Assembly: GCA_013393415.1 (NCBI GenBank)
Contig: JABXHI010000027.1
Coordinates: forward strand, 1-64,000
Direction: 5' to 3'
DNA from: Micrococcaceae bacterium
GTDB taxonomy: Bacteria; Actinomycetota; Actinomycetes; Actinomycetales; Micrococcaceae
DNA: 64,000 nucleotides
The notes under the pieces are model-generated. The model saw nothing but the letters and a program-made list of their open reading frames with translations, ran no database searches and was not told the origin of the DNA. Position numbers and translations under genes: made by a program. Below are positions 1-64,000 of this stretch, one piece after another (position 1 is the stretch's first letter; the number at the start of each line of letters is the position of its first letter).

Positions 1-1
1 G

Positions 2-1366
2 ATGATCCCGCTGGGTTCGTGCACCATGAAGCTCAATGCTGCGGCCGAAATGGAAGCTATCACCTGGCCAGAATTTGCCGGAATCCACCCGTACGCACCG
101 CTTGAGCAAGCCGCGGGCTGGCAGGAACTGATCAAGGATCTGGAATCACAGCTCGAAGCCATCACCGGATATGCGGCTGTATCACTGCAGCCCAATGCCG
201 GTTCGCAAGGTGAATACGCAGGATTGCAGGCGATCCGACAGTATTTGAAAGCCCAGGGCGAGATGGAACGTGACATCTGTATCATCCCGGCATCAGCTCA
301 CGGCACCAATGCCGCCTCGGCTGTGCTTGCCGGTCTGCAAATCGTCGTGGTCAAGACCGCCGACGACGGTTCGATCGACTCCGCACACCTCGATGAGGTC
401 TTGGACAAACACGGTGATCGCATTGCCGCCATCATGATTACCTACCCTTCCACCGCCGGGATTTATGACACCGATGTGGTCGACATCTGCGAGAAGATCC
501 ACAACGCCGGCGGACAGGTCTATATTGATGGTGCCAACCTCAACGCTCTGGTTGGGTTGGCTCAGCCGGGCAAATTTGGTGGCGATGTTTCCCACCTGAA
601 CTTGCACAAAACGTTCTCCATTCCGCACGGTGGGGGAGGACCCGGCGTCGGTCCGGTGTGCGTTGCCGAACACCTGATCCCACACTTGCCAGCAGAACCA
701 AACGGTCCGCTGCCCGATGAATCCACTCCGGTTGCTTCCACGCTGCATGGTTCTGCCGGTGTTCTCCCCATCACCTGGTCATATATCACCATGATGGGCG
801 CCGAAGCCCTTAAGGAAGCCACCCAGGTTGCCGTGTTGTCCGCAAACTATCTGGCCCATCGCCTGAAGGATCATTTCCCGGTCCTGTACACCGGTCTCAA
901 TGATCTGGTCGCACATGAGTGCATTTTGGATCTTCGTGAGATCACCAAGAAGACCGGCGTGACCGCCGAAGACGTATCCAAGCGGTTGATGGACTTCGGA
1001 TTCCACGCGCCGACCATGGCGTTCCCGGTACCCGGCACCCTGATGGTAGAGCCCACTGAATCTGAAGACCTCGACGAACTCGAACGCTTCGTCACCGCGA
1101 TGATCACGATCCGTGAAGAAATAACTGAGATCGAAGACGAAAAGGTTTCGGTTGAAGCCTCAGTGCTCCGCAACGCACCACACCCGGTCGCCGACGTAGT
1201 GTCCTCAGACTGGGATCGCGCCTACTCGGTAGAACAAGCAGCCTTCCCGGTCCCAAGCTTGCGGGTGGATAAATACTTCACTCCGGTATCACGAGTCGAT
1301 CAGGCCGGGGGCGACCGCAATCTGATCTGCTCCTGCCCACCACCAGAAGCTTTTGAGCTGAACTAG
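2..1366 (+). CDS. gcvP: Glycine dehydrogenase (decarboxylating), P protein, C-terminal part
   Basis: Partial gene: the window opens inside it, so the first ATG is internal. The 454 visible residues are the C-terminal half of the PLP-dependent P protein, which decarboxylates glycine and passes the aminomethyl group to the lipoyl arm of GcvH. The family signature [10 protein letters not shown] lies at residues 3-12. The PLP-binding lysine is K203 in [18 protein letters not shown]. The end, LICSCPPPE, is also typical. gcvT starts 10 bases downstream, so this is the first visible gene of a gcvP-gcvT-gcvH operon. Any glycine riboswitch or promoter would lie upstream of the window. Confidence 0.97.
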
Positions 1367-1376
1367 GAGCCCAAAC

Positions 1377-2477
1377 ATGACGCTAAGAACCACTGAATTG
1401 TTTGAGGCTCACGATGCGCTGGGCGCAAGCTTCACGGACTTCAACGGCTGGAACATGCCGCTGAAATACTCCTCAGAGATGACCGAACACCAAGCGGTCC
1501 GCCAGGCTGTGGGAGTCTTTGACCTATCGCATATGGGTGAGATATTCGTAACGGGCCCTGATGCCGTCACAGGACTCAACACCGCCCTGGCCGGCGACTT
1601 CTCAAAAATGACCGTTGGCCGGGCAAAATATACGGTCATGCTCACCGAGCAGGGCACGATCTTGGACGATCTGATTGTCTACCGGCTGGGCGAGGACCGC
1701 TACCTGATGGTTCCCAACGCGGGCAATGCCCAAGCCGTATCGGATGCGGTACATGAACGGTTGCACTCCATGGACGTCACGATCGACGACGCCACCGAGG
1801 AGCTGTCCCTGCTGGGGATACAAGGGCCCAAAGCCCCGGACCTCGTAGCAGCTTTGGGCGATGACTTTGCGGAAGTAGCGTCCTCGTTGAAAAACTATCG
1901 GGTCACGGAGTTACACGTGGAAGGCAGCACGTGGATCGTGGCTCGCACCGGCTACACGGGTGAAGACGGTTTTGAAATTATCACGCCCAATGACGATATC
2001 AATCAGTTGTGGGACGGCCTCTTTGCTGCAGATGCTGGGATCACGGTCACGCCGTGTGGGTTAGCGAGTCGAGACTCACTGCGCTTGGAAGCCGGAATGC
2101 CACTGTACGGTAACGAACTGTCAACGCAGCGCACACCATTTGAGGCCGGCATGGCGCGGATCGTGTCCTTCGATAAGAAAGAACACTTCGTCGGACGCTG
2201 TGCCCTCGAACCGCTGCGTGATAACGCCCCGAAGCAAGTGCTCGTCGGCCTCACCAGTGACCAGCGTCGAGCCGGGCGGTCCGGGGCCAACCTGGTGATC
2301 GATGGTCAAGTGGTCGGGCACGTCACCTCCGGGATCCCGTCACCGACCCTGTCGCACCCCATCGCGCTGGGCTATATTGATGCCGACCACGCGAACCTCG
2401 AAACCGTGGTGGATGTCGAAGTTCGCGGCAAAGCCCTCCCATTTGTCATCACTAAGACCCCGTTCTACTCCCGCTAA
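1377..2477 (+). CDS. gcvT: Aminomethyltransferase (glycine cleavage T protein)
   Basis: 366 residues, full length for the T protein. It takes the aminomethyl group from lipoyl-GcvH and, with tetrahydrofolate, yields 5,10-methylene-THF and free ammonia. The N-terminal FTDFNGWNMPLKYSS and QAVGVFDLSHMGEI segments and the IVARTGYTGEDGFEI segment are characteristic of the GcvT/YgfZ fold. The ATG follows the gcvP stop by 10 bases (GGAGCCCAAAC), and gcvH begins 21 bases after its stop. The ammonia it releases may matter for the unusual GuaA encoded 5 kb downstream (inference). Confidence 0.96.
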   Translation: MTLRTTELFEAHDALGASFTDFNGWNMPLKYSSEMTEHQAVRQAVGVFDLSHMGEIFVTGPDAVTGLNTALAGDFSKMTVGRAKYTVMLTEQGTILDDLIVYRLGEDRYLMVPNAGNAQAVSDAVHERLHSMDVTIDDATEELSLLGIQGPKAPDLVAALGDDFAEVASSLKNYRVTELHVEGSTWIVARTGYTGEDGFEIITPNDDINQLWDGLFAADAGITVTPCGLASRDSLRLEAGMPLYGNELSTQRTPFEAGMARIVSFDKKEHFVGRCALEPLRDNAPKQVLVGLTSDQRRAGRSGANLVIDGQVVGHVTSGIPSPTLSHPIALGYIDADHANLETVVDVEVRGKALPFVITKTPFYSR

Positions 2478-2498
2478 TACCGAGCAAAAGGACCAATT

Positions 2499-2879
2499 AT
2501 GACAGTCGTTAAATCCGCACTACGCTACTCCGCAGAACACGAATGGCTCAATGACGAAGACCCGGTGCGTATCGGCATCACCGACTACGCGGCCGACCAA
2601 CTCGGCGACGTCGTCTTCGCCGAACTTCCCGAGGTTGGTGACACCGTCACCTCCGGTGAGGTCTGCGGCGAACTGGAATCAACCAAATCGGTGTCCGAAC
2701 TCTATTCACCGGTCACCGGCACCATTGTCGAAGCCAATGACGACGTAGTCCAAAACCCGGAACGCATCAACGAAGACCCCTACGGTGCCGGCTGGCTGTT
2801 CACCGTCGAGGTGACCGAAGAAGGCGAACTGCTCACCGCAGAACAATACGCCGAACAAACCGAAGGCACCGTCGAGTAA
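2499..2879 (+). CDS. gcvH: Glycine cleavage system H protein
   Basis: 126 residues, the usual size. This is the lipoyl carrier that shuttles the methylamine group between the P, T and L proteins. The lipoylated lysine is K63 in the motif [18 protein letters not shown], and the N-terminal YSAEHEWLN matches the family. It is the last gene of the gcv operon here; no L protein gene is nearby (lpd is usually elsewhere). Two small inverted repeats lie directly after the stop codon. Confidence 0.97.
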
Positions 2880-4556
<1,677 letters not shown>

Positions 4557-4615
4557 AATGTCGGTGTAGACCCAAGCGCTAAAACCCATCCGTACCGGAT
4601 AGAAACTGGATATAC

Positions 4616-5752
4616 GTGAGCTACGAAGTTGAAATTGGCCGAGGCAAACGCGGCAGACAAGCCATGCCCCTGGACGCAGTATCAATTGTGCCTACCCGCC
4701 GCACACGCGACCCCGAAGATGTCTCGTTGGACTGGCAGATCGACGCGTTTAAATTCTCCATGCCCGTCATCGGGGCGCCCATGGACTCGGTGATGTCACC
4801 GGCCACCGCAATCCAACTGGGTCAACTTGGCGGTATGGGCGTGCTGAATCTCGAAGGGCTATGGACTCGCTATGAGAACCCACAACCCGTCCTCGATGAA
4901 ATCGCTGCCCTGAAGGCTCAACAGTTTTCACCAGAGAACACAGCGCGCCTCCAAGAGCTCTATGCAGCACCCATTCAACCCGATCTCATTTCCGCACGAA
5001 TCGAAGAGATCCGTGAAGCCGGCGTAGTTGTTGCCGGCGCCTTGACGCCACAGCGCACCCAGGAATTCTACAAAACCGTCGTCGACGCCGGCGTGGACAT
5101 GTTTGTCATTCGCGGCACGACGGTGTCAGCGCAGCACGTATCAGAAACCAAAGAACCACTGGATTTGAAAAAGTTCATCTACGAACTCGATGTGCCAGTC
5201 ATCGTCGGGGGAGTGGCCGGCTATACGCCCGCACTGCATCTGATGCGGACCGGTGCGGCCGGTGTGCTGGTCGGTTTTGGCGGCGGTGCCTCTTCGACTA
5301 CACGCCGTGCCCTGGGTATTCGGGTTCCAATGGCCACTGCCATATCCGATATCGCTGAAGCACGCCGTGACTACATGGATGAATCCGGGGGGCGCTATGT
5401 CCACGTCATTGGTGATGGCGGCACGGGGAATTCGGGCGACATCGTCAAAGCAATTGGCATGGGCGCCGACGCCGTCATGCTGGGTACCACCCTGGCGCGC
5501 GCTGACGAAGCACCCGGTAAAGGCTGGCACTGGGGTCTAGAAGCCGCGCATTCAGAATTCCCACGCGGCGATCGCACCCACGTGGGCACCGTTGCAGGGA
5601 TGGATGAACTGTTGCTGGGGCCGACCAACCACACCAACGGCACCGCAAATCTCATGGGCGCACTGCGTCGGGCCATGGCTTCCACCGGATACACGGATCT
5701 CAAAGACTTCCAAAAAGTCGAAGTGCAGATCTCACCGACCTACACGGGATGA
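4616..5752 (+). CDS. guaB3: GuaB3 family IMP dehydrogenase-related protein
   Basis: 378 residues, an IMPDH/GMP-reductase-like TIM barrel without CBS domains. The N-terminus (EIGRGKRGRQAMPLDAVSIV) and the segment MDESGGRYVHVIGDGG are diagnostic of the actinobacterial GuaB3 family. At the place of the IMPDH catalytic cysteine the loop reads GGGASSTTR, with S227 where Cys would be. As I recall, other actinobacterial GuaB3 proteins lack it too, so this is probably a family trait and not decay. The biochemical role in actinobacteria is not settled; GuaB3 should not be assumed to make XMP. GTG start at 4616. It lies directly between guaB and the SURF1 gene. Confidence 0.9.
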   Translation: MSYEVEIGRGKRGRQAMPLDAVSIVPTRRTRDPEDVSLDWQIDAFKFSMPVIGAPMDSVMSPATAIQLGQLGGMGVLNLEGLWTRYENPQPVLDEIAALKAQQFSPENTARLQELYAAPIQPDLISARIEEIREAGVVVAGALTPQRTQEFYKTVVDAGVDMFVIRGTTVSAQHVSETKEPLDLKKFIYELDVPVIVGGVAGYTPALHLMRTGAAGVLVGFGGGASSTTRRALGIRVPMATAISDIAEARRDYMDESGGRYVHVIGDGGTGNSGDIVKAIGMGADAVMLGTTLARADEAPGKGWHWGLEAAHSEFPRGDRTHVGTVAGMDELLLGPTNHTNGTANLMGALRRAMASTGYTDLKDFQKVEVQISPTYTG

Positions 5753-5759
5753 TAGATAC

Positions 5760-6704
5760 TTGCTACGTACCGCACTAAAGCCCCGGTGGATCGGATTTTT
5801 CCTCCTCACCATGGTGGTGGCAGCACTGTTCGTGTTGCTCACACAATGGCAATTCGAACAGTCCACCGCCAACCAACCGCGCGACCACGCTGAGACAGAA
5901 ACGCCGGTCGCGCTGACGGAACACTTCGAGCCCGGCGCGCCAATGATGACGGATCAAGCCGACCAGATGGTGACATTTCGCGGCAACCTCAACCTTGAGA
6001 ACACCGTCCAAGTCGAATCACGTGTCGAAGAAGGCAACCTGGGGCTGTGGCTCGTCTCAGAAGCAACCGTTGACGGCGCACCCGATGGGTACCGAATCCC
6101 CGTCGCCTGGGGCTGGGTCGAAGAAGAAATCGAAGCTGACACAGCCGAACTCACCGAAATGTTTGAACAGGCCACCGATGTCTCAGCCCAAGACATGATG
6201 GAATTTGAGGGGCGTCTCATCCCGGGTGAAGGACCAACACCCAATACCAACCACGCTAGTGAGCCCGTCAGAAAGCAAATGCTTGCGACATCCCAATTGG
6301 TCAATCTCTGGGACCAGGACCTCTATGCCGGATATGTGGTGGCCGAAAAATTCACCGTTGACTCAACGGAACATGTCGTATCGGGTGCAACCGATGTTCA
6401 ACCTGTTGATGTGGCACCTCAGCCAGAAGAAACCGAAGTCGCATGGCTGAACATTTTCTACGCGATTGAATGGTTCATCTTCGCCGTCTTCTCGCTGTTT
6501 TTGTGGTGGCGCTTCGTTCGCGACGACTACCTGAAAGATCAACGCGAAGAAGAGCTCGACGAGCTCTGGGAACAACACTGGCGTGCCCAAGAACTCCAAC
6601 GGCTCCGCGATCAAGCGCGGAAAGAAAAGGTTGCCGCCGAGCAGGCCTACCGGGCCTATCATGGGTATAGCTCCGACGACCAGAAAGACTCACGAGAATC
6701 ATGA
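5760..6704 (+). CDS. SURF1 family cytochrome oxidase biogenesis protein
   Basis: 314 residues from TTG 5760 (MLRTALKPRWIGFFLL), seven bases after the guaB3 stop. There is no ATG at a sensible place, so a TTG start is inferred. A membrane segment lies near residues 12-28, followed by the QWQFEQS signature of SURF1 proteins, a large extracytoplasmic domain, a second membrane segment near 235-258, and a long charged cytoplasmic tail. SURF1 proteins help assemble the haem a / CuB centre of aa3-type cytochrome c oxidase. The gene overlaps the next one by four bases (ATGA), indicating translational coupling. Confidence 0.85.
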   Translation: MLRTALKPRWIGFFLLTMVVAALFVLLTQWQFEQSTANQPRDHAETETPVALTEHFEPGAPMMTDQADQMVTFRGNLNLENTVQVESRVEEGNLGLWLVSEATVDGAPDGYRIPVAWGWVEEEIEADTAELTEMFEQATDVSAQDMMEFEGRLIPGEGPTPNTNHASEPVRKQMLATSQLVNLWDQDLYAGYVVAEKFTVDSTEHVVSGATDVQPVDVAPQPEETEVAWLNIFYAIEWFIFAVFSLFLWWRFVRDDYLKDQREEELDELWEQHWRAQELQRLRDQARKEKVAAEQAYRAYHGYSSDDQKDSRES

Positions 6705-7246
6705 CAGATAAACCGACACCCCCGGTCGATCCCACGACCCTGCCGGACCCAGAAGACATCACCGAGGACGACGTTGGACAAGCACCACCCCGCCCCGAGG
6801 GCAAAAAGAAGCGGCGCTTTGGCGGCACACATCGCCAGATTCGCAGCGCTCAACGGCTCTACACGGTGACCGCCTGGTTCAGTGGTATCTTTCTGCTGCT
6901 ACTCGTCGTCCAAATGATTGTGAAATATGGTTTTGGATACGAAATGTTTGCCGGCGGCGTCGCCGAAGATGGCACTGAATTTATTCTGGGCTTCTACCAC
7001 CAGGATGCCGTACTAGAAGGTGTGAACATCTCCCTGCTGATCCTGATCATCCACGGTTGGGGATATGTGATCTACCTCTTAGGCTGCTTCCGCTTGTGGG
7101 CCATGATGCGTTGGGGCGGCATACGTCTCATGGCCATGGCCGGTGGTGGCGTCGTGCCGTTTTTGTCGTTCATCGTTGAGAAACGCGTCAATAAAGATGT
7201 GCGCCGTGAGCTGGCCGCACATCCCGAAGCAGTGCTGCGGTACTAG
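6701..7246 (+). CDS. DUF3817 domain membrane protein
   Basis: 181 residues. The first 50 or so are a disordered, Pro/Glu/Asp-rich cytoplasmic stretch, followed by a lysine cluster and three hydrophobic segments (about 58-80, 105-135, 138-155). The [16 protein letters not shown] segment is typical of DUF3817. Function is unknown. In Actinobacteria this family usually sits between the SURF1 gene and guaA, as here. The start ATG overlaps the SURF1 stop. Confidence 0.85.
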
Positions 7247-7290
7247 ACCGTACGCGCCGTCAATCAATCCGTTCCACTACATTGGATGCT

Positions 7291-8889
7291 ATGATGACTA
7301 CACCCCAAAACGCTGCCGTACAACACCAAGACACCGTCATCGTCGTCGACTACGGCTCCGACGACGCCCAGGTTCTGGCTCGCCGGATCCGCGAAGCCAA
7401 AGTGTACTCTGAGGTCTATTCCTACACCGCGTCGGCTGACACGATTTTGGCGGCCCGCCCGGCAGCACTGGTCATCGCAGCCCGGTCATCGGCAGCCGAA
7501 GACGTCGCGGTCGTCGACCCGAAATTACTAGAAGCCGACATCCCAGTTTTGGCCGTTGGTGGCGGGTTCACCGCCGTGTCCAAAGCACTGGGTGCCTCAG
7601 TCCGTCAAGCAGACACCCCATTGGCCGGTACCGTTCAGCTGGAGAACATCGACGACAATGCCACGTTGTTTTCGGGACAGCCAACCTCCCAGGACGTTGC
7701 GGTGAACCATGCACACGTGGTCACAGAAGCTGCCGCGGGTTTCGTTGTCACAGCATCCCATGCGGACATGCCGGTCGCCGCTGCAGAAGACGCGAAAGCT
7801 CAAGTCTACGGTGTGGCCTGGAACCCCGGAACCGCAGATTCACCCCACGGACAGCCTGTGATCAAAAGCTTCCTGTTTATCGCCGCGGATCTGGCACCAG
7901 ACTGGTCTGTTGATTTGGTCATCGACCAGCAAATCGCAAAAATCCGTGAACAAATCGGTGATAAACGAGCACTCGTCGGACTTTCTGGCGGCGTGGACTC
8001 CGCGGTTGCTGCAGCACTGGTCCAGCGTGCCGTGGGCGATCAACTCACTGCCGTCTATGTGAACCACGGCTTGATGCGCAAAGACGAATCAGTCGAGATT
8101 GAGCGTGCCTTTGGTGCCTCAACCGGTGGTGCAAAGCTGGTCATGGTGGACGCTGAAGACGAATTCCTCAGCGCGTTACATGGAGTGTCCGATCCAGAAG
8201 AAAAGCGCAAAATTATTGGCGAACGGTTCATTCGCACCTTCGAACAAGCCCAAGCCGACATCGTGGCTGCCTCGGCGCATGATCCAGACGCCACCGATGT
8301 CCAATTTCTCGTGCAAGGCACCGTGTATCCGGATGTGATTGAATCCGGCGACGCCGATGGTTCCAAGGTCATCAAATCCCACCACAACGTTGGGGGACTG
8401 CCCGAGGATCTGGAATTTGAGCTCGTGGAACCCCTTCGTCAACTGTTCAAGGACGAAGTCCGTGAGGTAGGTACCCAACTCGGACTGCCCGATGAAATCG
8501 TATGGCGGCAACCCTTCCCCGGCCCAGGTCTTGGTATCCGCATCGTCGGAGCCATCAGCAAACAACGACTCGACCTGTTGCGTGAAGCCGATGCGATCGT
8601 GCGCGAAGAGCTCACCGCCTCGGGACTGGACCGCGAAATCTGGCAATCCCCGGTCGTATTGCTCGCCGATGTGCGTTCCGTCGGCGTCAACGAGGGCGGC
8701 CGCACCTACGGCCACCCGGTGGTCTTGCGTCCAGTGGTCTCCGAAGATGCGATGACCGCACGCTTCGCACGGATCCCATATGACATTCTCGATCGGATTG
8801 CCCAGCGCATCACCGCTGAAGTCGACGGCATTAACCGCGTGGTGCTCGACATTACCGACAAACCACCGGGAACCATCGAATGGGAATAA
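7291..8889 (+). CDS. guaA: GMP synthase with inactivated glutamine amidotransferase domain
   Basis: Converts XMP to GMP with ATP and an amino donor. From ATG 7291 it has 532 residues (ATG 7294 is equally possible; an in-frame TTG lies at 7282). The C-terminal half looks fully active: pyrophosphatase loop [11 protein letters not shown] at 231-241, [26 protein letters not shown], and the terminal KPPGTIEWE. The N-terminal class I amidotransferase keeps its fold ([19 protein letters not shown]), but the triad is gone. GICYG is replaced by AVGGG (Cys to G90), and QFHPEV by AWNPGT (His to N178, Glu to G180). ILSGGPSS and SHGD are also eroded. The enzyme should use free NH3 (inference). A sequencing artefact is unlikely because the frame is intact and many positions differ. 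Confidence 0.93.
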
Positions 8890-8993
8890 ACTGACGACGT
8901 GGGGGATTTTTCGGGTGTGGCAACGCAAAAGTCCGGTGGTTTGGTACTAGAGTCGTGAAGGTGCAACCTGTATCAACCACAGGAAGGATGAGC

Positions 8994-11900
8994 GTGAGCC
9001 ACGGAAAAAATGACGTCGACCATGACGATATGGCGTCGTCCGCCGACGAGGTTGATGTACGACTTGAGGTTGCCGCAGCCGAGTCTGGGTTCCACGAAAC
9101 AGAGCTTCCCGAAAATACTGAGTTCTCCGACGATTCAGAACGCGTGGAAGAAAACTTCTTCGCGGACGAAGATCCGATGGATCCTGTTGGGGTGGCTGAA
9201 CAGGACTTCTCGCGGTGGCTTTCCGAAATCGCAACCGGCACCGAATCCGACACCATGCTGCGGTATGCACCCACGATATCCAATTCCATTGACGTCACGC
9301 ATTCCCAACCCAGCGGGCTCACCCAATTTCTCTCGGCTCGTCGCACCAGATTGACCACACTGCTGCGGGATCAACCCGAAATGCAGCGCAGTCTTGAGAC
9401 CGCTGAAGCCATCGACGCCAAAGTCCAAGAGCTCGTGGCCGACCGTGGCATTAACGTCGGCCACGTTGCTGCAGGACTGGCAACTTGGCGCACTACCGAA
9501 AACGGTGTCAACCAGCAAATGTCGGCACCCGTGTTGCTGGCTCCGGCCCGTTTAGCCGCCCGTCCAAACCGGGACGACTACGACGTGCAAATCGTAGGGC
9601 CGGCACGACTCAATCCTGCTCTGGTGCGTTTCTTCGCAAGTCACTACGGTATTACGCTGGATCCTCAACAGTATGAGGAAGCCGCCTACACCACCGCGAA
9701 ACTCGAGCCCCATCCAACCTTGGACCTCCTGCGAGGGTATACCTCAAAGGTTCGTGGATTGGTCGTAGAGCACCGGCTGCTCATCTCCACGTTTGCGGAC
9801 CTGTCAGACACCGCATCCAGTGAAGTAGTAGACCCTGACCACAAGGTGATTGCAGCACTCTATGAGGTCGGTGCAGGCACCGATGACGCAGGCTTCGGGG
9901 ATGAAGCGCCGCAGCTAGCATTCGAGCCCGTCCCGCTAGATGAGCGCGATCCGGCCGACGAAATCCTCGTGGCTGATTTGGACCGCTCCCAACAACGAGC
10001 AGTCGATCATATCGTTGCCGGTGAGTCTCTGGTGGTCTCGGCCCCACCCGGCACCGGCCAAACTCAAACCGCCGTGGCTGCCGCGGCCGGTCTCGCCACC
10101 GAAGGTAAACGCGTGCTGGTCATCGCCGAGAAGACCTCGACGCTCAACGAGTTCGCCAATCGACTCGCGGCACACCAACTCGACCCGCTGCTCTTCAGCG
10201 TCCAGGCTGACACCGGACCGCAAGAAGTGACCGAACAACTCGTGCGTTCGCTACTGTCTGCCGAGCGTGCCAAAGAACCCGCGGTCCGACGCATCCACGA
10301 CACCCTCCGCGACGTCCGTCGACAGCTCCTGGACCACTCCGAGTCGCTGCACGAGGTACGCGAACGCTGGCAATGCTCGCCGATCCAGGCAATGAACGAA
10401 CTGGTCACCCTGATGAACGCCGAGCCAGCACCGGCGACATCGGTGCGGTTGAAACGCTCCGTCCTCGATGCCACCGTGGATCGCGAACAGGTAGCCGAAC
10501 AACTCCGCTACGCGGCCGAACTGGGCGCATTCGAAGCATCCTCCACCGAATCGCCCTGGTACGGTGCCCGGTTACGCAATGTGCATGAAGCTGAAGCCGC
10601 ATTAGAGCTCGCCCAACGAGTCCACGATGACCTGTCAGATGTGGCACCGCGCTTCGAAGCCGCCACCACGCACGCCCAGCTGACCATGGGTGCCAATATT
10701 ACGCAGTGGATTCAACAGGTCGAACTGTTGCGCGAAGTCCGCGACACCCTGGATAAATTCACCCCGGATATCTTCGACCGGCCCGTGACCGATCTCATCG
10801 CGGCCACGGCAAGCGGTTCTTGGCGAAAACAGCAAGGCATCGACATGTCTGCAATGACCCGTACTCGGCTGCGCTGGCTAGCACGCGAATACATCCGCCC
10901 CGGCGTCGACGTACCGAACTTGCACGAAGCGCTCATCAAAGTCCAAGATCAACTGACCAGTTGGAATGAATGGACCTCTTCCAAACGCAACCCGGTCATC
11001 CCCACCGGAGTCGAAGCGTTGGCCACCGACGCCGATCGGCTGCATGAAAATCTTGACCGGCTCCAAGACATGCTCGCACCGGCAGAATCCGAAACCGAGC
11101 ACCTGACCCGCATGGATGCCGGGGACCTGCACGATGTGTTGTCCAAACTCGTTGAAGATTCACACACGCTGCACACCCTGCCAGAGCGCACCATTGTCAT
11201 TGATCAGCTCACCGAGCAGGGCCTGGAAGAACTCCTCGACGATTTCCAAGCACGTGGTGTGACATCCGACCAAGTGACATTAGAGCTCGAAGTTGCCTGG
11301 TGGCAGTCAGCACTAGAAGCCATGCTCTCCGCCGACGAACACTTAGCGGCGACCACCGGCGAACAGCTGGCCAAGCTCGAAGAAGAATACCGAATCGCCG
11401 ACACTGCGCACTTGGAATCCGGCCCTTCACGCGTCCGCCACAGCCTGGCGGCGACCTGGGAGAAGGCCACACGGGATTACCCGGATGCCGCGGATTCCCT
11501 GCGACGCTTGCTCCGTACCGGTGCTGCCAATGTCGAAACCGTACTGGGCATCAATCCGAAGTTGTTGCAGCCCCTGGTGCCCATCTTGACCACCTCGCCG
11601 CTGGCGCTTGCCGAACTGCCCCCATCGGTGACCTTTGACACCGTGCTGGTACTGGACTCCGAGACCATCGGGTTGGCCACCGGGCTGGGCGCCATCTCGC
11701 GTGCCACACAAGTCGTTGCGTTCGGTGACGCGGTGTCCGGACGAGCCGTTGGGTTCCAAGTGTCGATTGATCCGACCGCACGCGCATCGGACCCGCGCCA
11801 AGCAGAATCCGTGCACCAAGCACTCACCCGGGTGCTCCCCGTCGTGCCACTGAACATCATGCACCGCGGCGTCAACCAATATCTGGCCCGCACACTCGGC

Positions 11901-12908
11901 GAACAAGTCTACGAAGGCAGCCTCGACAGGGCCCCAACACCCCAAGAAATCGCCACCAGTTCCCAAACCGGGATGAGCGTGGAATACCTCACCGAACCTG
12001 GCAGCCCAGGGATGGGCGACGACGGGGTCGAATCCACGACCGCCGAGGTCACACGCACCGTCGATGCTGTCTTCGAGCACTTTCGGGACTCCCCAGAACA
12101 ATCGCTTGCCGTCATTGCGGCCAATGGTGCCCACGCGCGACGTATTGCCGAATCCATCCGCTACAACCTGCCAAACCACCGGTGGGCGACCAAGTTCTTT
12201 AGTGCCAAAACCTCACCCAGTGGCGAAGCATTTGTGGTGGCACCCATGGAGCGCGCCCACGGTATTGTGGCCGACCACGTGATCTTCACACTGGGCTATG
12301 GTCGCACAGCCACCGGCAAAGTGGTCCACCACTTTGGACCGCTATCTGAACAGCACGGTGTGGAATACTATGCCATGTCATTTACGCGGGCGCGTACCCA
12401 CCTGAGCGTGTTCACCGCCATCCACCCGCATGAGATCAACTTCGACAATCTCATGTCAGGTGCTTACCACTTCTGGGAACTGCTAGTGAATCTTCCGGCC
12501 ACGAGTGGCCAACCGGTCGACGGGGGAGCGGGGGAACCGTTGGATCACCTCAGTGAGGACTTCGTCCAACATCTGACCGAACGTGGGGCCGCATATCAGT
12601 TCGATACCCATGATTTCACCGACCTGTTGCTCTACACCCCACAGCATCACGCCCCAGAGTTCCACTCCGAGCATTACCAGCCCACCGCGGTGTCCTATGA
12701 TGGGGCAACCCGTCACCACGATGCACCCGTTCGAACACGGACTCGCACCATACCAGGGCAACTTGCACAGCTTGGCTGGCGCAATGACACCCTGTGGGCC
12801 ATTGATGTGTTCACCGACCCCATGAGCGTTACCGACGGATTCGCAGCACAACTGCAATTACCAGCGGCCTCGGGTTTCAAGGCAGCAGACGAGGACACAG
12901 AAGACTGA
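8994..12908 (+). CDS. Large helicase/AAA-like protein with degenerate nucleotide-binding motifs
   Basis: About 1304 residues from GTG 8994, which has AGGAAGG six bases upstream (GTG 8955 and ATG 8988 are in frame too). The layout follows superfamily I helicases such as DNA2/UPF1-like proteins. An acidic N-terminus comes first, then a Q-motif-like DLDRSQQRAVDHI, and a Walker A reading APPGTGQTQT, in which the invariant lysine is Q356. A helical insertion follows. The Walker B region reads FDTVLVLDSET instead of DEAS, and the C-terminal part reads EYYAMSFTRARTHLSV, like the usual ALTRAR motif. With both Lys and DE missing, ATP hydrolysis is doubtful. I think related Micrococcaceae proteins share PPGTGQTQT, but could not check. 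It is not a known defence gene. Confidence 0.75.
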   Translation: MSHGKNDVDHDDMASSADEVDVRLEVAAAESGFHETELPENTEFSDDSERVEENFFADEDPMDPVGVAEQDFSRWLSEIATGTESDTMLRYAPTISNSIDVTHSQPSGLTQFLSARRTRLTTLLRDQPEMQRSLETAEAIDAKVQELVADRGINVGHVAAGLATWRTTENGVNQQMSAPVLLAPARLAARPNRDDYDVQIVGPARLNPALVRFFASHYGITLDPQQYEEAAYTTAKLEPHPTLDLLRGYTSKVRGLVVEHRLLISTFADLSDTASSEVVDPDHKVIAALYEVGAGTDDAGFGDEAPQLAFEPVPLDERDPADEILVADLDRSQQRAVDHIVAGESLVVSAPPGTGQTQTAVAAAAGLATEGKRVLVIAEKTSTLNEFANRLAAHQLDPLLFSVQADTGPQEVTEQLVRSLLSAERAKEPAVRRIHDTLRDVRRQLLDHSESLHEVRERWQCSPIQAMNELVTLMNAEPAPATSVRLKRSVLDATVDREQVAEQLRYAAELGAFEASSTESPWYGARLRNVHEAEAALELAQRVHDDLSDVAPRFEAATTHAQLTMGANITQWIQQVELLREVRDTLDKFTPDIFDRPVTDLIAATASGSWRKQQGIDMSAMTRTRLRWLAREYIRPGVDVPNLHEALIKVQDQLTSWNEWTSSKRNPVIPTGVEALATDADRLHENLDRLQDMLAPAESETEHLTRMDAGDLHDVLSKLVEDSHTLHTLPERTIVIDQLTEQGLEELLDDFQARGVTSDQVTLELEVAWWQSALEAMLSADEHLAATTGEQLAKLEEEYRIADTAHLESGPSRVRHSLAATWEKATRDYPDAADSLRRLLRTGAANVETVLGINPKLLQPLVPILTTSPLALAELPPSVTFDTVLVLDSETIGLATGLGAISRATQVVAFGDAVSGRAVGFQVSIDPTARASDPRQAESVHQALTRVLPVVPLNIMHRGVNQYLARTLGEQVYEGSLDRAPTPQEIATSSQTGMSVEYLTEPGSPGMGDDGVESTTAEVTRTVDAVFEHFRDSPEQSLAVIAANGAHARRIAESIRYNLPNHRWATKFFSAKTSPSGEAFVVAPMERAHGIVADHVIFTLGYGRTATGKVVHHFGPLSEQHGVEYYAMSFTRARTHLSVFTAIHPHEINFDNLMSGAYHFWELLVNLPATSGQPVDGGAGEPLDHLSEDFVQHLTERGAAYQFDTHDFTDLLLYTPQHHAPEFHSEHYQPTAVSYDGATRHHDAPVRTRTRTIPGQLAQLGWRNDTLWAIDVFTDPMSVTDGFAAQLQLPAASGFKAADEDTED

Positions 12909-12912
12909 GCTG

Positions 12913-13110
12913 ATGGGTCACGACAACGACGAGGCTCAAGGCAGGCGGCGCCCTCGGCGGGCCACGGTTGCCGGAACTGGTCCCGCCTCGGCAGATGGTC
13001 CCGAACCCCGCCTGGATGACCTCCAACCGGACCCTAAGCACAAGCCCAGCAAGGAAAAATTATCCGAGCGGGATCGCTGGATGCTGGACGAAAAACCGCC
13101 GCACTACTGA
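12913..13110 (+). CDS. Small conserved hypothetical protein
   Basis: 65 residues, very polar and basic/acidic, with no membrane segment. The C-terminal SERDRWMLDEKPPHY resembles a motif ending that I associate with short conserved proteins of Micrococcaceae. It begins four bases after the helicase-like gene, so it is probably co-transcribed with it. Its last seven bases overlap the end of the convergent cyclo-ligase gene. Function is unknown. Confidence 0.65.
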   Translation: MGHDNDEAQGRRRPRRATVAGTGPASADGPEPRLDDLQPDPKHKPSKEKLSERDRWMLDEKPPHY

Positions 13111-13724
13111 ACCCACACCAGCCCGGTAGACGCTGTCACCACGGCCTGGACCGGTAGGTCATGGGCTTCGATGGGAAACGCCTCGTCATCGGCGGCGAAA
13201 TACTCGTGATCAAACAGCGGTGTCACCAAGAGGGGCTGTTCATCGCTGAGCTCGGAGAGGGCAGCAAGGAAACGGTCATAATAGCCACCGCCCTTGCCCA
13301 GTCTGTAGCCACCAGTATCGGCTGCAAGCGCCGGCACCAGGATTACATCGGCATCCGCGACGGCTTCGGGCCCAAACCGTTCACCCACCGGCTCATCGAT
13401 CGGGGCCAGGGCCGACTGTTCCATCGGTACCCCCGGGTACCAGCGAGTCCACGACATCGAACGATCCTTATTCGAAATCGGCGCCCACAGCTCAACACCG
13501 TCATTGTGCAAGGCGTGCATCAGCGGATCAGTGTCCGGCTCGGAACCGAACTTGATGGTCATCGCAACCTTGCGTGCATCACGGTGTGCGCTCTCCAAAC
13601 CGCGATACCAATCGAAAAGTGTCTGGCACAGCACCTCGGACTGCAACTGGCGCTGTGTTATATCGAGTTCCTTGCGTTGGGTAAAAAACTGGGCCCGGAG
13701 TTCGGCTTTCGTATCGCTGGTCAT
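13104..13724 (-). CDS. 5-formyltetrahydrofolate cyclo-ligase
   Basis: 206 residues. Converts 5-formyl-THF to 5,10-methenyl-THF with ATP, a salvage step of one-carbon metabolism that fits functionally with the gcv genes at the start of the window. The MTHFS signature YRLGKGGGYYDRFL is clear at about residues 140-155, and a basic N-terminal KAELRAQFFTQRKEL matches the family. It converges on the 65-residue gene with a seven-base overlap of their 3' ends. Confidence 0.9.
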   Translation of the reverse strand: MTSDTKAELRAQFFTQRKELDITQRQLQSEVLCQTLFDWYRGLESAHRDARKVAMTIKFGSEPDTDPLMHALHNDGVELWAPISNKDRSMSWTRWYPGVPMEQSALAPIDEPVGERFGPEAVADADVILVPALAADTGGYRLGKGGGYYDRFLAALSELSDEQPLLVTPLFDHEYFAADDEAFPIEAHDLPVQAVVTASTGLVWVQ

Positions 13725-13794
13725 AAAACCAATTGTGACACCGGTATGCCCACAAACAAACAGGCCATTGGCGCACCCCTCCTAGAATGGAACC

Positions 13795-14409
13795 ATGAGC
13801 CACTTCTCCGCCGCGCCAATGCGCTGGCCAGTCACGCTGGAGCATCAGCACGTACAGCTGGCGCCACTACGGTACATTCACCGGCGGCAATGGCACGAGA
13901 TCCGCAGCAGAAATGCGGCCTGGCTTGCACCCTGGGAAGCGACCGATCCAACCGGTAAGAACAATGCCATGACCTATGGTGCGATGGTGCGCGCATACAA
14001 CCGTGACGGTGGAAACGCAGTCTCCTACCCCTGGGCGATCTTTTTGCAAGACCAAGCGACAACACAGTTGGTGGGTCAAATGATTGCGGCCCCGGTGCTG
14101 TGGGGATCCATGCGATCCACGACATTAGGCTACTGGGTGGACCAAGCCCATGCGGGTCGAAATATCGTGCCCACAGCAGTTGCTCTGGCCACCGACTACT
14201 TACTCACCCGTGTCGGTTTGCATCGGGTGGAAATCAATATTGTGCCCGATAACGCCGCCTCATTGAGGGTGGTAGAAAAACTCGGGCTGAGATCTGAAGG
14301 TATTCGCAACGACTTCATTCACATTAACGGGCGTTGGCGTGACCACGAATCGTTTGCGATCACTACACCAGAACTTCCCCTCGGCGGATTGCTTTCACGA
14401 GTGCCCTAA
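13795..14409 (+). CDS. GNAT family N-acetyltransferase (RimJ/RimL type)
   Basis: 204 residues. The pattern LGYWVDQAHAGRNIVPTAVALATDYL followed by LHRVEINIVPDNAASLRVVEKLGLRSEG is the acetyl-CoA-binding core of RimJ/RimL-like acetyltransferases, which modify N-terminal residues of ribosomal proteins or small amines. The actual substrate cannot be told. It stands alone between the cyclo-ligase gene (divergent) and the membrane protein gene 74 bases downstream. Confidence 0.87.
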   Translation: MSHFSAAPMRWPVTLEHQHVQLAPLRYIHRRQWHEIRSRNAAWLAPWEATDPTGKNNAMTYGAMVRAYNRDGGNAVSYPWAIFLQDQATTQLVGQMIAAPVLWGSMRSTTLGYWVDQAHAGRNIVPTAVALATDYLLTRVGLHRVEINIVPDNAASLRVVEKLGLRSEGIRNDFIHINGRWRDHESFAITTPELPLGGLLSRVP

Positions 14410-14483
14410 CATTCACTTCGACCCCAAAACTGGCAACACACGCTAACAAAGCCGCCAACTTTGCACCGACCGGGTATATCGTT

Positions 14484-15323
14484 ATGAGGGTGGACAACCG
14501 TATCCGAGAGCTTGAAGAGTCGCTAGCCGCTACGCTCGGATTCCTGCCCGAAATCGACATCGCGGCTTCGATCGTCGTCGTAGTCGTTGTTGTAGCCGGC
14601 TTGATTCTGCTTGCTCGTCGTCCGGATGTCACACAACGGACTCGAAAGAGCCGCGAATCCCGCCAACGAAGGAAAGCTATGAAATCTTCCCCATCTTCGA
14701 CACCCTCCGGCGGCACTGGATTCTCAATTCGCTGGGGTCGCCTCACTATCTTTGCGGTCGGTGCACTCGCGCTCTTGACCGCCCTCGTGACCTTTTTGGC
14801 TGGTCTCTTTGGGGCCGCGACCTGGCTGACAGCTGGCATCAGCGCGCTCATCACGGTAGCAAGTTACGGTGCCCTGCGTGGCCTTGCCATCCTTGACTCC
14901 AAAAAACGAGCCCGCGAACGCGAACGTCTCAGCATCTCAGAAGGACTGGAAACCAGTATTGCCACTTACCAGGCTACCGCTCGACAACAGCAGACGCCGG
15001 TAGAGCACGACGACGAAGTCTTTGACGTCGCTGATGAACCAGAAACGCCACAAGAACCGGCCGCACCAGTGGCCGAAGCACCCGTGGTCGATACGCCAGC
15101 ACCTGTGCCGGCCCGCAAGCCACTGCCACGTCCGATGTACCTCGATGCCCCCGAGGTTGCTCGTGACGCACCAGAGCCACTGGAAACTCCACAGGAGCCG
15201 GTACCATCTCGTGATGTGCAGCTGAGCGAAGGTGTATCGAGTCAGTACCAAGAAAAGATTACGGAAAAAGCCAACACTCGTCTGGATTTGGACAAAGTAC
15301 TCAACCGTCGCCGCGCCATCTAG
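14484..15323 (+). CDS. Conserved actinobacterial membrane protein of unknown function
   Basis: 279 residues. A first hydrophobic segment with a run of seven valines lies at about 29-43. A basic loop follows, then two close hydrophobic segments at about 90-133, and a Pro/Glu/Ala-rich cytoplasmic tail that ends in a basic LNRRRAI. An in-frame ATG at 14679 has GGAAAG just upstream and would remove the first membrane segment, so the start is uncertain. The gene is followed after 11 bases by a phosphotransferase gene. No function can be assigned. Confidence 0.6.
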   Translation: MRVDNRIRELEESLAATLGFLPEIDIAASIVVVVVVVAGLILLARRPDVTQRTRKSRESRQRRKAMKSSPSSTPSGGTGFSIRWGRLTIFAVGALALLTALVTFLAGLFGAATWLTAGISALITVASYGALRGLAILDSKKRARERERLSISEGLETSIATYQATARQQQTPVEHDDEVFDVADEPETPQEPAAPVAEAPVVDTPAPVPARKPLPRPMYLDAPEVARDAPEPLETPQEPVPSRDVQLSEGVSSQYQEKITEKANTRLDLDKVLNRRRAI

Positions 15324-15334
15324 GAAACACCCCA

Positions 15335-16525
15335 ATGCTTACCGGTGGTTTCGGGCCGTTTAGCCGTGCTGACCTCACCGGACTCCTTGGCGCACTGGTC
15401 GCCTCAGATCATCGCCGCATGCTCAGTGCCACGCTGCACGATGTCCAATACCGTGCCGGACACTATTATGTGATCGCGGAAGTCTCTGCGCATCACGATG
15501 GGGGAGTGGGCCAGTTCTACTACGGCCTGACCACCGCACCGGTGCCCTCCGAAGCGCGCGGCTACGCGACGAAGCTCCACGACTATAATATTTTCGCCTG
15601 GGAACATCCCCACGACCCGCTGCTCCCCGGACTCACGCTCGCCGCCACACCCGCCCAGGTGCGGCAACATTTCGCCCCGGATCGTGAACTCACTGCACTA
15701 CACACCGTCATCTATCGACCGATGAACCGGGCAGTGTTCAAAGCACGCTTGACGCCGCAAACTCCCGCTGGCCTCGGCGAGACCCTGTACTTGAAAGTAC
15801 TCCGGCCCGGCATCGCCCAGACGCTCTACAACATTCACCTCACGCTTGGGGCCGCCGGCGTTCCCGTTGTGCCTCCCATTGCCCCACCGGTAGCAGACGT
15901 GCTAACTCTGGCCGGCGGTCAAGGCATGCCACTCGGGGAACTAGCTCGCACTGAAGGAGTGGTCACTCGATTTGATGCACGCCAGCTGATCGACCTGCTC
16001 GATCGGTTTCCTCGCGAAATATTGCACTACCCACACCGCGCCTCGTGGGCGGACCGGTATCAAGAATTCATCCAGTCGGCACACCAGGCGATGCCGGAAG
16101 AATATGCTCGGCTAGGCCAATTGGCGTATCGCTTTGACCAAGCACACCAGCAGCTGGACCTCGGCCCGGTCGTTCCGACACACGGGGACCTCTATGAGGC
16201 GCATATTTTGGTGGATCCGGTGACGGGTGAGATCCGCCAAATTTTGGATGTGGATGGGGCAGGGCCCGGCTATCGGGTTGATGATTACGCATGCCTCATC
16301 GGTCATGTCGCAGTGTTAGGATACGCCCAAAATCCTCAGTGGGGCTGGCAGACGGCCATGCGATTTTTTGGTCAACTGGCACCATACACGAACCCTCATA
16401 CGCTCGCGGTACGTTCAGCTGCGGTGGTGGTGAGCCTGATCCCTGGCTACCAGCCTGATGAGCAAACACGGGCCCGAGGTCAACGATACTTACGCGTCGT
16501 TGAAGCGCTACTAGAACTGGCGTAG
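15335..16525 (+). CDS. APH family phosphotransferase
   Basis: 396 residues. The kinase-like core is recognised by VVPTHGDLYEAHILVDPVTG (catalytic loop) and ILDVDGAGPGYRVDDYACLIGH (metal-binding Asp region). In the HGDxxxxN motif the last position is His here (HGDLYEAH). This variation occurs in several APH-like subgroups, so activity is not excluded. The substrate is unknown; aminoglycosides, choline or sugars are all possible. Its stop codon directly abuts the stop of the convergent helical-repeat gene, with no bases between them. Confidence 0.75.
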   Translation: MLTGGFGPFSRADLTGLLGALVASDHRRMLSATLHDVQYRAGHYYVIAEVSAHHDGGVGQFYYGLTTAPVPSEARGYATKLHDYNIFAWEHPHDPLLPGLTLAATPAQVRQHFAPDRELTALHTVIYRPMNRAVFKARLTPQTPAGLGETLYLKVLRPGIAQTLYNIHLTLGAAGVPVVPPIAPPVADVLTLAGGQGMPLGELARTEGVVTRFDARQLIDLLDRFPREILHYPHRASWADRYQEFIQSAHQAMPEEYARLGQLAYRFDQAHQQLDLGPVVPTHGDLYEAHILVDPVTGEIRQILDVDGAGPGYRVDDYACLIGHVAVLGYAQNPQWGWQTAMRFFGQLAPYTNPHTLAVRSAAVVVSLIPGYQPDEQTRARGQRYLRVVEALLELA

Positions 16526-18376
16526 TCAGTCGTCGAAGAAGGTGTCCGCACTGAACTCATGTTCGGTCGGCAATGGGGTCTCCACTTCAATACGTTGCGC
16601 CTGTTGCTTCATGCGTTCAGAGTCGTGATGCTCACCCTGGCCACGCAATGCGGTGGACAGCCCCAACAGGGCGGCGCGACGTAGTTCCGGCTGGATGCCT
16701 TCGGCCTCAGCGATCGTGGTAAACAGCGTCGTAGCTTCCAACCACTTACTGTCTTCGATCAAGAATTTGCCGGCCATCAACTCACAGCCGTGACCCATAG
16801 CCAGTTCCGCTTCATCTTCGAACATGTCAGCAGCCGTCAATGCGGTCGCAACGGCTTTATTATTTTTGCCAAACAGTTGATACGCGTGCGCTTTCTGGCG
16901 AGTCAGTTCAGCAGCCACATAGCGTACCTCGTCATTGCCCGCCAGCTCGATGGCCTTGTCGTAGAGTGCTAAACCCTCGGGCTTCGTCTGATCGCACAAC
17001 AACTTCGCCAATTCACGCAGGCCCTGGGTTTCCACCGCGGGATCTTCAGACGCCTTGGCCATCTCCACGGCTTGACGCATCAATTCCTCGGCGTCAGCAA
17101 ATATCTTCTCATCGTCGGCTTCAACAAGTTTCATACCCGCACCAAGACTGGTGCGAGCCGCCTCACGAACAGCATCAACTTTCAAAAACGCGTCAATGGA
17201 ATCGCGCCAATGCTTCACCGCATCGGTGTATCGGCCTTGGCGGCATACCGCATTGCCTAAATCAATGAGCGCATGCGCCAAAATCTGGTGGTTGCCAGAA
17301 AGCTTTTCGCGGGTGACCAGCGTGGTGAGAACTTCTTCGGCTTCGGTGACTTCACCGGCATCCAATAACTGGTGACCAAGCGCTGCTACCAGGCCCGAGG
17401 TTTCTTCGACCTCGCCCTGTTCAGCCTGGTCAACGGCAACCTTCCACGCCAGAACAGATAACTGGTGTCTATCGACGCGACGAGCAACGGAGGCCACCAG
17501 TGAGGCGGCGGAGGCCGCACCGGGCCGAATCTGGAGTCGGGCGTACAACTCGAGCGCACGTACCCCGAAGCTTGCGGCGTCTGGCATATCGTTGCGATGA
17601 TGCGCGATCACCGCCTGCATCATCCACATTGCGGCTCGCACGGCACGATTACAGCCGGTTTCAAGAATCTGCTGCGACAGCGTATCGGCGGCATCGACTT
17701 GTTCATTCATGAATTTCAGATGGGCCAAAAACATTTCGGTATTGGCGAGGGAGCCGGCAGACAAATGGTAGCCGGCATCTGCGCGACGACGCTGTAGTGC
17801 GACCGCCTCTTCGATCAGCTCGAGTGCTTCTTCGCCATTCATCTGGCTCATCTGATGTACGGCCAAACCAATTAAGACATCCGCTAAGACCGTGTCGACC
17901 CCGCCCGAAGAGCGCTCTTGATCGGCGACACCCGACAAGACCGTGGAAGCAAACGCATCGGCTTCGGCAAAGAGGATCGAACCGAGTTGATCTTCCATGT
18001 CTGCCTGATGCGTTTGACCAAGTGTCCGTAACAGGTCAGTGCGATTCGAAATGGCTTCGAGCATGGCAGCCTCGTCATCGAGCTTATGGTGTACCGAGGC
18101 AACCAGCCGATACAGACCCAGTGCGACCTCAGCCTTTGTACCGACATTGGCTAAACCGTGTGAGGCACACTCTAAGGCTCTCTCGAGATCATCCGCGTAG
18201 GCCGCCTCGTGGGCGAGATCTAACCAGCCACGCGCGGTATGTGCAGTTTCGTGCTGAAGATCCGTTGAAGATGGTCCATTACTCAATAACGAACGCAATT
18301 TTGGTTCGACAATGGATGGCAAAGCGGATTGGCTGTTTGGTCCTTCAAAATCAGCCGACGACGTCGAGGAATGCAT
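16526..18376 (-). CDS. Helical-repeat (TPR-like) protein
   Basis: 616 residues, almost entirely alpha-helical by composition. Alanine/leucine-rich helix pairs of about 34-40 residues recur through the chain, for example LAHEAAYADDLERALECASHGLANVGTK early on and DLGNAVCRQGRYTDAVKHWRDSIDAFLK near the middle. This is the pattern of tetratricopeptide solenoids used for protein-protein contacts. No enzymatic motif, signal peptide or membrane segment is visible. It is transcribed divergently from the NUDIX gene across 55 bases. The partner is unknown. Confidence 0.7.
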   Translation of the reverse strand: MHSSTSSADFEGPNSQSALPSIVEPKLRSLLSNGPSSTDLQHETAHTARGWLDLAHEAAYADDLERALECASHGLANVGTKAEVALGLYRLVASVHHKLDDEAAMLEAISNRTDLLRTLGQTHQADMEDQLGSILFAEADAFASTVLSGVADQERSSGGVDTVLADVLIGLAVHQMSQMNGEEALELIEEAVALQRRRADAGYHLSAGSLANTEMFLAHLKFMNEQVDAADTLSQQILETGCNRAVRAAMWMMQAVIAHHRNDMPDAASFGVRALELYARLQIRPGAASAASLVASVARRVDRHQLSVLAWKVAVDQAEQGEVEETSGLVAALGHQLLDAGEVTEAEEVLTTLVTREKLSGNHQILAHALIDLGNAVCRQGRYTDAVKHWRDSIDAFLKVDAVREAARTSLGAGMKLVEADDEKIFADAEELMRQAVEMAKASEDPAVETQGLRELAKLLCDQTKPEGLALYDKAIELAGNDEVRYVAAELTRQKAHAYQLFGKNNKAVATALTAADMFEDEAELAMGHGCELMAGKFLIEDSKWLEATTLFTTIAEAEGIQPELRRAALLGLSTALRGQGEHHDSERMKQQAQRIEVETPLPTEHEFSADTFFDD

Positions 18377-18431
18377 GACTCACAGTCTAGTGATCACTTG
18401 GACGCAGTGACGACCACTAGACTGTGGAATT

Positions 18432-18896
18432 ATGGAATTTCAGTGGCGACCAGGGTCTTATGCGCTCATTACGAAACAGGATGAAGTTTTGTTGAGTCTA
18501 TGGGAGAGCTCCATCGGCTCGTTCTGGACGCTGCCCGGTGGCGGTATTGAATTCGACGAACAACCCGATGTCGCATGCGTGCGTGAAGTCTGGGAAGAAA
18601 CCGGGTATAACGTTGTGCTCACGAGGTTTTTGTCTGCGGCCACGCATCTCATTCCCGCAGAGAAACGCGTCCCCGGACAGTACCTTCCACTCCAAATTTT
18701 GAGTCTGCTCTACACCGCAGAAATCGTCTCCGGAACGCTGCGTCCCGAGGTCGGCGGGTCCTCTACGGATGCGGCGTGGATTCCAATAAGCCAGTTGCAT
18801 AATCGTTCGATAACCAAGGGGCACCGGGTGTCTGAATGGGTCGGCGAAGCCCTGGAAATGGCAACTGGTACACCCCAAATCACACAAGAATGGTGA
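18432..18896 (+). CDS. NUDIX hydrolase
   Basis: 154 residues. The Nudix box spans about residues 37-59, with the core REVWEETGY at 51-59 binding the metal and hydrolysing a nucleoside diphosphate linked to another moiety. The substrate is not predictable. The following lipoprotein gene starts inside its last seven bases, so the two are likely co-translated. Confidence 0.88.
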   Translation: MEFQWRPGSYALITKQDEVLLSLWESSIGSFWTLPGGGIEFDEQPDVACVREVWEETGYNVVLTRFLSAATHLIPAEKRVPGQYLPLQILSLLYTAEIVSGTLRPEVGGSSTDAAWIPISQLHNRSITKGHRVSEWVGEALEMATGTPQITQEW

Positions 18897-19846
18897 CAAG
18901 CTTGGCAAAGACTTTCCCTACGCGTTTGGTGGTGTTTACTGCCGCGGGGCTGCTGCTGGCTGGCTGTTCCACGGGCGAGCCCGTTGACGCCGCCCATCTG
19001 ACCATCGCGACGACTCCGGCAGCACTGGATCAAGCAACCTCGCTGGCAGTTGCGGAATACGTCGTATCCCAGGGCGCAGACGTCGAAATACAGTCCCACG
19101 ATGATCACGAAGCCGTCTTTGCCTCTTTGGATGATGAAACAGCGAGCGATCATGAATCTATTGCCGTCGTGACAACACCCCAGCAAGCTGACACACAAGA
19201 CTCCGCGCCGCAACTTCCCGGAGATGTCGATATCGTGGCTCAAGCGCCGGCCGAGTTGGGGCTGACACCCACCGCATCGACGGTTACGGCAGCTCAGATT
19301 GCCCAAGCCCAAAACGAGCAGGCTGTGGCCGACGACCAGACGTATCCTGCCTGTGCTGACCTGACATGGTTGCATACCGTCACTGCACAAGAGGAAATTG
19401 ACGACCTGCGAACAGCACTGGCCGAAGTAGGGTGTGAGCCGGCCTTTGAAAGCACCGGAGCCATCGATAGTGACACCTATGAGGAGATGACCCGTCGGCT
19501 GATCACCGAAGATCAGACCGTGGCGGTGCTCTCGAGTGTTGACCCGGTCATCGCCGATCAAGGGTTGGCGACCTTAGAGCTGGAAACTGAACAGTGGCCC
19601 AACACAAATATGGTGGCGGTGGCATCAACCGATATCAATGAGTCACTGGCCTCACACGTGACGGCGGTCGTTGAAGAACTCGACAGTGAAGCCGCCACTG
19701 ATCTGTTACGTGGCTACCACAATGCCCAAACCTCGACATCGGACTTGCAGTACGAGGTCGATGACGCGATTCGATACTGGTTAGCCAATCAGGATCTGAT
19801 GGACGACGACACGGTGACTGACTTTTCAACCGACGACGTCGAGTAG
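18890..19846 (+). CDS. Lipoprotein resembling OpuAC-type substrate-binding proteins
   Basis: 318 residues from ATG 18890, which overlaps the NUDIX stop. The signal peptide ends in the lipobox LLAGC, so the mature protein should be anchored outside the membrane. After the cysteine, AAHLTIATTPAALDQATSLAVAEYVVSQGADVEI resembles the start of glycine-betaine/choline ABC binding domains (OpuAC). An internal SDTYEEMTRRLITEDQTVAVL fits the same fold weakly. No permease or ATPase gene is nearby. The family assignment is tentative; the lipoprotein call is firm. Confidence 0.6.
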   Translation: MVTSLAKTFPTRLVVFTAAGLLLAGCSTGEPVDAAHLTIATTPAALDQATSLAVAEYVVSQGADVEIQSHDDHEAVFASLDDETASDHESIAVVTTPQQADTQDSAPQLPGDVDIVAQAPAELGLTPTASTVTAAQIAQAQNEQAVADDQTYPACADLTWLHTVTAQEEIDDLRTALAEVGCEPAFESTGAIDSDTYEEMTRRLITEDQTVAVLSSVDPVIADQGLATLELETEQWPNTNMVAVASTDINESLASHVTAVVEELDSEAATDLLRGYHNAQTSTSDLQYEVDDAIRYWLANQDLMDDDTVTDFSTDDVE

Positions 19847-19890
19847 TCATCTACAATCAACCTAAACTCAACGGTTTCAGGAGGACCTAC

Positions 19891-21126
19891 GTGACCCGCG
19901 CTCACCGCGATATTCGTCAATCATCCAAATTACTCAACGTCCGCTACGATGTTCGCGGTCCGATCCTCGAAGAAGCCCAACGCCTCGAAGCCGCAGGTCA
20001 CCGCATTATGCGGCTAAACATCGGCAACCCAGCGCCCTTCGGGTTTGAAGCGCCGAATGAGATTCTCAAAGACATGATTGCAAACCTGCCAGAAGCCCAG
20101 GGGTACTCGGATTCTAAAGGGATCACCTCGGCACGCAGAGCCGTCTCGCAGTACTACGAAACCGAAGGCATCATGGATATCCGCAGCGATGATGTGTTCA
20201 TCGGCAACGGTGTTTCCGAGATGATATCCATGGTCTTGCAGGCCCTGTTGGATGATGGCGATGAAGTACTGATCCCATCACCGGACTATCCGCTGTGGAC
20301 CGGCGCCACGACACTGTCTGGTGGCAAAGCAGTGCACTACCGTTGCGTCGAAGAAGACGGATGGGTTCCCGATTTGGAGCACCTTGAGTCTCGCATTTCA
20401 GAACGTACCAAAGCGCTGGTCATCATCAACCCGAATAACCCTACCGGTGCCGTCTATTCCAAAGAGACATTGGAGGGGCTCTTCGAGATCGCTCGCGAGC
20501 ATGGCTTGGTGGTCTTGTCTGATGAGATTTATGAAAAAATTCTCTACGAAGACGCCAAACATATTCATGCGGCCTCCATTGCCGATGATGTCCTGGTGAT
20601 GACGTTTTCAGGGTTGTCGAAAGCCTACCGGGTCGCCGGATATCGTGCCGGCTGGGTAGCGGTCTCAGGCGCGAAGCATCGCGCCACAGACTTTCTTGAA
20701 GGCCTGACGTTGCTGGCGAATATGCGGATGTGCTCCAATGTGCCGGCACAACACGTGATCCAAACGGCACTGGGCGGATATCAATCCATCAACGATCTGA
20801 TCTTGCCGGGCGGCCGCCTACTAGAACAGCGCAACCTTGCCGTGAAGATGCTCCGTGAGATCCCGGGTGTTTCCGTGCAGCAGGCCGATGGAGCACTGTA
20901 TTTGTTCCCGCGGTTGGACCCAGAAATGTATCCGATCGACGACGACGAGGCATTTGTCATCGAGCTATTGCGGCAACAACAGATCCTGGTCTCCCACGGT
21001 GGGGCGTTTAACTACCCGGCTACCGACCATTTCCGGTTGGTAACGCTGCCGTCGGTGCGCGAATTATCCACAGGAATCGAACGCATTGCCGACTTTTTGG
21101 AAGACTACCGCTACCGTCACGCCTAA
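19891..21126 (+). CDS. Alanine-type PLP-dependent aminotransferase
   Basis: 411 residues from GTG 19891, with AGGAGG seven bases upstream. A class I/II aminotransferase close to E. coli AlaA (glutamate-pyruvate transaminase). It shows SSKLLNVRYDVRGPILEEA, MRLNIGNPAPFGFEAP and INPNNPTGAVYSKE, and the PLP lysine in FSGLSKAYRVAGYRAGW. The likely reaction is pyruvate plus glutamate to alanine plus 2-oxoglutarate. It is transcribed alone and converges on xseB. Confidence 0.9.
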   Translation: MTRAHRDIRQSSKLLNVRYDVRGPILEEAQRLEAAGHRIMRLNIGNPAPFGFEAPNEILKDMIANLPEAQGYSDSKGITSARRAVSQYYETEGIMDIRSDDVFIGNGVSEMISMVLQALLDDGDEVLIPSPDYPLWTGATTLSGGKAVHYRCVEEDGWVPDLEHLESRISERTKALVIINPNNPTGAVYSKETLEGLFEIAREHGLVVLSDEIYEKILYEDAKHIHAASIADDVLVMTFSGLSKAYRVAGYRAGWVAVSGAKHRATDFLEGLTLLANMRMCSNVPAQHVIQTALGGYQSINDLILPGGRLLEQRNLAVKMLREIPGVSVQQADGALYLFPRLDPEMYPIDDDEAFVIELLRQQQILVSHGGAFNYPATDHFRLVTLPSVRELSTGIERIADFLEDYRYRHA

Positions 21127-21147
21127 ACTCGTCGCACGGAACCGGGT

Positions 21148-21420
21148 TTACGCCTCGGGTTGTGCGCTTTGCTGCGTTTCGGCGCGCACCTCTTCGAGAC
21201 GTTGGCGGGCACCCGTCAGCCACGCCTCACAGCGCCGAGCGAGTGCTTCGCCGCGCTCCCACAGCGCAAGTGATTCTTCGAGACCAGCGCCGCCGGTCTC
21301 CAAGCGTTCAACTGTTTGGATCAGCTCGCTGCGGGCTTGTTCGTAGTTGAGTGTGTCAACGTCGGACACATCAGCCGAGGAGAAGCCCTCGACGGCGGGT
21401 TGTGGTTGCTCTTTAGTCAC
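21148..21420 (-). CDS. xseB: Exodeoxyribonuclease VII small subunit
   Basis: 90 residues with the family core [18 protein letters not shown] and [22 protein letters not shown]. It forms the helical small subunit of exonuclease VII, which degrades single-stranded DNA into oligonucleotides. Its start lies inside the last eight bases of xseA, so the two subunits are translationally coupled. The first 22 residues are a variable acidic leader. Confidence 0.93.
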
Positions 21421-22693
21421 GTGGTTGCTCCTGTGTCGTATCGGTTACCGCGGTGGTGGTTGCACTGAGCCGGCCGGCAGCTACCAGAATATCGAGTTCA
21501 TCGCCGACGCCGACGTCGTTGACGGACCGTAGTATCGTGTTGTGGCGCTGCACTACGGCATAGCCGCGGTTGAGTGTTTGTTGTGGGGAAAGAGATCGTA
21601 CCCGGGCTTTGAGCTGGCCAATCTGATCGCTGCCACGGTCCAGTTGATGCGCAAACGTCGCTCGGACCCTGCTGAGCATTTGGTGAATTTCATCGCTTCG
21701 AGTCGTGATCATGGTGGACGGTTGGGCCATGACCGGACGAGAGCGCAACTGGGCGATCTGTTGGCCCTGTACATCCACGAGACGTTGTACCGCTTGGGCC
21801 ATGCGCACCCGCGAATCCGCAATGGCCCCTAACTCGACGGCGGCATCGGGCACAATGTTCTTCGCCGCATCTGTCGGGGTGGATGCCCGAAAGTCTGCGA
21901 CGTCATCGAGCACCGGTCGATCGGCCTCGTGGCCGATGGCCGATACCAATGGGGTGGTCAGCTCAGCTGCGGTTCGAACCAGACCTTCATCGGAAAATGG
22001 CAGAATGACTTCCTCCAGTGCCCCGCCGCCTCGCGCTACGACAATGACATCGACCGCAGGATTCTCGTCGAGCCTGTGCAGCGCGGCGGCGACTTCTGTA
22101 CCGACCTGCGGGCCCTGCATTGCGGCATGGACGACCTCGAAGGTGGCACCGGGCCAGCGCAGCAACACATTCCGCTGGACGTCGTGCATCGCATCTGAGT
22201 CACGGCCGGTGATGAGTCCGATGCGGTTGGGCAGTACCGGAAGGGGTTTCTTGCGTTCAGGGGCAAAGAGCCCTTCTTCGGCCAGTGCACGTCGCAGGCG
22301 TTCTACACGTGCCAGCAGTTCACCGATACCTACGGGCCGCATATCGTTGACGACCATGGTCAGGCGGCCGGTTTTGGTATAGAAGTTTGGTTTGACCAGG
22401 GCCACGACCCGGCTACCTTCGGTGATGGAGCTGTCCAAGGTTCGTGCAGTGCGCGCCCAGGCCACCACGGGCAGTGACATTTCCACGTCGAGGTCGCGCA
22501 TGGTCATCCAGGCATGTCCACGGCTGATGCGGTGTTCGATAAGTTGGCCTTCTACCCAGGTGGGGGAGACGCGTTCGATGTAGCGTTTCAGGTTGTCTGA
22601 TAATCGCGCGAGCGGCCACGGGTTCTCCGCCGAGGTGTCGGCGGCCTGCTGTGGCTGCGCAGGACTGCTGTGCGCTGGAGTGTGTTCAGTCAT
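21413..22693 (-). CDS. xseA: Exodeoxyribonuclease VII large subunit
   Basis: 426 residues from ATG 22693, with GGTGGAAG upstream (an in-frame GTG lies at 22702). The N-terminal OB-fold covers about residues 30-130 ([20 protein letters not shown]). The catalytic core has [45 protein letters not shown] and [11 protein letters not shown]. The C-terminus ends in the usual LNRGYAVVQ segment. Catalytic subunit of exonuclease VII; operon with xseB. Confidence 0.94.
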
Positions 22694-22771
22694 CACTTCC
22701 ACCTAAACTAGTTCTTGAACACCATGATGATTTCACAAATTGACATAATTTGGAGAAAGTAGGTTTCACGG

Positions 22772-23710
22772 ATGCGTAACTTCTTGGCGGTCATACTCGC
22801 CATTATTGCCGGGGTGACCGCCTCTGTTGGGTTGGTTGCGTGGCAACTCAACAGCGTGATCCACGAGCCAGAGCCCGTCCAAGACATCTTGGGATCGGGT
22901 GAAGCTGCAGAGGAGTTAAAGGCCTCCGTTCCCGATGCCCTAGGCAGTATGGCTGCTGACTCTACCGGTGTCGGGCTCATTGATGATGCAGTCGGTGAGG
23001 CCGTGTCTGCCGCAGCTGGTGAGATCACAGCGCATGAGGATTTCGACCAGGCGTGGTCTGAGAGCCTAGAACTGACGCGTACGGGGTGGGTGGAAGACAT
23101 TGCGTCGTTGCGTGACCGGATGGAAGCTGGTGAACCCATCGCAGACAACGCGACGGACGCACAGTTGCAGCTCCAGTTAGATCCGGTAGCCCAGGTTTCT
23201 GTGTCGATGCTTGAGGACACGATCCGTGAGGCGACCGCCGATCTCCCCGGAGCCTCAGAGAATTCCGTTTCGTTGAACACTGACCCTGATCTGACGGTGA
23301 ACACTTCTGTTCCTCCGGTGACGATGCTGACTGCTGAACAGGTGGTGTTGGCTGAGGAGCTGATAACCCTGTGGCCGATCCTGCTGGTCATTGCCGGCAT
23401 TGTGTTCCTCATGGCGTTGTTGGTGGCCTCCAGTGGGAGCCGTTGGATTTCTTGGTTGGTGACGGGGCTGGTCATAGCCGTCGTTGGTGTGTTTTCCAAG
23501 TTCGGCTTCTCCGCGATGCAGAATTCTATTCTTGAAGATGATGGGGACGCCGCCTACCTATCATTGCTACGGCCCTTTTTGCGGGCGGTGCAGGACTGGG
23601 CGGATCCGCAGATCCTGATTCTCATTGCAATCGGTGTAGGTATCGCACTGTTGGGAATTCTGGGCGGGTTTATCTCCTCAAATCAACGCAGTCGTCGTCA
23701 GCTCCGGTAG
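22772..23710 (+). CDS. Conserved membrane protein of unknown function
   Basis: 312 residues. An N-terminal membrane segment (about 5-27) is followed by a largely acidic extracytoplasmic domain of roughly 175 residues, then three closely spaced membrane helices (about 207-226, 229-250, 275-300) and a short basic end. This layout is common in actinobacterial conserved proteins near xseA, but I cannot name a family. It converges with the SnoaL/NTF2-like gene with a 13-base overlap at the 3' ends. Confidence 0.6.
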   Translation: MRNFLAVILAIIAGVTASVGLVAWQLNSVIHEPEPVQDILGSGEAAEELKASVPDALGSMAADSTGVGLIDDAVGEAVSAAAGEITAHEDFDQAWSESLELTRTGWVEDIASLRDRMEAGEPIADNATDAQLQLQLDPVAQVSVSMLEDTIREATADLPGASENSVSLNTDPDLTVNTSVPPVTMLTAEQVVLAEELITLWPILLVIAGIVFLMALLVASSGSRWISWLVTGLVIAVVGVFSKFGFSAMQNSILEDDGDAAYLSLLRPFLRAVQDWADPQILILIAIGVGIALLGILGGFISSNQRSRRQLR

Positions 23711-24162
23711 CGTACCGCCTGTTGTCCCTGGGGTGAGTTCACGTGCGTTTCCGGCGCGCCAGGGACGACATCGGTGTTGTGTGCTGAAACGGCTTTCCAA
23801 TAGTCCCCGAGCTCATCGGTGCACCGGGTGACCACAAAGCTGAAGACTGTTCGACGGTCCTTAGCCATATGTCCGTCGGGTGTGCGCTGTCCAGTCACGG
23901 TGACCCGAGCGTGTACCAGTGCGTGGTCGTCACCTAAAAAGCGGATTTCGGTTCGTCCAATAGTCATGTGCGAGTGTCCGAAAATGTGCTCAAACCCGTA
24001 GCGGTGCGCCGTGCGGATTTGCTCCTGGCTGGACCACCAGAGGCCGGTGACGTTCACAAAATGTGCATCGTCAAGGAACAAGGCTGCCAAGGCATCCGCA
24101 TCGTGTGTATTCCAGGCACGCTGAAAACCGGTGAGGATGGATTTTGGCGACTGACGGTTCAT
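23698..24162 (-). CDS. SgcJ/EcaC family NTF2-like protein
   Basis: 154 residues from ATG 24162, which has GGAGTAG upstream. The segment AWNTHDADALAALFLDDAHFVNVTGLWW is the start of the NTF2-like (SnoaL/DUF4440) cone fold named SgcJ/EcaC. Members range from non-catalytic binding proteins to small isomerases or hydrolases, so no reaction is claimed. The gene begins four bases after the rmuC stop and is probably co-transcribed with it. Confidence 0.75.
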   Translation of the reverse strand: MNRQSPKSILTGFQRAWNTHDADALAALFLDDAHFVNVTGLWWSSQEQIRTAHRYGFEHIFGHSHMTIGRTEIRFLGDDHALVHARVTVTGQRTPDGHMAKDRRTVFSFVVTRCTDELGDYWKAVSAHNTDVVPGAPETHVNSPQGQQAVRYRS

Positions 24163-24166
24163 CGCA

Positions 24167-25381
24167 CTACTCCGAATCCCTGGCGTGGGCTGCATCGATA
24201 TTGGCTTGAAGTTCTGGCGCAGTCACATCACGGGCTGTGTGTCGGAGCGGTTCTGGTACATCGATGGTGTCTAGCGACGCGTCGAGTTCTTCGAGGCGCC
24301 GGGCCGACGGCAGCACCCGGCCTTCCAGCGTGGCCATCATGGAATTGAACCGCGAGACGGTCGTGTTTAGGGATTTGCCGAGCGAATCTAACCGGCGTCC
24401 CATCAGGCCCAGCCGTTCGTAGAGTTCCCTGGCGGATGAGAAGACGGTCCGTGCATTATCGACGAGGTTTTCTTGTTGCCAGGCATATGCCACGGATTTT
24501 AGTGTCGCCAGCAGCGAGACCGGCGAAACCAGCGCGACTCCCTGACCGAAGGAATAATCCAATAACTGTGGATCAATGTCCAGGGCCGCTGCCAGATGCG
24601 ATTCTGCTGGTAGGAACAGCAATACTAGATCCGGGGTGTTCTCCAGTGCCGCCCAGTACTTCTTGGTACTCAGCGCTGTGATGTGTGAGCGCAGGGCGCG
24701 GGCGTGCGCCACTTCATGCTCGCTGCGGCGACGTTGTTCCTCTTCGGAGCCATCGGCTGGTATTTCTTCGGCCTGCAAGATGGCCGACATTGGCGCCTTC
24801 GCATCGACGACCAACGACTTTTGACCGGGGAGATGAACCAGCATATCGGGGCGGAACTGTTTACCATCTCGGGCTGCCGTATCGACAGAAAAACTGACTT
24901 GCTCGTCAAAATCGGTATGTGGCAACATGCCAGCCGCCTCGACGATGCGCCGCAACTGGACCTCACCCCAGTGGCCACGAGCAGATGAGGATCGCAGACT
25001 CGACACCAGCTTTTGCGTATTTTCTAACAGCGCGGAATCCGTGGCATGCGCACTGCGCAGCTGCTGAGACAGTTGGCCATATTGTTGCCCACGATCGCGT
25101 TCCAATTGGGCAACCTGACCGCCCAGCTGTTCCAACTGCTGAGACAGTGGACCAAGCATCTGTAAAATTTGATGCTGCGACTGAAATTGCTGACGATCCT
25201 CATCGCGCTGACGGTCCAACAGTTCCGCACGAGTTTGGGCAGTGGCTAATTGTTCCCGCAGCGCGGCGTCGTCGGAGGGTGGTGTCCGGCCTGAGGCAAT
25301 GCGACTCCCAACAAAAACACCGGCGCCGAAGCACACCACGGCAATCAAAATAGACAACACAATTGCAGTTGAAATCTCCAT
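24167..25381 (-). CDS. rmuC: DNA recombination protein RmuC
   Basis: 404 residues from ATG 25381 (MEISTAIVLSILIAVVCFGAG). An N-terminal membrane anchor is followed by a long coiled coil (about 40-150) and the RmuC nuclease-like domain with RGHWGEVQLRRIVEAAGM, FRPDMLVHLPGQKSLVVDAKAP and FLPAESHLAAAL. RmuC limits rearrangements at inverted repeats and has recently been linked to DNA processing in defence, but here it looks like the chromosomal housekeeping copy. Confidence 0.92.
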   Translation of the reverse strand: MEISTAIVLSILIAVVCFGAGVFVGSRIASGRTPPSDDAALREQLATAQTRAELLDRQRDEDRQQFQSQHQILQMLGPLSQQLEQLGGQVAQLERDRGQQYGQLSQQLRSAHATDSALLENTQKLVSSLRSSSARGHWGEVQLRRIVEAAGMLPHTDFDEQVSFSVDTAARDGKQFRPDMLVHLPGQKSLVVDAKAPMSAILQAEEIPADGSEEEQRRRSEHEVAHARALRSHITALSTKKYWAALENTPDLVLLFLPAESHLAAALDIDPQLLDYSFGQGVALVSPVSLLATLKSVAYAWQQENLVDNARTVFSSARELYERLGLMGRRLDSLGKSLNTTVSRFNSMMATLEGRVLPSARRLEELDASLDTIDVPEPLRHTARDVTAPELQANIDAAHARDSE

Positions 25382-25453
25382 ACCTCTCACCCTGGCACAC
25401 CGCACGGACAGGATAAGGTGGCTCGCTGCAATGTCATTGGGAAAATGAAGTAT

Positions 25454-25472
25454 CCGATACTTGGAGTATCGG
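25454..25472. promoter_or_regulatory. Inverted repeat, likely operator before the SDR gene
   Basis: A perfect 7-base inverted repeat, CCGATAC-TTGGA-GTATCGG, lies 57 bases before the dehydrogenase start. The left part is itself a palindrome (GTATC-C-GATAC). TATAGT just downstream (25475-25480) could be a -10 element. The symmetry fits a dimeric repressor such as a TetR or MarR protein, but no regulator gene is adjacent. Confidence 0.45.
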
Positions 25473-25528
25473 TATATAGTGGGAGAATGTAAGGTAGCTT
25501 ACAAGTCACTACTGAATGGAGCAGCGTC

Positions 25529-26353
25529 GTGTCCACATCCACATTGCAAGGCAAAACTGTATTGATTTCTGGAGGCAGTCGCGGCATTGGTCTGTCGATC
25601 GCCAAGCGACTTGCCGAAGATGGTGCCAACGTCGCGCTGCTGGCCAAGACAGCAGAGCCGCATCCTAAACTTCCGGGCACCGTCTATAGCGCCGCCGATG
25701 AAATTCGTGCTGCCGGAGGCCGCGCGCTGCCGATAGTCGGTGATGTTCGCGAAGAAGCCGATGTGCAGGCGGCCGTCGATGCTGCCGTAGAAGAATTCGG
25801 GAGCATTGACATCGTCATCAACAACGCCTCGGCCATTAACCTCGAACCCGCCGAGACGATCGAGATGAAACGCTACGACCTGATGCACGACATCAACGTG
25901 CGGGGCACATTTTTACTGACTCGCACCGCGCTGCCGCATCTGAAAAAAGCTGCCGATCCGCGGATTTTGAGTTTGTCACCACCTTTGAACATGAGTCAGA
26001 AATGGTTGGGCGCCGCACCTGCCTACATGATGGCAAAATACAGCATGAGTCTGGCAACACTAGGTATTGGGGCCCAGCACGACATCCCGGCGACATGCCT
26101 CTGGCCCAAAACCACCATCCAGACTGCTGCCGTGCAATACGCCCTGGGTGGATCAGAAATGTATGATCGTTCGCGAACACCCGAAGTCTATTCAGACTCT
26201 GCTCATGCGGTGTTGACTGCTGAACGTGGCAAATACGCTGGTCAGACGATGCTGTGTGAGGATGTCCTCGAAGACACGGGTGTTACAGATTTCGGACAGT
26301 ATTCGCCCGGCATAGATCCCACCGAGTTAGAAAAAGACATCTTCGTCGACTAA
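25529..26353 (+). CDS. Short-chain dehydrogenase/reductase (HSDL2-like)
   Basis: 274 residues from GTG 25529. The cofactor-binding motif SGGSRGIG is at about residues 15-22, the NNAS motif is present, and the catalytic residues appear as RILSLSPP (Ser) and YMMAK (Tyr-xxx-Lys). The segment LAKTAEPHPKLPGTVYSAADEI and the late IPATCLWPKTTIQTAAV are typical of the hydroxysteroid-dehydrogenase-like 2 / SDR subgroup. The substrate is unknown. A palindrome lies upstream and a strong hairpin terminator downstream, so it is a single-gene unit. Confidence 0.88.
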   Translation: MSTSTLQGKTVLISGGSRGIGLSIAKRLAEDGANVALLAKTAEPHPKLPGTVYSAADEIRAAGGRALPIVGDVREEADVQAAVDAAVEEFGSIDIVINNASAINLEPAETIEMKRYDLMHDINVRGTFLLTRTALPHLKKAADPRILSLSPPLNMSQKWLGAAPAYMMAKYSMSLATLGIGAQHDIPATCLWPKTTIQTAAVQYALGGSEMYDRSRTPEVYSDSAHAVLTAERGKYAGQTMLCEDVLEDTGVTDFGQYSPGIDPTELEKDIFVD

Positions 26354-26369
26354 TACACCACTAGGCTGA

Positions 26370-26394
26370 GTATCCGGGACACGGTCCCGGATAC
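26370..26394 (+). terminator. Strong hairpin terminator after the SDR gene
   Basis: Perfect 11-base stem with a three-base loop: GTATCCGGGAC-ACG-GTCCCGGATAC, starting 17 bases after the stop codon. The tail CGTCGTTT is only weakly T-rich. The very stable stem and its position make a terminator the best reading. Confidence 0.75.
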
Positions 26395-26433
26395 CGTCGT
26401 TTAAGTCGCGTTGAATGGTGGAGGAGGGGAGTC

Positions 26434-26766
26434 ATGATGCAGCAGCTGACCTTGGAGACCCTCGGCCCCACGGTGGAGAATAATGCCACGGTCATCGTGG
26501 ATTTCTGGGCTCCCTGGTGTACCACCTGTGCACGATTCACCCGCATCTTCACCGACGTCTCACACCAATTCGAGGACGTCGTATTCGCCACCGTCAACAC
26601 GGATGAACAACAAGAGCTCGCTGCCATCATGGGTGTGCGTTCACTGCCTACTCTCGTGGCGTTTCGCAACGGCAAACACGTATTTGCAAAATCAGGCGTG
26701 ATGAGCCGTCGGCAATTCGCCGAAATCGTCGAACAGATACGCACGCTGGGCAACAACCCCATGTAG
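26434..26766 (+). CDS. Thioredoxin family protein with CTTC active site
   Basis: 110 residues, thioredoxin length, with a GGAGGAGGGG ribosome site before ATG 26434. The fold is clear: VIVDFWAPWCTTCARFTRIF at residues 20-39 and the cis-Pro loop MGVRSLPTLVAFRNG. The redox motif is C29-T-T-C32 instead of the usual CGPC, which should shift its redox potential. It is probably a specialised cytoplasmic disulfide reductase, not the main TrxA. No reductase gene is adjacent. Confidence 0.88.
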   Translation: MMQQLTLETLGPTVENNATVIVDFWAPWCTTCARFTRIFTDVSHQFEDVVFATVNTDEQQELAAIMGVRSLPTLVAFRNGKHVFAKSGVMSRRQFAEIVEQIRTLGNNPM

Positions 26767-26878
26767 CCACGAACCTCGTTGAGTTATCCACAGTCACTCC
26801 AACACGCCTGATGCGCCGTGGTCTTTCCTGCCAAGCTCTTGTTATCCACATCAAATCACGATGAAGCAGGAGTTCGAC

Positions 26879-27424
26879 ATGACCATGGAAAAACCAGTAG
26901 AGCTTGTACCTCGAGCATTCACCCGTCGGGAGAAAACCAGCATCCGTCAGGACGTCAAACGATTCGAAAAAATTGGTAGAGACCACGGGTGCGTCAGCAT
27001 GGAAGACTTTGCCCACTTTGTCAGCGATCGAGTGAAATCCAACAGTGCAGGCGGTCTGACCTCCTCATCGAAGGAACTCATCCGCGGTCTTGCCGTGTAT
27101 TTTGGGGAGCAGCTGCTGTATAACACCACACTGGCGCGTCTCGCAGTCGACTTTGTTGATGATGATTCGACATTACGAAGGGCAATCGCTTGGCACGAAG
27201 AAAACCCTGGTGGGGTGTTGGTCGATAGATTTGCTGGCCAAAGCGTATTCGCCCCATCCATCATTTTGGAACGGCTGGACGAAAGCCACCGCTGGCCGGT
27301 ATCACTCGATGAGATTCTGGATCAAATTATCGACTGGAATCACGGATATCTGTTCAGGGAAGAAGTCGAAACGCTCTTTATCACCGGTGAAGACATCGAA
27401 CCGGACGCATCCATGGCCGCCTAA
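26879..27424 (+). CDS. Hypothetical protein, paralogue of the next gene
   Basis: 181 residues from ATG 26879, which has AGGAG six bases upstream; ATG 26861 is in frame but poorly placed. Soluble, no signal peptide. The segment SSKELIRGLAVYFGEQLLYNTTLARLAV shares its pattern (ELIRxLxxxFGExxx) with the following gene, so the two are probably diverged duplicates. I do not recognise the family. Small acidic paired proteins of this kind can be immunity or regulatory proteins, but nothing here proves that. Confidence 0.55.
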   Translation: MTMEKPVELVPRAFTRREKTSIRQDVKRFEKIGRDHGCVSMEDFAHFVSDRVKSNSAGGLTSSSKELIRGLAVYFGEQLLYNTTLARLAVDFVDDDSTLRRAIAWHEENPGGVLVDRFAGQSVFAPSIILERLDESHRWPVSLDEILDQIIDWNHGYLFREEVETLFITGEDIEPDASMAA

Positions 27425-27469
27425 GTCGGTCTATCTCGCGTCGTATCATCACGATTTTTAGGAGCCACC

Positions 27470-27958
27470 GTGAACGCCAACGTGACAGCCGGATACACCC
27501 GCCCACTGGCCTGTGCCGAACTGCCCGACCGGTATGAAGCCAACCAGCGCATCGCCAATTTTGTCAATGTCGATGATCTGAAAGCACTCGACGATCTGTG
27601 CCTGACCGGCAGGGAACTCGTACGACATCAACACATCGGTTCGCCAACCACGCTGTGCCAAGAACTCATTCGAGACCTCACCATTTGCTTCGGTGAAATC
27701 ATCATGCGCTATGTCAGATCAGACTGGGCGATGGGCATCGAATCGTTGGGCGAAAACGAATACACAGCACCAACTTGGATGTTAATGCTGTATGCAGATG
27801 GGGACTACCGTTCGCTGCATCTTGAAGACTACGTCACCCGACGCTTCTTCGAACAAACCGAAACGAGCTTTGCCATGTTGCTTGACGAAGTTGTTAAGCT
27901 CGCCAAGAACGTGCCGGGCTTATATATCGGAGGGTATCAAAAGCCCACCGAAGAGTAA
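27470..27958 (+). CDS. Hypothetical protein, paralogue of the previous gene
   Basis: 162 residues from GTG 27470, with TAGGAG upstream. Soluble and acidic. The stretch CQELIRDLTICFGEIIMRYVRSDWAMGI parallels the previous gene, and both end in an acidic helix after an LDE motif (LLDEVVKLAKNV here, SLDEILDQIIDW there). The 45-base gap suggests one transcript. Function is unknown. Confidence 0.55.
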   Translation: MNANVTAGYTRPLACAELPDRYEANQRIANFVNVDDLKALDDLCLTGRELVRHQHIGSPTTLCQELIRDLTICFGEIIMRYVRSDWAMGIESLGENEYTAPTWMLMLYADGDYRSLHLEDYVTRRFFEQTETSFAMLLDEVVKLAKNVPGLYIGGYQKPTEE

Positions 27959-28105
27959 CGCGCCAAGTTGTCGCGTACATTGGGCCCAGAACATAGCAGG
28001 ACATTTGTGCCACACTGGAGTTCGATGCGACGGCTCTACATGACGCCCCTGGCCCGTGAGCCGGTACGCTAGCTGCGGCCAGGACGAATTTGGAGGTGTA
28101 CCACG

Positions 28106-30169
28106 ATGGCGGATTCGACAACCCACCATCATGATCACGATGAGCACAGTCATCACGAGGGACATGACCATCGCGGTGGTCATGGCGATCACGGAGACCA
28201 CGTTGGACAGTTTCGTCGACTGTTTTGGATACATCTCATCATCGCGGTGCCAGTGATCATCTTTTCCCCGATGTTCGCCAACCTGATTGGTTATTCGACA
28301 CCCGACTGGTCGCTGTGGATCGCGCCCCTGTTCGGGACCGTGATGTATGTGTGGGGTGGGCGCCCCTTCCTCACCGGAGCAGTTGGTGAAATCAAATCTC
28401 GTGCTCCAGGCATGATGCTGCTGATCGCGCTGGGCATTAGTGTGGCCTTCTTTGCCTCATGGGCTGCGACGCTTGGCCTCGTCGATGCAGAACTGGAGTT
28501 CTGGTGGGAACTCGCCCTACTCGTGGTCATCATGTTGCTTGGCCACTGGATTGAGATGCGTTCCCTGGCACAGACCACCTCAGCGCTCGATTCTTTGGCC
28601 GCGTTGCTGCCAGATCAGGCTGAACGCGTCGAAGGTGACGAAGTCGTCCACGTGGCACCAGACGAGCTCGCAGTCGATGATGTCGTCATCGTTCGTCCCG
28701 GGGCAAGCGTTCCTGCAGACGGTGTCATCGTTGATGGTGGCGCGGCCATGGACGAATCCATGATCACCGGGGAATCACGGACTGTCACCAGAGGCAAAGA
28801 TGATGCGGTGACCGCCGGAACGGTGGCCACTGATTCCGGGCTGCGAGTCAGAATCACCGCGGTTGGTGATGATACTGCGCTCGCCGGCATTAACCGTCTG
28901 GTGGCGCAAGCACAGAGCTCGTCCTCACGAGCTCAACGTATCGCCGACCGAGCGGCAGCACTGTTGTTCTGGTTTGCACTCGGTGCGGCCGTGATCACCG
29001 CTATCGTGTGGCTGCTCGTCGGCACTCCCGATGCCGCCGTGGTTCGCATCATTACCGTGTTAGTTATTGCGTGTCCGCATGCGTTGGGTCTGGCCATCCC
29101 GTTGGTGGTCTCGATTGCCACCGAACGTTCCGCACGCGGGGGAGTGCTCGTCAAAGACCGTTTGGCCTTGGAATCGATGCGAAACGTCGACGCGGTCCTC
29201 TTCGACAAAACTGGCACACTCACCAAAGGCGAACCGACGGTTACCGACATCGAGCCGGTTGGTGCAATCGCCGCTGACGAAGTACTGGGACTTGCTGCCG
29301 CCGCAGAAGCACCCAGCGAACACCCGCTGGCTCGAGCCATCGTCAGTGCGGCCGAGCAGCGCGGCATTCGCCTGGAACAGTCAACCGATTTTTCTTCCTC
29401 GCCTGCGGTGGGTGTCACCGCGACCGTCCAGGGCCAGCAGATTCGCGTCGGGGGTCCCTACATGTTGGATGAGGTTGGGCAAGCAGAAGTTTCTGCCGCC
29501 GAGAATTGGCGTAGTGAAGGCGCGATTATTCTCCATGTCGTTCGTGATGGCACGGTCATCGGAGGCCTGAAACTCGCAGACGAAATCCGTCCAGAATCTC
29601 ATGACGCTGTCACTGCCCTTCATGCGCTAGGGGTGGACGTCGTGATGATTACCGGCGATGCCGAGGCCGTCGCGCAGAAAGTAGGACGCGAACTCGGTAT
29701 TGATCGAATCTTTGCGGGCGTGCGTCCCGAAGACAAAGCAGCCAAAGTCGCCCAGCTGCAGGAGGAAGGCAACAAGGTGGCGATGGTCGGTGATGGTGTT
29801 AATGATGCGCCAGCACTGGCCCAATCTGATGTTGGTATTGCCATTGGCGCTGGTACCGATGTGGCTATTGCTTCTGCCGGTGTGATCCTGGCCAGCTCTG
29901 ATCCACGATCAGTGCTATCGGTCATGGAATTGTCCCGTGCCACATACCGCAAGATGAAGCAAAACCTGTGGTGGGCCGCCGGGTACAACCTCATAGCAGT
30001 CCCGTTGGCGGCAGGCATACTGGCGCCCATTGGTTTCGTGTTACCGATGTCCGTTGGGGCCATCCTCATGTCACTTTCGACCATTGTCGTGGCGCTGAAC
30101 GCACAGTTATTACGACGAATAGATCTCAGTCCCGAAGCAAGCACGCGCATGGTGCTCGAGCAGCGGTAA
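28106..30169 (+). CDS. CopB-type heavy-metal P-type ATPase
   Basis: 687 residues. The first 33 residues are very rich in His and Asp (HHHDHDEHSHHEGHDH), a metal-binding tail. The P-type core is complete: TGES in the actuator domain, the membrane metal site CPH (C323), the phosphorylation motif DKTGTLTKGE, the nucleotide-binding SEHPLARA, and MVGDGVNDAPAL. CPH together with a His-rich N-terminus marks the P1B-3 (CopB) group, which exports copper, possibly Cu(II) or silver. GGAGG precedes the ATG. No CsoR/CopY regulator or chaperone gene is adjacent. Confidence 0.9.
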   Translation: MADSTTHHHDHDEHSHHEGHDHRGGHGDHGDHVGQFRRLFWIHLIIAVPVIIFSPMFANLIGYSTPDWSLWIAPLFGTVMYVWGGRPFLTGAVGEIKSRAPGMMLLIALGISVAFFASWAATLGLVDAELEFWWELALLVVIMLLGHWIEMRSLAQTTSALDSLAALLPDQAERVEGDEVVHVAPDELAVDDVVIVRPGASVPADGVIVDGGAAMDESMITGESRTVTRGKDDAVTAGTVATDSGLRVRITAVGDDTALAGINRLVAQAQSSSSRAQRIADRAAALLFWFALGAAVITAIVWLLVGTPDAAVVRIITVLVIACPHALGLAIPLVVSIATERSARGGVLVKDRLALESMRNVDAVLFDKTGTLTKGEPTVTDIEPVGAIAADEVLGLAAAAEAPSEHPLARAIVSAAEQRGIRLEQSTDFSSSPAVGVTATVQGQQIRVGGPYMLDEVGQAEVSAAENWRSEGAIILHVVRDGTVIGGLKLADEIRPESHDAVTALHALGVDVVMITGDAEAVAQKVGRELGIDRIFAGVRPEDKAAKVAQLQEEGNKVAMVGDGVNDAPALAQSDVGIAIGAGTDVAIASAGVILASSDPRSVLSVMELSRATYRKMKQNLWWAAGYNLIAVPLAAGILAPIGFVLPMSVGAILMSLSTIVVALNAQLLRRIDLSPEASTRMVLEQR

Positions 30170-30203
30170 ACGGGGTCGCGCGTGCATCGCTGAAGGGCCG
30201 AGG

Positions 30204-30569
30204 TCAGTCGTTGGGCCGGTCTTTCTGCGGTAGGGACTCTCGGACGAGCTCGTAGGAATCGTCCACCAGGTCCTTACCCAGATCCTCGCTGATCCCACTG
30301 CCGGCGCCAACGCTCACCCAGTGCTCGTTGTCTAGATAGCGACCGGGAATTATCGTTGGGTAGTCCTGACGTAGGGCGTCACCGTGGTCCGGATCTGCTT
30401 TGATAGTAATGATCAGCTCGTCTGGGTCATCGGTGACGATGAGAAACACCTTGTCTGCGACCTTGTACACATCGAGACTCTCGGTGAAAGGCTGCCCGTT
30501 CGATACCCCGGGCAGGGACTCTGCTCTTGCTCGGGCGATCTGCTGTAACTTCTTGCCGGTGAGTTTCAT
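30204..30569 (-). CDS. MmcQ/YjbR family protein
   Basis: 121 residues from ATG 30569 (MKLTGKKLQQIARARA). The open frame extends 59 codons further upstream, but that part is Arg/Pro-rich and not family-like. LPGVSNGQPFTESLDVYKVADKVFLIV and the KADPDHGDALRQDYPTIIPGRYL region are typical of the double-wing MmcQ/YjbR fold, proposed to bind DNA. Role unknown. It lies between the convergent copper ATPase gene and the lysR gene. Confidence 0.8.
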   Translation of the reverse strand: MKLTGKKLQQIARARAESLPGVSNGQPFTESLDVYKVADKVFLIVTDDPDELIITIKADPDHGDALRQDYPTIIPGRYLDNEHWVSVGAGSGISEDLGKDLVDDSYELVRESLPQKDRPND

Positions 30570-30742
30570 ACATGCCCCTGGGGCTTCACCGAAGCTCGGG
30601 GGTCGAAAGGGAGCCCATCGTCGACGCGGGCAACCCCTCGGCCATTTCGCGGGCCACGTCCTGCTGCTTGCGTCCCTGCACGATGCACCTCTCGTTCTTT
30701 GGGATGGTTCACCTTCAAGCCTTGGCATAGGCAGAGCCGCAG

Positions 30743-31699
30743 TCAACCTTCGAGGTGTTTCTCTGTGGTAAGGCTATGAATCGCTGGGCTTTGGCTGGCG
30801 AGTGCTTCAGTCGTCGTCAGGATCATGCGTTGCATGGCAGCGGCTGCCCTGCTGAGACTTACATCTTTCCGGTGCGCAAGTGAGATAGTTCGCGTCAAGG
30901 ACGGTTCGATCAGACGTCGGGATTCCAAGCCAGGTCGATCCAGGAGCACCGTCGCCGGGACCACCGCAACACCCAAACCACGTTCGACAAAGCGCAAAAC
31001 AGCGTCCATTTCTGCACCCTCTAGGACCACGTTCGGTACGAGGTCTTGCTGCCGGTAAGCCTGCATAGTTGCCGCACGAAGGTCATAACTTTCCGAGAAT
31101 ACAATCTGCGGTAGCGCGGCCAATTGGCGAAGCGTTAGCTGACCACCATGCTCGGCGAAATGAGCCGGATGCCCAGAAATCACCATGAGCTCTTCGACAA
31201 GCAACGGTGTGTGAGCCAGGCTCTCTGCAGACGAGGGGTCGTGATCGGAAGCCACAATGAGCGCTAAATCTAAGGAGCCACCCACCAGCTCATTGAGCAG
31301 GTTGTGCGAACCAGATTCGTGTAGGTGCAGATCCACACCCGGATAGTCAGCGTGATACGGACCAACGACTTCCGCTACGACAGAAACGCACATGCTCGGT
31401 GGGGCTCCTAAACGGACGCGCCCGCGCCGTAGCCCCGCCATTTCGTGCATCTGAAAACGGATGTGTTCGGCGTCGGCAAGCATGCGTGAAGCCACCGGGA
31501 GCAGCGTTTCGCCTGCCGCCGTCAGTGTGATGTTGCCCCTAGCTCGATTGAAAAGTTCCGACCCAAGCTCGATTTCGAGCGTAGAGATTTGGCGGCTCAG
31601 CGTGGGCTGTGCGAGATGCAGTTCGGCGGCTGCCCTGGTGAAATGCCCGGTTTCAGCCACGGCAAGAAATCCTTGGAGTTGTTCAAGATTCATGGTCAT
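30743..31699 (-). CDS. LysR family transcriptional regulator
   Basis: 318 residues from ATG 31699 (ATG 31693, MNLEQLQGF, is equally likely). The winged helix-turn-helix is at about residues 5-65 (TRAAAELHLAQPTLSRQISTLE), followed by the periplasmic-binding-protein-like effector domain. It is divergent from the flavoprotein gene across 72 bases, the classical arrangement for a LysR regulator and its target. The effector may be a dicarboxylate related to that enzyme (inference). Confidence 0.9.
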   Translation of the reverse strand: MTMNLEQLQGFLAVAETGHFTRAAAELHLAQPTLSRQISTLEIELGSELFNRARGNITLTAAGETLLPVASRMLADAEHIRFQMHEMAGLRRGRVRLGAPPSMCVSVVAEVVGPYHADYPGVDLHLHESGSHNLLNELVGGSLDLALIVASDHDPSSAESLAHTPLLVEELMVISGHPAHFAEHGGQLTLRQLAALPQIVFSESYDLRAATMQAYRQQDLVPNVVLEGAEMDAVLRFVERGLGVAVVPATVLLDRPGLESRRLIEPSLTRTISLAHRKDVSLSRAAAAMQRMILTTTEALASQSPAIHSLTTEKHLEG

Positions 31700-31771
31700 A
31701 GCATATATGTATCGTGACCAGTCATAGAATTCATTGGACTAATCATCGGCAAAGTTCTTAGCGTTGAGCAC

Positions 31772-33511
31772 ATGTTGAAGAACAGGATTCAAGAAAAGAA
31801 AATCTCGACCAGTGTGCTCGTCATCGGCACGGGCGGTTCTGGGCTGCGCGCTGCCATTGAGCTAGCCGAGCAAGGTGTTGACGTATTGGCTGTGGGGAAG
31901 CGCCCACGCAATGATGCTCACACCTCACTAGCAGCCGGCGGCATTAATGCCGCACTTGGCACGATGGACGCCGAGGATACCTGGGAGCAGCACGCCGCTG
32001 ACACGATCAAGGAAAGTTATTACCTTGCTGACCCGAACACCGTAGAAATTGTTGCCAAAGGTGCCGCTGAGGGCATTACCGACCTCGAACGCTTCGGCAT
32101 GGGCTTTGCCCGTGAAGAGGACGGGCGCATCTCACAGCGGTTCTTTGGTGCACACACATTCCGACGCACAGCATTCGCTGGCGACTACACCGGGCTGGAG
32201 ATCCAGCGAAGCCTGGTGCAACGCAGCGAACAACTGGACATCCCCATCCTCGACACCGTCTACATCACCGACATCCTGACCGAGGACAACAAGGTCTTCG
32301 GCGCCTATGGTTTTGATGTGAATGACGGCACCCGCTATTTGGTACATGCTGACGCCGTTATCCTGGCGGCTGGTGGACATAACCGGATCTGGCGCCGCAC
32401 CTCCTCTCGCCGTGACGAAAACACCGGTGACTCGTTCCGTCTCGCGGTAGAAGCCGGTGCCAGACTCCGCGACCCAGAACTCGTCCAATTCCACCCATCA
32501 GGAATCATCGAACCAGAAAACGCCGCAGGCACACTCATCTCAGAGGCCGCTCGCGGCGAAGGTGGCATCCTTCGCAACGCACTGGGCGAGCGGTTCATGG
32601 AACGCTACGACCCCGAACGCATGGAACTGTCCACCCGTGACCGCGTGGCGCTCGCAGCCTATACCGAAATCCAGGAAGGCCGAGGCACTGAAAAAGGTGG
32701 CGTTTGGTTAGACCTGTCGCATCTGCCACGCGAGGTCATTCTTGAGAGACTGCCGCGGGTTTATCAGACCATGCTTGAAGTTCAGATGCTCGATGTCACC
32801 CGTGAGCCGATCGAAATCGCCCCGACCGCGCACTATTCAATGGGCGGGGTCTGGGTCCGTCCAGAAGACCACTCCACCGATGTCGCCGGGCTGTATGTAA
32901 TCGGTGAGGCATCCAGCGGACTCCATGGGGCGAACCGCTTGGGTGGGAACTCGCTGATTGAACTCCTGGTGTTCGGACGCATTGTGGGCCAGGCTGCAGC
33001 AGACTATTCGGCGAACCTGCTGGCTCAGACCCGTTCTGCTGAAGCAATTGCGCAAGCCCGTGGTGAAGTTGATCGCCTCTTGGCAGCAGATGGGACGGAA
33101 AATGTACGTGCTCTACAGCGTGCGATTCGTGACATGATGACCGAATACGCTGGCGTTGTTCGACACGAAGCAGGACTCAAGAAAGGCCTGGCTCGACTCG
33201 ACGAGATTGAATACCGCATGGAAAATATCGGCATCCACCCCGACATTGCAGGCTTCCAAGACCTCGCCCACGCGTACGATCTGAAATCATCAGTACTGTC
33301 CGCCCGGGCCACACTCGAAGCCGCCCTGGAGCGTCGCGAAACTCGCGGTTGCCATAACCGGAGCGACTTCTCAGAGATGGACGCAGGATTGCAGGTCAAT
33401 CTGGTTTGGTCGCCAGAAACCGGCGTGACTCGCGAAGCGATTGCACCGGTGCCACAGGAGCTCACCGAGCTAATCCGTGAGGTCAGTGTCGAAGGCAAAT
33501 TGGTCGAATAA
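31772..33511 (+). CDS. Fumarate reductase/succinate dehydrogenase-like flavoprotein, orphan
   Basis: 579 residues. The FAD-binding GTGGSG motif is at 19-24. H50 in NDAHTSLAAGGINAALG aligns with the histidine that carries covalent FAD in SdhA/FrdA; L-aspartate oxidase lacks it. Catalytic-site signatures QFHPSG, RGEGGILRNALGERF, HYSMGG and GANRLGGNSL are present, and the C-terminal helical domain is complete. No iron-sulfur or membrane-anchor subunit gene follows, so the electron partner is unclear. L-aspartate oxidase (NadB) is the alternative. Regulated probably by the divergent LysR protein. Confidence 0.8.
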   Translation: MLKNRIQEKKISTSVLVIGTGGSGLRAAIELAEQGVDVLAVGKRPRNDAHTSLAAGGINAALGTMDAEDTWEQHAADTIKESYYLADPNTVEIVAKGAAEGITDLERFGMGFAREEDGRISQRFFGAHTFRRTAFAGDYTGLEIQRSLVQRSEQLDIPILDTVYITDILTEDNKVFGAYGFDVNDGTRYLVHADAVILAAGGHNRIWRRTSSRRDENTGDSFRLAVEAGARLRDPELVQFHPSGIIEPENAAGTLISEAARGEGGILRNALGERFMERYDPERMELSTRDRVALAAYTEIQEGRGTEKGGVWLDLSHLPREVILERLPRVYQTMLEVQMLDVTREPIEIAPTAHYSMGGVWVRPEDHSTDVAGLYVIGEASSGLHGANRLGGNSLIELLVFGRIVGQAAADYSANLLAQTRSAEAIAQARGEVDRLLAADGTENVRALQRAIRDMMTEYAGVVRHEAGLKKGLARLDEIEYRMENIGIHPDIAGFQDLAHAYDLKSSVLSARATLEAALERRETRGCHNRSDFSEMDAGLQVNLVWSPETGVTREAIAPVPQELTELIREVSVEGKLVE

Positions 33512-33577
33512 TACACGAGCAATTCAAAAAGACGCATCGCGAACCGTGGACCATTTCGACAAGGTAGAGTAAGGGCC

Positions 33578-34663
33578 GTGTCTTTATCTATTGGTTTTGT
33601 CGGACTACCCAACGTCGGTAAGTCAACGTTATTTAATGCCCTCACCCGCCAGACGGTTTTAGCCGCGAACTACCCATTCGCGACCATTGATCCCAACGTG
33701 GGGATCGTCAACCTCCCGGATGAGCGGCTGGACAAGTTGGCAGAGATCTTTGGTTCCCAAAAGATCCTGCCAGCCACGGTTTCTTTCGTTGATATTGCTG
33801 GCATCGTCAAAGGTGCTTCCGAGGGTGAGGGTTTGGGCAACCAGTTCCTGGCCAACATTCGTGAATCCTCGGCCATCGCGCAGGTTGTTCGCGTCTTCGA
33901 AGACTCCGATGTGATCCACGTTGACGGCGAGATCAATCCAAGCTCGGATATGGAAACCATCAACACCGAGCTGATCCTTGCTGACATGCAGACACTTGAA
34001 CGCGCCATCCCTCGAACCGAAAAAGAGGTCAAAGGCAAGAAGGCCGATAAGGCGGTACTGGATGCGATGATCGCAGCCCAGACCGTACTGGAACGTGGCG
34101 ACACGATCTTTTCTTCCATCGACTCCGACAAATTGGATATGGAACATCTCGAGCAATTGAACCTGCTGACGGCAAAGCCATTCATCTATGTGTTCAACTC
34201 CGATGACGAAGTACTTGATGACGCGGCACGCCGACAGGAACTGACCGATCTCGTTGCTCCCGCGCGTGCCGTTTTCCTCGATGCTCAGTTCGAATCCGAA
34301 CTCGTCGAGCTCTCTGAAGAAGAAGCCCAGGAAATGCTCGAGATGTCCGGACGCGAAGAATCCGGTATGGACCAGCTAGCACGCGTAGGTTTCGAAACTC
34401 TTGGTCTGCAAACATACCTGACGGCTGGGCCCAAAGAAGCCCGCGCTTGGACGATCAACAAGGGCGACACCGCTCCAGAAGCTGCGGGAGTTATTCACAC
34501 CGACTTCCAGCGCGGATTCATTCGCGCCGAGGTTGTTTCCTTCGAAGACCTCGTGGCAAACGGTTCAATGGCAGAAGCAAAAGCCCAAGGAAAAGTTCGC
34601 CTCGAAGGTAAGGACTACCTGATGCAGGACGGCGACGTCGTCGAATTTAGATTCAACGTCTAG
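33578..34663 (+). CDS. ychF: Redox-regulated ATPase YchF (OLA1 family)
   Basis: 361 residues from GTG 33578. The Obg-related NTPase domain starts at the N-terminus with [17 protein letters not shown]. The switch region is [20 protein letters not shown], and the usual NKxD motif is replaced by a form like NSDD, consistent with ATP specificity. The C-terminal TGS domain has [26 protein letters not shown]. It binds ribosomes and modulates stress responses. A hairpin terminator follows. Confidence 0.95.
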
Positions 34664-34679
34664 GCGCTCTTTGACAGGT

Positions 34680-34708
34680 GCCCTGGTTTCTTTTCTAGAA
34701 GCTGGGGC
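34680..34708 (+). terminator. Hairpin terminator after ychF
   Basis: Stem of 11 pairs, three of them G-U in RNA: GCCCTGGTTTC with GAAGCTGGGGC across the seven-base loop TTTTCTA. It starts 17 bases after the ychF stop, in the gap before the convergent SCO1664-family gene. Confidence 0.6.
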
Positions 34709-34751
34709 CTTGCAGACTTAGAATCGGCGCTATTGAGCGCTATAGGTGCGT

Positions 34752-35519
34752 TTAGAACACCGGCCAGGGAACCGCAGGCATCTGGCTGCTGGGCGCAGGG
34801 AACTGCCCGGTTTGGCGCAATGCTGTGCAACGGTCAGCGAGGGCGGAAAGTTCCTCGGAACTCAGGAGTTTGGCTAGTTCTTGACCAAGTTCTCTGGATA
34901 ATGCTTGGGTCAGCTGGTCGATTCCGTCCAGCTCTTCTTCGCTTATCGGCTGGTCGATCCATCCCCAAAGCACGGTGCGTAGTTTAGGTTCGTGGTGAAA
35001 GCTCAGGCCATGATCGACTCCGTACCGGTGGCCGTCGGACATGGCGAGAATATGGTCGCCTTTCCGATCGGCGTTGTTGACCAGAGCATCAAATATGGCC
35101 ATGCGTCGTAGCTCCGGGCTGTCTTCGTGAAGCAGCGTGACTAGTTGCCCGTTGTCATCCTGTCCGCGCAGAACGGTTTTCCAACCCCTGGCGGGCAGTT
35201 GCTCGGTTGGAAGCAGCTTTACCGCATGCCGTGCGGGGTCTGGTTCCTGCCAGAGTTGCACCATCCCTTCACCGAAGGGACCATCGCGCAGCCAGGTGTG
35301 CGGCACCAGGTTCCAGCCGAGGGTCTCAGACACGAGAAAGGCGGCCACCTCGCGGTGGGCTAAGGTGCCGTGCGGAAAGTCCCATAATGGTTTCTCGCCT
35401 GCGGTTGGCTTGTAGACGACGCGTACTTCACCGATGCTTCCCAAAAATGTTGCATTTGACGCTGTGGTGATGCGGCCGGTGAGTTCCAGTTCGGCGGTGA
35501 GGAGCTCTTGGGGTGACAT
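34752..35519 (-). CDS. SCO1664 family protein
   Basis: 255 residues. The segments VRVVYKPTAGEKPLWDFPHGTLAHREVAAF, RRMAIFDALVNNADRKGDHIL and YGVDHGLSFHHEPKLRTVLWGW resemble phosphatidylinositol-kinase-like folds and define the SCO1664 family. Biochemical role unknown. Its start codon shares a base with the stop of the DUF3090 gene (TAATG). It is the last gene of a three-gene actinobacterial operon with the histidine phosphatase and DUF3090. Confidence 0.88.
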   Translation of the reverse strand: MSPQELLTAELELTGRITTASNATFLGSIGEVRVVYKPTAGEKPLWDFPHGTLAHREVAAFLVSETLGWNLVPHTWLRDGPFGEGMVQLWQEPDPARHAVKLLPTEQLPARGWKTVLRGQDDNGQLVTLLHEDSPELRRMAIFDALVNNADRKGDHILAMSDGHRYGVDHGLSFHHEPKLRTVLWGWIDQPISEEELDGIDQLTQALSRELGQELAKLLSSEELSALADRCTALRQTGQFPAPSSQMPAVPWPVF

Positions 35520-36064
35520 TACAGTTCGGGCCCGGCGCAGGTGTGCCCATCGGGGTCAATCGGGTGACCGCAACGGGTGCAAATTGGACGCCCTGCGGCC
35601 ACGATTTCTTCCGTTCGTTTGGCGAAAGAGCGGGCCATACCTACCGGCATTCGCACCCGTAGGAGTTCATCGGAAGTTGGCTCTGGCTGTGTGAGTTCCT
35701 CTTCGGAATCATCGAGGGTGTATGCTTCCAACACCACCTGTGCCATGGAGGGGTCCCAGCCGAGATTCATGGAGCCGACTCTGAAGAGTTCGACAACCTC
35801 TTCCATCGGGTCATTGTCGACAAGTTCCACGGGGGTATGCGTTGGGACGCTGTGTGGGTTGCCCTCGACGGTGCTCAGCTCATCAAGAGTCTTGTCGATC
35901 ATCTCTGCGACCAATGCCGCCTGCTGTTTCTCTAGGGCGATGCTGGCCAGCTGTGCTCCGGTTCGTACCTGCAAATAGAAGGTGCGTTCGCCGGGCCTAC
36001 CGATAGTGCCGATGACGACGCGATCGGGCCAATTAAACTCGTGGGTTGTTGTTGGCATTCTCAT
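35519..36064 (-). CDS. DUF3090 family protein
   Basis: 181 residues (MPTTTHEF at 36058 is an alternative start). It contains EFNWPDRVVIGTIGRPGERTFYLQVRTG, which identifies DUF3090, and a C-terminal zinc-ribbon-like pattern AGRPICTRCGHPIDPDGHTC. Function unknown; it always travels with the SCO1664-type and MSMEG_4193-type phosphatase genes, as here, which suggests a common pathway. Confidence 0.9.
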   Translation of the reverse strand: MRMPTTTHEFNWPDRVVIGTIGRPGERTFYLQVRTGAQLASIALEKQQAALVAEMIDKTLDELSTVEGNPHSVPTHTPVELVDNDPMEEVVELFRVGSMNLGWDPSMAQVVLEAYTLDDSEEELTQPEPTSDELLRVRMPVGMARSFAKRTEEIVAAGRPICTRCGHPIDPDGHTCAGPEL

Positions 36065-36082
36065 ATCCTAGACGGGTTGTGT

Positions 36083-36775
36083 TCATGATGCTTGGTGGCC
36101 TGCTCCACCGCCAACGGGGGCCTCCGAGGTATGCAGACCCGGAGCAAGCCAGGAGAGATCCCCGGCCTCAGTGTTTACCGCATGGACCCGCGGACCGCTC
36201 GTGCTGTAATGCACAATCGATGCGGAGGCTGGGTTCACGCTCAAACGTTGAAAGAGGTCAAGGTGCATACCTAAGGCATCGGCGAGTATTGATTTGACGA
36301 TGTCCCCGTGGGTGACCGCCACCCACACGGCACCGCTTCCATGCTCGGCCTCGAAGGCTGCGTCGTGACGCCGAATGGCCGACACCGCTCGTGCCTGCAT
36401 GCCGGCCATGGATTCTCCATCTGGAAAAGTCACCCCTGAGGGGTGTGACTGCACTTGCGACCATAGTTCTTCGGTGGCCAGATCGGTAAGGCTACGGCCT
36501 TGCCAAACCCCATAATCGCATTCGGTTAAATCCGAATCCATCAACATATCGGCTGTATGTGCCTGGCGTTGCACGACCTCCCGGGCGGTCTGCACACATC
36601 GCTCCAGTGGGCTGGAAACCACGCCGACTAAGGGCAGTGCCGCTAAACGGCCCGCCGTGTGCGTTGCTTGTTCGTGTCCGGTCTCATCGAGTTGGACCCC
36701 GGGGGACCTGCCTGCCAGCACTCCGGTGGCATTGGCTGTGGTGCGACCGTGCCGCACAAGAATAACTGTGGCCAT
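36083..36775 (-). CDS. Histidine phosphatase family protein (MSMEG_4193 type)
   Basis: 230 residues. The phosphohistidine motif LVRHGRTTANATGVLAGRSPG is at the N-terminus, with the second catalytic region CDYGVWQGRSL and the late VAVTHGDIVKSILAD. It should be a phosphatase or mutase of small phosphorylated compounds. First gene of the phosphatase - DUF3090 - SCO1664 operon (gap of 18 bases). In relatives mshC often follows this cluster; it does not follow here. Confidence 0.9.
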   Translation of the reverse strand: MATVILVRHGRTTANATGVLAGRSPGVQLDETGHEQATHTAGRLAALPLVGVVSSPLERCVQTAREVVQRQAHTADMLMDSDLTECDYGVWQGRSLTDLATEELWSQVQSHPSGVTFPDGESMAGMQARAVSAIRRHDAAFEAEHGSGAVWVAVTHGDIVKSILADALGMHLDLFQRLSVNPASASIVHYSTSGPRVHAVNTEAGDLSWLAPGLHTSEAPVGGGAGHQAS

Positions 36776-36898
36776 GTCCCCAGCCTAACCATCAGTTCGG
36801 TGACATAGCGATTCCTTCGCCTGGTTCTTTTTCGCTGAACCATAGGTATGGTGAACAGAAGATCAGATCTGTCCACACCTGTACAGGAGGTTGTAGTC

Positions 36899-37339
36899 AT
36901 GAGTTTTAATGTCTATCTTTCCGGCGAGATTCACACCGATTGGCGTGAAGAGATCCAGCGCGGTGCTGAGTCCGCTGGGCTGGACGTGGTCTTTACTGCC
37001 CCGGTGACTGACCACCCTGCCAGCGATGCTGCTGGCGACCACCTGGGTAAACCAGATAACAACTTCTGGCGTGATCATCAGTCAGCTAAGGTAAATGCAA
37101 TCCGCACGCGCACCTTGATTGAGCAGAGCGATATGGTCGTGGTGCGTTTCGGCGACCAGTACAAGCAGTGGAACGCTGCTTTCGATGCCGGCTACGCTGC
37201 GGCGCTAGGGAAGCCGTACGTGACGCTCCACGACGAGGACATTGTCCATCCGCTCAAGGAAGTCGACGCCGAGGCGCAGGCCTGGTGCACGACCACCGAC
37301 CAGGTCGTGGAGACTCTGCGTTACGTACTCAAAGCTTAA
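36899..37339 (+). CDS. YtoQ family protein
   Basis: 146 residues from ATG 36899, preceded by AGGAGG. The sequence FNVYLSGEIHTDWREEIQRGAESAGLDVVF and the later PDNNFWRDHQSAKVNAIRTRTLIEQSDMVVVRFGDQYKQWNAAFDAGYA are characteristic of YtoQ, a nucleoside 2-deoxyribosyltransferase-like fold. The reaction is not known. It stands alone between the phosphatase operon (divergent) and the SRPBCC gene. Confidence 0.88.
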   Translation: MSFNVYLSGEIHTDWREEIQRGAESAGLDVVFTAPVTDHPASDAAGDHLGKPDNNFWRDHQSAKVNAIRTRTLIEQSDMVVVRFGDQYKQWNAAFDAGYAAALGKPYVTLHDEDIVHPLKEVDAEAQAWCTTTDQVVETLRYVLKA

Positions 37340-37408
37340 GAGATTGGTTCTGTTATTCGGAATCGGTGATCCGTTGTGGGGTTGTCTATAGCCTGTAATA
37401 CTTTGGCT

Positions 37409-37870
37409 ATGGCTAGCCTTACTTATCAAGATTCGATCGTTATTCAAGCATCTCCGGAACAGGTCTACGATCTGGTTTCTGACGTCACCCGGACAGGGGA
37501 GTGGAGTCCCATCTGCACAAGCTGTTGGTGGCAAGACGGCGGATCCGCGCATGTCGGGGCTCGCTTTACCGGCCGCAATGAGCGCAAGGGACGGACCTGG
37601 GAAACTGTTAGCGAAGTCGTCGTCGCGGAACGGGGTCGAGAGTTCGCGTGGGTGGTCGGCGACGGCTATGTTCGATGGACTTATACACTTGCGCCAACCG
37701 ATAGTGGTACTGAACTGACTGAGTGCTGGGAGTTCCTGCCCGCCGGGCTCGAAATGTTCCACGACAAATTCGGTGAGAAAGCCCCCGCTGCCATCGAAGC
37801 ACGCACCAAGGACGCCCATCAGGGAATACCGGCCACGCTCGCTGCTATCAAACGGATCGCCGAGCAATAA
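37409..37870 (+). CDS. SRPBCC family protein
   Basis: 153 residues from ATG 37409 (MASLTYQDSIVIQASPEQVYDLVSDVTRTGEWSP). The START-like fold is seen in this N-terminal pattern, in the middle GARFTGRNERKGRTWETVSEV, and in the C-terminal helix. Members bind hydrophobic ligands or act as cyclases; no reaction can be assigned. TAATAC lies about 14 bases upstream and may be a -10 element, which would leave a very short leader. Confidence 0.8.
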   Translation: MASLTYQDSIVIQASPEQVYDLVSDVTRTGEWSPICTSCWWQDGGSAHVGARFTGRNERKGRTWETVSEVVVAERGREFAWVVGDGYVRWTYTLAPTDSGTELTECWEFLPAGLEMFHDKFGEKAPAAIEARTKDAHQGIPATLAAIKRIAEQ

Positions 37871-37957
37871 GCACTGTCGACATCCACTGTAAATATAGCG
37901 ATATGAACAACGAAAAACCGCTAGATTAGAATCATTGTCGACTAATGAACGGGTTTT

Positions 37958-38578
37958 ATGTCTCGCGTCATCACTAAACACCTAGTCCTAGCTTCCGCGA
38001 TGGTCACTGGTTTGTTGTTGTCGGGGTGCACTTCTCAAGAAGAAGTTTCACCGGAGATACGTCCTCTTACCGGTGACGCCGCCACTGCGAAATCCCAAGA
38101 CCCGATCGTGACCGAAGGCAATGGTTCCGAACAACCCGATATGGATGACGCTTTGGCCGAGAGGGACCAGTTCGTTGAGGACCAACAGCTGCCACTTGAC
38201 GGTTCTCCTCTGTCGGCAGTCACACCAGAACAGAAACAATTTATCGAAGAGCAGCGCACTCACGTTGAGGAACAAGGAGGAGTTTGGACTCCCGAGGCCG
38301 AGAGCCTGACCCTTGCCTTGACCGCTGATGCGTGTGAAACCGCAATTTTGAACAGTCATGAATCGGATGCTTCGACTGTTCAGATGCACATCGATACTTC
38401 ACCGCTCTTTGCAAGCCAGCTTCCGGAGACTCTGCCTGAGGACCAGCGCGCTCAAGCTGAGATAGGCATGGCAGACATCATGGTGTACGGCATGCAGCAC
38501 ATGTGCCCGGACGATTTTTCCCAGTGGAGTGACGCTGTAATGGAGATATATCCGGAGTACTACGGTTCGCAACAGTAA
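37958..38578 (+). CDS. Lipoprotein of unknown function
   Basis: 206 residues. The signal peptide ends with the lipobox LLSGC (cysteine at about residue 24). A low-complexity acidic stretch follows, then a helical domain with two cysteines (ADACETAIL and MQHMCPDDF) that could form a disulfide, somewhat like DUF732 proteins. Surface anchored by prediction. No functional partner is adjacent. Confidence 0.6.
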   Translation: MSRVITKHLVLASAMVTGLLLSGCTSQEEVSPEIRPLTGDAATAKSQDPIVTEGNGSEQPDMDDALAERDQFVEDQQLPLDGSPLSAVTPEQKQFIEEQRTHVEEQGGVWTPEAESLTLALTADACETAILNSHESDASTVQMHIDTSPLFASQLPETLPEDQRAQAEIGMADIMVYGMQHMCPDDFSQWSDAVMEIYPEYYGSQQ

Positions 38579-38616
38579 CGTAACTAGCTGCTCATCGTCG
38601 TTTCGGGGAGTCGGGG

Positions 38617-38641
38617 GATCATGGTCTCGCGAACCATGATC
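38617..38641. terminator. Hairpin after the lipoprotein gene
   Basis: Perfect nine-base inverted repeat GATCATGGT-CTCGCGA-ACCATGATC, 38 bases after the lipoprotein stop. No T-run follows on either strand. Probably a terminator, though a binding site is possible. Confidence 0.45.
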
Positions 38642-38720
38642 TAGATTAGATCCGACACTGTCTTGTCGACTTTATCCGGGGTCCGCATCGGTCCGTGGTG
38701 AAGCGCACGAAAGTCTGGAT

Positions 38721-38810
38721 TCAGGACTCGACGTTGCCGTGTGATTCTGTCTCTTTCCACATCCGGTGGTCCAACCGACCGCCATGCAAGAGGACAAGCG
38801 GCGTGTTTTT
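38721..38810 (-). pseudogene. Remnant of an alpha/beta hydrolase
   Basis: On the minus strand, 29 codons between two stops read NTPLVLLHGGRLDHRMW and onward. This is the oxyanion-hole region (LLHGG, then DHRMW) of an alpha/beta hydrolase. A seven-base A run (38806-38812) just upstream is a likely frameshift site. The rest of the gene is missing or unrecognisable. It lies inside a 290-base gap between the lipoprotein and deaminase genes. An overlapping 86-codon frame here is not a real gene. Confidence 0.5.
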
Positions 38811-38869
38811 TTAGACGGCTCCACTTGACGAGCCTTGGCCTATAGATCAATTGCAGGCTGGTTGCTACG

Positions 38870-39334
38870 ATGACGGCTATGTGGCAAGAATCGGACAGCA
38901 CAGCGTTTTCACTCGCGAAGAGCCAGGCTCAGAAATCATTTGATGAGGGCGGAATCCCAATTGGTTCAACACTTGTCGATAAGCGCGGCGAGATCATCGG
39001 GACGGGCCATAACCAACGTGTTCAATTAGCTGATCCGACTGCGCACGGTGAGGTCTCGTGCTTGCGGAATGCTGGGCTCCGAGGTAACTACGCAGATTGC
39101 ACTATATTTACGACGCTGGCGCCATGTGCGATGTGTACGGGCGCAATACTTCTGTTCAAAATTTCCCGAGTCGTGGTGGGTGAAGCTACTACCTATACCG
39201 GGGATCTGGAGCGGCTCCGTGAGGCAGGCGTCGAAGTAGTTCTTGTGGATGACGCAGAATGTATCGAACTGATGCAGCGCTTCATTGCTGAGAACCCAGA
39301 AACGTGGAATGAAGATATCGGAGAGGGCGTTTGA
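38870..39334 (+). CDS. Cytosine deaminase, fungal FCY1-like nucleoside deaminase
   Basis: 154 residues, the size of yeast cytosine deaminase. Zinc-site residues are seen as H59-G-E61 (TAHGEVS) and C86/C89 (PCAMC). The whole chain follows yeast FCY1: EGGIPIG, GHNQR, TIFTTLAPCAMCTGAIL, VVVGE, and the ending ENPETWNEDIGEG. It should deaminate cytosine to uracil and ammonia, although related bacterial enzymes act on other bases. It overlaps the 2'-5' RNA ligase gene by 26 bases. Confidence 0.85.
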   Translation: MTAMWQESDSTAFSLAKSQAQKSFDEGGIPIGSTLVDKRGEIIGTGHNQRVQLADPTAHGEVSCLRNAGLRGNYADCTIFTTLAPCAMCTGAILLFKISRVVVGEATTYTGDLERLREAGVEVVLVDDAECIELMQRFIAENPETWNEDIGEGV

Positions 39335-39848
39335 TCGCACGTTGGTTTCACCCGAGAATATTCTGTTGCACCTTCCAAAGAATGAAGAGCACCAGGTGCG
39401 CGAAGTCTTCGCACGACTCGAAGAACGGGGATTCCCAGCACAACAACAGACCCCACACATCACGATCACATTTTCTCCGACTTTGGCAGACGACGTGGTG
39501 CAGCGCGCCGCAGAACTCCTCCCACCATTGATTCCTGCCAGTTTCCGACGGGTTGGCACCGTCGTTTTCGGGACGAAACGCAAGCAGACCGTTGCGTGGC
39601 TCCTTGAGACCTCGGATGAACTGGAAATAGCGGCTCGTGAGATCAGCGCGGTCAACCCTGACGGGCGAGGCCCGCGCTGGACGCCGCACTTAACGATGGG
39701 TCTGCGATTACCTCGTGTGATGGTGCCCGATTACATGCGAACACTCGATGAGGTGGCGTCTGCACACCTCAAGGAGCTCACAGCTATCCGGGCGTCGCTC
39801 TGGCAACCACAAAGCCAACAGCTCACAGTGCTTGCGGGACAACGATGA
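39309..39848 (+). CDS. 2'-5' RNA ligase family protein (2H phosphoesterase)
   Basis: About 179 residues from ATG 39309; a TTG at 39342 is an alternative start. The two HxT motifs that define the 2H superfamily are PHITITF and PHLTMGL, about 100 residues apart. Members cleave 2',3'-cyclic phosphates or 2'-5' bonds in RNA or nucleotides. Overlaps with the deaminase (5') and with the diesterase gene (ATGA, 3') suggest one translationally coupled operon. Confidence 0.8.
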   Translation: MKISERAFDRTLVSPENILLHLPKNEEHQVREVFARLEERGFPAQQQTPHITITFSPTLADDVVQRAAELLPPLIPASFRRVGTVVFGTKRKQTVAWLLETSDELEIAAREISAVNPDGRGPRWTPHLTMGLRLPRVMVPDYMRTLDEVASAHLKELTAIRASLWQPQSQQLTVLAGQR

Positions 39849-40690
39849 CAGATCTGAACTTGCCACCGTATTTTGCTGACTCGCTACCTGGGAGAGCTGG
39901 TTGGCCGATTGGAATGGCCCACCGTGGCGCGGACGTCCAGCGTGAGAACACCATGGGGGCTGTACGCGAGGCCGTGGAGCAAGGGTTCGGGTATATCGAG
40001 ATTGATGTGCGGACCAGTGCGGACGGCAAGGTCGTGGTCTTCCATGATGAGCAGCTGGACCGAATTACCACCGGCACGGGAAGGCTTTCTCACTACACCT
40101 GGGATGAACTATCAACCGAGACGGTTCTTGGGCCCCAGCCACGACATGAACAGGTCTCGGAGCCTCTCGTATTATTCGAACACTTACTCGAGACGTTTCC
40201 GAATACTCGATTTAACGTTGATCTTAAAGACCGGGCCTCGGCGGCCCCGATGGCCGAAATCTTGCGACGCCACCGAGCATGGGACCGAGTACTGATCGCT
40301 GCATTTCGCGACTCCCATCGTCGATTGTTTTTCGACCATATTCAAGCGGAAGATCACACAGTAGCTTCCTCTGCTGGTAGTGAAAGCGTTGCTCAATTAC
40401 TGCTGGCACATCGGCTCGGTCGCTTCACGCAAACTGTACGACGGCTGCGACAAAGGCTCCCGCTTCACGCTTTGCAAGTCCCCGTTCGGCAGGGGTGGAT
40501 TCGAGTCGTGACCAAACGATTCGTGGATGCGTGCCATCGGGCAGGCATAGCCGTTCATGTTTGGGTCGTGAATGAACAGGAGGAAATGGAGCGTTTATTG
40601 GCCATGGGTGTCGACGGGTTGGTGACAGATAATGGGGCCGACATCGCTGAGGTTCTTGCCGCTCGGGGCCAATGGCCGCAGAGATTATGA
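39845..40690 (+). CDS. Glycerophosphodiester phosphodiesterase family protein
   Basis: 281 residues. Catalytic signatures are AHRGADVQRENT near residue 23, EIDVRTSADGKVVVFHDEQLDR near 45-66, and the late VHVWVVNEQEEMERLLAMGVDGLVTDN. It should hydrolyse glycerophosphodiesters to glycerol-3-phosphate and an alcohol. No signal peptide, so it acts in the cytoplasm. Its start overlaps the stop of the RNA ligase gene by four bases. Confidence 0.9.
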   Translation: MTDLNLPPYFADSLPGRAGWPIGMAHRGADVQRENTMGAVREAVEQGFGYIEIDVRTSADGKVVVFHDEQLDRITTGTGRLSHYTWDELSTETVLGPQPRHEQVSEPLVLFEHLLETFPNTRFNVDLKDRASAAPMAEILRRHRAWDRVLIAAFRDSHRRLFFDHIQAEDHTVASSAGSESVAQLLLAHRLGRFTQTVRRLRQRLPLHALQVPVRQGWIRVVTKRFVDACHRAGIAVHVWVVNEQEEMERLLAMGVDGLVTDNGADIAEVLAARGQWPQRL

Positions 40691-40886
40691 GCGATCTACC
40701 GGTGCGCATCATCGAGAAGCGTGAAGGGTATAGTATTCGCACTTTAATCTCCTAAGGCGTGGCACCCTGTGCTGATCGTGGTCGCATTCCGTCCAACGTG
40801 GAGCCGACTTCTGGAGTCATGAGTCGTCTTTGTCCTGATCACGACGCTCCTTCGATACGCGAGATTTTCCGCGGGTCTCAGAGAGG

Positions 40887-41227
40887 CTAATGAAGTCCCT
40901 TGAGAAGAATCTCGAGCTTCGTTTTTAGAGGAGGTATATCGTCGTGGGCAATTTGTGCGAGTGTTCGGACATCGACCACACAGTATTCATGAGCAATGAG
41001 ATTCTTCATTGCTATTGCGGCTGAAACCTCCTCCAATTTCGGCCTGCTGGCACGGTCCATACGCTGGTATGCATTGGGCGCCTCTCCCAGAATTTCAAAT
41101 TGTCGTTCAACGGCCGATTGCAGGATCAAATCCTCTGCTATATCGTCCGATGATTTCCCTGTTGTAAAAGAAATAATATGCAGACCTGGATCGCGTCGTA
41201 AACGCGTGTGCGGACATCACTCCGCAT
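40887..41227 (-). pseudogene. HepT-like antitoxin-toxin gene with a frameshift
   Basis: ATG 41227 overlaps the end of the mntA-like gene and begins MRSDVRTRVYDAIQV, a typical HepT start. The reading frame then breaks at about 41185, and the rest (HIISFTTGKSSDDIAEDLIL, then SAVERQFEILGEAP) continues in another frame to 40887. Restoring one base would give 113 residues, the normal HepT length. The HEPN ribonuclease motif RNxxxHxY reads KNLIAHEY, so the catalytic Arg is Lys. Either a true pseudogene or an assembly error. Confidence 0.7.
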
Positions 41228-41504
41228 ATATATCGTACTTGTTAGCTTGTACCATTGCTTCGAAGTAGGGATTGGAGAAATTGTAGCCAATCACCAAGTA
41301 CACATCTCTTTTGAGAAGTCTCTCGAGGCCGGACTTCAGTCCCATCCAGGCACGGATACGGCTTGGTGCTTCATTGAGGAACTCCACGAGAAAATCGTAG
41401 TCGCTGTGCTCCGGATCGAAGTCATTTGTTAGTGCCGAACCGAAGAGCGTCAGCGACTTGACGTAATGTCGCTCGCAAATCTTGGAGATGGCGTCGACAT
41501 CCAT
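41217..41504 (-). CDS. MntA-type minimal nucleotidyltransferase
   Basis: 95 residues from ATG 41504, which has AAGGA upstream (ORF open from 41522). The nucleotidyltransferase signature is FGSALTNDFDPEHSDYD, with G22-S23 and the metal-binding pair D35/D37. In MntA-HepT toxin-antitoxin systems this protein adds AMP to the HEPN toxin to silence it. The hepT partner overlaps its 3' end but is frameshifted. Confidence 0.83.
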   Translation of the reverse strand: MDVDAISKICERHYVKSLTLFGSALTNDFDPEHSDYDFLVEFLNEAPSRIRAWMGLKSGLERLLKRDVYLVIGYNFSNPYFEAMVQANKYDIYAE

Positions 41505-41627
41505 CCTGAGTCCTTCAAACACGGATCCAATCTACCGTGCCTGTGCCCGATTTTGTGTTGGAGGAAGAGAACCGCGAGCGCGCTGGACCAGTTAGCCTTG
41601 TTAAGGCGATGTGGGAACGACTTCGTC

Positions 41628-42068
41628 TCACTCATGAGGTGGGCGCTTTCTGTTCTGCTTGATTTCAGCACGGTGACGTTTTGCCTTGAGTCGGCGCCGT
41701 TTCGAACCTCGTGTCGGTTTGGTTGGGCGTCGGACGGGCTGGGGTGCGAGAGCTGCTCGAAGGAGAGTACTGAGTCGCTGGCGGGCCTCGGTTCGGTTGC
41801 GTATTTGAGCTCGGTGCTCAGAAGCCGTAATCGTGAGCGTGGTTCCAGATAGTCGATGGTCGAGACGGTACAGGACGCGTTCGCGCTGCGTATCGGTCAG
41901 GGCAGTAGTCGTACCCAAGTTCAGACTGAGCTGCACCCGCGAGTCAGTTGTATTGACGCCCTGGCCACCAGGACCTGAGGAATGTGTGAATTGCTCCATC
42001 AGATCCCCGGCAGGGACGATTAATCCGCGTGGGATACCCGGTCCTGCTGGAATATGGAGATCCTTCAT
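41628..42068 (-). CDS. arfB: Alternative ribosome-rescue factor / peptidyl-tRNA hydrolase ArfB
   Basis: 146 residues from ATG 42068 (MKDLHIPAG); the frame is open to ATG 42116, which directly abuts GGAGG with no spacing. The GGQ motif is in SSGPGGQGVNTTDSRVQL at residues 30-47 (GGQ 34-36). The C-terminal tail is strongly basic, as needed to enter the empty mRNA channel. It releases peptides from ribosomes stalled without a stop codon. Confidence 0.9.
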   Translation of the reverse strand: MKDLHIPAGPGIPRGLIVPAGDLMEQFTHSSGPGGQGVNTTDSRVQLSLNLGTTTALTDTQRERVLYRLDHRLSGTTLTITASEHRAQIRNRTEARQRLSTLLRAALAPQPVRRPTKPTRGSKRRRLKAKRHRAEIKQNRKRPPHE

Positions 42069-42168
42069 ATTGGCCAGTGTGGCATAGGAACCTTGGGCAC
42101 CCAAGTATCGTGCCATCCTCCGGTGTCAGTTGGACGCGAGCTTATGCGACCGGAGGTTATGTGGCCGC

Positions 42169-43458
42169 CTAGGCTCTGTGCAATAGGTCTGAGTGGAGCT
42201 GATCGAGGCTGGTGACGCCCATCAGCCCGAGTGAGATATCTAGCTCGGCGATCAGATAATCTAGCACGCTCTGTACCCCGCTGCTACCGTCAATGGCTAA
42301 ACCGTAGAGATAAGGTCTGCCAACCCCGACAGCGTCGGCCCCTAGTGCAAGGGCTTTGATAGCATCGGCCGCAGTGCGAATCCCACTATCAAAGATTATC
42401 GGTAGCTGTGCGTCGACCGCCTGCCGCACCTGAACCAATGAATCCAAAGATGCTGTGGCTCCGTCAAGCTGTCGACCGCCGTGATTCGAGACCCATAGTG
42501 CATCAGCCCCGAGCTGTTGAGCTCGTCGTGCATCGTCGGGGTGTTGAATCCCCTTGACGATGACCGGCAGGTCGGTGGCTTCCCGGAGTCGGGCGATATC
42601 GGTCCAGGCTAGGTCAATGCGGGAGAATATTTCCAGGAACGTCTCCACGGCCGCACGCGGGTACGGGGAGCGAAGGTTCTGGAGCAGCCGTCCTGGGTAT
42701 CGTCTGGACATACCGATCAGTGCTCGTACTGCAGCAGGGGTGGGCTTCGGAGAATCGGCTGTGTTGGTCTGCTGCCTATCGGCGTGTACCCGGGCTTCGA
42801 CCAACTTGGCGAACTCGGGGTCGGAGGTGTACTGCCCAACGCCCATACCATGGGCAAAGGGCAGGAAACCATTGTCCAGATCGCGGGTGCGCCAACCCAA
42901 CATTAACGTGTCTAACGTGACGACTATGGCGCTAGCTCCGGCGGCCTCTGCACGGCGCACCATGCTAAAGGCCACCGCGTCGCTGGTGCCCCAGTAGAGC
43001 TGATAAAACCAGGGAGAACCGTCTAATTGAGCGGCGATCTCTTCCACGGGCACGGAAGCTTGGGTGGAGACCGTCATGGGGATCGTGGTGCGCCTCGCCG
43101 CCTTGGCCGTAGCGACATCCGCTTGCGGGTGGACCATTTCTGCTACGCCGATCGGTGCCAGCAGATAAGGAGTCGGAAGATCCAGACCCAGTAGCTGAAT
43201 CTGTAAGCTACGCGCGCTGACCGGCGAAGCCATCCGAGGTACTAGATGCCACTGGTTAAAAGCGCGTCGGTTGTTGTCGTTGGTGGACTCCGTTCCTGCA
43301 GAGCCATCGATGTAGCCCCGTGCCTGGCGCGACATGGTGTTCACCGCAGCATTGTGTAGCTTCTCGCTGTTGACAGGGACCTTCGGTCGGCGGCCGTAGA
43401 GCCCGGCCCGGTAAATGAGGTTCTGCATGCGGCGGCCGGGTGGCACTTGTGCGGGCAT
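42169..43458 (-). CDS. FMN-dependent alpha-hydroxy-acid oxidase, lactate 2-monooxygenase-like
   Basis: 429 residues from ATG 43458 with GGGAG upstream. The FMN-binding barrel is complete: LLAPIGVAEM, FYQLYWG, VTLDTLMLGWRTRDLDNGFLPF, VIVKGIQHPDDARRA, SNHGGRQLDG (catalytic His and Arg) and FDSGIRTAADAIKALALGADAVGVGRPY. The LDTxxxGWRxRDL region is closer to lactate 2-monooxygenase (lactate to acetate, CO2 and water) than to glycolate oxidase or LldD. It is probably a single-gene unit. Confidence 0.82.
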   Translation of the reverse strand: MPAQVPPGRRMQNLIYRAGLYGRRPKVPVNSEKLHNAAVNTMSRQARGYIDGSAGTESTNDNNRRAFNQWHLVPRMASPVSARSLQIQLLGLDLPTPYLLAPIGVAEMVHPQADVATAKAARRTTIPMTVSTQASVPVEEIAAQLDGSPWFYQLYWGTSDAVAFSMVRRAEAAGASAIVVTLDTLMLGWRTRDLDNGFLPFAHGMGVGQYTSDPEFAKLVEARVHADRQQTNTADSPKPTPAAVRALIGMSRRYPGRLLQNLRSPYPRAAVETFLEIFSRIDLAWTDIARLREATDLPVIVKGIQHPDDARRAQQLGADALWVSNHGGRQLDGATASLDSLVQVRQAVDAQLPIIFDSGIRTAADAIKALALGADAVGVGRPYLYGLAIDGSSGVQSVLDYLIAELDISLGLMGVTSLDQLHSDLLHRA

Positions 43459-43728
43459 GGAGCTCCCTTCGATGTTCTACCGCTTTCGTCACGGCATCGG
43501 GTCGGGCGGATACACCTGCGATTTGATGCTGTAGAGAATAGCAGATGAGCTGTGGAGAAGGCGATTGAACGTGAGCGTCATAGTTCGTGACTCTTGGGTT
43601 ACTGGGAGATCGTTTCATAGTGGACGCCATGTCGTATGCGTGCCTCGTTGAACAGGTCTTGCCACTGCGTCGGCACCGTGTTTGTGTGGAACATGGAAGT
43701 CGAACATCTGCAACTCAAAGGAGGATGT

Positions 43729-44295
43729 ATGACTGAGAATCTCAACGGACATACCATCGCATTTGTCGCCACCAATGGCGTCGAACAGGTGGAACTTACT
43801 TCACCGTGGGACGCGGTGAAGAACGCGGGCGCCACCCCGGTGCTGGTATCGGATAAGACAGACAGCATCACTGCTATGCAGGGCGATTGGGATCACGGAG
43901 ACTCGTTCACCGTGGATCGCCACATCAGCGAGGCAAAAGCCGAAGACTTCGACTCCGTCGTACTGCCCGGCGGCACTCTGAACGCGGATACCCTTCGCAC
44001 CAACGACGATGTGCTGAACTTCGTGCGCGGATTCTTCTCGGCCAAGAAACCGGTGGCATCAATCTGCCACGGCCCATGGCTGCTGATCAACGCCGGCGTC
44101 GTCGAAGGACGAAAAGTCACCAGTGTCGATAAGGTCTCCATTGACTTAAAGAATGCCGGGGCCAACTGGGTCGACCAAGAAGTTGTCGTCGACAACGGTC
44201 TGACAACCTCCCGGAACCCAGGTGATCTTGATGCATTCAACGCCAAACTCATTGAGGAAGCAGCTGAAGGTAAACACCGTCAACAGACCACATAA
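43729..44295 (+). CDS. DJ-1/PfpI family protein
   Basis: 188 residues from ATG 43729, preceded by AAAGGAGG; the frame is open further upstream but without support. The nucleophile elbow SICHGPWLL and the IAFVATNGVEQVELTSPWDAVKNAG start identify a PfpI/DJ-1 protein, which may act as a protease, deglycase or chaperone under stress. A 13-base-stem terminator follows 27 bases after the stop. Confidence 0.88.
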   Translation: MTENLNGHTIAFVATNGVEQVELTSPWDAVKNAGATPVLVSDKTDSITAMQGDWDHGDSFTVDRHISEAKAEDFDSVVLPGGTLNADTLRTNDDVLNFVRGFFSAKKPVASICHGPWLLINAGVVEGRKVTSVDKVSIDLKNAGANWVDQEVVVDNGLTTSRNPGDLDAFNAKLIEEAAEGKHRQQTT

Positions 44296-44321
44296 GCTCG
44301 TCGCTTGATTGTTCATCGAGT

Positions 44322-44363
44322 TCGAAAGGCCCGCTACCGACCGATTGGTGGCGGGCCTTTCGA
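44322..44363 (+). terminator. Strong hairpin terminator between convergent genes
   Basis: Thirteen-base perfect stem (TCGAAAGGCCCGC with GCGGGCCTTTCGA) around a 16-base loop, 27 bases after the PfpI stop and 53 before the end of the convergent DUF421 gene. On the plus strand the 3' arm contains CCTTTC; on the minus strand the reverse arm has the same symmetry. It probably serves both genes. Confidence 0.75.
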
Positions 44364-44415
44364 CTGCGTGCCAAAAAGTAGACTTTACCGAGTTTTCTGG
44401 TGAGAACACGCCCCA

Positions 44416-44997
44416 TTAGTCCAGATCCGGACTGTCCTGCGAAAGCACCCGTTCAGCACCGAGTACGTTTTCCAAGACTTGTGGATCCAAGGGAGTGCCG
44501 CGGCGTAGGACGCTCAGCGAACCGCTGGGTTCGAGTACGATGCACCGGGCCTGCGCTGGATCTGAGATTCCCGCCCGGCGCAGCGAACTCATGATGTCGT
44601 CGTGCGTCACGTGGGTCTTGCGCATCAGGTCGGGCTGAGGTTTTCCGTGTGCCAATACCACTGTTGGTTGGACATGTAGCACCTTGTGGATGTTTATATT
44701 GCTGCGTATCTGGCCGAAAATCGCTTCGCAGGTGAGTAGTGTGGCTAGGCCGATGATGCCGGCCGTCAGGGTCGGTGGGTCGCCAACGATTACGCGACCC
44801 GCTACAGAGCCGAACATGATACCCACGACGACGTCGAATCCTGTGAGCCCGGACAATACCCGTGCACCGAAAAGGCGCAGGAGTAGTAAACACGCAAGAT
44901 AAATGACGATGGCCGTGATAATGACTATCGGGATACGCCACAACTCGAGGCCGAGGGAGTCTCGTAGTTGTTCCGGTGTCACGCTGAAAGCATCCAT
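44416..44997 (-). CDS. DUF421 domain membrane protein (YetF family)
   Basis: 193 residues. Two to three membrane helices in the first 100 residues are followed by the conserved soluble DUF421 domain with QPTVVLAHGKPQPDLMRKTHVTHDDIMSSLRRAGISD and CIVLEPSGSLSVL. YetF-like proteins are membrane proteins of unknown biochemical role linked to stress and sporulation in Bacilli. The gene is divergent from the FMN reductase gene. Confidence 0.87.
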   Translation of the reverse strand: MDAFSVTPEQLRDSLGLELWRIPIVIITAIVIYLACLLLLRLFGARVLSGLTGFDVVVGIMFGSVAGRVIVGDPPTLTAGIIGLATLLTCEAIFGQIRSNINIHKVLHVQPTVVLAHGKPQPDLMRKTHVTHDDIMSSLRRAGISDPAQARCIVLEPSGSLSVLRRGTPLDPQVLENVLGAERVLSQDSPDLD

Positions 44998-45058
44998 TCA
45001 GTCATCGTAAGCGAGCCTGCTCTAGGATGGTGCTCTTTGAATGTGCCATGGTGGTGTT

Positions 45059-45565
45059 ATGACACAGCTTCTGGTGATTCATCACTGCCCAACCAACAGT
45101 GTTCAGCAATTGCTCGACGCGGCACTCAAAGGTGCCAACCATCCAGATATTGAAGGCGTCGAAGTCACCTCGGTTCCCGCTTTGGCATGGGCTCGGGGTG
45201 AAGCAGATGAGACCGCGATCAAGGAGGCTGACGGTTACCTGTTCATCACCCCAGCCAATTTTGGATACATGAGTGGGGCACTGAAGCACGTTTTCGACAG
45301 TACGTTCCTCAAGATTGGTGGGTCACTGAGCGCGGACGGGAGCGCGAGCGAAGGCGAGCGAAGTATGCGTCGGCGACCTTATGGCCTCATCGTGCATGGC
45401 CGGTATGACACGACCGGAGCCGTCCGATCGGTTGAGGGAATCGTCGGGGCGCTGGGGTGGCAGCTCGGTGGCGAAATCTTGGAGGCGCTGGGGGACATCA
45501 CCGACGAGCATCTCGAGGCTGCTGAGGACCTTGGCGCTACTGTGGCCATTCAATTGACAGAATGA
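45059..45565 (+). CDS. NADPH-dependent FMN reductase / flavodoxin family protein
   Basis: 168 residues from ATG 45059. The flavodoxin-like pattern is MTQLLVIHHCPTNSVQQLLDAAL at the start, FITPANFGYMSGALKHVFDSTF in the middle (phosphate/FMN binding), and a late GRYDTTGAVRSVEGIVGALGW. It probably reduces quinones or nitro/azo compounds with NAD(P)H. Transcribed alone. Confidence 0.85.
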   Translation: MTQLLVIHHCPTNSVQQLLDAALKGANHPDIEGVEVTSVPALAWARGEADETAIKEADGYLFITPANFGYMSGALKHVFDSTFLKIGGSLSADGSASEGERSMRRRPYGLIVHGRYDTTGAVRSVEGIVGALGWQLGGEILEALGDITDEHLEAAEDLGATVAIQLTE

Positions 45566-45631
45566 CGCCCTACGGTGCTCCGCTCGCTGCTGGACGTTAT
45601 CATGTGGTCCTCCGAGAGGCTGCAATGGAAC

Positions 45632-46618
45632 TCAGCCGATGTGGCGAGCCCAAAAAGAATCTTCAGCCCAGTTTTCAGGGGCCCCCATAGCGATAAGGTT
45701 CAATTTGGGACGTGTATTTAGGAGGTTGTGAAGACGTTGAGCCCAACTGCTATGCGGTGAAATTTCATTAAGAATTGACTGAAGGGATACCAGAACAGGA
45801 TATAGACGTTTTCTGGATCGAGCCGGTAGGGAATCTGTACCACTCAGCCATGAAATTTTGGGTGACGTCGGAATCATAGGGTAGACGCCTAAACCAACGT
45901 TCCATAGCCGACCATGGTGCGCGGAAATGTTCCGAACACGGGTATAAGTAAGCATCCACGATTCCAAGACTGGCGCGGTCAATCCGATACTTTTAGCGAT
46001 TTCCGTTCGGTCAGCACGTCGTTGAAGGTTTCGGTATAAGCTGGTTAGTTGCCCGATGGATAAGGTTTCCACCATCAGCCATGAAGGTGGCATCTCGGGG
46101 GTCCCGTATGTTGTGAGGTAATGCTCGAGGGCTGAGACGTGGACTAGATGGTCTTGTGCGCTGTCGGGTTTGCCCAGCAACCGTTCTTCGCAAATTTTTC
46201 TGACCAGCGTGAGAAAATTACCGTGGCGACGTTGTTGATCGAAATGCGATGGATCTACATACCAGTGAGCGTCGTCGTACCGTGTCGACATATGATCCGT
46301 TAGTGCCGCCCGGAGTGCGACCTCGGCGCGTTCTAAGGCGTCGAGGACCACCAAGCGGAGTTCACGATCGAACACGTAGAGGTCTAGTACATCATCGAAC
46401 GACGTGCCTGTGCGGAACTGATGGTCGGGACCGCCCTGTTGAAATGGGATCGTATATGGAGAAAGCCGATAATATCCAATGTGGCGCAGGTACCTGGCCG
46501 CTCTATCCGGGTGGGGTATTTCTAATCCGCGATCAGCGAGGCGCTTGACGAGGTCCACATTCATCATTGGTGGTTTGTCGTAGTGACCAGACCCACGCGG
46601 CCGGGGTTGTCGCCGCAT
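45632..46618 (-). CDS. Abi family protein (Abi_2, AbiD/AbiF-like) with HEPN motif
   Basis: 328 residues from ATG 46618, with GGAGGAGGGG upstream. The Abi_2 start ARYLRHIGYYRLSPYTIPF is at residues 41-59 and the HEPN ribonuclease motif R229-N-I-S-A-H234 is in TRVRNISAHHGRLWN. Abi_2 proteins cause abortive infection in lactococci and are thought to be RNases held in check until phage attack. A structured, terminator-bearing RNA lies immediately upstream on the same strand (46648-46710). No other defence gene is adjacent apart from an XRE regulator pair. Confidence 0.88.
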   Translation of the reverse strand: MRRQPRPRGSGHYDKPPMMNVDLVKRLADRGLEIPHPDRAARYLRHIGYYRLSPYTIPFQQGGPDHQFRTGTSFDDVLDLYVFDRELRLVVLDALERAEVALRAALTDHMSTRYDDAHWYVDPSHFDQQRRHGNFLTLVRKICEERLLGKPDSAQDHLVHVSALEHYLTTYGTPEMPPSWLMVETLSIGQLTSLYRNLQRRADRTEIAKSIGLTAPVLESWMLTYTRVRNISAHHGRLWNVGLGVYPMIPTSPKISWLSGTDSLPARSRKRLYPVLVSLQSILNEISPHSSWAQRLHNLLNTRPKLNLIAMGAPENWAEDSFWARHIG

Positions 46619-46647
46619 GAATGCCCCTCCTCCTGAGCGATGATGGA

Positions 46648-46691
46648 TAAAAAGATCCCCCAAGTGCGCATCGTGGAGAGGCGTGGGGGAT
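46648..46691 (-). terminator. Rho-independent terminator upstream of the Abi gene
   Basis: Minus-strand stem ATCCCCCA / TGGGGGAT (eight pairs, 21-base loop) followed immediately by CTTTTTA. This is one of the few hairpins in the window with a true T-run. It lies between the candidate promoter and the start codon, so transcription of the Abi gene must read through it. Confidence 0.7.
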
Positions 46692-46710
46692 ATGGTGCCC
46701 CCACTGTAAC
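46648..46710 (-). ncRNA. Candidate structured RNA (leader or antitoxin-type sRNA) of the Abi gene
   Basis: Minus-strand region between a candidate promoter and the Abi ribosome site. It can fold two mutually exclusive hairpins: GTGGGGG with CCCCCAC (arms 46698-46704 and 46683-46689) and ATCCCCCA with TGGGGGAT (46684-46691 and 46655-46662), the latter followed by T5. It could be a free RNA of about 63 nt, like the abiF RNAs known upstream of AbiF genes, or an attenuator. The 5' end is an estimate. Confidence 0.55.
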
Positions 46711-46716
46711 ACATGC

Positions 46717-46744
46717 GTTATTCGCTAGGTTTAAGGAGTGCCAA
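46717..46744 (-). promoter_or_regulatory. Candidate promoter of the Abi leader RNA
   Basis: Minus-strand TTGGCA (46739-46744), a 16-base spacer, and AATAAC (46717-46722) resemble a sigma-70 type promoter. It would start RNA near 46710, just before the two alternative hairpins. Inferred from sequence only. Confidence 0.4.
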
Positions 46745-46886
46745 ACTTGGAATCCAACTGTAAAAAAGACTCCGATTGTTGTTGCATTTTTCGGTCGCTG
46801 GTCTGTCGGGGCAGTTGAAGAACTGTGTGTTGTTCTGGCAGGCCAACTCACGGATCGGTGACCGCATTACTGTGGTGTGAGAGTGG

Positions 46887-47090
46887 CTAGTTGCCTTCGC
46901 CATGAGGGTCGAAAAGATCGTCAATCTTGCATTCGAAGGTCTCAGCTAAACGGAAGGCCAGAGGCAAGGACGGGTCGAAGCGACCTCGTTCGATGGAGAT
47001 GATTGTTTGGCGGGAGACTCCGAGCTCGTCGGCGAGACGTTGCTGTGACCAGCCCAGGTCTTTCCGTCGTTCGGGTAGCGAGTTCTGCAC
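46887..47090 (-). CDS. Short XRE-type HTH regulator
   Basis: 67 residues from GTG 47090 (VQNSLPERRKDLGWSQQRLADELGVSRQTIISIERGRF). The five-helix Cro/C1 fold fills the whole protein, and the ending FECKIDDLFDPHGE is the usual one for these stand-alone regulators. The start overlaps the end of the upstream membrane protein gene by four bases (GTGC...TGA phase), so the pair is coupled. Probably controls its own operon through the repeats at 47590-47623. Confidence 0.85.
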   Translation of the reverse strand: MQNSLPERRKDLGWSQQRLADELGVSRQTIISIERGRFDPSLPLAFRLAETFECKIDDLFDPHGEGN

Positions 47091-47092
47091 GA

Positions 47093-47566
47093 TCAGCCCC
47101 GCTTCATTGCCATGACATAGCGCACGAAGGTGCTGAATATAGCGATAAGCAGTACTCCCGTGAGCGCCCAGAGTACGTCGAAATCGAACCCGGTGATCGC
47201 GATGGTAGCCAGGCCTAAGCCTGTCACCGTAACTGTGTCGCTCAAAGCCCCTGACATGGCTGAATTTAACCATTTCGATTCGACTGATTCCTCGGGCTTA
47301 TCGATGGCTCCTTTGATTGTGGATCGATCAACCACGAGCGCCCACACCAAGCCCGCCAGGCCCGGGGCCATAATGACCGCGAAGACCGCGGCGATAAGTA
47401 GCGCCAGCTCTCCTCGGGCTACCCCGGCCCACAGAGTGATTGCTCCGGCTCCTACAGCGAGCACCAGTCCGAGCGGGATGGCCAGGGCCAAGGCTGGAAA
47501 GCGGCCGCTGGCAAAGCGGGTGCGGCCCCATAGGGTTCGGATGTCGGTACGAGTTTCGCCGCTCAT
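47093..47566 (-). CDS. Small multi-helix membrane protein paired with the XRE regulator
   Basis: 157 residues from ATG 47566, preceded by GGAGGAG. About four hydrophobic segments (near 24-45, 50-70, 105-120, 128-148) flank a charged loop. This resembles the DUF2178-like membrane proteins that accompany short XRE regulators in Archaea and Actinobacteria. It could sense a membrane signal and modulate the regulator, but that is inference. The XRE gene starts two bases after its stop. Confidence 0.65.
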   Translation of the reverse strand: MSGETRTDIRTLWGRTRFASGRFPALALAIPLGLVLAVGAGAITLWAGVARGELALLIAAVFAVIMAPGLAGLVWALVVDRSTIKGAIDKPEESVESKWLNSAMSGALSDTVTVTGLGLATIAITGFDFDVLWALTGVLLIAIFSTFVRYVMAMKRG

Positions 47567-47589
47567 TGTCACTCCTCCTGTAAAGCGTC

Positions 47590-47623
47590 TTTTACGTGTA
47601 TAGTCAGTTTTACATGTACAGTC
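47590..47623 (-). promoter_or_regulatory. Tandem 16-base repeats, likely operator of the XRE operon
   Basis: Two direct repeats, TTTTACGTGTATAGTC and TTTTACATGTACAGTC (plus strand, 14 of 16 identical), with an 18-base period, lie 24 bases before the membrane protein start. They are framed by TAAAGC (47581) and GCTTTA (47625), an outer inverted repeat. On the minus strand TTGCCT and TAAAAC with a 17-base spacer may form the promoter across these repeats. Confidence 0.55.
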
Positions 47624-47766
47624 TGCTTTAGGCAACTGCGTTCATGGCCGTCGTGTCACACGGACCAATGGTTTGATATCGGTTCATGTGGAATTCAGCT
47701 CAATGCTCCTGAAGGTTTGCTCCAGTATTGGACACTGTGACTCGTGTCTAAGGGGAAGGAGGGTTG

Positions 47767-48762
47767 ATGACGGCTATTCGACACGGAAGCACGACCGAAG
47801 GGCACGCGTTGGACTCGGAGGATTCGGCTGCGCAGGGCCGTTTAGGAGGGCCTGAACTCGCTACCGCACGGAAACAGCGAAAACGCCGCAGACTGTCGAA
47901 GAACTGGTCGTTATTTCTGATCTTCGCCGGCCCCAACATCTTGCTGATCCTCGCGTTTATTTACTATCCGCTGTTCAGCAACATGTATTATTCGACGCTG
48001 GATTGGCGACTTGGTTCTGCAACCGCCGAGCCAGTTGGGCTCGAGAACTATATTCAGTTCTTCACCTCGGACTCCGGGGTGGAAGTATGGCGGGTCACCG
48101 GCATTTTCACGGCCGGAGCAGTGCTGGGGTCCATGATCCTTGGCTTGTTGATTGCCCTGGTGCTCAACAAGAAGATCCCGGGTCGAACGTTGGCGCGAAC
48201 CGCGGTGTTCTCGCCGTATGTCCTATCGGGTGTTGGCGTGGCCATGGTGTGGAACTTTATCTTCGACCCAACCTTGGGCGCGCTGTCACACATCCTGAAC
48301 TTCTTCGGACTGGAATCTCCCGAGTGGTACCTCGACGAAAACTGGGCCTTGTTGATGGTCATTATCGTCTACGTCTGGAAAAATTTGGGCTATTGCGCTG
48401 TGGTGTTCTTGGCCGGCTTGCAGTCCATTCCACAGGATTTGATCGAGGCCGCCAAGATCGACCGGGCCGGCCCAGTCCGCCGGTTTTTCTCGGTCACCCT
48501 CCCGTTGCTGACGCCAACAGTGTTTTTCCTCTTGGTCACCAACATCATTTTCTCGATGACCAACGCCTTCGACGTCCTGCGCACCATGACTCCGACAGGC
48601 CATGGCACCAACACGATCATCTTTGAGATCTACCTGCAGTCGTTCGGAGCGTATCAACGGGCTGGCTATTCGGCCGCCATCGCGGTTGTGCTGTTCATAA
48701 CGTTGTTCGTCATCACGGCCGTTCAACTGCGCTATGTGGAACGGAAGGTGCATTACCAGTGA
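47767..48762 (+). CDS. ABC transporter permease, UgpA/MalF type
   Basis: 331 residues from ATG 47767 with GGAGGG upstream. Six membrane helices follow a basic N-terminus. The EAA loop that docks the ATPase is IEAAKIDRAGPVRRFFSVTLPLLTP. It belongs to the carbohydrate uptake CUT1 family, closest in style to sn-glycerol-3-phosphate UgpA. First gene of a four-gene import operon; it overlaps the next gene by four bases (GTGA). Confidence 0.87.
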   Translation: MTAIRHGSTTEGHALDSEDSAAQGRLGGPELATARKQRKRRRLSKNWSLFLIFAGPNILLILAFIYYPLFSNMYYSTLDWRLGSATAEPVGLENYIQFFTSDSGVEVWRVTGIFTAGAVLGSMILGLLIALVLNKKIPGRTLARTAVFSPYVLSGVGVAMVWNFIFDPTLGALSHILNFFGLESPEWYLDENWALLMVIIVYVWKNLGYCAVVFLAGLQSIPQDLIEAAKIDRAGPVRRFFSVTLPLLTPTVFFLLVTNIIFSMTNAFDVLRTMTPTGHGTNTIIFEIYLQSFGAYQRAGYSAAIAVVLFITLFVITAVQLRYVERKVHYQ

Positions 48763-49688
48763 CTTCCAAAATGACGCCCATCCCACCGGTAACCACCGGA
48801 TCGGTCAAGCCGAAGAAGACGCCCAAGCCCAAGAAGCCCGACTGGCGGCAAGCCTTCGCTCCGAAAAACCTCGCCGATACGTTGCTGGCTGGATACCTGC
48901 CCATCCTCATCGCGCTGCTGGTGATCGTCCTGCCGCTGGCCTGGATGGTGCTATCGAGCTTCAAGCCGGCCAATGAGATCGTGACGCTGGATCCATCGCT
49001 GCTGCCGCAGGATCCCACCCTGAGTAATTATGAGACTGTGGGTGATCGCGTCCCGCTATTGACGGTGTTGGGAAACAGCGTGATCGTGACCGTCATCGGT
49101 GCCACGGTCAAAGTCGTCCTGGCGATCACGACTGCCTACGCGCTCGTGTTCATCCGAGTGCCCGGCGTGAATCTGATCTTCTTGGGAATTCTGGTGGCGT
49201 TAATGGTGCCGCCGGAAGTATCGATGCTGCCCAACTATCTCACGATCAGCTCGTTGGGTGGACGCGATACCCTGTGGGGGATCATCCTTCCCGGGCTTGG
49301 GACAGCTTTCGGCACGTTCCTGTTGCGCCAACACTTTATGGCGCTGCCAAAAGAAATGTTTGAAGCCGCAGAACTCGACGGGGCGGGCCACTTTCGCAAA
49401 CTGCTTCAGATCGCGGTTCCCGTCTCCATTCCAGCCATCGCAACGGTGTCGCTGGTAACCATCGTCAACGAGTGGAACAACTTCTTGTGGCCGCTGATCA
49501 TTATCGATTCTCCGGATAAAATGACGCTGCCAGTGGGACTCAACCTGCTCCAATCTATCGAAAGTCAGACCGGCAGCTACGGCATCCTCATGGCAGGCGC
49601 GGTGCTGGTCATCGTTCCCGTGCTCATCATTTTCGCGGCCCTGCAGCGATACATCGTTGCAGGTCTCACCCAAGGTGCTGTCAAATAA
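48759..49688 (+). CDS. ABC transporter permease, UgpE/MalG type
   Basis: 309 residues from GTG 48759. A proline/lysine-rich start is followed by six membrane helices and the EAA loop MFEAAELDGAGHFRKLLQIAVPVSIPAI, with a typical NEWNNFLWPLIII ending segment. Partner of the preceding permease. The overlap with it shows translational coupling. Confidence 0.87.
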   Translation: MTSKMTPIPPVTTGSVKPKKTPKPKKPDWRQAFAPKNLADTLLAGYLPILIALLVIVLPLAWMVLSSFKPANEIVTLDPSLLPQDPTLSNYETVGDRVPLLTVLGNSVIVTVIGATVKVVLAITTAYALVFIRVPGVNLIFLGILVALMVPPEVSMLPNYLTISSLGGRDTLWGIILPGLGTAFGTFLLRQHFMALPKEMFEAAELDGAGHFRKLLQIAVPVSIPAIATVSLVTIVNEWNNFLWPLIIIDSPDKMTLPVGLNLLQSIESQTGSYGILMAGAVLVIVPVLIIFAALQRYIVAGLTQGAVK

Positions 49689-49735
49689 CGCATCGCATAC
49701 GACAACTCATCTCCACACAACTTGAAGGAGTCTTT

Positions 49736-51070
49736 ATGAAACAACAGCCAGCGCACACACGTAAGAACCGTCGGACAACGCTCGGCGCCGCTGTGCTCAG
49801 CATTGCGGTGCTCGGACTGACTGCCTGCGGCCCGGATACCTCCGGTGAAGCCACCGAAGCAGAAGCAGTAGAACTCGAGGGGGTTGAACCGGCAGAAGAG
49901 ATCACGTTCTGGACCAACCACCCGGGTGGCTCCCAGGATGTCGAAAACGAACTGATCGCCGAGTTCACCGAAGACACCGGGATAGAGGTGAACGTCGTGA
50001 CTTCAGGAGCGAACTACGAAGAAACCTCCCAGCGATTCCAAACAGCACAGGGCAATGCGGAAGCCGACATCGTCGTGCTCTCCGATGCCACGTGGTTCCC
50101 GAATTACCTCAATGATTCCCTGATGCCGGTTGACGACCTGCTCGAAGCTGCCGAGGTCGACCCGTCGGGTTACGTCGAAGCGTTATATCAGGATTACCTT
50201 TACGAAGACGCCCACTACGGGGTGCCCTACGCACGGTCGACCCCGTTGTTTTACTACAATGCTGACCACTATGAAGAAGCAGGTATCGAGGCCCCACCAG
50301 AAACCTGGGAAGAAGCAGCCGAAGTATCCGACCAGCTGATGGAAGCCGGTGTCGCGGACGCGGCTTTCACTTTCCCACCACAAGACCAGTACCCAGCGTG
50401 GTCAATGGCTAACCTCGTTTGGGGGTATGGGGGCGCATGGTCGGATGAATGGGACTTCTCGGCGGTATCTTCTTCAGAGACCGTCGAGGCGTTAGAGTTC
50501 GCCCGAGACGCCACGAACGACTGGGCGGGTGTGGCATCGGGGGACCCGGCTGATGACTTCTCCGCTGGCGCGACCAGTCAAATTGTGCAGTCCACCGGCT
50601 CCCTGGGCGGGATTCTTGAATCTGCCGACTTTGAAGTAGGAACCGCATTCTTGCCGGGCGGACCTGCTGCCGAAGGTGAGACCCCAACCGGCGGTGCCGG
50701 TCTGATGATTGCTTCGGATAGCACACCGGAACGTCAGCTGGCGGCAGCTATGTTTGCCGGTCACATGTCGAGTCCTGAGGCAACCGCTGAGTTCTCAGCT
50801 GCAACTGGTTACGTACCGGTCCATGTGGATGCTGACATGTCGGATGTCTACGCGGAGACTCCACAGTTTGAAACTGCCGTCGACCAGCTCGAGCGCGCAC
50901 GTGTGCAAGATCATGCACGACTGTTCGTTCCAGGTGGCGACCTGGAACTCTCGCAGGCGCTGCAGGACATCCTCACCACGGATGCTGATGTTGAAGAAAC
51001 CATGCAGGACGTCCAAGCCGAGCTTGAGTCGCTCTATGAGTCGGACTTGGCTGACGAAGTAGAACAGTAA
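49736..51070 (+). CDS. Extracellular solute-binding lipoprotein of the CUT1/Ugp type
   Basis: 444 residues. The signal peptide ends in GLTACG (lipobox), so the protein is anchored outside the cell. The mature part starts with a long acidic linker, then EEITFWTNHPGGSQDVENELIAEFTEDTGIEVNVV, the fold of family 1 binding proteins. The middle part with ADIVVLSDATWFPNYLNDSLMPVDDLL resembles UgpB. The ligand is probably glycerol-3-phosphate, a glycerophosphodiester or an oligosaccharide; the sequence alone does not decide. Confidence 0.86.
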   Translation: MKQQPAHTRKNRRTTLGAAVLSIAVLGLTACGPDTSGEATEAEAVELEGVEPAEEITFWTNHPGGSQDVENELIAEFTEDTGIEVNVVTSGANYEETSQRFQTAQGNAEADIVVLSDATWFPNYLNDSLMPVDDLLEAAEVDPSGYVEALYQDYLYEDAHYGVPYARSTPLFYYNADHYEEAGIEAPPETWEEAAEVSDQLMEAGVADAAFTFPPQDQYPAWSMANLVWGYGGAWSDEWDFSAVSSSETVEALEFARDATNDWAGVASGDPADDFSAGATSQIVQSTGSLGGILESADFEVGTAFLPGGPAAEGETPTGGAGLMIASDSTPERQLAAAMFAGHMSSPEATAEFSAATGYVPVHVDADMSDVYAETPQFETAVDQLERARVQDHARLFVPGGDLELSQALQDILTTDADVEETMQDVQAELESLYESDLADEVEQ

Positions 51071-51087
51071 ACTCCACTCGAATCGCC

Positions 51088-51130
51088 GGGGTGAACCCGT
51101 GGGCCCATTACGTGCCTGTGGGTTCACCCC
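51088..51130 (+). terminator. Intra-operon hairpin between binding protein and ATPase genes
   Basis: Eleven-base perfect stem GGGGTGAACCC / GGGTTCACCCC with a 21-base loop, 17 bases after the binding-protein stop and 31 before the ATPase start. Such structures often stabilise the message or let only part of the transcripts continue, giving more binding protein than ATPase. Confidence 0.55.
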
Positions 51131-51161
51131 AACCCTTGTCCTGCGAAAGGTAATAGCAACT

Positions 51162-52313
51162 ATGGCATCTGTAATCTACGACGCGGCGAGCAGAATATAT
51201 TCCGCTGGTGCCCGTCCGGCCATTAACCAACTCGAACTCGAGATCAAAGACGGCGAGTTCCTCGTGTTGGTCGGTCCGTCTGGCTGCGGAAAATCGACTG
51301 CGCTTCGCATGCTCGCAGGGCTCGAAGAAATCGATGAGGGTCGCATCCTCATCGGTGGGGAAGACGTCTCTGACGTGTCGCCCAAAGATCGCGACATCGC
51401 CATGGTCTTCCAGAGCTATGCGCTCTACCCTCACATGACGGTTGCTGACAACATGGGCTTTGCCCTCAAAATCGCCGGAGTATCGAAACAAGAACGGTAT
51501 CGCCAGGTTCGAGAAGCCGCCAAGTTGTTAGACCTCGAGGACTATCTCGAGCGTAAACCACGAGCATTATCTGGTGGTCAGCGACAACGTGTAGCCATGG
51601 GACGGGCGATTGTCCGGTCTCCAAAGGTCTTTCTGATGGACGAGCCCTTATCGAACCTTGACGCCAAGCTCCGGGTCCAAACCCGCACTCAAATTGCAGC
51701 GCTGACCCGAAAGCTGCAGGTCACTACCGTGTACGTCACCCACGACCAGGTCGAAGCGATGACGATGGGCGACCGGGTGTGCGTCCTGAAAGACGGTATC
51801 CTGCAGCAGGTCGATGTGCCGCGAAATCTCTATGCTCGGCCCGCCAACGTCTTTGTTGCTGGCTTTATTGGCTCCCCATCCATGAACCTGCTCACGGCCA
51901 ACCACGATGGGTCGAGCGTTGAAGTCGGTGATCAACGATTCGAGGTCCCGGCTGGAATACTGCAGCGAGCCTCAGCCTCCACCGTCACACTCGGGATGCG
52001 TCCTGAAGATCTTCACCTCGTAGGTGCTGAGACCGGCGGATTGGAGATGGAAGTTCTTTTGACGGAAGAATTGGGCGCAGATGCCTATATATTTGGTATT
52101 CCCAAGGGCTTCGAAACGCTGCAACCCACGATTGTTCGGGTCGATGGACGGAAACCTCCAATGAAGGGCGAAACTGTCTATGTTGCTCCCGATATCTCGT
52201 ATCTGCACGTGTTCGACTCGGAAACCGGGTTACGTCTCAATGAGGATGTTCCTGAGCACACACCGCAGACGCAGCTGGCCGACGTAGCAGCGTTGCAAGA
52301 AGAAGATACCTAA
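51162..52313 (+). CDS. ABC transporter ATP-binding protein, UgpC/MalK type
   Basis: 383 residues from ATG 51162 (the frame is open from 51099). Walker A is GPSGCGKST, the signature LSGGQRQRVAMGRAIVR, Walker B VFLMDEPLSNLDAKLR, and the C-terminal regulatory TOBE/MOP-like domain of MalK proteins is present (LGMRPEDLHLV). It energises the importer formed by the two permeases upstream. Last gene of the operon. Confidence 0.9.
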   Translation: MASVIYDAASRIYSAGARPAINQLELEIKDGEFLVLVGPSGCGKSTALRMLAGLEEIDEGRILIGGEDVSDVSPKDRDIAMVFQSYALYPHMTVADNMGFALKIAGVSKQERYRQVREAAKLLDLEDYLERKPRALSGGQRQRVAMGRAIVRSPKVFLMDEPLSNLDAKLRVQTRTQIAALTRKLQVTTVYVTHDQVEAMTMGDRVCVLKDGILQQVDVPRNLYARPANVFVAGFIGSPSMNLLTANHDGSSVEVGDQRFEVPAGILQRASASTVTLGMRPEDLHLVGAETGGLEMEVLLTEELGADAYIFGIPKGFETLQPTIVRVDGRKPPMKGETVYVAPDISYLHVFDSETGLRLNEDVPEHTPQTQLADVAALQEEDT

Positions 52314-52392
52314 TTTTGCCCGTCCCTTTGTTCCACGGTGGTTCCTTGTTGAGGAGAACTCGCGATTCTCGCATGACTGGTAGAAACTCGTC

Positions 52393-53037
52393 TCAGTGCT
52401 CTTGAGCCGCCGAACCTAAAACACCACTCCTTGCAGAGTGGGGACTGAAGATCCGATCGAGATGATCCTCGACGACAGCCAGAGCCTCGTCGGCTGAATA
52501 GTGCCCGACAAGCAGGTGAGAAACCAGGCCATCAGTGACGGCCACGAGAGTCATCGCCTCACGGTCGGTCGCGAACTCCGAAGAGACTTGGTGGATGGCT
52601 TGCGCAACGTGCAGCTGACCTGCGATCAGCTCATGTAACCCAGCCCAGGCATCCCGAATTAGCGTGGCAAGATCAGCATCCACCGCGGAACGTGCGACGA
52701 AGGCTAGCCAGACCGAACTGCCGATGCGTTGTGCTTCATCCAGCGGCAGGGTCTGATGCATGACCGTGCGGATTACCGTTCGAGGGTGGTCAGGCTCCTG
52801 CGATTCCGTCAACGAATTGGAGGCCCCAGAGTTTGCCAGGTCGATCATATATTGACACGCGAACAGAATCATCTGGTCCTTGGTGCCGAAGTAGTGCTGT
52901 ACTGTGCCCATGGAAACGTTGGATTCCGAAGCGACGGCGCGCAGAGTCACCGCATCGAGCCCACGGTTGGCTGTGATGTGCCAGACGGCTTCGGCAAGCT
53001 TCTGTCGGCGCTGTTCGTGATCAACGACTTTCGGCAT
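52393..53037 (-). CDS. TetR family regulator
   Basis: 214 residues from ATG 53037 (MPKVVDHEQRRQKLAEAVW). The helix-turn-helix ITANRGLDAVTLRAVASESNVSMGTVQHYFGTKDQMI at about residues 18-54 is clear, and the C-terminal all-helical ligand domain is typical. It is divergent from an ABC exporter operon, with a 19-base palindrome between them that covers the exporter promoter. It probably represses that exporter until a toxic ligand appears. Confidence 0.9.
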   Translation of the reverse strand: MPKVVDHEQRRQKLAEAVWHITANRGLDAVTLRAVASESNVSMGTVQHYFGTKDQMILFACQYMIDLANSGASNSLTESQEPDHPRTVIRTVMHQTLPLDEAQRIGSSVWLAFVARSAVDADLATLIRDAWAGLHELIAGQLHVAQAIHQVSSEFATDREAMTLVAVTDGLVSHLLVGHYSADEALAVVEDHLDRIFSPHSARSGVLGSAAQEH

Positions 53038-53088
53038 CCAAACCCTCCCTATTTTTATCATGCGAGTGCATTGCGTTAAACCAGGTCT

Positions 53089-53107
53089 TTGTTTTATTAT
53101 AATACAA
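53089..53107. promoter_or_regulatory. TetR operator over an exporter promoter
   Basis: Near-perfect palindrome TTGTTTTATTATAATACAA (eight of nine pairs match) with the consensus -10 TATAAT (53098-53103) inside it. TTGCGT and TTAAAC lie upstream as possible -35 elements. Located 31 bases before the ABC gene and 52 before the TetR gene on the other strand. Confidence 0.65.
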
Positions 53108-53137
53108 CTGCATAAAAAACATGCGGAGTGGACCTCC

Positions 53138-54100
53138 ATGATCTCCGTCGCGAAGATCGCAAAGCACTATGGCGGCACAACAGCGGTTGATGATGTGTCG
53201 TTTGACGTCCAGCCGGGTGTTGTGACCGGGTTCTTGGGCCCAAACGGAGCCGGCAAGACCACGACCATGCGCATGATCTTAGGACTGGACCGGCCTACAT
53301 CCGGTGTTGCCACCATCAATAACCGCTCCTACGCCGATGTTCCAGCCCCTATGCGTGAAGTGGGTGCGCTACTCGACGCCAAAGCGATCCAGACGGGTCG
53401 TACGGCGCGCGACCATCTGCGGTGGTTGAACCGAGCCGGTAACTTGCCGTCGGGTCGCGTCACTGAAGTATTGAAGATGGTGGAGTTATCTGATGTGGCC
53501 GACCGGCGGGTTGCTGGATATTCGTTGGGTATGTTCCAACGCTTGGGGATCGCAGCGGCGCTGTTAGGTGATCCGGAAACGCTCATCCTCGACGAGCCAT
53601 CCAATGGGCTTGACCCTGCCGGTATGCGTTGGATCCGTGACTTCATGAAGGATATGGCAGCACAGGGGCGCACCGTCTTTGTCTCCAGCCATCTTATGGG
53701 GGAGATGCAGCAGTCCGCCGACCAGGTGATCGTGATCAACCGCGGACGGCTCGTGGCCGATGTTGACGTTGAACAGCTGTTCACGTCTGCTGCGCAAGTG
53801 ATCGTACAGTCGCCGCGAAGCGACGAACTGCGTGTTCTACTGGTCGACCATGGCGCGAAAATTCACCAGACAACGAGTGAGGCCACCGTTGGTAATGAAT
53901 CTCAAGGGATGGACCCTGCCCACAGTGCGCTTCGGGTCGCCGGGCTGGGGGCACCACGGATCGGTGAGTTGGCTGCAGCAAACCGGATACCACTGTATGA
54001 ACTAACCCCCGAACAGACCGATCTCGAAACTGCATTCTTGGCGCTGACCGAGCAAGAAACCCTTGGTGTGGAGGCTTTACATGACCGTCACGAACGTTGA
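53138..54100 (+). CDS. ABC transporter ATP-binding protein (drug/bacteriocin exporter type)
   Basis: 320 residues from ATG 53138. Walker A GPNGAGKTTTMRMILG, signature YSLGMFQRLGIAAALLG and Walker B TLILDEPSNGLDPAGMRWIR are complete. The C-terminal extension of about 100 residues fits CcmA/BcrA-like exporters. It overlaps the permease gene by 20 bases. With the TetR gene and operator this is a typical inducible export unit. Confidence 0.9.
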   Translation: MISVAKIAKHYGGTTAVDDVSFDVQPGVVTGFLGPNGAGKTTTMRMILGLDRPTSGVATINNRSYADVPAPMREVGALLDAKAIQTGRTARDHLRWLNRAGNLPSGRVTEVLKMVELSDVADRRVAGYSLGMFQRLGIAAALLGDPETLILDEPSNGLDPAGMRWIRDFMKDMAAQGRTVFVSSHLMGEMQQSADQVIVINRGRLVADVDVEQLFTSAAQVIVQSPRSDELRVLLVDHGAKIHQTTSEATVGNESQGMDPAHSALRVAGLGAPRIGELAAANRIPLYELTPEQTDLETAFLALTEQETLGVEALHDRHER

Positions 54101-54902
54101 CCAGCAATCGACCGTGCTTCGTCGTAGCGGGTTGAAATCTGTGATTGCCTCCGAGGCGATAAAGATATGGACGCTGCGGTTCCCACGTGTCCTCGTAACC
54201 CTCGCGGTCGTGCTTGCTGCGGTGACCGCTCTGCTGTTTCTACTGACAATCGATGTCACACAAGGTGACTCGCTGGCTGCGCTGTTGTGGGCCGATATTG
54301 CCAGTACGGCTTTGCTCGGCGTCGACGCAACCGCAGTCGTCTTCATCATCTTGGGGGCATGGTTCGTGGCCTCCGAATATGCCACGGGGATGATGCGCAC
54401 CACCCTGGTGGCTACGCCGAACCGCGTTAAGGTCTTTTCGGCGAAGCTCCTCGTGTTGGCAGGGGCCGCAGTGCTGGCAGGCTTGGTGTCCGTTCTCCTG
54501 GCGATACTCGTGGCGCAGTTGGTTCTGGCGGTATCCGGTCTACCGGTGCTCAATTTGATGGACGGGGAACTTCTGCGGATGGCGTTGGGCAGTCTACTGA
54601 TAGTGCCTTTCTATTCTGTGCTGGTTGCTGCTCTTGCGTTCATTGTCCGCACTACCGGCGGTGCAGTGACGGCCACGCTGGCAGTAATGTTTGCTCCCGC
54701 CGTGGTCTCAATGCTGCCTAACGCGGCGCAGCAATTCCTGTTGCCGATGTTTCCGAATGCTGCGATTCTTAGCATTTCTGGATCAACCGACCCCGGCCAG
54801 GCAGTGCACTTGGTTCCGCTCCTCGCCGTGGTGGTCCTGGCGTGCTGGCTGGTCGTTGTGCTCGGTGCGGCACTGACTCTGTTCTCCCGCAGAGACGCGT
54901 GA
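54081..54902 (+). CDS. ABC-2 type permease
   Basis: 273 residues from ATG 54081, overlapping the end of the ATPase gene (in-frame start at 54063 also exists). Six hydrophobic helices: near 25-50, 70-90, 110-140, 155-180, 190-215 and 245-270. No catalytic motif. Partner of the preceding ATPase, substrate unknown. Confidence 0.82.
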   Translation: MTVTNVDQQSTVLRRSGLKSVIASEAIKIWTLRFPRVLVTLAVVLAAVTALLFLLTIDVTQGDSLAALLWADIASTALLGVDATAVVFIILGAWFVASEYATGMMRTTLVATPNRVKVFSAKLLVLAGAAVLAGLVSVLLAILVAQLVLAVSGLPVLNLMDGELLRMALGSLLIVPFYSVLVAALAFIVRTTGGAVTATLAVMFAPAVVSMLPNAAQQFLLPMFPNAAILSISGSTDPGQAVHLVPLLAVVVLACWLVVVLGAALTLFSRRDA

Positions 54903-54903
54903 G

Positions 54904-55110
54904 TTATGAAACGCTCGCGGTCTGTGCCTCAGCAAACTGCGGCGTATCAACGCGTGTGCTCAAGTAGTTTCCGATCGCCAGGCGGTTGATCTCGGAGCGG
55001 CTGACGATACCAACCATGTGACCATCCTGCTTGAGTAGTGGATGTTCGCATAACGGATTGCAAAATTTCGCTGTAATCCACATCTGCGGTGAGTGCACTG
55101 CCGGAGCCTT
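54904..55110 (-). pseudogene. CBS-domain remnant
   Basis: On the minus strand, HPLLKQDGHMVGIVSRSEINRLAIGNYLS is the second half of a CBS domain. A neighbouring frame just upstream reads GSALTADVDYSEILQSVM, which would fit the preceding strand-helix of the same domain, so one frameshift separates the two. No start codon or rest of a gene is present. It may come from a CBS-containing transporter ATPase or channel. Confidence 0.5.
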
Positions 55111-55114
55111 TCCC

Positions 55115-55585
55115 TTAGTCTGTAACCTCGATACCCGCATCTAGGGTTTCAGCCAACTCGGCCAGCTTGGTCACCGACCGGCTCAACGCTTCTTCGGTGT
55201 TCGCTCTGGCGCGCTCAAACCGGGTCTCATCGGTCAGTTCGCTCCAGTCATACGTGTGGCGTACTAGCGTCGTGAGGTCATTGACCGGTTCGAGTTCCCA
55301 CCGCCACACATGACCGCGAGGTTCTTCGCCTACCGGGGCCGGCTTCCAAGCGATACGGCGGCCCTCTTCAAACTCCACCACCTCGTTGTCACGGCTTTGG
55401 CCGTTCGTGAGCTCCATGGTGAAACGTTGGCCGACTCGATCGATGCGTTGCCCCTGATCAGCACGAGATAGGTTGTCGTTACCGTCAAATTGTGGGTGGC
55501 GGGCTGGGTCGGCGATTAACTTGAAAACCTGGGCGGCTGGGATCGAAACTTCACGTTCGGCGCTGGTAATGCGTGATTCAGTCAT
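55115..55585 (-). CDS. SRPBCC family protein
   Basis: 156 residues, MTESRITSAEREVSIPAAQVFKLIADPARHPQFDG at the start and RHVWRWELEPVNDLTTLVRHTYDW-like segments later, the START/polyketide-cyclase fold. Binds a hydrophobic ligand or acts as an aromatase; no reaction is assigned. Unrelated in detail to the SRPBCC protein at 37.4 kb. Confidence 0.8.
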   Translation of the reverse strand: MTESRITSAEREVSIPAAQVFKLIADPARHPQFDGNDNLSRADQGQRIDRVGQRFTMELTNGQSRDNEVVEFEEGRRIAWKPAPVGEEPRGHVWRWELEPVNDLTTLVRHTYDWSELTDETRFERARANTEEALSRSVTKLAELAETLDAGIEVTD

Positions 55586-55834
55586 GGCTCCACTCTTTCA
55601 CTGGTTACCGTCTCCGTCTAGTGGCGTTTGGCGTGAAGTAATCCTGCCCCAGCTTTCCTGCGTCACTATGGGGGCAGAGCCGTGCAAGGACAGTCTTGAA
55701 CAGCTTAAGGTGCTCATGCCTGGGCATATAGATACCCAGTTTGGCTCAGCGTTGAAACATGCACGAAAATCTTGGACTTGCTGTCTTTTATAGGAGAAAA
55801 GTATTTATCAGTTATATAAAGGAAAGAATTCAGT

Positions 55835-56049
55835 ATGGCAATAACAAATGTTGATTTAGACCCAAAACTCATCGAACGCGCCAGGGCATTGACCGGTGAA
55901 CGGTCGAACAGGGCGGTTCTTGATTTAGCGTTGCGCAGGCTCATTGCTTCTAAACAGAAGGCGTCATGATCGATGGTATTGCGGGGCTGGAAGATTTCCC
56001 CGCAGAGCTTGGCGCTCCTGTCGAGCTACCTGCATCTAAGTCGTCGTGA
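55835..56049 (+). pseudogene. VapB-type antitoxin gene with a frameshift
   Basis: ATG 55835, with AAAGGAAAG upstream, encodes 44 residues of a VapB antitoxin (NVDLDPKLIERARALTG, then SNRAVLDLALRRLIASKQKAS) and stops at 55967-55969. The next frame then gives MIDGIAGLEDFPAELGAPVE and onward to 56049, which looks like the missing toxin-binding tail. One lost base around 55964 would explain it; the restored protein would have 71 residues, the usual VapB size. The vapC-like frame starts in its last bases (GTGA). Confidence 0.65.
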
Positions 56050-56459
56050 CCGATTATCTAGTGGACAATTCGGTTTGGGCAAGGCTGGCTACGGGCGATC
56101 CAAATATTGTCACGCGGTTGGGTCGGATCGAGCGGACGTCTGCTGATCTTTTTGTGACCTGTCCGCCCTAGGTGTTGGAATTCTGCCATAGCGCTCGTAC
56201 TCCGGCGGATCATGCACACTACCGCGAACAGGTTTCTCTGGGGTTTCCACTTGAAAATGCTCCTGACGAATCTCTTGTACTCGACATACAAAGTGCAATG
56301 TGGAACTCAGGTTTGATCCGTGCAGCCGGCTCATTAGACATTCTTGTCGCAGGATATGCCATTGTAAATGACGCCACTGTGCTAACAGCCGACCACGATT
56401 TTGACCATATTGCCACCGTGATTGACCTGCGGCACGAGTATGTCACGCCGTCGAACTAG
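56046..56459 (+). pseudogene. VapC-type PIN toxin gene with an in-frame stop codon
   Basis: From GTG 56046 the frame encodes TDYLVDNSVWARLATGD (first acidic residue D7), runs into TAG at 56169-56171 (codon 42), then continues VLEFCHSARTPADHAHYREQ to 56459. All PIN-domain acidic residues are kept (D7, E45, D98, D116/D118). A single C-to-T change of CAG (Gln) explains the stop. The intact protein would have 137 residues, normal for a VapC ribonuclease. Confidence 0.7.
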
Positions 56460-56692
56460 ATGCCGTCATATCTGGAGCAAATCACATCTGTGCTCGAGAG
56501 GCGGGAGGAGACGCAAGCGCTGCGGGAAAGCCGAATCGAGCAGGGATAGGCCGAGTGCGACTGTTCGGTCTTCGTTCTACTTTTCTGAAAGGGGCTCCAC
56601 CTTTGTGGGAGGAGGGTAAACGATCGGTCGCTAAAAAGAATACCTATCTGATCTTCGTGCCACGATTTCAACCTGGCAAGTTCAACCTCTAG
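56460..56692 (+). other. Possible coding debris downstream of vapC
   Basis: A short frame of 29 codons (MPSYLEQITSVLERREET and on) directly follows the vapC stop. A second frame from GTG 56555 encodes VRLFGLRSTFLKGAPPLW and ends IFVPRFQPGKFNL at 56692, with plausible coding sense continuing past the stop. Both look like pieces of broken genes and match nothing I know. Nothing else is visible in the roughly 290-base gap before the LOG gene. Confidence 0.25.
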
Positions 56693-56749
56693 CCGGACGA
56701 TGCGGATGAGCGTGAAATCGATGTATGCAATGCAAAACTCGGTCGCCCA

Positions 56750-57364
56750 CTACAAGCCCCGAGGCTCTGCGGTGGTGTCCATTGTTGCGGGCCACTTCGG
56801 TGCCTGAGGTTGCCACGCGGACATTGCGTTGAGTAGTGCTGTCGGGGTGGTTTCCACAATGAGTGTCTCGCGGAACCTGGACGAGATGAAACCTTGCTCC
56901 GTCATGTGGTCCAACATTTCGAGGAGCGGTTGCCAGAAACCATCGACATCATAGAGCGCGACGGGCTTGGCATGGAGGCCCAACTGCTGCCAGGTCCAGA
57001 CTTCGAAAATTTCCTCGAGCGTCCCAGCGCCGCCCGGTAACGCCACAAAACCATCGGCGAGGTCTGCCATGCGAGTCTTGCGGATGTGCATATCTGGCAC
57101 GACTTCGAGCGTTGAAAGACCGGGGTGCCCGATCTCGCCGTGCACCAGCGATTCAGGGATCACACCAATCACATCGCCACCTGCAGCAAGCGCACTATCT
57201 GCTACGACTCCCATGAGCCCGACTTTGCCGCCGCCGTAGACAATATTTGTGCCGGCCTTGACAGCAGTTCGTGCGAATTCTTCGGCTGCGGTTGTATATT
57301 CAGTAGAGGCCCCGTGGGCCGAACCGGTGAATACTGCAAGACGGTTGAGATGATGAGGTTGCAT
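56750..57364 (-). CDS. LOG family protein (TIGR00730 Rossmann fold)
   Basis: 204 residues from ATG 57364; the frame is open much further upstream but that part is not family-like. Motifs GGGKVGLMG (44-52) and PGGAGTLEE (110-118) define the LOG family, which includes cytokinin riboside 5'-monophosphate phosphoribohydrolases. In bacteria it may hydrolyse AMP-like nucleotides. Transcribed alone, divergent from the acyl operon. Confidence 0.9.
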   Translation of the reverse strand: MQPHHLNRLAVFTGSAHGASTEYTTAAEEFARTAVKAGTNIVYGGGKVGLMGVVADSALAAGGDVIGVIPESLVHGEIGHPGLSTLEVVPDMHIRKTRMADLADGFVALPGGAGTLEEIFEVWTWQQLGLHAKPVALYDVDGFWQPLLEMLDHMTEQGFISSRFRETLIVETTPTALLNAMSAWQPQAPKWPATMDTTAEPRGL

Positions 57365-57470
57365 CTTGTCGAGAGTAGCATGACGGAGTGATAAGCTCAC
57401 GGCGGGACAGCTCATAGCGCAGCTGAAACGCGCCGGGGTGGTACAAAGGTCATTCCGTAGGAGGAGGACG

Positions 57471-58490
57471 ATGCACATGCCACCACAAGACGGGCAGACA
57501 GGTTCGCCGAACACCCGTCGCTCACTGGTGAATCGGCTCCTTCGAGCAATACTGGGCCTGTTTGCGGCACCACGGGTGAACATGCTCGAAGAGTACGAGA
57601 AGATCCGCCGTAGGCAACGTCGACTTGCCGCATCATTGGCACTGTCATCGCGGGCTGAGGACTGCGAGATGCCTTCTGATGACGGGAACCATCAGATTCC
57701 GGTACGGGTATTCCAACCAAAAGACCGTTTGCGTGATGACGTGTTGGTGTTCTTTCACGGTGGTGGTTGGGTCGTCGGCGACGTGGAGAGTTACACTCCG
57801 ACATGTGACACGATGGCTGATCTGACCGGATGTGTGGTCGTCTCGGTGGACTACCGTCTGGCACCAGAACACCCCTTTCCTGCGGGTCTGAACGATTGTT
57901 ATAGCGTGGTTCGGCACCTGCTAGACGACCCGAGTACGGTCGGCCTCGACGATGCCGACAACATTGTGTTGATCGGCGATTCTTCGGGGGCAAACCTGAC
58001 CGCCGCCGTCTCGTTGCTGCTGCAAGAACGCGGCCATCGCGGCGCGACCCGACAAATTTTGCTCTACCCTGTGACCCACTGGAATCACGATCCGGCGACC
58101 TCACCGTTCGACTCGGTGCGCAAACACGGAAAAGATTACCGACTCACTAATATTGAAGTCGATGATTACTTCAAGCTCTATCTGACCGATCAACAACAAC
58201 GCTCCAATCCACTCGTGTCACCATTGGAAGCCAAAGACCTCGCCGGCCAGCCCAGCACGCTGGTGATCACCGCCGAGCTGGACTTACTGGCGGATGAAGG
58301 CGAAGCGTACGGTCGAGCACTTGAACAGGCTGGTAATGCGGTTCAGATACATCGGGTGGACGGCGCGCTACACGGTTTCATCGCGTTGCCACGCGTCTCC
58401 CGATCTCTGCGGGAGGCCTACGAGGTGATCAATACTTTTCTTGGTGAACCAACCGTTGACGAACAACCCGGTTCTCAGGAGTCGGCATGA
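57471..58490 (+). CDS. Alpha/beta hydrolase, hormone-sensitive-lipase type
   Basis: 339 residues from ATG 57471 with GGAGGAGG upstream. HGGGW (96-100) forms the oxyanion hole, GDSSGAN (169-175) carries nucleophile S171, and the Asp (AELDLLADEG) and His (GALHGFIALP) of the triad are visible. No signal peptide, but a hydrophobic/basic N-terminal helix near residues 19-35 could touch the membrane. It overlaps the following acyltransferase gene by four bases, first of a three-gene operon. Confidence 0.88.
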   Translation: MHMPPQDGQTGSPNTRRSLVNRLLRAILGLFAAPRVNMLEEYEKIRRRQRRLAASLALSSRAEDCEMPSDDGNHQIPVRVFQPKDRLRDDVLVFFHGGGWVVGDVESYTPTCDTMADLTGCVVVSVDYRLAPEHPFPAGLNDCYSVVRHLLDDPSTVGLDDADNIVLIGDSSGANLTAAVSLLLQERGHRGATRQILLYPVTHWNHDPATSPFDSVRKHGKDYRLTNIEVDDYFKLYLTDQQQRSNPLVSPLEAKDLAGQPSTLVITAELDLLADEGEAYGRALEQAGNAVQIHRVDGALHGFIALPRVSRSLREAYEVINTFLGEPTVDEQPGSQESA

Positions 58491-59836
58491 CTCGACGGAA
58501 CTGGGTGCGACTCGATAACGCGTCCAACATTTTCCTGGCAGCCCGTAGCGAGACGGATTCCAAGGTGTTCCGTCTCAGTGCCCAGATGGATCACGAGGTG
58601 GATCCGCAGATGTTGCAGACCGCCTTGGACAGGACATACGACCGTTATCGGCTCTATCACGCGGTTCTTCGACGTGCCGTGTTTTGGTACTACCTGCAAG
58701 ACAGTGATCTTCGCCCGTATGTCACCGCCGATGACAAACCGACGTGCGCACCCATTTATGATGCGGATCGACGCGGGCTGCTGTTTCGGGTCATGCACCA
58801 CGACGAACGCATCGTGTTAGAAGTCTTTCATGCACTGTCCGATGGTACCGGTGCCCTGTGGTTCCTGACGGATCTTGTCGCCGAATACCTCCGCGTGCGC
58901 TACCCGGAGCAACAACGGGCCCTGGAGAACACCGGACCCATCAACCTGGTGCCGCAATCGGGGCAGGTCGATGACGGGGCAACAGAGCACGAACTGGTCA
59001 CCGACAGTTTCACGCACTACTTCCGGGGCCGCCGGGACAAACAACCCAACGAAACACCTACCGGCCCTCGAGCGGGGGGTGCCGCGAAGAAGGTGCACCG
59101 CGTCACCGGCACCCGCACTCCGGACTTTCGCACTCGGGCTGTTGAACTCACGATGCCCGCCAAACAAGTGCTCGAGCTGGCGCGCGCCGAAAGTATCTCG
59201 CTGACGATGTACCTGACGGCACTGTTTTTCGAATCCATTCGGGTATCCTCGGATGGTTCGGACACCACCCGTACACTCTCGGCGTCGGTTCCAGTGAACT
59301 TACGTCAGTTCTTCCCCTCAACGTCACCGCGAAATTTCTTCGCCACCGTTCGGGTCGAACACACCTACGGGCACGGAGCTGACGACGTCGGCTCCGTGGG
59401 TAGGCATTTGGATAGCCAATTTAGACCAAAAGCAACCCCCGAAGCGCTAGAAAAGAAACTCCGCAGATTCATTCGGTTCGAAAAAATGCCATTGCTGCGG
59501 ATCGTGCCCCGCCCGCTTAAAGATGTCATCCTGCGCGGCATTAACTGGGCCAGTAACCGCGGGCTCACCGTGGCCATGTCGAATCTGGGCCGTGTGAATC
59601 TCGGGGAGCCGGCTGATTCACACGTCCAACGCATGGCGTTTCAAGTCTCTGCGGTGAGACCGCAGCTCTCCGTCATGTCGCATGCAGGTCTGCTCACGGC
59701 AACGTTCACCTCCCCGTTCATCGAGACCGATCACATCCGAGCATTCGTACGCTTGCTGACCGGCCAGGGGATCGATGTGCAGGTCGCGGCCGCACGGGTC
59801 ACTGAGGCAGAGCTCGAACAGGAGACAGACACATGA
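58487..59836 (+). CDS. Condensation-fold acyltransferase (alcohol acetyltransferase-like)
   Basis: 449 residues. The catalytic HxxxDG motif of the CoA-dependent acyltransferase / condensation superfamily is H115-A-L-S-D119-G in VFHALSDGTGALWFL. The N-terminal WVRLDNASNIFLAARSE and a middle SASVPVNLRQFFPSTSPRNFFA fit the alcohol acetyltransferase / PapA-like branch. It probably transfers an acyl group to an alcohol or lipid. Overlaps both neighbours by ATGA, so the three proteins are made together. Confidence 0.8.
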   Translation: MTRRNWVRLDNASNIFLAARSETDSKVFRLSAQMDHEVDPQMLQTALDRTYDRYRLYHAVLRRAVFWYYLQDSDLRPYVTADDKPTCAPIYDADRRGLLFRVMHHDERIVLEVFHALSDGTGALWFLTDLVAEYLRVRYPEQQRALENTGPINLVPQSGQVDDGATEHELVTDSFTHYFRGRRDKQPNETPTGPRAGGAAKKVHRVTGTRTPDFRTRAVELTMPAKQVLELARAESISLTMYLTALFFESIRVSSDGSDTTRTLSASVPVNLRQFFPSTSPRNFFATVRVEHTYGHGADDVGSVGRHLDSQFRPKATPEALEKKLRRFIRFEKMPLLRIVPRPLKDVILRGINWASNRGLTVAMSNLGRVNLGEPADSHVQRMAFQVSAVRPQLSVMSHAGLLTATFTSPFIETDHIRAFVRLLTGQGIDVQVAAARVTEAELEQETDT

Positions 59837-60498
59837 GACGCTGCACTGAATGTGCCGCCGACATCGAGGGGACATGGACCCGCTGCCCCCTGTGTGATGC
59901 CACTGTCGTTGGGGAATCGGCTCGCAGCCCGTTTCCTGCAGTGCCCCTGACGTTTTCTCGGCGCCGCGTGTTGCGGATCCTGTTCCTCAGCTCGCTTGCC
60001 GTCATCGTTGCCTCATTTGCTGCCCAGCTTCTATTAGGGCGTGGCCCAGCGGAGTTTGGTGCCCTGCGTTCCGTGTGGCTGGGAGTTAGCGCCATGTGGC
60101 TCGTCGCGCTGACCGCTATACGTAAGCGTCATAATGTTGCCAAAAATACCGTCTACATTGTGGTGTTAGTGGGGGTGGTATGTGTCTACTGGGACTACCT
60201 GACCGGCTGGTACGGCTGGTCAATGAATTACGCTGTCCCCATCGTGTGCGCGTCGTCGGTCGTTGCCCTCCTGATCACCGTAAGAGTACTGCGGATGGAA
60301 GTCGGGGAGCACATCGTTTACAGCGGTCTGACGATTCTGCTGGGCCTGGTCCCGATCGGCTCGTTGATTTTCGGCTGGGTGACCAACCCGGTGCCTTCAG
60401 CAATTTGCGGTGGCATCAGCGTGGTCGCGCTGGTGCTGTTGCAGATCGCCCGCGGTGCAGAAGTCCGCCACGAGCTCGCAAAGCGTTTACATTTGTAA
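59833..60498 (+). CDS. Zinc-ribbon membrane protein (DUF6320)
   Basis: 221 residues. An N-terminal zinc ribbon has C4, C7, C18 and C21 (RRCTECAADIEGTWTRCPLC), followed by five to six membrane helices from about residue 45 to 210 and a short basic tail. DUF6320 proteins are known to me mainly as neighbours of condensation-type acyltransferases and esterases. Its function is unknown; it may hold the enzymes at the membrane or move the product. Last gene of the operon. Confidence 0.8.
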   Translation: MRRCTECAADIEGTWTRCPLCDATVVGESARSPFPAVPLTFSRRRVLRILFLSSLAVIVASFAAQLLLGRGPAEFGALRSVWLGVSAMWLVALTAIRKRHNVAKNTVYIVVLVGVVCVYWDYLTGWYGWSMNYAVPIVCASSVVALLITVRVLRMEVGEHIVYSGLTILLGLVPIGSLIFGWVTNPVPSAICGGISVVALVLLQIARGAEVRHELAKRLHL

Positions 60499-60772
60499 CC
60501 ACAAAGATCCGAGCACTTCGCCAGTAAATCCGACGCCACACCTGGTCGAGCGTTCCATTGAGTACCCGACTAACTCGAATCATCGTGTTGGTGAGATACT
60601 GCAGCTGTGCGACACGTTGTGCATCGTAGGGCCAGTCATCTTGAACGCTACTCCCAGCGTTGCTATCCACCAAGAGTCTTGGGCATCGCGTGGGTCAGTT
60701 CAGTGAGTTCCTGTCAATCGAACATCCTTGTGTAACGTTCATCTTGCTCACGGCGATCCCACAGCCGTCTTA

Positions 60773-61513
60773 TCAGTCCTGAACGGTGGGATTTCCTAGC
60801 GCCCTCAGTAGACGATCCTGGATGTGCGAATTGGTGGTTCTGTCGGCCCCGGCTTCAGCTGGTTGGTCGGCGTGCTGCGCAGTCTTGACAGGCCCAGCCT
60901 CATCGGTGGTTGATTTTGTCGCGAGCAACCGTTGCATGCCGACTCCTAAGAGGTCGTCGTCGACCAGGTCGGTGCCACCAAGGACGAGGAGCCCCGAACC
61001 TTGATCAAGGGCCGTCAGTAATGTGCCGAGCTGTTGCGGTGTTAATTCATCGTCCACGATCTGTGAATCGTGTGCCACCTGAGTGTATTGATCAACAACA
61101 TCTTGCATTCGTTGTTGAAGTTCGGCGCTGAGTTCTTCGTCTCGCGCAGCGACGGCAATGAACTCAAGCGTTGCTAAAGCAAACCCGCGAATGACCTGGT
61201 CTAGTTCGGCCTCGTCTGTTGTCTCGAACACGTCTGCGGAAGATGTGTCGGGGCGCGGCGTATCTGCCGATCCTGTCGGTTGAGACCAGACGGTTTCAAG
61301 ATTTGCATCCATGACGGCTAAGAACAGCGCAGCCTTACCCGAAAAATTCGAATATACCGCGCCCTTGGAAAATCCGGCCTGACGAGCAATTCGCTCCAGA
61401 TTTGCGGCGTGGTATCCCAGCTCGGCAAAAACTTCACGCGCCGCTTCGATAAGAGCAGCACGGGTCTGTTGCTGACGCTGTTGGCGAGATGGCGGTTCAG
61501 GCAAATCTGTCAT
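60773..61513 (-). CDS. TetR family regulator
   Basis: 246 residues. The DNA-binding domain is RAALIEAAREVFAELGYHAANLERIARQAGFSKGAVYSNFSGKAALF at about residues 18-62. A helical ligand domain follows, then a polar tail of about 50 residues. It is divergent from an ABC exporter operon, across a palindromic site at 61575-61600. Expected role: repressor of that exporter. Confidence 0.9.
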   Translation of the reverse strand: MTDLPEPPSRQQRQQQTRAALIEAAREVFAELGYHAANLERIARQAGFSKGAVYSNFSGKAALFLAVMDANLETVWSQPTGSADTPRPDTSSADVFETTDEAELDQVIRGFALATLEFIAVAARDEELSAELQQRMQDVVDQYTQVAHDSQIVDDELTPQQLGTLLTALDQGSGLLVLGGTDLVDDDLLGVGMQRLLATKSTTDEAGPVKTAQHADQPAEAGADRTTNSHIQDRLLRALGNPTVQD

Positions 61514-61550
61514 GCACCGATTCTAGGACAGAACCGTATGCAGCAATGCG

Positions 61551-61600
61551 TTGACATCCCCACAGTATCCACGTACCGTCAGTATCTGAATACTGTTGGT
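61551..61600 (+). promoter_or_regulatory. Promoter and palindromic operator of the second ABC exporter
   Basis: TTGACA (61551-61556), a 17-base spacer and TACCGT (61574-61579) form a good promoter. The palindrome from ACCGTCAGTAT to ATACTGTTGGT (61575-61600; 9 of 11 pairs match around CTGA) overlaps the -10 element. This is the expected position for repression by the divergent TetR protein. Confidence 0.6.
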
Positions 61601-61615
61601 ATCTGAGGATGTTGT

Positions 61616-62608
61616 ATGGATAACACGCTTACTATCTCTGGTCTCACCCGACGCTTCGGCAAGGTCGTAGCTAACGACGATATTTCTCTACGCATTCGCC
61701 CCGGTGAGGTGGCCGGCTTGCTCGGTCATAACGGGGCAGGTAAGACGACGCTTGTTTCACAGTTGGTTGGGTTGCTGCGTCCTGATGCCGGATCGATTCA
61801 CCTCGGTGATATAGATGCGGTAGCCCATCCTGCGGCCGCACGCCGACAGGTGGCGGTGCAATCTCAATCCCAAGCTCCGATCGACGGGCTGACACCCCGT
61901 GCAGCGATTGAAATTGCGTGTCGACTGCGTGGACTTTCGGCTGCTGAGTCCAAGATGACCACAAAAGCCATTGCAGAAGAACTGAATATCGAGGGTTATC
62001 TGGACCGGCGCGCTTTGCCTGAGGGAGGCGGCCTGTCGGGAGGGATCCGGCGACTCACGTCATTCGCGATGGCCGCGGCTGCACCCACACCGCTACTGGT
62101 CCTTGATGAACCCACCAACGATGTGGACGCGGGGCGCCGAAGATTTCTCTGGAACGCCGTGCGGCGTCGGGCTGATGAAGGTGCCGGCGTACTGCTGGTA
62201 ACACACAATGTCACCGAAGCCGAGCGGATCGTCGATGATCTCGTCATTCTTGACCGAGGAAAGGTCGTTGCCTCAGGATCACCTGCCCAGCTGCGGGGAA
62301 CTGAAGATCATGATGTGCGGCTGGAGTTGCACTTGCCGTTCGCTGATGCCGATCCATTAACGCCTGAGACCCCCGCCGCAGGGATGCCGCCGGTCAGATC
62401 TCAGGCACGGAGGGGCCGCCATCTCATACTGAGGCTAGCCTCGGAACACGCAGGTCAGGCTGTTGTGTGGGCCAATGCTCTGCGAGCCACCGAGCAGATT
62501 ACCGGGTACGGACTGGCTCCAACCAGTCTCGAAGACGCCTACCTGGCATATACCTCGGCAACTCATAATACGTACAGCTCATCGGAACAGGGTGACGTTC
62601 ATGTCTAG
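61616..62608 (+). CDS. ABC transporter ATP-binding protein
   Basis: 330 residues. Walker A GHNGAGKTTLVSQLVG and Walker B LLVLDEPTNDVD are intact. The signature reads GGLSGGIRRLTSFAMA, close to LSGGxxRR. It belongs to the DrrA/CcmA type of exporters. The following permease gene starts inside its last eight bases. Confidence 0.9.
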   Translation: MDNTLTISGLTRRFGKVVANDDISLRIRPGEVAGLLGHNGAGKTTLVSQLVGLLRPDAGSIHLGDIDAVAHPAAARRQVAVQSQSQAPIDGLTPRAAIEIACRLRGLSAAESKMTTKAIAEELNIEGYLDRRALPEGGGLSGGIRRLTSFAMAAAAPTPLLVLDEPTNDVDAGRRRFLWNAVRRRADEGAGVLLVTHNVTEAERIVDDLVILDRGKVVASGSPAQLRGTEDHDVRLELHLPFADADPLTPETPAAGMPPVRSQARRGRHLILRLASEHAGQAVVWANALRATEQITGYGLAPTSLEDAYLAYTSATHNTYSSSEQGDVHV

Positions 62609-63398
62609 GACAATCGAAGGCTCGGTGCAACAAGCTCAACGTGTTCGACAGCTGCCACGAGCGAATTTGTGGGCGAGCTTCTCTGCGCTCATGAGATGGC
62701 AGCTGCTGCAGGTTGGAACAATGCTCCCTTTGATCGTGGTCGTGCAAGGCATGCTCGCAGCGGGAATTGTGGTCGGTTTTGGGTTTATCATCCCGGATAT
62801 TACTGATGCCACAGCCCTGTTTTTATCGACCGGCGCCCCAGCAATGCTGCTCTTGACCATTGGTCTGGTGTTAGTTCCGCAGGCTGTCGCTCGAATGCGG
62901 ACGGATGGCACGTTTGAATTTATGCGGTCTCTTCCGGTTCCGAGGCCGCTGATGTTGGCAGTTGAGTTGACCGTCTGGTCAGCCATTGCCCTGCCCGGGG
63001 TGGCGATCGGAATTCTCGTTGCCCAATTACGCTACGACCTGAGTCTTGCTATCGATTGGGGCGTCTTGATTGCTGCTGCAGTGTTGGTGACGGTCATGGC
63101 CACTGCCATAGGCTATGCCATTGCCGTGACGCTGCAACCCATGTTGGCCCAATTGATCAGCCAGGTACTCGTCTTTTTCGTCATGTTGTTTTCCCCGATC
63201 ACTTTTCCGGCGTCACAGCTACCCGAATGGTTTCAAATCCTGCATGACTATCTTCCAATTCAGGCAGGTGCTGATCTATTGCGGGCCGGATTGGCGTCGC
63301 AGGTTTATGAAGCGGGGGCCCGCGACGTCATAGTGTTATTTATTTGGTGTGTAGCAGGCGTCGCCATCACGCTCAGAGCGTTGATGCGTCGCAAGTAA
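62601..63398 (+). CDS. ABC-2 type permease
   Basis: 265 residues from ATG 62601. Six hydrophobic segments, near 45-70, 75-100, 125-150, 155-180, 190-215 and 240-262. The FSPITFPASQLPEWFQILHDYLPIQAGADLLRAG region is the hallmark of ABC-2 exporters (DrrB type). Partner of the preceding ATPase; the substrate is unknown. Confidence 0.87.
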   Translation: MSRTIEGSVQQAQRVRQLPRANLWASFSALMRWQLLQVGTMLPLIVVVQGMLAAGIVVGFGFIIPDITDATALFLSTGAPAMLLLTIGLVLVPQAVARMRTDGTFEFMRSLPVPRPLMLAVELTVWSAIALPGVAIGILVAQLRYDLSLAIDWGVLIAAAVLVTVMATAIGYAIAVTLQPMLAQLISQVLVFFVMLFSPITFPASQLPEWFQILHDYLPIQAGADLLRAGLASQVYEAGARDVIVLFIWCVAGVAITLRALMRRK

Positions 63399-63512
63399 TG
63401 ACGGCCCTGACAACGGTTCGGAGCCAAGTTGCTGCACCTCGTTGCGACGCAAGTATGGCGTCGGCTACAACGTGGAACGTAGGGTGGGCATTGCAATCCT
63501 GAGGAGGTTCAA

Positions 63513-64000
63513 ATGTCCAACATCAGTGCACTTGCCCAATCTCTCGCTGAACAACACGAATCCGGCGATGTACTCGTGATGCCAACCGTCTGGGACACCT
63601 GGAGCGCAGCGGTCGCTGCCGATGCGGGATTTAGTAGTCTGACTGTTGGAAGTCACCCGGTAGCAGATGCTGTCGGCAGCTCAGACGGTGAGAACATGGA
63701 TTTCACTCACTACATCGAGGTCGTCAAAAAGATCGTCGAGTCCGTAGATGTTCCCGTGAGCGTTGATGTGGAATCCGGGTATGGACTGGCACCGTCTGAG
63801 TTGATTCAACGCTTGCTCGAGGTCGGTGTAGTAGGCGCCAACATCGAAGATGTGGTCCACCGTGACAATGGTCGTGTCCGTGATCGTGAGGAGCATGCTG
63901 ACTATATTGCTCGCGCACGCGCTGCTGCGGACGACGCCGGGGTGCAGTTCGTCATTAACGGTCGCACCGATGCAGTGAAACTCGGTACCGATGTTTTCCC
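63513..64000 (+). CDS. Isocitrate lyase/PEP mutase family protein, N-terminal part
   Basis: Runs off the right edge; 162 codons are visible from ATG 63513, preceded by GAGGAGG. The TIM-barrel family is recognised by VLVMPTVWDTWSAAVAADAGF, then VPVSVDVESGYGLAPSEL and VVGANIEDVVHRDNGRVRD, and INGRTDAVKLG near the end. Members cleave or rearrange C-C or P-C bonds of 2-methylisocitrate, oxaloacetate or carboxyphosphonoenolpyruvate. The metal-binding DxE residues are present. The exact reaction cannot be told from half the gene. Confidence 0.85.
   Translation, partial: MSNISALAQSLAEQHESGDVLVMPTVWDTWSAAVAADAGFSSLTVGSHPVADAVGSSDGENMDFTHYIEVVKKIVESVDVPVSVDVESGYGLAPSELIQRLLEVGVVGANIEDVVHRDNGRVRDREEHADYIARARAAADDAGVQFVINGRTDAVKLGTDVF

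Follow-up and report, generated by a model that had tools for sequence, protein, structure and literature searches.

The window (the whole stretch of 64,000 nucleotides analysed here, from a Micrococcaceae bacterium) has an Abi_2 gene on its minus strand, and the question is whether the DNA before this gene encodes an RNA that controls it and, if so, by what means. The original prediction held that a promoter in this region is followed by two mutually exclusive hairpins, the second with a T tract, forming either an RNA-controlled abortive-infection or toxin–antitoxin unit or an attenuator that senses infection. Its main claim is right, in that this actinobacterial Abi_2 gene is preceded by an abiF-type RNA, and its switch between exclusive hairpins is wrong; the unit in the window is one more example of the already known AbiF–RNA kind. 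The features listed next all lie on the minus strand.

45632–46618, minus strand: abiF-like gene, 328 aa, predicted Abi_2/HEPN RNase toxin with the catalytic motif R229-N-x3-H234 (RNISAHH)
46629–46634, minus strand: Shine–Dalgarno sequence AGGAGG of abiF, from sequence
46649–46653, minus strand: T5 tract of the built-in intrinsic terminator, from sequence (T-rich in 58/58 relatives)
46649–46696, minus strand: predicted 48-nt antitoxin RNA (abiF RNA; model R1, 72.4 bits at 46649–46697; fold z −4.3)
46655–46690, minus strand: Rfam RF03085 abiF motif (41.3 bits, gathering score 37)
46683–46704, minus strand: hairpin 1 of the original prediction (GTGGGGG/CCCCCAC), judged a chance palindrome
46703–46711, minus strand: extended −10 promoter element TGTTACAGT (TAnnnT at fitting spacing in 58/58 relatives)

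The abiF gene and the RNA before it

The gene belongs to the Abi_2/AbiF family, as had been predicted: the PF07751 profile matches the 328-aa product with 174.8 bits (curated cut-off 25.6) over the full domain (1–184/184), and PADLOC names the product AbiD (199.8 bits). Its closest solved relative, and the only sequence relative in the PDB, is PbAbiF (8VZ6; E 7e-45, 31% identity), which is also the only confident structural match to an AlphaFold2 model of the protein (pLDDT 91; Foldseek E 2.6e-18), with a VIA superposition giving Z 28.5 and 2.1 Å over 296 residues. R229, N230 and H234 of RNISAHH are invariant in 33 relatives, and in the alignment to 8VZ6 R229 and H234 stand in register with the catalytic R210 and H215 of PbAbiF (HEPN motif R-phi-x3-H). 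An extension of the open frame as far as 46714, the start originally proposed, is possible but would make it run through the RNA; we place the start at ATG 46618 because a Shine–Dalgarno sequence precedes it (46634–46629) and the proteins of relatives begin near this position. The context is ordinary chromosomal, with an FMN-reductase-like gene (45041–45565, plus strand) and a small XRE-type HTH gene (46887–47087, minus strand) as neighbours. As a separate observation, a second HEPN toxin–antitoxin candidate lies 4 kb away (40887–41522, minus strand), a HepT-like HEPN and MntA-like nucleotidyltransferase pair whose HepT frame looks short (80 aa).

Upstream of abiF and on the same strand, the Rfam covariance search proposed with the original prediction returned RF03085 with a score over the gathering threshold and an E value of 4e-4 when the whole window was scanned. 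It is the sole Rfam match in the window at that threshold, and the window RNA covers the 37-nt model end to end. This is hairpin 2, whose outer stem pairs 46690–46684 with 46662–46656 (7 bp) and whose inner stem pairs 46683–46681 with 46670–46668 (3 bp), with CCUCUC in the loop, CA in the 3′ bulge and a U tract thereafter; since the U tract directly follows the hairpin, the predicted antitoxin would double as a terminator. A terminator scan restricted to loops of 3–8 did not report it. The motif ends (46655) 36 nt before ATG 46618, and the window holds one copy of it, with no tandem repeats. The candidate promoter was borne out as the extended −10 element at 46711–46703, and a sigma-70 consensus scan found no −35/−10 pair, in line with conservation of the extended −10 only. 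With a start at A46696, seven bases past TGTTACAGT and placed from the −10 box and a conserved leader (CACYACAU), the predicted RNA reads ACCAUAUCCCCCACGCCUCUCCACGAUGCGCACUUGGGGGAUCUUUUU; with one extra A it folds into a single hairpin of −17.4 kcal/mol, a stability reached by 0/200 shuffles, and hairpin 2 with its T5 tract can be regarded as real.

Conservation and covariation of the two hairpins

A protein-only similarity search of GTDB genomes yielded 80 AbiF relatives (L025–L104), mostly from Actinomycetota and spread over many families, with Saccharopolyspora, Rhodococcus, Nocardia, Microbacterium, Cellulomonas, Actinomyces, Micrococcus and others represented. Model R1, which was built on 62 RNAs that partly came from the loci it then counted, placed the RNA upstream of 77 of the 80, and a motif-and-stem scan independent of R1 gave the same picture; the remaining three lie at a contig end (L080, L101) or lack the N terminus of the gene (L084), which leaves 77 of 77 testable relatives with the RNA. 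Among actinobacterial relatives the RNA is nearly letter-for-letter identical and the leader CACYACAU is conserved; TAnnnT stands 12–14 nt before the stem in 58/58 (shuffles 4.3%), the full extended −10 (TGnTAnnnT) in 42/58 (shuffles 0.2%), and the tract after the stem averages 5.6 T per 8 nt. Because RNAalifold displaced the 3′ arm where loops were longer (MAFFT alignment A2), covariation was counted on the named structure. Compensatory changes involving both partners occur in 8 of its 10 stem pairs (32 both-side change cells against 7.0 in shuffles; 0/500), and it outscores every slid version of itself. The covariation on which the original prediction had staked itself is thus present in hairpin 2. 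Loop and bulge bases (CCUC, GAUGC, GCA) are conserved across phyla about as strongly as the stem. In the titles and abstracts of the literature on Abi_2 in actinobacteria we found no RNA-associated example, in agreement with the remark that none had been described there, but such units are abundant in actinobacterial sequences, and predicted abiF RNA–toxin pairs are common in this group. The abiF RNAs of proteobacterial and viral-contig relatives (L090–L109) are a longer version of the Rfam motif in which the apical hairpin is extended (CTCGGACGAAG...CTTCG...TGCGCAC).

The other hairpin pairs GTGGGGG (46704–46698) with CCCCCAC (46689–46683), shares CCCCCA with hairpin 2 and is mutually exclusive with it, and a 73-nt strand begun upstream of the −10 element folds in its favour; these points speak for a two-state attenuator, the alternative originally put forward, in which hairpin 1 acts as an antiterminator, blocks hairpin 2 and is switched by infection. 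The predicted transcript, however, folds to hairpin 2 alone, the first two bases of the 5′ arm of hairpin 1 lie inside the −10 box and the whole arm lies upstream of the predicted start. All seven pairs can form in 0/58 relatives (shuffles 0.5%) and six of seven in 1/58 (shuffles 5%), at or below chance, and with none of the 58 forming it hairpin 1 was rejected as a conserved antiterminator. We judge it a coincidence and probably untranscribed. The expectation that both hairpins would be conserved upstream of actinobacterial Abi_2 genes therefore holds for hairpin 2 and fails for hairpin 1, and because the latter is confined to the window sequence, at chance level in relatives and probably not transcribed, the infection-sensing attenuator is unsupported and we regard it as extremely improbable; a plain terminator with read-through is likely.

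Pairing of the CCUCUC loop with the Shine–Dalgarno sequence of its own mRNA was considered separately and rejected as a conserved mechanism (−9.9 kcal/mol in the 58 relatives versus −9.7 kcal/mol for UTRs of other classes, P = 0.49); the window's own loop/Shine–Dalgarno duplex has −15.7 kcal/mol.

RNA classes, orphan RNAs and the chromosomal site

Abi_2 genes were found in 67 of 197 Micrococcaceae genomes and R1 matches in 24. A strong hairpin with a T tract precedes the start of 68 of 71 other Abi_2 genes (L175–L241), at a threshold of 20, compared with 5% of windows taken from other places and 7% of shuffled sequences, and nearly every Micrococcaceae Abi_2 gene has a promoter–hairpin–U-tract RNA, in about ten sequence classes. 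We named these classes by visual inspection of the sequences, and the protein tree was built afterwards; on that tree they require 13 changes, with a minimum of 11 and a shuffled mean of 46.9 (0/200), and one misfit (L204) proves to share its clade's class when a decoy hairpin is disregarded. Compensatory changes occur in 4 of 13 pairs of class II and 2 of 14 pairs of class III, and none of the 20 loci of other classes that were scanned matched the abiF family in Rfam. The match of class to clade strongly supports a partnership between RNA and protein. On balance we favour the view that these unlike hairpin RNAs, each tied to one Abi_2 clade and for the most part seemingly absent from Rfam (the covariance models of Zilberzwige-Tal 2025 may already cover them), are potentially orthogonal antitoxins, with orphans that persist after loss of the toxin.

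Orphan abiF RNAs detected with R1 (L148/L149, L154, L158, L159 and L169/L170) are intact or nearly so, several with an intact promoter and stem and one (L154) with a compensated base pair, and in tblastn with 69 Abi_2 proteins the surrounding ~1.5 kb (less on one side of L158) contained no Abi_2 gene. They are either decaying remnants or solitary antitoxins. The source genome itself holds a second complete abiF RNA–toxin pair of another RNA subtype (L002, G000:C76:7458-7493; CCTCCCAAGCCTCT...GGGAGGG), a broken third Abi_2 gene without an RNA (L003, G000:C48) and a third RNA followed by an apparent degraded AbiF frame (L171, G000:C8:16521-16569).

At the site occupied in the window, directly behind the same FMN-reductase gene, three congeners (G443, G467 and G519) carry RNA relics (L163, L165 and L166, at G467:C101:2417-2461, G443:C3:80419-80462 and G519:C58:104796-104839) with a shortened loop, no visible promoter and no toxin gene. 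In these congeners the toxin gene has probably disappeared and the hairpin has remained; because the relics share one site, that site is an old one for the genus and recent acquisition of the window locus is not favoured, and because the gene was lost in congeners, the abiF of the window is taken to be dispensable. These relics, together with how common plasmid relatives are (377 PLSDB records, of which 190 are predicted to be conjugative), are consistent with the same RNA–toxin biochemistry serving a phage-independent role, as a chromosomal addiction or stress module or a selfish element with no part in defence. The naming of the AbiD/AbiF group for phage resistance in Lactococcus and the enrichment of abi_2 genes near defence genes count against this role, which we consider possible but somewhat unlikely. 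A caveat to the defence reading is that the Abi name comes from lactococcal relatives; for the C. difficile AbiF system, anti-phage activity was not demonstrated (PMC12373285). Elsewhere in the window, a palindromic element (44322–44363; 86% match to its own reverse complement) that recurs in G443 and G467 is possibly a small repeat or a two-way terminator.

Proposed mode of action and relation to known systems

We consider it highly probable that the locus is a type III-like toxin–antitoxin or abortive-infection unit in a one-hairpin version, a reading drawn from its layout, which is that of C. difficile AbiF/RCd22 and of PbAbiF/AbiFr; the RNA-controlled unit originally proposed is further supported by the Rfam match, the covariation, the 77/77 testable relatives and the PbAbiF–ncRNA structure. 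One extended −10 promoter would give a short RNA of ~48 nt, most transcription would end at the hairpin and U tract, leaving the RNA in excess, and occasional read-through would supply the abiF mRNA. The hairpin (7-bp stem, 3-bp inner stem, CCUCUC loop and 3′ CA bulge) would bind an AbiF HEPN homodimer and block its RNase site; if the RNA ran short, because a phage took over transcription, under stress or because the locus was lost, free AbiF would cut RNA and growth would stop. The hairpin thus very probably both restrains the toxin and ends most transcription before abiF. Binding of RNA by the protein, toxicity and RNase activity are predicted for the window unit from its homologues, and its trigger and a part in phage defence are points that we infer only.

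The gene set, the promoter, hairpin and terminator layout, the conservation, the covariation and the co-inheritance with the toxin clade are direct observations of this study. By themselves, co-inheritance and conservation fit an antitoxin and a purely cis-regulatory leader alike and cannot separate them. In the latter case the RNA would be a terminator, constitutive or regulated, that holds abiF transcription down and binds no protein, consistent with the position of the hairpin and U tract immediately before the gene and with the strong lowering of downstream expression by the C. difficile RCd22 region with its terminator (PMC12373285). Yet a terminator needs no particular loop or bulge bases, and these are conserved about like the stem across phyla; moreover, RNA class tracks protein clade, homologous RNAs bind AbiF and act in trans, and orphan RNAs with an intact promoter persist without a gene. 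A leader acting solely in cis is therefore improbable, and we retain the toxin-restraining hairpin as the preferred reading.

The nearest characterized systems bear on this reading. C. difficile AbiF is toxic; the RNA RCd22 binds it directly and neutralizes it both in cis and in trans, the terminator keeping the RNA abundant and the toxin scarce, and when RCd22 is deleted together with its terminator, abiF expression rises 17-fold (PMC12373285). The two systems share the protein family, the order promoter–RNA–terminator–toxin and the RNxxxH motif, but RCd22 is an RNA of 98–132 nt in which two abiF motifs are accompanied by a distinct terminator (PMC12373285), whereas the predicted window RNA, of ~48 nt, has one motif that is itself the terminator. 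PbAbiF/AbiFr, as far as it is summarized in PMC12737573, is an RNA–toxin pair homologous to the window unit; the ncRNA-bound Prevotellaceae protein (8VZ6), at the 31% identity given above, shares its fold with the window AbiF model over the whole length. Relative to RF03085, with which it has the stem, inner stem and CCUCU loop in common, the actinobacterial RNA adds the conserved 5′ leader CACYACAU outside the Rfam consensus and an extra covarying pair (A2 columns 15–41) that is unpaired in that consensus, and its inner stem is CGC/GCG rather than AGC/GCU. This minimal form, a single 48-nt hairpin as predicted antitoxin and terminator, is conserved across Actinomycetota and, together with the clade-matched RNA classes, offers material for studying recognition between toxin and RNA and a possible evolutionary route from inhibition to RNA guidance.

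ToxIN, TenpIN and CptIN likewise place an RNA antitoxin upstream of the toxin with a terminator between, the type III layout also present in the window. ToxN-type toxins, however, are unrelated RNases with tandem-repeat antitoxins, whereas the window encodes a HEPN toxin and one unrepeated hairpin; given this single unrepeated motif, the unit works like a type III system but is not a classical ToxIN-type member. AbiF with its RNA is a proposed ancestor of Cas13: AbiF has been cited as a Cas13 precursor (PMC12948488), and the HEPN domains of Cas13 have been proposed to derive from AbiD/F (PMC12165695). Cas13 carries two HEPN domains per chain, a guide and a CRISPR array, whereas no array was noticed beside the window gene and its AbiF is a protein of 328 aa with a single Abi_2 domain.

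Follow-up and report, generated by a model that had tools for sequence, protein, structure and literature searches.

A recurrent esterase–acyltransferase–DUF6320 gene trio and its possible role as a membrane-docked acylation/deacylation unit

Results

Organization of the EST–AT–DUF6320 locus

The locus lay in a window of 64,000 nucleotides (the whole stretch of DNA that was analysed) and was composed of three genes in the order EST–AT–DUF6320, all on the plus strand; the catalytic and zinc motifs of the three products were all found in the sequence. The features identified were as follows:

57460..57468, plus strand: GGAGGAGGA, just 5′ of EST, likely ribosome-binding site of EST
57471..58490, plus strand: EST, HSL-family (Abhydrolase_3) esterase of 339 aa
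57756..57770, plus strand: oxyanion-hole motif HGGGW of EST (H96, G97–G99, and W100 invariant in 13/13 aligned EST)
57981..57983, plus strand: nucleophile Ser171 of EST within GDSSG (invariant in 13/13 aligned EST)
58487..58490, plus strand: EST/AT overlap ATGA, with the AT start inside the last 4 nt of EST (GGC ATGA CT)
58487..59836, plus strand: AT, putative HxxxDG acyltransferase of 449 aa and 50.9 kDa, assigned by profiles, motif, and model fold to the PapA/AATase/WS-DGAT branch of the CAT/condensation superfamily
58829..58846, plus strand: active-site motif HALSDG of AT, H115 to G120 (H115, D119, and G120 invariant in 18/18)
59833..59836, plus strand: AT/DUF6320 overlap ATGA, with the DUF6320 start inside the last 4 nt of AT (CAC ATGA GA)
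59833..60498, plus strand: DUF6320 membrane protein of 221 aa
59842..59895, plus strand: zinc ribbon CxxC-x10-CxxC of DUF6320 (Cys 4, 7, 18, and 21, all four invariant in 16/16), proposed docking site of AT
59959..60450, plus strand: six predicted transmembrane helices of DUF6320, residues 43–206 (low-confidence model)

The ATGA overlaps at both junctions, already claimed in a preliminary description of this DNA, were confirmed by coordinates and sequence. Among the 53 long loci that were listed with both AT and DUF6320, 50 had an RTGA overlap between these two genes; between EST and AT, such an overlap was present in 43 of 51 listed loci, several loci in these counts being one genome entered twice. 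The remaining junctions were (i) for AT/DUF6320, one fusion (L025) and two Bacillota plasmids (L063 and L064) and (ii) for EST/AT, seven longer overlaps of about 24–27 nt, in which the EST stop fell inside the codons of the LDN motif of AT, and one small gap. Given this recurrence across loci, the overlaps in the trio are more than chance; equal synthesis of the three proteins, also put forward there, does not follow from an ATGA overlap alone. A scan for consensus promoters and terminators found none, and a repeat scan gave only weak two-copy repeats and two imperfect inverted pairs.

EST and AT

EST matched Abhydrolase_3 (PF07859) at 219.5 bits (cut-off 25), NCBIfam LipP1 at 260 bits (under its cut-off of 350), and the Say1_Mug180 steryl acetyl hydrolase family (PF10340) at 16.8 bits (under the Pfam cut-off of 21). 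Its catalytic partners were assigned by family rule as Asp275 and His301, both invariant in 13/13 aligned EST; the PF07859 score, HGGGW, GDSxG, and the Asp/His triad together bore out the earlier naming of the first gene as an HSL-type esterase.

AT of the window reached no Pfam or NCBIfam cut-off, and its best match in these collections was AATase (PF07247; E 0.007, 15.4 bits against a cut-off of 22). The profile comparison was extended to 18 AT members, with the following results: (i) AATase matched 9/18 at E<=0.05 (best 1.4e-6), the window's AT included; (ii) PapA_C (PF16911) matched 11/18 at E<=0.05 (best 7.6e-13), the window's AT not among them, and its cut-off was exceeded by the two fusions L123 and L128; (iii) acyl_WS_DGAT and PapA5 each matched 3/18; and (iv) Condensation weakly matched 2/18 (best 0.023). 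The AT profile also reached the TomBC condensation domain (E 1.8e-4). A low-confidence model of AT (pLDDT 61.5) aligned with AzeD (Z 17.9, rmsd 4.1 over 316 residues), PapA5 (Z 16.5, rmsd 4.0 over 303 residues), WS/DGAT (Z 15.9, rmsd 4.4 over 296 residues), and the TRI3 acetyltransferase (Z 13.5, tied with many others, rmsd 4.1 over 311 residues), all four representing one common fold. The HxxxDG motif and the two-lobed fold of this model placed AT in the CAT/condensation superfamily, and HALSDG with its invariant H/D/G upheld the second gene as an HxxxDG acyltransferase.

That the fold is common to AT and condensation domains would fit an NRPS-like condensation on a carrier-bound substrate; this reading is extremely unlikely, given that the sequence families indicate O-acyltransferases and that the condensation profile PF00668 matched 0/1 in the window's genome against 4/14 in control genomes, and it was rejected on the lack of a PF00668 match. 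No NRPS was found among the eight scanned ORFs neighbouring the trio either, and the earlier statement that the trio is not a normal non-ribosomal pathway stands. The profile matches, the same-fold model alignments, and the PF00668 result point to AT as a probable O-acyltransferase of the PapA/AATase/WS-DGAT branch rather than of the NRPS condensation type.

DUF6320

The third gene product matched PF19845 at 157.5 bits (cut-off 29.9) and carried C4-x2-C7 and C18-x2-C21 at its N-terminus, in agreement with its earlier description as DUF6320 with an N-terminal zinc ribbon. The Lys/Arg counts per loop, with helix limits taken from the low-confidence model (pLDDT 64.9), were highest between helices 2 and 3 and favoured a cytoplasmic location of the ribbon, of the N and C ends, and of this basic loop. 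No match at E<=0.001 was obtained in a fold search with the model, and no fold is claimed for DUF6320 because the model is poor; a PDB sequence search gave only chance-level ribbon/RING matches. A search of open-licence papers found none on DUF6320, and a broader search returned none of relevance.

Distribution and co-occurrence of the three genes

DUF6320 was detected at E<=0.001 in 8/296 genomes sampled from the phylum; it was present in 17/149 genomes of the window's family (a single one in the window's genome), 19/248 of the order, and 8/9 of the genus, together with 39/138 genomes of another family of the same phylum (f26), 37 of them over cut-off. It was 59–75% identical in Citricoccus, Kocuria, Leucobacter, Gulosibacter, Agrococcus, Brevibacterium, and Propionibacterium. 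A separate AT search recovered the same 17/149 genomes in the window's family and 43/138 in f26, the latter including all 37 genomes with over-cut-off DUF6320. The other six f26 genomes with AT comprised three with shortened DUF6320 (G174, G667, and G670; see below), G740 with a divergent full-length DUF6320 beside AT (E 1.4e-5), and G674 and G794 (2/43), with AT at E<=1e-30 and no adjoining DUF6320. The preliminary description had set beforehand that its idea should fall if the families were rarely found together; AT was found in all 17 genomes of the window's family with DUF6320 and in all 37 f26 genomes with over-cut-off DUF6320, and the trio is real and recurrent in distant bacteria.

Beyond Actinomycetota, AT–DUF6320 was found in two Bacillota plasmid records, namely, an Anaerotruncus plasmid with EST and a diacylglycerol-kinase family gene directly after the trio, and a Subdoligranulum plasmid without EST. 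AT–DUF6320 matches were likewise obtained in four contigs of human faecal origin, unverified and labelled "Bacteriophage sp.", whose gene content looks bacterial: (i) L143 was actinobacterial in the AT tree; (ii) L144 and L145 displayed the order AT–DUF6320–EST′, with the esterase moved downstream, and their EST′ scored 72.2 and 69.5 bits, respectively, against Say1_Mug180 (Pfam cut-off 21), Abhydrolase_3 scoring higher in both; and (iii) L146 contained AT–DUF6320 only. A small multidrug-export family gene adjoined AT in L145. A search of viral contigs with the AT profile gave 17 pattern matches, none of them confirmed.

EST adjoined AT–DUF6320 in 57 of 59 genomes with over-cut-off DUF6320 and several kb of flank covered: 17/17 in the window's family, 15/16 in the rest of the order, 24/25 in f26, and 1/1 for G012. 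The two exceptions were G662 (L088), where 10 kb of sequence contained no EST match, and G669, whose contig ended inside AT; this count leaves out twelve f26 genomes with about 1.5 kb or less of flank on either side of DUF6320 and G652, whose DUF6320 was interrupted by a stop codon and divided between two contigs. Because AT–DUF6320 occurred without EST alongside at L088, L064, and L146, AT–DUF6320 is the core of the unit and EST looks accessory, and an acylation/deacylation cycle would thus not be obligatory. That L144 and L145 kept an esterase although its position and subfamily had changed supports a functional link with AT–DUF6320. Neighbour-ORF clustering, noisy from spurious high-GC ORFs, gave only the trio as common to lineages.

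These data bear on envelope-lipid decoration, in which a membrane lipid (glycolipid, polyprenol, or diacylglycerol) would be acylated by AT–DUF6320 and trimmed or turned over by EST. The membrane protein partner, the PapA_C and WS/DGAT similarity of AT members, and the diacylglycerol-kinase family gene of the Anaerotruncus plasmid fit such a role; this kinase link, however, was seen at one locus, no further gene accompanied the trio across lineages in the noisy clustering, and the patchy distribution in the phylum argues against a core envelope lipid. We regard this reading as possible but doubtful.

AT–DUF6320 fusions, ribbon loss, and shortened forms

The sequence comparison was applied to 86 distinct AT–DUF6320 loci (141 loci minus duplicates). 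Loci without both AT and DUF6320 matches were dropped from this table, as were L008/L027 (G179) and L061/L097 (G450) with sub-cut-off DUF6320 matches and L119 at a contig end; the shortened DUF6320 loci L147–L149, as well as L150–L152, were fetched afterwards and so lie outside it. A fusion was counted only if both domains were consecutive in one frame. Apparent fusions in high-GC genomes (e.g., L005, L012, and L015) were discarded as overlapping long frames with the domains in different frames.

AT and DUF6320 were separate genes, with the ribbon, in 81/86 loci and were fused in one frame in 5/86 (G260, G668, G671, G672, and G791), the ribbon being missing in 5/5; the mixed types (fused with ribbon, or separate without ribbon) were found in 0/86. 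The Fisher value for fusion versus ribbon loss (2.9e-8) assumes independent loci, which these loci are not, and weight was placed on two independent fusion events rather than on this value. A maximum-likelihood tree of 84 AT proteins of the 86 loci (two short AT rows, L102 and L090, omitted) needed at least two origins of fusion, a single origin appearing in 0% of 200 bootstrap trees, and unfused sisters with the ribbon (G666/G669 and G066) stood beside each fusion group. The fusion locus of G668 sat on a single 2.9-Mb contig, which makes an assembly fault unlikely. Conversely, DUF6320 of G174, G667, and G670 was reduced to the ribbon plus a short membrane segment of about two helices.

Because the fusions all lacked the ribbon and the shortened forms kept it with a short membrane segment, we infer that AT docks onto the ribbon, with the membrane part of DUF6320 serving as its anchor. 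This argument, drawn from sequence comparison, is strong but not proof: a deletion fusing two genes can itself remove the ribbon mechanically, and two fusion events are few. A membrane-associated complex, as suggested earlier, is supported by both the fusions and the ribbon loss in fused forms.

A transporter role for DUF6320, exporting the ester with the ribbon coupling synthesis to export, was also considered, in view of the six helices predicted in its low-confidence model and the multidrug-export family gene adjoining AT in L145 only. It is disfavoured by the shortened forms of G174, G667, and G670, with too few helices for a usual transporter, and no transporter profile scored over cut-off for DUF6320; we consider such a role very unlikely.

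Discussion

Starting from the observed gene order, overlaps, catalytic motifs, co-occurrence, fusions, and ribbon loss, we propose that the trio encodes a membrane-docked CoA-dependent O-acyltransferase and a counter-esterase, together forming an acylation/deacylation unit like yeast Atf2/Say1, a proposal to which we give about an even chance. AT, as a cytosolic CoA-dependent O-acyltransferase of the PapA/AATase type, would bind the presumed cytosolic zinc ribbon of DUF6320, and the membrane anchor would hold the active site of AT against the cytoplasmic membrane, on its inner side. In this position, AT would transfer an acyl group, most probably a short one such as acetyl, to the hydroxyl group of a hydrophobic alcohol; the co-translated EST would hydrolyse the same kind of ester, and the pair would set the masked share of the alcohol, as in the yeast cycle. 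An acyl ester being made or edited, as first suggested for this locus, fits the enzyme families found (PapA_C, AATase, and Abhydrolase_3).

In yeast, sterols destined for secretion are described as acetylated by Atf2, and Say1 as removing the acetyl group from those that the cell retains (PMC4076087). The trio pairs the same two kinds of enzyme and so may work like that cycle, the likeness being that, at a membrane, an acetyl esterase counteracts an acetyltransferase, with EST′ of L144 and L145 over the Say1_Mug180 cut-off. Atf2 belongs to the AATase family; the window's EST and AT fall outside the Say1 and AATase families, respectively, by their own scores (16.8 versus 21 bits and 15.4 versus 22 bits). 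The yeast cycle is eukaryotic and, to our knowledge, involves no operon and no DUF6320 or ribbon anchor; the trio enzymes, for their part, are not known to act on sterols. More specifically and only tentatively, the trio might be a mobile and self-contained bacterial counterpart of this cycle, in which an acetyltransferase, docked by a dedicated zinc-ribbon membrane protein, and an acetyl esterase of the same operon would mask and unmask a lipophilic alcohol; the ribbon would then be a specific docking domain that fusion makes dispensable.

The nearest experimental lead was the Clostridium thermocellum alcohol acetyltransferase WP_003519433.1 (Clo1313_1074; 50.4 kDa), which was modelled on TRI3, shares an operon with an esterase/lipase gene, and converted 2-phenylethanol to 2-phenylethyl acetate, with no activity on the linear C2–C10 alcohols tested (PMC8112048). 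Compared by description only, it resembles AT in size (50.4 versus 50.9 kDa), esterase partner, and TRI3-like fold; the text consulted (PMC8112048) mentions no DUF6320, which is the partner of the window's AT. An envelope lipid or wax-like ester as product, as suggested earlier, does not follow from the present data. The formation of 2-phenylethyl acetate by the C. thermocellum enzyme would suit the acetylation by AT of exogenous aromatic or other toxic alcohols, for detoxification or as volatile esters, with DUF6320 only recruiting AT to the membrane, into which such alcohols partition, as would the TRI3 similarity shared by the C. thermocellum enzyme and the AT model (at a Z tied with many others) and the patchy distribution. 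However, the C. thermocellum enzyme was likened to AT by description, not by sequence, and a co-expressed esterase would undo a detoxifying acetylation unless selective; we judge the exogenous-alcohol reading unlikely.

Two further known systems were compared with the proposed acylation/deacylation unit. Mycobacterial PapA5/PapA resembles AT in fold, in HxxxDG, and as a stand-alone O-acyltransferase. PapA5 acts on phthiocerol together with polyketide synthases, whereas the window's AT is accompanied by an esterase and DUF6320 instead. WS/DGAT wax ester synthases share the fold and a weak profile match in 3/18 AT members, but the window's AT had no match to them at E<=0.001. No paper on the trio as a unit was found among open-licence papers, and targeted searches on the enzyme pair gave nothing of use; what is new here lies in the proposed DUF6320 docking module and in the trio as a unit.

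The present analysis gives DUF6320, a family of unknown function, a testable role. It also leads to the prediction that docking takes place through a zinc-ribbon interface, which evolution would have replaced by covalent fusion at least two times. If EST reverses the AT reaction, the trio would amount to an ester switch encoded in a single operon and occurring in several lineages of bacteria, comparable to a lipid-export cycle of eukaryotes.

Variation within the esterase–acyltransferase–DUF6320 trio
At L021, L022, L024-L026, L095 and L096, the 3′ end of the HSL-family esterase gene reached about 24-27 nt into the HxxxDG acyltransferase gene, and the esterase stop codon TAG (CTAGACAAC) fell inside the codons of the LDN motif, which was conserved in the acyltransferase. 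DUF6320, the zinc-ribbon membrane protein, was reduced to its zinc ribbon plus about two helices at L147, L148 and L149 (from genomes G174, G667 and G670, respectively); the genus of these genomes also held sister genomes in which DUF6320 was fused to the acyltransferase and the ribbon was lost.

Genetic surroundings
The trio in the window was transcribed divergently from the following gene, which the clustering of neighbour genes did not find adjoining the trio at other loci:
56750-57583, minus strand, LOG/lysine-decarboxylase-like gene (PF03641, 151 bits)
The trio region was flanked by two TetR regulators (within 52393-54902 and 60773-63398), and both lay divergent to genes for an ABC transporter. 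For ORF 54063-54902, no Pfam match reached E<=1e-5.

On the Anaerotruncus colihominis plasmid (L063), the trio was directly followed by a diacylglycerol-kinase/YegS family gene (L063:9943-10842; DAGK_cat, 106.5 bits). On one human faecal contig, a small multidrug-export family gene (PF06695; L145:3189-3674) lay immediately upstream of the acyltransferase gene. The faecal records L143-L146 (MT835641, MT835472, MT836634 and MT835493, respectively) carried the unverified database label 'Bacteriophage sp.'; they appear to be pieces of bacterial chromosome.
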